Part shown: piece after piece, positions 1-11,325 of the stretch
How positions within the stretch are numbered: position 1 is the stretch's first letter
How the letters are laid out: the number at the start of each line of letters is the position of its first letter
From: Desulfarculus sp.
GTDB taxonomy: Bacteria; Desulfobacterota; Desulfarculia; Desulfarculales; Desulfarculaceae
DNA: 11,325 nt
Direction of reading: 5' to 3'
Assembly (NCBI GenBank): GCA_020216805.1
Contig: JAIWNN010000095.1
Coordinates: forward strand, 1-11,325
The notes under the pieces: generated by a model
The model's database searches: none
The model's input: only the letters and a program-made list of their open reading frames with translations
What the model was told of the DNA's origin: nothing
Translations under genes and position numbers: made by a program

Positions 1-95
1 TGCCCGCCCTGGGCCTGGCTGGCTACCTGGTCAGCGGGGTGGTGGGCCTTTGGCTGGTCTGGAGCATCTTCCGCTCCGGGGGAGGGAGGTTTTAG
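1..95 (+). CDS. C-terminal fragment of a membrane protein (possibly AarF/UbiB-type kinase)
   Basis: Only the last 30 codons are present, read from base 3 to a TAG at 93-95; the gene begins upstream of the window. The visible tail is one hydrophobic helix rich in Gly, Leu, Val and Trp, followed by a short basic end (IFRSGGGRF). AarF/UbiB/ABC1 kinases often end in a similar glycine- and tryptophan-containing helix with an Arg-Ser-Gly tail, so that family is my best guess. The fragment is too short to decide, and any protein ending in a membrane anchor would fit. Confidence 0.5.
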   Translation, partial: PALGLAGYLVSGVVGLWLVWSIFRSGGGRF

Positions 96-156
96 CCAGA
101 GCCTGGCCCTTGGCCCCGCCATCCGCTGGCCTGGATTTGTGCGTTTTGGGCGGTTG

Positions 157-212
157 TTAAGGAACGCCTGTCCCCTCGCCAGCTTGACTTATCCTTAAGC
201 CCCTGCTATCGT
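157..212 (+). promoter_or_regulatory. Sigma-70 promoter of the LysR gene with a TTAAGGA inverted repeat
   Basis: A -35 box TTGACT (184-189) lies 17 bases from a -10 box TATCGT (207-212), placing a start near 219 and leaving about 30 bases before the ATG at 250. TTAAGGA (157-163) and TCCTTAA (192-198) form an inverted repeat with a 28-base spacer, and its right arm sits between the two boxes. LysR regulators commonly bind dyads over their own promoters, so autoregulation is plausible but inferred. Confidence 0.55.
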
Positions 213-249
213 CACCCATCGAGAACGGCTATATCAACCCGGAGGCAGC

Positions 250-1185
250 ATGGACCTGCGCCGCCTGCAAGTCTTCGCCAAGGTCTACGAACGCCGCTCC
301 TTCTCCCGCGCCGCCGACGAGGTCCTGCTCAGCCAGCCCACGGTCAGCGGCCACATCAAGACCCTCGAGGAGGAGCTGGGCGTCCGACTCTTCGACCGCC
401 TGGGGCGCGAGATCATGCCCACCCGGGCGGCCGAGCTGCTCTACGAGCACGCCACCCGCATCCTGGACATGGTCGAGCAGGCCCAGCGGGCGGTGGACGC
501 CTTCCTGGGACGGCTCAAGGGCCAACTCCTGGTGGGCGGCTCCACCATCCCCGGCCAATATGTTCTGCCCGAGTTCATCGGTCGTTTCCGCCTGTTGCAT
601 CCCGAGGTCAGCGTGGTGCTCAACATCGGCGACACCAGCGAGATCACCGAGAAGGTCCTGCACGGCGACCTGGAGTTGGGCATCGTGGGCGCGGCCCTGG
701 ACGAGGACCGCCTGGCCTTCACCCCCCTGATGGACGACCAGGTGGTCCTGGCCGCCTGGCCGGGACACCGCCTGGCCGGCCGTCGTCTCACCCCCCAGGA
801 TCTCCTGGAGACCCCGGTGGTCCTGCGCGAGCCGGGCAGCGGCACCCGGATGGCCCTGGCCAAGGCCCTGCGCAAGGCCAGCCTGGAGCTCAAGGACCTC
901 AACGTCGCCGCCCAGATGGGCTCCACCATGGCCGTGCTCCAGGCGGTGCGGGCCCAGGTGGGGGTGGGCGTCATCAGTCGCCTGGCCCTGGCCGACGACC
1001 TGGCCGCCGGCCGGGTGGTGGAGCTGGACCTGACCGGCCTGGACCTGGTCCGCCAGTTCTATCTCGTCACCCGCAAGCGCCGCAGCCACTCCCCGGCCGC
1101 CCAGGCCTTCATGGCCCTTTGCCTGGCCGACCTCAACGCCCCGCCGGTCAGCCTCGGGCCGGCCCAACCCGCCGCCCAGGTCTGA
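250..1185 (+). CDS. LysR-family transcriptional regulator, probably selenium-metabolism-associated
   Basis: This 311-residue protein has the full LysR layout and usual length. The N-terminal winged helix-turn-helix (about 1-60, with SFSRAADEVLLSQPTVSGHI as recognition core) is followed by a linker helix and a periplasmic-binding-protein-like effector domain (about 88-295, beginning near GQLLVGGSTIPGQYVLPEF). That stretch resembles CysB/CysL-type members and, from memory, the LysR subgroup annotated as selenium-metabolism-associated. The nearby selD supports this. The start is set by ATG 250 with GGAGG at 241-245. The stop at 1183-1185 is three bases before the GTG of the HAD gene, so the two are co-transcribed. 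The inducer is unknown; it may sense a selenium or sulfur compound, and selD is the obvious candidate target. The LysR assignment is firm, the selenium role inferred. Confidence 0.93.
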   Translation: MDLRRLQVFAKVYERRSFSRAADEVLLSQPTVSGHIKTLEEELGVRLFDRLGREIMPTRAAELLYEHATRILDMVEQAQRAVDAFLGRLKGQLLVGGSTIPGQYVLPEFIGRFRLLHPEVSVVLNIGDTSEITEKVLHGDLELGIVGAALDEDRLAFTPLMDDQVVLAAWPGHRLAGRRLTPQDLLETPVVLREPGSGTRMALAKALRKASLELKDLNVAAQMGSTMAVLQAVRAQVGVGVISRLALADDLAAGRVVELDLTGLDLVRQFYLVTRKRRSHSPAAQAFMALCLADLNAPPVSLGPAQPAAQV

Positions 1186-1188
1186 GCC

Positions 1189-1659
1189 GTGGCCTTGGTC
1201 ATCGACATCCCCGGCTTCAAGCGCCTGGAGCTCGCGCACCTGGTCCTGGACCTCAACGGCACCCTGGCCAGGGACGGCCAGCTCCTAGGCGGGGTGCGCC
1301 CGGCCCTCATGCGCCTGGCCCAAAGCCTCAGCGTCCGGGTGGTCACCGCCGACACCTTCGGAACCGCCCGGGCCCTCTTCCCTCCGCCGTTGCTGGTCGC
1401 GGTCCTCACCCCGGGCGGCGAGGGCGAGCAGAAGCGCGACCTGGTCCTCTCCCTGGGCGCCGAACGGACCGCGGCCATGGGCAACGGGGCCAACGATGCC
1501 CTGATGCTCTCCGCCGCCGGCCTGGCCGTGGCCGTCATCGGCCCCGAGGGCGCGGCCATCAGCGCCATCCAGGCCGCCCACCTGGCCGTCACCGATCCCC
1601 TGGCCGCCCTGGAGCTCCTCCTCCATCCCAAGCGCCTCATCGCCACCCTGCGCCGGTAA
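1189..1659 (+). CDS. Small HAD-superfamily protein (soluble P-type ATPase-like, COG4087 type)
   Basis: The 156-residue protein is a cap-less HAD fold. Motif I is DLNGT (21-25) with nucleophile Asp21. Motif II Thr53 lies in VVTAD, the motif III Lys is probably Lys82, and motif IV is GNGANDALML (98-107). Asn replaces the second Asp of the phosphatase DxDxT signature. P-type ATPases also lack that Asp (DKTGT), and the 'soluble P-type ATPase' HAD group I recall has a similar DxNGTLA, so this is probably a family trait, not damage. It starts at GTG 1189, so that IDIPG comes at the N-terminus as in relatives; no strong ribosome site is visible, suggesting coupling to the LysR gene. The substrate is unknown. 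Its place between a selenium-type LysR and selD suggests a role in that pathway, but this is context only. Confidence 0.85.
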   Translation: MALVIDIPGFKRLELAHLVLDLNGTLARDGQLLGGVRPALMRLAQSLSVRVVTADTFGTARALFPPPLLVAVLTPGGEGEQKRDLVLSLGAERTAAMGNGANDALMLSAAGLAVAVIGPEGAAISAIQAAHLAVTDPLAALELLLHPKRLIATLRR

Positions 1660-1689
1660 GAGGGAGACGGGGGAAGGGAAAGAGAGCGC

Positions 1690-1750
1690 GGGGGAAACCT
1701 TTTTGGCGCCCAAAAAGGTTTCCCCCCCGCCCCCTTCCAAAAAGGCGGGG
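1690..1750 (+). repeat. Dispersed palindromic element, copy 1 (17-bp hairpin plus C-rich tail)
   Basis: A perfect 17-base-pair stem (1690-1706 with 1710-1726, loop CGC) is followed by a C-rich tail ending in CCCCCTTCCAAAAAGGC. The tail can form a second hairpin (1725-1731 with 1744-1750) that competes for the base of the first. The same hairpin-plus-tail layout recurs at 9392-9446 and, inverted, at 9568-9623. It lies 30 bases after the HAD stop codon. There is no U-run after the stem, so it is not a textbook terminator, though it may end or process the transcript. Confidence 0.8.
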
Positions 1751-1825
1751 TATGATTGGGGAGGCGAAGGGCGCCGGCCCTGGGCCTGGGGCAGAGGCCT
1801 GGAATCCGCTATCATGCTTGGTAGG

Positions 1826-1845
1826 GGCGGGGTTCAGCCCCCGCC
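1826..1845 (+). promoter_or_regulatory. GC-rich hairpin upstream of selD
   Basis: GGCGGGG (1826-1832) pairs with CCCCGCC (1839-1845) across a six-base loop, ending 15 bases before the selD ribosome site. It may be a leader structure or a separate short repeat. A TATCAT at 1810-1815 could be a -10 box, but no convincing -35 box lies at the right distance. Confidence 0.35.
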
Positions 1846-1873
1846 GTGCCGCTATCGGCAAGGGAGAAGACGC

Positions 1874-2917
1874 ATGGGCGAGGAGATCAAGCTGGCCGAG
1901 AAGGCCCGCGCCGCCGGCTGAGCCGCCAAGATCGGGCCGGGGGACCTGGCCCTGATCCTGGCCGGGCTGCCCAAGGAGCGGGACCCGCGGCTGTTGGTCG
2001 GCGCGGACACCGCCGACGACGCCGGGGTCTACCTGCTGACGCCCGAGCTCGCCCTGATCCAGACCGTGGACTTCTTCACCCCCATCGTCAATGATCCCCA
2101 CCTGTTCGGCCAGATCGCGGCCACCAACGCCCTGTCGGACGTCTACGCCATGGGCGGCCGACCGCTGACCGCCATGAACGTCTGTTGCTTTCCGGTGAAA
2201 GACCTGCCGCCCGAGGTCTTCCGCGAGATCCTGCGCGGCGGCCTGGAGAAGGTCCACCAGGCCGGGGCGGTGCTGGCCGGCGGGCACTCGGTGGAGGACC
2301 CGGAGCTGAAGTACGGTCTGTCGGTCACCGGCGTCGTCCACCCCGACAAGCTGATAACCAACGCCGGCCTCAGGTCCGGCCAGATCCTGGTGCTGACCAA
2401 GCCCCTGGGCACCGGGGTCATCGCCACCGCCTTGAAGGCCGGTCTGGCCTCGGCCGCCGGGGTGGCCCAGGCGGTGGAGCTGATGACCACCCTCAACGCC
2501 GGCGCGGCCGAGGTCATGGCCGAAAACGGCGTCACCGGGGCCACCGACATCACCGGCTTCGGCCTCTTGGGCCACGCCCTGGAGCTGGCCCGCGCCTCGG
2601 GCCTGGGTTTGGAGATCGTGGCCGGCGCGGTGCCGATCCTCGGCGAGGCGCGCGAGATGGCCGCCATGGGCCTGGTGCCCCTGGGCAGCCACGCCAACCG
2701 GGGCTTCTGCGAGCGCTCCCTGATCATCGAGGGCGCGGCCGACGCCATTCTGCTGGACCTGTTGGCCGACGCCCAGACCTCCGGCGGTATGCTGATGGGC
2801 CTGGACCCCGACCGGGTGGATCCCGCCCTGGCCGGTCTGCGCGCCCGGGGGCTCGCCCCGGCGGTCATCGGCCGGGCCGGAGTGGGGCCCGCCGGCAGCC
2901 TGAGCTTGCGCTTCTAA
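1874..2917 (+). CDS. selD: Selenide, water dikinase SelD containing selenocysteine at residue 16
   Basis: SelD makes selenophosphate from selenide and ATP, the selenium donor for selenocysteine tRNA and selenouridine synthesis. Read from ATG 1874 (AGGGAG at 1861-1866, seven-base spacing) the frame gives AAGUAAKIGPGDL, with UGA at 1919-1921 as codon 16, where family members carry catalytic Cys or Sec (Cys17 in E. coli), three residues before the essential Lys (here Lys19). The full length is then 347 residues, normal for the family. Later motifs include GADTADDAG (43-51), NALSDVYAMGG (85-95), AGGHSVEDPELKYG (135-148) and, near the end, TSGGML. A caller treating UGA as stop would start at TTG 1994 and lose the catalytic residue. 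The first 15 codons match SelD and the frame is intact on both sides, so a nonsense mutation is unlikely. The product would need SelA or SelB-type machinery encoded elsewhere. Confidence 0.95.
1931..1956 (+). promoter_or_regulatory. Putative bacterial SECIS hairpin for the selD UGA
   Basis: ATCGGGCC (1931-1938) pairs with GGCCCTGAT (1948-1956) as eight base pairs including one G-U, with one bulged C. The nine-base G-rich loop GGGGGACCT begins 18 bases after the UGA at 1919-1921. Bacterial SECIS elements lie within the coding sequence just after the UGA, with a guanine-containing apical loop about this far away, as SelB requires. The structure was folded by eye. Confidence 0.6.
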
Positions 2918-3008
2918 CCCCCAGCCCGCGTTAAGCGCGGCCGTTACCCGCGGCGTTAAGGGGATGAACGGCCTTACGTATTTCCCACGAAACCAATGGT
3001 ATAACGGT

Positions 3009-3125
3009 GCGAAATATCCATCCATGTTGCCCGGCGGGGGGGTGGATTTTTCGCGCCATCGCCCTGGACTTGGTCCGGGCGGTGGGGGCTATCGGCCATG
3101 GACCATGGGGGGATGGCCGCATAGC
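3009..3125 (+). promoter_or_regulatory. Two dyads upstream of the first sigma-54 promoter (possible activator sites)
   Basis: The first dyad pairs GCGAAATATCCA (3009-3020) with TGGATTTTTCGC (3043-3054), 11 of 12 positions matching. The second pairs GCTATCGGCCAT (3088-3099) with 3113-3125, with a small internal mismatch. They lie about 80-125 and 10-45 bases upstream of the -24 element, the range in which sigma-54 activators and bending proteins bind. No gene is supported between the selD stop and 3204; the short ORFs there have no recognisable features. Function is inferred from position. Confidence 0.4.
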
Positions 3126-3132
3126 TCGCGCC

Positions 3133-3148
3133 TGGCACGGGAGTTGCT
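3133..3148 (+). promoter_or_regulatory. Sigma-54 (-24/-12) promoter of the DxNxDG-repeat gene
   Basis: TGGCACGGGAGTTGCT matches the consensus TGGCAC-N5-TTGCW, with GG and GC doublets exactly 12 bases apart. Transcription would start near 3159, giving a 45-base leader before ATG 3204. Use of RpoN implies that an ATP-dependent enhancer-binding protein is needed. Confidence 0.85.
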
Positions 3149-3203
3149 TGACCAATCCGGGGAATGCCCCGCACCAGAATGCAAACATTAACGGAGTGGT
3201 TAC

Positions 3204-3581
3204 ATGCGTGGGAAACTGACGGTCGCGTTGGCGGCGGCCTTCCTGCTGATCTCGGTCGGAGCGGGCCTGGCCGCCGGTCCGGGGCCTCTGCTGGACCCGA
3301 CCCAGGCCGGGCCCTATCACCAGGACCTGAACCAGGATGGCATCGCCGACTGGGTGCAGAACCAACAGCAGTGGATGAACGCCACCCAGGGCCAGTATGG
3401 GGCCTGGGCCGACCTGAACGGCGACGGCATCCACGACTGGTGGCAGAACCAGGGTCAGTGGATGCAGGCCACCGGCGGCGCGTTCGGCGCCTGGGTCGAC
3501 GCCAATGGCGACGGTATCTGCGACAACTTCGCGCTGCGACCCCAGGATGGAACTGGCAACGGCTATAAGGGCGGACACTAG
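3204..3581 (+). CDS. Small exported protein with three DxNxDGxxD (EF-hand/dockerin-like) loops
   Basis: This 125-residue protein begins with a clear signal peptide (positive MRGK, hydrophobic core to about 20, likely cleavage after GLAA near 24). The mature part contains three calcium-loop-like motifs: DLNQDGIAD (41-49), DLNGDGIHD (70-78) and DANGDGICD (99-107). They are exactly 29 residues apart. The first two repeats continue with W-x-QNQ-x-QWM-x-AT-x-G and end in GAW, giving a Trp-, Gln- and Asn-rich linker; the third is cut short. Such loops bind calcium in dockerins and related secreted proteins. A single Cys (106) lies in the last loop. ATG 3204 has GGAG at 3193-3196. It is a single gene from a sigma-54 promoter ending at a strong terminator. 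I do not recognise a named family; a periplasmic or surface calcium-binding role is inferred. Confidence 0.88.
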   Translation: MRGKLTVALAAAFLLISVGAGLAAGPGPLLDPTQAGPYHQDLNQDGIADWVQNQQQWMNATQGQYGAWADLNGDGIHDWWQNQGQWMQATGGAFGAWVDANGDGICDNFALRPQDGTGNGYKGGH

Positions 3582-3604
3582 CGGACCCGCTTTCCAGACC
3601 GGCG

Positions 3605-3641
3605 GCGGCCCGGAGGGTTTCCCTCCGGGCCGCGTGTTTTT
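3605..3641 (+). terminator. Intrinsic terminator after the DxNxDG-repeat gene
   Basis: A perfect 13-base-pair stem (3605-3617 with 3621-3633, loop TTT) is followed by GTGTTTTT. Its arms share the core GCGGCCCGGAGG with the terminator of the next sigma-54 gene. Confidence 0.9.
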
Positions 3642-3659
3642 GACCCAGGCGCCAGGCGG

Positions 3660-3747
3660 GGTGCGAATTGTTTTTTCACCTCCAGCGGTTCATGGCGGCG
3701 GGGTGCGACGGCATAACCACACGTCCATCGGGCATTACTGGCGCCAG
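3660..3747 (+). promoter_or_regulatory. Repeated GGTGCGA sites and dyads upstream of the second sigma-54 promoter
   Basis: GGTGCGAA begins an inverted repeat at 3660-3680 (GGTGnnAA N5 TTnnCACC). GGTGCGA recurs at 3702-3708, 42 bases on, and CTGGCGCCAG at 3738-3747 is a perfect palindrome. GGTGCGAA also lies at 3006-3013 before the first sigma-54 promoter. These could be binding sites of a shared activator; this is inference from position and repetition. Confidence 0.35.
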
Positions 3748-3756
3748 AATCCGTTT

Positions 3757-3772
3757 TGGCACACCCAATGCT
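3757..3772 (+). promoter_or_regulatory. Sigma-54 (-24/-12) promoter of the proline-rich exported protein gene
   Basis: TGGCACACCCAATGCT keeps the perfect -24 half (TGGCAC), and its GC lies 12 bases on; the -12 half is ATGCT where TTGCT is ideal. The expected start is near 3783, about 45 bases before ATG 3828, the same leader length as the upstream sigma-54 gene. It also argues against the longer ORF starting at 3756, which would cover the promoter. Confidence 0.75.
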
Positions 3773-3827
3773 GTATAGCGCGGCGGAACGCGAACCCCCG
3801 ATCGCCAACCGCAGATGGAGCGCGAAC

Positions 3828-4214
3828 ATGAAAATCAAATATGAAACCCCGTTGGCCTTCGCCTTGGCCTGCCTGCTGCTCTCGGGGGCGGCGGTGCTGG
3901 CCGCCGGCTTGGACGAGATCTTCAACCTCGAGCCGACGGCGCGGTATGCCCATTGGGAGGATCTGGAAGCGGAGCCAGGCCCGGGTCTGCCGGCCGAGCC
4001 GACCTGGCCCCGCGCGTCCCTGCCCGAGCCCAACCCGGCGGCGCTGCTGCTGGCGCCGCCGCAGCTCTTCGGTGGAGGGGCGGGGGGCTTTTTGGCCCCC
4101 GCGCCACCGGATGGCGCGCCCCCCTGGCCGGAGTCCGGCCCCCTCGGCTGGACCCTGGACGGGCTCCTGTTCCCGGTCGAGGACGCGCCGCCCGCCTCGC
4201 CCCTGGGCATCTGA
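3828..4214 (+). CDS. Small exported proline-rich protein of unknown function
   Basis: The 128-residue protein opens with MKIKYETP and a hydrophobic stretch (about 9-25, ending in LAAG), a good Sec signal peptide. The mature part begins LDEIFNLEPTARYAHWEDLE and is then low-complexity, rich in Pro, Ala, Gly and Leu with several acidic residues, and has no Cys after the signal peptide. No domain is recognised. The start at ATG 3828 is chosen because it has GGAG at 3817-3820 and opens directly into the signal peptide; an in-frame ATG at 3756 lies on the sigma-54 promoter. Promoter type, leader length and terminator stem all mirror the gene just upstream, so the two are probably controlled together. 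The protein could be periplasmic or surface-exposed; nothing in the sequence says more. Confidence 0.7.
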   Translation: MKIKYETPLAFALACLLLSGAAVLAAGLDEIFNLEPTARYAHWEDLEAEPGPGLPAEPTWPRASLPEPNPAALLLAPPQLFGGGAGGFLAPAPPDGAPPWPESGPLGWTLDGLLFPVEDAPPASPLGI

Positions 4215-4239
4215 TGAAAACCAGCGTCCGGTCAAAGGC

Positions 4240-4276
4240 GCGGCCCGGAGGCGCACCACCTCCGGGCCGCCGGTTT
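4240..4276 (+). terminator. Intrinsic terminator between convergent genes
   Basis: GCGGCCCGGAGG (4240-4251) pairs perfectly with 4259-4270 across a seven-base loop and is followed on the plus strand by CGGTTTT. On the minus strand the stem follows the PilZ gene stop, but the tail there (GCCTTTGAC) is weaker, so it may serve both directions unequally. Confidence 0.75.
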
Positions 4277-4290
4277 TCGTCCGCCGTGGG

Positions 4291-4974
4291 TTAGGACAGG
4301 GAGCGGGAGACGCCGGCCTCCTCCAGGGTGCGGATGCAGCCTTCCAGCGCGCCCAGGGCCTTGGTGTCCAGCCCCTGGAAGCTGAGGCCGATGGCGGTGA
4401 TGTTGGCGTCTTTCTTGATGTTGCGCACCACCACCGCCAAGATCTCCGGCGGCTCCCCGTTGACGATTCTGGCCTCCACCTCCAAGACGTTGCCGATTTC
4501 CGGGCCGCCGCCCTGGGGCTTGCCGACTCTGCGGGCCGCGAAGCGGCAACCGTTGCGGCTGATGTCCAGGAGAGCGCCGGACAGCCGGTTGTTGGCGGTG
4601 ATCAGGGTGGCGGGGATGTAGCAATCGTAGCGGGGCTCCTTGCGCAGTTCGTTGCGCGAGACCACCCGGGGATAGGAGAGAAAGAGCAGGGGGAAGGGTT
4701 GGTTGATGTGCCCCACCACCGAGGACTGGAACGAGAAGACGGTGCCGGCCCAGAGATAACGGACGATCCCCTGGTTGCCCTCGAAAAACTTGCTTTCCAC
4801 CCCGGAGACCTTGGGGGCGCGGATCACAATGAAGCAGCCCGGCTCCATCCCCACCAGGATGCTCTTGAGCTGGCTCTCCACGCCGTCCAGTTGCAAGAGC
4901 AGGGGGGTGCCCAGCTCCACCTGGAGGCGGTTACCATCGTTTACGTTGGCGATGATCTGTTCAAGGTCGGTCAT
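4291..4974 (-). CDS. PilZ-domain c-di-GMP receptor (YcgR-like flagellar brake type)
   Basis: The 227-residue protein has an N-terminal YcgR-like beta domain (about 15-100) and a C-terminal PilZ domain (about 108-215). Both c-di-GMP-binding signatures are present: RxxxR as RKEPR (111-115) and (D/N)xSxxG as DISRNG (137-142). It should therefore bind c-di-GMP, and relatives slow flagellar motors or affect surface behaviour. No signal peptide or membrane segment is seen, so it is cytosolic. The start is ATG at 4974 because GGGAGG lies eight bases upstream on the minus strand (CCTCCC at 4983-4988); the frame stays open to 5043, but that adds 23 residues unlike the family. It is a single gene, convergent with the exported-protein gene. 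A TCGACA-N17-TATTGT promoter lies upstream. The target is not visible; no flagellar genes are in the window. Confidence 0.9.
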   Translation of the reverse strand: MTDLEQIIANVNDGNRLQVELGTPLLLQLDGVESQLKSILVGMEPGCFIVIRAPKVSGVESKFFEGNQGIVRYLWAGTVFSFQSSVVGHINQPFPLLFLSYPRVVSRNELRKEPRYDCYIPATLITANNRLSGALLDISRNGCRFAARRVGKPQGGGPEIGNVLEVEARIVNGEPPEILAVVVRNIKKDANITAIGLSFQGLDTKALGALEGCIRTLEEAGVSRSLS

Positions 4975-5046
4975 GCGAAGGTCCTCCCAGCTTGTGCATC
5001 GAGGTGGATTACGCTCGGGTGCGGCAGGCAGGACGGCTGACAAGTT

Positions 5047-5133
5047 ACAATAGCATCACGGGTGAAAGTTGTCGAGATTCTTTGTGACTGCTTCGGGAAA
5101 AAATCATAAATACCGGCGCAATGTGTCGAGATT
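5047..5133 (-). promoter_or_regulatory. Sigma-70 promoter of the PilZ gene with a duplicated TCGACA box
   Basis: On the minus strand TCGACA (5070-5075) and TATTGT (5047-5052) are 17 bases apart, with a start near 5040. The ten-base AATCTCGACA around the -35 box recurs at 5124-5133, 54 bases upstream, and both copies follow a CAC-rich stretch. The second copy precedes TATGAT at only 15 bases. The repeat may be a tandem promoter or a regulator site. Confidence 0.5.
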
Positions 5134-5154
5134 AATTCGTGGGAATGTGAATGA

Positions 5155-5214
5155 CGGAAGGGCGTCGTACGACGCCCTTCCGGAGGTGTTTTTATAATCC
5201 TTAGGGATTATTTT
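5155..5214. terminator. Perfect 28-bp palindrome plus an AT-rich hairpin between trpB2 and the PilZ gene
   Basis: Bases 5155-5182 are a perfect palindrome (12-bp stem with a GTAC loop). A second hairpin pairs ATAATCC (5194-5200) with GGATTAT (5205-5211). It lies after trpB2 on the minus strand and probably ends that transcript, but the T-runs (5189-5193 and 5211-5214) are on the plus strand, where no gene is recognised upstream. It is therefore either a bidirectional terminator or the end of an unannotated plus-strand small RNA. Confidence 0.6.
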
Positions 5215-5229
5215 CAGTCACAAATCGGC

Positions 5230-6603
5230 TCACATGCGCGAACTCGCCAGTCCGATTTGGGGCAGTTGGGCCAGGGCCTGGTCCACCATGGCCTGGGGAT
5301 AGTCATAGTTGGTCAACTGGCCGGCCAGGTAGGCGTCGTAGGCGCTCATGTCGAAGTGACCGTGGCCGGAGAGGTTGAACAGAATCACCCGCTCTTTGCC
5401 CTCCTCCTTGGCCTTCAGGGCCTCGGCCACCGCCGCCTGGATGGCGTGGGTGGATTCCGGGGCCGGGATGATGCCCTCGGTGCGGGCGAAGAGGAGCCCG
5501 GCCGCGAAGCAGTCCAACTGGTGCACCGCCACCGCCTCGATCAGGCCGTCGGCCGCCACCCGGCTGACCAGGGGGGCCATGCCGTGATAGCGCAGGCCGC
5601 CGGCGTGGATGCCCGGGGGCATGAAGGTGTGGCCCAGGGTGTGCATCTTGATGATGGGGGCCAGGTGGGCGGTGTCGCCGAAATCATAGGCGAAAACGCC
5701 CTTGGTCACGCTGGGGCAGCTGGCCGGCTCCACCGCCAGCACCCGCAGGTCCAGACCGTTGATCTTCTCGCGCAGGAAGGGGAAGGCGATGCCGGCGAAG
5801 TTCGACCCGCCGCCGATGCAGCCGATGACCACGTCCGGCTTGTCGCCGGCGATCTGCATCTGCTTGATGGCCTCCTCGCCGATGATGGTCTGGTGCAGGC
5901 AGACGTGGTTGAGCACCGAGCCCAGGGCGTAGTTGGTGTCGGCGTGGGTGGCGGCGTCCTCCACCGCCTCGCTGATGGCCAGGCCCAGGGAGCCGGGGCT
6001 GTTGGGGTCGGCGGCCAGGGCCGCCCGGCCGGCGTTGGTCTGCTGGCTGGGGCTGGCGAAGATCTCGGCCCCCCAGGTGTTGATCATGGACTTGCGGTAG
6101 GGCTTCTGGTCGTAGCTGACCCGCACCATGTAGACCGAGCATCGCAGGCCGAAATAGTTGGTGGCCAGGCTCATGGCGCTGCCCCACTGGCCGGCCCCGG
6201 TCTCGGTGGCGATGCGCTTGATGCCCGACTTCATGTTGTAGAAGGCCTGGGGCACGGCGGTGTTGGGCTTGTGGGAGCCGGCCGGGGAGACGCTTTCGTT
6301 CTTGAAATAGATCTTGGCCGGGGTGCCCAGGGCCTGCTCCAGGCGGCGGGCGCGCATCAGGGGGGTGGGCCGCCACTGGGCGTAGACCTGCAACACCTCG
6401 TCGGGGATGGCGATGTAGCGTTCCTGGCTGACTTCCTGCTCGATCAGGGCCATGGGGAAGATCGGGGTCAGGTCGGGCGGGGTCAGGGGTTGGCCGGTGC
6501 CCGGGTGCAGGGGCGGGTCCAGGGGCGTCTTGAGGTCGGCCTGGATGTTGTACCATTTTTGCGGCATCTGGTCCTGGCTGAGACTCACCTTGATCGATTC
6601 CAT
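5230..6603 (-). CDS. trpB: Tryptophan synthase beta chain, TrpB2 type
   Basis: TrpB joins indole and serine with pyridoxal phosphate to make tryptophan. The 457-residue length, the long N-terminal extension before the PLP domain and ETGAGQWG (134-141, with Trp where TrpB1 has His) mark the TrpB2 branch. The PLP lysine is Lys112 in GSHKPN. Glu134 matches the catalytic Glu, the phosphate loop is GGGSNFAG (264-271), and SGHGHFD (412-418) lies near the C-terminus. The start at 6603 has AAGGAG eight bases upstream (CTCCTT at 6612-6617); an in-frame start at 6669 would overlap the attenuator hairpin. No trpA is adjacent, which is usual for TrpB2; it is thought to use free indole or partner with a distant TrpA. 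Expression is probably set by the upstream Trp attenuator. Confidence 0.96.
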
Positions 6604-6645
6604 GCTTGGCTCTCCTTGGCCGGCGAAAGGGTTGCGGGACTCGGT

Positions 6646-6687
6646 GAAATCAAAAGGCCGCGGGTCCACCAGGGGGCCCGCGGCCTT
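6646..6687 (-). terminator. Attenuator terminator in the trpB2 leader
   Basis: On the minus strand AAGGCCGCGGG (6677-6687) pairs perfectly with CCCGCGGCCTT (6654-6664) across a 12-base loop, followed by TTTTGATTTC (6646-6655). It sits between the leader peptide stop and trpB2, so it can only act on the trpB2 transcript. Its 3' arm is also claimed by an alternative pairing with 6720-6733. Confidence 0.85.
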
Positions 6688-6733
6688 GCGCGCGTTGAAC
6701 CAATCCGGCTCAGGGCGAGGGCGGACCCGTGGC
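6657..6733 (-). promoter_or_regulatory. Antiterminator pairing for trpB2 attenuation
   Basis: On the minus strand GCCACGGGTCCGCC (6720-6733), inside the leader peptide's coding sequence after its Trp codons, pairs with GGTGGACCCGCGGC (6657-6670). There are 12 Watson-Crick pairs, one G-U and one mismatch. The second segment includes eight bases of the terminator's 3' arm, so the two folds exclude each other. A ribosome stalled at the Trp codons would leave the first segment largely free; one reaching the stop codon would cover it. Confidence 0.65.
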
Positions 6734-6787
6734 GTCGCGCCAAGGGCGCCAATGCAGGTCGATGGCGGCCGGATGGGGGATGGGCAT
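6710..6787 (-). CDS. Tryptophan leader peptide controlling trpB2
   Basis: This 25-codon ORF, ATG at 6787 to TGA at 6710-6712, encodes [10 protein letters not shown], then LHWRPWRD, then a short tail ending GPPSP. It holds two Trp codons (13 and 16), high for so short a peptide. AGGAGA (6793-6798) lies five bases before the ATG and a good promoter lies just upstream. The reading frame is followed by an intrinsic terminator and then trpB2, the standard order of a ribosome-mediated attenuator. The peptide itself probably has no function beyond sensing charged tRNA-Trp. It is too short for routine gene callers. Confidence 0.85.
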
Positions 6788-6807
6788 CGCTGTCTCCTGG
6801 GTTATGG

Positions 6808-6840
6808 ATACTGTATACAGAATACAATTGGCAATGTCAA
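6808..6840 (-). promoter_or_regulatory. Promoter of the trpB2 leader with an overlapping palindromic operator
   Basis: On the minus strand a perfect TTGACA (6835-6840) lies 17 bases from TATACA (6812-6817), giving a start near 6805, some 18 bases before the leader ATG. The perfect palindrome CTGTATACAG (6811-6820) covers the -10 box, so a bound repressor would block the polymerase. It does not match the E. coli TrpR operator (CTAG core); the binding protein is unknown. Confidence 0.7.
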
Positions 6841-6951
6841 GCCAGATTCCCGGCCGCGCCCCGGGGGTTGCCGAAGCGCCCGGCTTTGGATAAGGATTAG
6901 GAGGGCGCCGCGCCCACCACCAACCGCCCAAGCCGGAGCCTAACCGTCGTC

Positions 6952-7779
6952 ATGCTCAAACTGATCGCCTCCATCTCCTCCCTGGGCATGATTCTGGCCA
7001 TCCTGCTCAGCGTCGGCGCGCTGCGCAACGGCGCCGCCCGCGACGAGGCCTTCGCCGCCATCGAGAATCTGCCCCCCCTGGCCCGCCCGGCCGCCCTGCC
7101 GCCGGACCTGCCCCCCCTGGTGGCCCGCCACCTGCTGGCCACCGCCCCGGCCGGCCGGCCCCCGGCCCGCCTGGTCCAACTGGAGCAGGTGGGCTGGTTC
7201 CGCAGCGCCCCGGATCAGGGCTGGGCCAGCCTGGACGCCCGCCAGGTGTTGCGCGGCGACCGGCCGGATCTGGCCTGGTCGGGCCGGGTCAGCCAGAATC
7301 CGTTGCTCTGGATTTGGGCCCTGGACACCTGCCGCGAGGGACGAGGCCGTTTCGACGCCCGCCTCTACGGCCTGTTCACCGCCGCCCAGGGCCAGGGCCC
7401 GGCGGTGGACGCATCCTCGCTCCTGCGCTGGCTGGCCGAGGCCCCCTGGCTGCCCGGGGCCCTGGCCCCACGCCCCGGCCTGGCCTGGTCCCCGGGGCCG
7501 GAGCCCACCAGCGCCCGGGTCAGCCTGACCCAGGGCCAGACCCAGGTGGCGGGCGTCTTTTATTTCGACGACCAGGGCCTGATCACCCGCTTCCTCACCA
7601 GCGACCGCTATCGCGACCAGGACGGCCGACCCATGCGCCAGGACTGGGAGACGCTCTACGCCGACTGGCGGGACCTGGGCGGCGGCCTGATCCCCACCCA
7701 GGGCGAGGCCCGCTGGCTGACCCCCGCCGGCCCCTTCGCCTATGTGCGGGTGCAGATCAGAGCCGCGCGTTACCGCTGA
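6952..7779 (+). CDS. DUF6544/DUF6920-like membrane-anchored protein of unknown function
   Basis: The 275-residue protein has one N-terminal membrane helix (about 4-23, ending SVGALRN) and a soluble remainder. Recognisable family features include SSLLRWLAEAPWLPGALAPR (near 155-175), GVFYFDDQGLITRFLTSDRYR (about 200-220), GGGLIPTQGEARW and a C-terminal GPFAYVRVQI. I recall this pattern from the uncharacterised DUF6544/DUF6920 family, whose biochemical role is unknown. The start is ATG 6952, which opens directly into the helix; GGAG at 6935-6938 is 13 bases away, longer than ideal. It is divergent from the trpB2 leader. Upstream TTGCCG with a poor -10 box is the only promoter hint. The gene ends before a terminator, so it is probably transcribed alone. 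Confidence 0.8.
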   Translation: MLKLIASISSLGMILAILLSVGALRNGAARDEAFAAIENLPPLARPAALPPDLPPLVARHLLATAPAGRPPARLVQLEQVGWFRSAPDQGWASLDARQVLRGDRPDLAWSGRVSQNPLLWIWALDTCREGRGRFDARLYGLFTAAQGQGPAVDASSLLRWLAEAPWLPGALAPRPGLAWSPGPEPTSARVSLTQGQTQVAGVFYFDDQGLITRFLTSDRYRDQDGRPMRQDWETLYADWRDLGGGLIPTQGEARWLTPAGPFAYVRVQIRAARYR

Positions 7780-7803
7780 ACCGACGGCGATCCCCTTGCT
7801 CCA

Positions 7804-7840
7804 CCGGCCAACTCCTGATAGCCTTGGCCGGTCGTTTTTT
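7804..7840 (+). terminator. Intrinsic terminator after the DUF6544-like gene
   Basis: CCGGCCAA (7804-7811) pairs perfectly with TTGGCCGG (7824-7831) across a 12-base loop, followed by TCGTTTTTT. It separates this gene from the acetyltransferase 24 bases after its stop codon. Confidence 0.85.
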
Positions 7841-7854
7841 CCGGGGGATTTGCC

Positions 7855-8370
7855 ATGCTGAACCTGCGCCCCGAGCTGCCCGGCGACCAAACCGCCATTT
7901 TCACCGTGAATCGGGAGGCCTTCGGGCGACCGGTGGAGGGCGAGCTGGTGGGCGCCTTGCGCCAGGCCAACGCCCTGAGCCTGTCCCTGGTGGCCGAGCA
8001 GGACGGCCAGATCATCGCCCACGTGGCCTTCTCCCCGGCCACGGTGGAGGCTCCGTCCGGCGACTACACCACCCTGAGCCTGGCTCCGGTGGCGGTGCTG
8101 CCCCCCTGGCAGAACCAGGGCATCGGCGGCCGCCTGATCCGCGAGGCCCTGCTGCAGCTGGCCGCCAAGGCCGTCGAGGGGGTGGTGGTCATGGGTCATC
8201 CCAACTACTACCCCCGCTTTGGCTTCGTGACGGCCTCCAATCTGGGCCTGCGCTGGGGGGGAGAGTACCCGGACGAGGCCTTCATGGCCCTGGAGTTCCG
8301 CCCCGGCTTCTTCGCCTCGCGCGGCGGGCTGGTGCGCTTCCACCCGGCCTTCGACCGCTTCGTGGCATAG
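7855..8370 (+). CDS. GNAT-family N-acetyltransferase (YhbS-like)
   Basis: The 171-residue protein is a single GNAT domain, which transfers acetyl from acetyl-CoA to an amine. Motif A, the CoA pyrophosphate loop, is QNQGIGGRLI (86-95). The later GHPNYYPRFGF (114-124) followed by a large C-terminal beta strand is typical of the COG3153 YhbS group. ATG 7855 has GGGGGA at 7843-7848, immediately after the upstream terminator. The substrate cannot be told from sequence. The stop is followed after ten bases by the ATG of a small membrane protein, so the two are likely co-transcribed. It is cytosolic, with no signal peptide. Confidence 0.93.
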   Translation: MLNLRPELPGDQTAIFTVNREAFGRPVEGELVGALRQANALSLSLVAEQDGQIIAHVAFSPATVEAPSGDYTTLSLAPVAVLPPWQNQGIGGRLIREALLQLAAKAVEGVVVMGHPNYYPRFGFVTASNLGLRWGGEYPDEAFMALEFRPGFFASRGGLVRFHPAFDRFVA

Positions 8371-8380
8371 AGGCCGCGGG

Positions 8381-8590
8381 ATGGCCGCCGCCTGGCGTCG
8401 CTGGTTGCCCCGCCTGCTGCTGCTGCTTTTCTGCTTCAGTCTGGTCCTGCCCCTGCCGCGCTATCTGGCCGGCCTGGAGACGGGCGAGTTCGATCTCTGG
8501 CTGGGCCGGCTGGCCTGGGTGGCCGGGCTGGCGGTCCTGATCCTGCTCCTGGGCCTGCTGGGCCGCTGGCTGCTGGCCCGCCGAGGCTGA
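8381..8590 (+). CDS. Small two-helix membrane protein of unknown function
   Basis: The 69-residue ORF encodes a basic N-terminus (MAAAWRRWLPR), a hydrophobic helix (about 9-29), a short acidic loop (ETGEFD, 33-38), a second hydrophobic helix (about 43-65) and a basic end (LLARRG). The charge pattern suggests both ends face the cytoplasm. ATG 8381 is preceded by AGAGG overlapping the acetyltransferase stop codon, seven bases away, which suggests translational coupling. No family is recognised. It is supported by the ribosome site, tight spacing and sensible topology rather than by homology. Confidence 0.65.
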   Translation: MAAAWRRWLPRLLLLLFCFSLVLPLPRYLAGLETGEFDLWLGRLAWVAGLAVLILLLGLLGRWLLARRG

Positions 8591-8602
8591 GGCGACCCGC
8601 CC

Positions 8603-8631
8603 TTGCCCCAGCTTCCGCCCTGGTTTATGCT
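8603..8631 (+). promoter_or_regulatory. Candidate promoter giving a leaderless trmJ mRNA
   Basis: TTGCCC (8603-8608) and TATGCT (8626-8631) are 17 bases apart. A start about seven bases after the -10 box would fall at or beside the ATG at 8640. No Shine-Dalgarno sequence is visible before that ATG, so the two observations agree. Each box matches consensus at only four of six positions. Confidence 0.45.
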
Positions 8632-8639
8632 TTCTGCCC

Positions 8640-9389
8640 ATGCATGAAGCCCTGGCCAACATCTGCGTGGTGCTGGTGCGCACCAAGTTCCCGGAGAACA
8701 TCGGCTCCGCCTGCCGGGCCATGGCCAACATGGGCCTGAACGACCTGCGCCTGGTGGCCCCCGAGCGGCTCTGGCCCGAGCCCATGGCCCGCCTGGCCAG
8801 CAGCGGCGGCGCGCCGGTCCTGGAGGCCCTAAGGGTCTACGACTCCCTGCCCGCCGCCACCGCCGACTGCGCCCTGGCCGTGGCCACCACCGCCCGGGTG
8901 GGCCGCCGCCGGGGACGCCTCACCAGCCCCCGCCAGGCCGCGCCCCAGATCCTGGACTGGACCACCAAGGGCCGGGTGGCCCTGGTCTTCGGACCCGAGG
9001 ACAAGGGCCTGAACACCGAGGAGGTGGACGCCTGCGGGCTGACGGTCTGCATCCCCACCGCCCAGGCCTACTCCCTCAACCTGGCCCAGGCGGTCCTGGT
9101 CCTGGCCTACGAGATCTTCAACGCCAGCCTGGCCCTGAACCGGGGCCCGGACACCCCCGGCCCGGCCGCCAGCCCCCAGCCCGCCAGCCTGGCCGAGCTG
9201 GACGGCCTCAAAAACCACCTCAAGCAAGCCCTGGTGGCCATCGGCGCCATTCCCCAAAACAACCCCGACCACTTCTTCCGCCCCTTCAAGGCCACCCTGG
9301 AACGCGCCGGCGTCTCCAGCCGCGAAGCCCGCGCCTGGCGCGGCCTGGCCCGCCAGGTCCTCTGGCTACGCGGCCAGTTGAAAGAGTGA
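8640..9389 (+). CDS. trmJ: TrmJ/TrmH group 1 SPOUT tRNA methyltransferase
   Basis: TrmJ methylates the 2'-O of the nucleotide at position 32 of tRNAs using S-adenosylmethionine. The 249-residue length fits. N-terminal RTKFPENIGSACRAMANMG (14-32) is the conserved substrate-end motif with its Asn and Arg. FGPEDKGL (117-124) and IPTAQAYSLNLAQA (138-151) are SPOUT motifs 2 and 3, which form the trefoil knot and bind the cofactor. After a Pro-rich linker (about 167-181) the C-terminal extension is helical, as in TrmJ. ATG 8640 opens directly into the domain and has no ribosome site. Other members of this group modify rRNA or other tRNAs, so the exact target is inferred from length and domain layout. 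The stop is followed at once by a palindromic element. Confidence 0.9.
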   Translation: MHEALANICVVLVRTKFPENIGSACRAMANMGLNDLRLVAPERLWPEPMARLASSGGAPVLEALRVYDSLPAATADCALAVATTARVGRRRGRLTSPRQAAPQILDWTTKGRVALVFGPEDKGLNTEEVDACGLTVCIPTAQAYSLNLAQAVLVLAYEIFNASLALNRGPDTPGPAASPQPASLAELDGLKNHLKQALVAIGAIPQNNPDHFFRPFKATLERAGVSSREARAWRGLARQVLWLRGQLKE

Positions 9390-9391
9390 TT

Positions 9392-9446
9392 GGGGGACCC
9401 CTTTTTGCTGCGCAAAAAGGGTTCCCCCAAACCCCCTCCTAAAAAG
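9392..9446 (+). repeat. Dispersed palindromic element, copy 2
   Basis: The stem pairs 9392-9408 with 9412-9428 (17 positions, one mismatch, loop TGC), followed by the tail CCCCCTCCTAAAAAGG. It begins two bases after the trmJ stop. Sequence and layout match copy 1 at 1690-1750. A separate nine-base-pair GC hairpin follows at 9452-9478. Confidence 0.8.
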
Positions 9447-9524
9447 GCCACGCGCAAGCGGCCGGGGGGCGCTTGCGCCGGGGTGAGCTGGGGCGGGCCG
9501 ATGGGTCTTTGCCCGCGCCTGGCG

Positions 9525-9530
9525 TATAAT
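9525..9530 (+). promoter_or_regulatory. Consensus -10 box upstream of the histidine kinase gene
   Basis: A perfect TATAAT stands in otherwise very GC-rich sequence. The region 17 bases upstream (TGGGTC, 9502-9507) is a poor -35 box. If used, transcription would run through the inverted palindromic element before reaching the kinase start at 9668. No other promoter is visible between trmJ and the kinase. Confidence 0.35.
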
Positions 9531-9567
9531 CACCCTCGGGCACCGAGAGCCAGAAAGGCTAACCTTT

Positions 9568-9623
9568 GCCTTTTTGAAGGGGGGTCCGGGGGGCACTTTT
9601 GGGGCCCCAACAAGTGTCCGCCC
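9568..9623 (-). repeat. Dispersed palindromic element, copy 3 (opposite orientation)
   Basis: Read on the minus strand, a hairpin (11 base pairs around GGGGCCCC with one bulge, plus flanking G/C pairs) is followed by CCCCCCTTCAAAAAGGC, matching the tails of copies 1 and 2. The stem sequence differs from the others (CACTTTT paired with AACAAGTG) but pairing is kept, which argues that the structure matters. It faces copy 2 across about 120 bases. Confidence 0.7.
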
Positions 9624-9667
9624 GTGCTCTCTCAGTCTTCTCCCCCACCACCCTCCCCGGGGGCGGC

Positions 9668-11062
9668 ATGCGTTTGGGTTTGACGGGCAAGTTGTGGGTC
9701 TGGTGTATGGGCCTGGTGGTGGTCTTTGGGGTGACCATTGGCCTGCTGTTGTGGCGGGTGGAGGGTTTGGCGCGGGATTCGGGGGATCTGGTGCGGGTGA
9801 ATTATGGCAACCTGCGCCAGAGCGAGGCGGTGATCGACGACCTGTTCGCCCTGATGGAGTCCCAGCGCCGTTACGAAATATTGCGCAAGCCCGAGGACCT
9901 GGAGGCCGCGCGCCAGACCTGGCGGCTGGTGGGCGGGGCCTTGACCGGCTGGCTGGGCCAGGCGGCCGAGCCGCGGCCGACCTGGGAACACCTGGCCCAG
10001 GAGTGGGCGGCCATGGCCGAGCCCGCGCCAGGGGCCCTGATCCCGGAAACCCGCCTGGGCGACTGGATCGACGACCTGGACCAGGTGCAGCGCCAGATGC
10101 GGGCCGGCATGGCCCAGGGCCTGGTCTCCCTGGAGGAAGCCAGCCAGGAGGCCCGCCGGCTGGGCCTGATCGGGCTGCTGCTCTCCGGCGGCCTGGCCCT
10201 GGGCGGCAGCCTGCTTTTGGCCTTGCACCTGGGGCGTTCGCTGGCCGCCCTGCGGCGGGGGGTGGCCCAGGTGGGCCAGGGCGGGGACTACCGGCCCATC
10301 GCCTTGGCCAGCCGGGACGAGCTGGGCGAGCTGGCGCGGGCTTTCGACAGCATGGCCGCTCAACTGCGCGAGGAGGAGCGCCTGCGGGCCGAGTTCATCG
10401 CCACCCTGAGCCACGAGATCCGCACGCCGTTGACGAGCATCCGGGAAGCGGTTAACTTGGTCCGCGAGGGGGTGCTGGGGCCGGTGGCCGACCGCCAGGC
10501 CGAGTTCCTGGCGGTGGCCGACCGCGAGGGTCAGCGCCTGGCCGGGTTGATGGAGCGGCTGATGCAGGTCTCCAGCCTGGAGGCCCGCGATCTGGTGCTG
10601 GACCTCCGGCCGGTGGCGGCGGCGGAGTTGCTGGCCGACGCCCGTGAACGCCTGGCGGCGGCGGCGTGCGCCCGGGGGGTGGAGTTGCGGGTGGAGCCGG
10701 CCCCGGATCTGACCGTGGCCGCCGATCCCGACCAGGTGCGCCAGGTGTTGTTGAATCTGGTGGGCAACGCCCTGAAGTTCTCGCCCGGCGGTGGGAGCGT
10801 TCGGCTGTCGGTCGCGGCCTGGGAGGGCGGGGCGGTCTTCGGCGTGGCCGACGACGGACCGGGCATCCCGGCCGAGGAGCAGGAGTTCGTGTTCCAGAAG
10901 TATTATCGCGGGCGGGCCTTGAAGGACCGGGTGGACGGGGTGGGCCTGGGGCTCAACCTCTCCCAGCGCATCATCGCCGCCCACGGCGGCCGGATGTGGC
11001 TGGTCAGCCCGCCCGGCCAGGGCAGCACCTTCTATTTTTCGCTGCCCCTGGCCCGGGGCTGA
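9668..11062 (+). CDS. Membrane sensor histidine kinase (QseE/GlrK-like layout)
   Basis: The 464-residue kinase has a transmembrane helix at about 9-29, a helical periplasmic domain of some 135 residues, a second helix (about 165-187), a HAMP domain (about 188-240), a HisKA domain and an ATPase domain. The phosphorylated His is His249 in LSHEIRTPLTSI. The N box is LLNLVGNALKF (361-371), G1 is DDGPGI (395-400) and G2 is GVGLGL (424-429). The sequence after the H box (REAVNLVREGVLGP) resembles QseE/GlrK-type kinases. ATG 9668 is chosen because it opens directly into the basic-hydrophobic start of helix 1; the frame is open back to 9599 over the palindromic element. No strong ribosome site is seen. 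A lipoprotein gene follows after nine bases, as qseG follows qseE. The response regulator is not in the window. Confidence 0.93.
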   Translation: MRLGLTGKLWVWCMGLVVVFGVTIGLLLWRVEGLARDSGDLVRVNYGNLRQSEAVIDDLFALMESQRRYEILRKPEDLEAARQTWRLVGGALTGWLGQAAEPRPTWEHLAQEWAAMAEPAPGALIPETRLGDWIDDLDQVQRQMRAGMAQGLVSLEEASQEARRLGLIGLLLSGGLALGGSLLLALHLGRSLAALRRGVAQVGQGGDYRPIALASRDELGELARAFDSMAAQLREEERLRAEFIATLSHEIRTPLTSIREAVNLVREGVLGPVADRQAEFLAVADREGQRLAGLMERLMQVSSLEARDLVLDLRPVAAAELLADARERLAAAACARGVELRVEPAPDLTVAADPDQVRQVLLNLVGNALKFSPGGGSVRLSVAAWEGGAVFGVADDGPGIPAEEQEFVFQKYYRGRALKDRVDGVGLGLNLSQRIIAAHGGRMWLVSPPGQGSTFYFSLPLARG

Positions 11063-11071
11063 GAGGCGGCC

Positions 11072-11325
11072 ATGACCCGTGTCCGCAGCCAGTCGCTGAT
11101 CGCCTTGGCGATCGTTGCGGGCCTGTTGGCCGGCTGCTCCCTGACTCAGCCCCAGCCCCAGGGCGAGGCCGTCCCGCCCAGCCTGGCCGGCGGCCCGCCG
11201 CCGGTCGCGGCGGACCAGGACCGGCCCTACCAGGAGGCGGTGAACGCCCTCCTGGCCGGCCGCGCCGCCGAGGCCCAGGCTCGGTTCGCGCGGCTGGCGA
11301 CGGTGGCCGACAATCCCGGCCTGGC
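11072..11325 (+). CDS. Lipoprotein, N-terminal part (cut by the window end)
   Basis: The first 84 codons are visible with no stop before the edge. A signal peptide with lipobox LLAGC puts the lipidated Cys at residue 22, followed by a Pro- and Gln-rich linker. From about residue 58 (YQEAVNALLAGRAAEAQARF) an amphipathic helix pair resembles the start of tetratricopeptide-type repeats. The residues after Cys (SL) do not include the Asp that retains lipoproteins in the inner membrane, so outer membrane location is likely in a Gram-negative cell. GAGAGG (11061-11066) overlaps the kinase stop and lies five bases before ATG 11072, so the two genes are coupled. By position it corresponds to QseG/YfhG, but that identity is inferred. 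Confidence 0.8.
   Translation, partial: MTRVRSQSLIALAIVAGLLAGCSLTQPQPQGEAVPPSLAGGPPPVAADQDRPYQEAVNALLAGRAAEAQARFARLATVADNPGL

Follow-up and report, generated by a model that had tools for sequence, protein, structure and literature searches.

A probable tryptophan leader-peptide attenuator in front of a lone trpB2 gene in Desulfarculaceae

How does a Desulfarculus cell, a relative of the sulfate reducers, control a trpB2 gene that lies apart from any trp operon partner? We investigated this for the window, that is, the whole stretch of DNA analyzed here (11,325 nt; positions 1 to 11,325 of contig JAIWNN010000095.1, assembly GCA_020216805.1). A preliminary description of this DNA had read the order promoter, peptide of 25 codons (two of them Trp), terminator and trpB2 as a tryptophan attenuator. 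All of these parts were found in that order and place, and the leader is a real feature of the sequence. The parts that we annotated are as follows.

6812-6840, minus strand: sigma-70-type promoter, with the -35 box TTGACA at 6840-6835, a 17-nt spacer and the -10 box TATACA at 6817-6812
6806-6825, minus strand: operator-like element GTATTCTGTATACAGTATCC, in which two copies of GTATACnGTATAC (the GTATAC element), each with one mismatch, overlap each other and cover the -10 box
6793-6798, minus strand: Shine-Dalgarno sequence AGGAGA of the leader peptide, taken from the sequence
6710-6787, minus strand: leader peptide ORF of 25 codons, with its stop codon at 6712-6710
6740-6751, minus strand: putative control codons Trp13 (6751-6749) and Trp16 (6742-6740)
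6721-6728, minus strand: core of region 2, GGGTCCGC, the putative antiterminator strand within the coding tail, from its duplex with region 3 and the stalled-state fold
6674-6681, minus strand: core of region 3, GCGGGCCC, part of the terminator 5' arm
6654-6687, minus strand: intrinsic terminator hairpin, -25.8 kcal/mol, whose 3' arm (region 4) is 6664-6654
6646-6655, minus strand: T-rich tail TTTTGATTTC
6611-6617, minus strand: Shine-Dalgarno sequence AAGGAGA of trpB2
5230-6603, minus strand: trpB2, a TrpB-like pyridoxal-phosphate enzyme with its ATG at 6603 (NF009057, TIGR01415)
5155-5182, no strand assigned: inverted repeat of 12 pairs downstream of trpB2, terminator-like on the plus strand only according to a scanner

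The hairpin follows the stop codon after 22 nt, and the T tail TTTTGATTTC is imperfect. A simple promoter/terminator scanner missed both the leader promoter and the terminator in the window, probably because it accepted only -10 boxes that end in T and loops no longer than 8. The fold energy of the whole leader was unremarkable (z of -1.21).

The trpB2 product matched NF009057 (738.8 bits) and TIGR01415 (637.5 bits), both above cut-off, with a query that carried one additional upstream codon. Its closest named record is on a Desulfarculus sp. contig (L032; 97% identical), and its own genome (1.83 Mb, 55% complete) has one trpB_rel match. The inverted repeat at 5155-5182 separates trpB2 from the following same-strand ORF (4291-5043, matched by no NCBIfam model), and judged from this arrangement trpB2 is likely transcribed alone. 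The trpB2 frame stays open upstream (6604-6669) as far as a GTG at 6669, within the terminator hairpin; for this reason, automatic gene calls may place the start 22 codons early. Elsewhere in the window, a selenium-associated LysR gene lies at 250-1185 and selD at 1874-2917; the latter appears to encode a selenoprotein, with an in-frame TGA (1919-1921) in ARAAGUAAKIG upstream of the TTG start in the ORF list. An Rfam search of the selD region gave no match.

To see how widely the leader occurs, we compared three sets of trpB2 upstream regions: 29 of 30 relative loci (L024, whose contig starts at the gene and has no upstream region, was left out); 77 of 80 named genome contigs, after removal of L032, L033 and L034, which repeat G005, G018 and G012; and 47 loci picked among the matches listed in a phylum sample, one of which has only 118 bases. 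In that sample, 278 of 395 genomes matched trpB2. Matches with no assigned locus, including second copies in G018 and G020, were left out. By eye, a Trp-rich leader stood ahead of trpB2 in 13 of the 29 relatives, the window included. Twelve of these belong to the 18 genomes of the family (G000, which is the window's own genome, G003, G005, G006, G008 and G012-G018), and the thirteenth carrier, G053, is from another family. The leader is missing from G001, G002 and G004, all of the same genus, and from G007, G009 and G010.

We then applied a strict filter that demanded a leader ORF, Trp codons at most three residues apart, an SD-like sequence and a hairpin with a T-rich tail. It passed 19 of 153 regions (11/29 relatives, 1/77 named contigs and 7/47 phylum loci), or 17 of 143 once regions with a 40-mer in common were merged. 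None of 750 dinucleotide shuffles passed, so the leader as a unit is more than chance, which supports a Trp leader-peptide attenuator before trpB2 as originally proposed. Two of the 13 leaders recognized by eye (L011 and L016) were missed by the filter; the start of the L016 leader is uncertain, and its peptide was entered minus the first residues. A short ORF with close Trp codons was present at 14 phylum loci, of which L158, L167, L172 and L176 stood outside the further tests. Apart from their Trp clusters (WRPW, WWVW, WWRW, WWWW and WCWWW), the peptides of the 13 leaders are divergent. No relatives were found in viral_contigs.

Most of the family relatives compared share TTGACA followed by a GTATAC-type -10 box (the exceptions are G006 and G010). 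In the three same-genus genomes that lack the leader, TTGACA lies 135-172 nt from the gene, versus 234-257 nt in the leader-bearing genomes of the genus. The promoter and GTATAC element are intact in all three, and we reasoned that the attenuator is absent from them as a block. The loci of same-genus and same-family relatives that have no trpB2 attenuator and retain the promoter and the element are L004, L005, L007 and L015. Could the leader then be a remnant, its peptide and terminator drifting away while trpB2 is controlled solely at the promoter via the GTATAC element? Three of six same-genus genomes (G001, G002 and G004), together with G007, retain the promoter and element with no leader, as this would predict. 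However, the frame, the Trp codons, the terminator and the complementarity of regions 2 and 3 are intact in the window, and also in L003 and G003, and we regard a remnant as unlikely.

If the leader is a working attenuator, with which arm of the terminator does its coding tail pair? The preliminary description had located the antiterminator strand (6733-6720) within the stretch that codes for the peptide and had it capture the terminator 3' arm (6657-6670), keeping the hairpin open. The location holds: the strand lies in the coding tail and would be masked once a ribosome has reached the stop codon. The complementarity to the 3' arm is also real in the window, with a duplex of -29.0 kcal/mol compared to -22.6 kcal/mol for the 5' arm; the fraction of 500 synonymous recodings that were as good was 0.008 for the 3' arm and 0.124 for the 5' arm. 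The near-twin L003 (a 97% relative) behaves in the same way (-26.5 vs -20.6 kcal/mol). The stronger 3'-arm duplex of the window accounts for the earlier choice; the arms there are near-palindromic (GCGGGCCC), so one strand is able to pair with both.

The relatives did not bear out antitermination via the 3' arm. The 5' arm was the stronger partner of the coding tail in 11 of 14 trpB2 leaders, the exceptions being the window, L003 and L043, a distant leader. The same held for 12 of the 13 leaders before trpE-like genes (see below) whose tail was usable, G012 being the exception (-19.6 vs -20.0 kcal/mol). With other cuts, the trpB2 leader of G016 gave a tie (-26.2 kcal/mol for the 5' arm, -26.6 for the 3' arm). 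The preference was clearest where the arms are not near-palindromic, with 5'/3' values of -19.5/-12.0 kcal/mol in G006, -21.5/-12.2 in G053, -22.5/-16.7 in G013 and -24.4/-19.0 in G003. Compensatory changes, which the preliminary description had suggested looking for in relatives, were found, but for the 5'-arm helix: all 13 aligned leaders have this helix, and double changes fall in eight columns of region 3 and its flank, four of them within the region 3 core (for example, G-C to A-U, U-A or C-G), in pair tables that derive from energy-optimised duplexes and are biased towards pairing.

We also swapped arms between leaders. Among 12 non-redundant trpB2 leaders, coding tails gave -22.07 kcal/mol with their own 5' arms and -20.00 kcal/mol with swapped ones, and 65 of 5000 swaps were as good (172/5000 when L043 was removed). 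The 3' arm gave a signal too (182/5000, or 665/5000 when L043 was removed). For 13 trpE leaders, the corresponding counts were 0/5000 for the 5' arm and 5/5000 for the 3' arm; E_L143 (G016 trpE), which has an extra Trp codon near its end, was excluded from this test, and its stall codon was hand-set in the folds below. Capture of the 3' arm would thus share in the swap-test signal and has the stronger duplex in the window and L003, but its duplex is the weaker one in most trpB2 and trpE leaders, and the 3' arm would be made last, by which time the hairpin could close; we consider this route improbable. From sequence comparison across relatives, the predicted partner of the coding tail is the terminator 5' arm, that is, the classical pairing of regions 2 and 3.

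To follow the two ribosome states, we folded 14 trpB2 leaders (the 13 and L043) and 14 trpE leaders. In the stalled state, the last Trp codon was set in the A site and the free RNA extended to just before the terminator 3' arm. The terminator 5' arm paired with the coding tail in 13 of 14 trpB2 leaders (L043 being the one that did not) and in every trpE leader (14 of 14). When the ribosome was instead placed at the stop codon, a state in which the coding tail is hidden by construction, the terminator formed on the finished RNA in all 14 trpB2 and all 14 trpE leaders. For every trpB2 leader except that of G016 (13 of 14), the full-length minimum free energy structure still favored the terminator in the stalled state; the choice must therefore be kinetic, made during transcription. 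In the no-ribosome state, 11 of 14 trpB2 leaders still had region 3 paired with the coding sequence, and hence no strong 1:2 structure is evident that would enforce termination when translation fails. In control folds, E. coli thrL switched via its coding tail and trpL via the segment behind its stop codon.

We compared the stalled-state pairing with synonymous recodings. Pooled over leaders, with related leaders counted as independent, the paired fraction was 0.735 for trpB2 versus 0.602 (sd 0.053) in recodings (3 of 300 as high), and 0.798 for trpE versus 0.532 (0 of 300 as high). For the window alone, a fraction of 0.173 of 300 recodings was as high, and single trpB2 leaders mostly failed to exceed their recodings because GC-rich tails pair readily. 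Given this weak single-leader significance and the kinship of the leaders, the case rests on the whole family and on the clearer trpE result.

Overall, trpB2 is very probably controlled by a classical ribosome-mediated tryptophan transcription attenuator. The leader has an ORF with a Shine-Dalgarno sequence and clustered Trp codons, and an intrinsic terminator before the structural gene; the alternative antiterminator with compensating changes is weak for single trpB2 leaders and supported when they are pooled. From the computed parts, their conservation, the complementarity of regions 2 and 3 with its double changes, and the two-state folds, we infer translation of the leader, stalling, the ribosome footprint and the control of trpB2 by tryptophan. 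RNA polymerase would start at the promoter (6840-6812), and a ribosome would follow, translating the 25-codon peptide. Under a shortage of charged tRNA-Trp, it would stall at Trp13 or Trp16. Region 2 (6728-6721) would then lie just beyond the footprint, which we take to reach about 12 nt ahead of the first base of the A-site codon, and would be free to pair with region 3 (6681-6674) before the terminator 3' arm is synthesized, so that transcription would continue into trpB2. When tryptophan is ample, the ribosome would reach the stop codon (6712-6710) and mask region 2; region 3 would pair with region 4, the hairpin (6687-6654) would close, and transcription would stop.

A TnaC-like arrest, in which the nascent peptide stalls the ribosome at its own stop codon upon free tryptophan, is very improbable: the window peptide has a Pro before its TGA stop and a Trp 12 residues earlier, as in E. 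coli TnaC, but a terminal Pro is shared by the window and L003 alone (2 of 13 leaders), the other peptides ending in L, R, K, S, G or C. Trp-induced arrest that covers region 2 would act in the same direction, so the sign of the response alone is insufficient to tell such arrest from the classical attenuator. A T-box leader was also rejected, since no Rfam T-box model matched. Neither Trp_leader nor any other Rfam family matched at the gathering score, and at E values up to 10 the search gave four weak unrelated matches.

The classical attenuator on trpB2 belongs to a set, as trpE-like genes carry the same device. TIGR00564 had matches in 18 of 20 genomes, all of them below its cut-off (best 492 vs 517.7 bits), and we therefore call these genes TrpE-like. 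Upstream of them, 14 of 15 regions contain a Trp-rich reading frame and then a terminator; start codons are uncertain in several of these leaders, and several were entered as partial peptides. One G003 match (L152, E of 1e-99) has no leader and was left out afterwards. The window's own genome has such a trpE-like leader on contig C104 (L136; MRNQTTPDQPRTRSGRDLRAWRGGWWRAGARGREGMP). A one-mismatch GTATACnGTATAC site lies slightly more than 300 nt upstream of the same trpE-like gene. The trpE-like leaders resemble those of trpB2 from the same genomes in their Trp-rich peptide and in having region 2 in the coding tail, and their terminators begin 18-29 nt after the stop codon. Unlike the trpB2 leaders, they have CCCACCG-type arms that are not near-palindromic, and their statistics are stronger.

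Outside the class, we folded ten further trpB2 leaders (seven that passed the filter and three that did not). L170 and L183 have the compact layout, with region 2 in the coding tail. L155, L169, L173, L193 and L197 follow the E. coli trp scheme, in which the partner of the terminator 5' arm is the segment past the stop codon; in L169 and L173 this pairing forms whatever the ribosome position. Neither layout was clearly assigned for L178, L189 and L198.

Next, we turned to the GTATAC element at the promoter. GTATACnGTATAC, with at most one mismatch, overlies the trpB2 promoter in 14 of 18 family genomes (it is absent from G006, G009, G010 and G013), and it is kept in G001, G002, G004 and G007, all of which lack the attenuator. 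A one-mismatch search of eight genomes gave 31 forward matches, compared to 10 for a reversed control pattern. Merging overlaps left 28 places: 19 before named genes and nine elsewhere (five of these in G006). The 19 precede trpB2 (7), trpD (4), trpE (2), a BPD_transp_2 (branched-chain-type) permease (5) and a GntR/FCD regulator gene (1). Genes around the sites were called with codon-position GC. Pfam searches covered L122 (trpD-type domains), the permease loci L126 and L128, and L131 (GntR and FCD; gene at 1294-2073 of that locus), and the other genes were assigned by sequence likeness. Loci with the element include L122, L126, L128, L131, L133 and L136.

Which protein might bind there? A TrpR regulon, which requires a TrpR-family repressor, was rejected: PF01371 had no match in any of eight genomes, the incomplete own genome included, and in a control it matched 2 of 14 named genomes, one of them E. 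coli. A regulon survey reports TrpR from gammaproteobacterial groups only, and no GntR regulator of trp genes is named in its aromatic section (PMC5343134). Relatives of the GntR/FCD regulator were present in 15 of 18 genomes; G005, G013 and the incomplete own genome had none. A similar element lies upstream of the GntR/FCD gene at 8 of 20 loci and is lacking at the other 12; in G002 and G003 the gene is about 3.5 kb from the permease element. These patterns are suggestive of GTATACnGTATAC as the mark of a candidate new tryptophan regulon, possibly bound by the GntR/FCD regulator.

We tentatively combine these findings, in a reading that we hold to have a little less than an even chance, into a two-tier tryptophan regulon of Desulfarculaceae. 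A putative layer of GntR/FCD regulator and GTATACnGTATAC would act on trpB2, trpE, trpD, the permease and the regulator's own gene, followed by attenuators on trpE and trpB2; the same reading has the trpB2 attenuator lost as a block within one genus while the element stayed. Such a regulon would parallel E. coli TrpR plus attenuation with unrelated parts and, if true, would mark TrpB2 as a true tryptophan-biosynthetic enzyme in Desulfarculaceae cells. A Geobacter genome paper, in the part cited, assigned a stand-alone trpB2 beside a trp operon to indole scavenging (PMC2700814). If several lineages of the phylum indeed place a Trp-sensing attenuator ahead of trpB2, in both layouts, this would suggest that TrpB2 belongs, for the cell, to the tryptophan supply and is switched on in starvation.

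Lastly, we compared the leader with known systems. The attenuator type is old, and its location on a lone trpB2 seems new: as the preliminary description had supposed, we found no report of one in the papers searched, a scope that excludes older subscription-journal literature. The only trpB2 attenuator found in those papers is a candidate in Corynebacterium diphtheriae, where a Trp leader-peptide attenuator is predicted before trpB2A, a gene that bears the trpB2 name; it is actinobacterial, and the gene there shares an operon with trpA (PMC1262725). The trpB motif of Firmicutes and Fusobacteria, compared here by its description, is also a terminator-type leader that at times precedes trpB, but it is a named riboswitch candidate of other phyla and lies mostly before transporter genes; its authors allow that a classical attenuator remains possible (PMC11109978). 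Amino-acid attenuators have been held, in the account cited, to be gammaproteobacterial in origin with few transfers (PMC3766115), and the leaders described here fall outside that group.

The compact design itself, also thought to be possibly undescribed, is not new: E. coli thrL and the trpE-like leaders of the same genomes have it, and it has been discussed in principle in a paper that also predicts that basal read-through depends on where the stop codon lies (PMC1183508). The natural variants found here (present, lost, compact and E. coli-like) would suit a test of that prediction. E. coli trpL shares two nearby Trp codons and mutually exclusive 2:3 and 3:4 hairpins with our leader, but its region 2 comes after the stop codon, and it controls the trpE operon rather than a lone trpB2. 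The dual control of E. coli trp by a promoter repressor and attenuation (PMC1183508) is mirrored here by the GTATAC element, although a TrpR-family match is absent from 8 of 8 relatives. In E. coli thrL, as proposed for trpB2, region 2 is the end of the peptide coding sequence, pairs with the terminator 5' arm and is covered by a ribosome at the stop codon; thrL differs in its Thr/Ile codons, its multi-gene operon downstream and its unrelated sequence.
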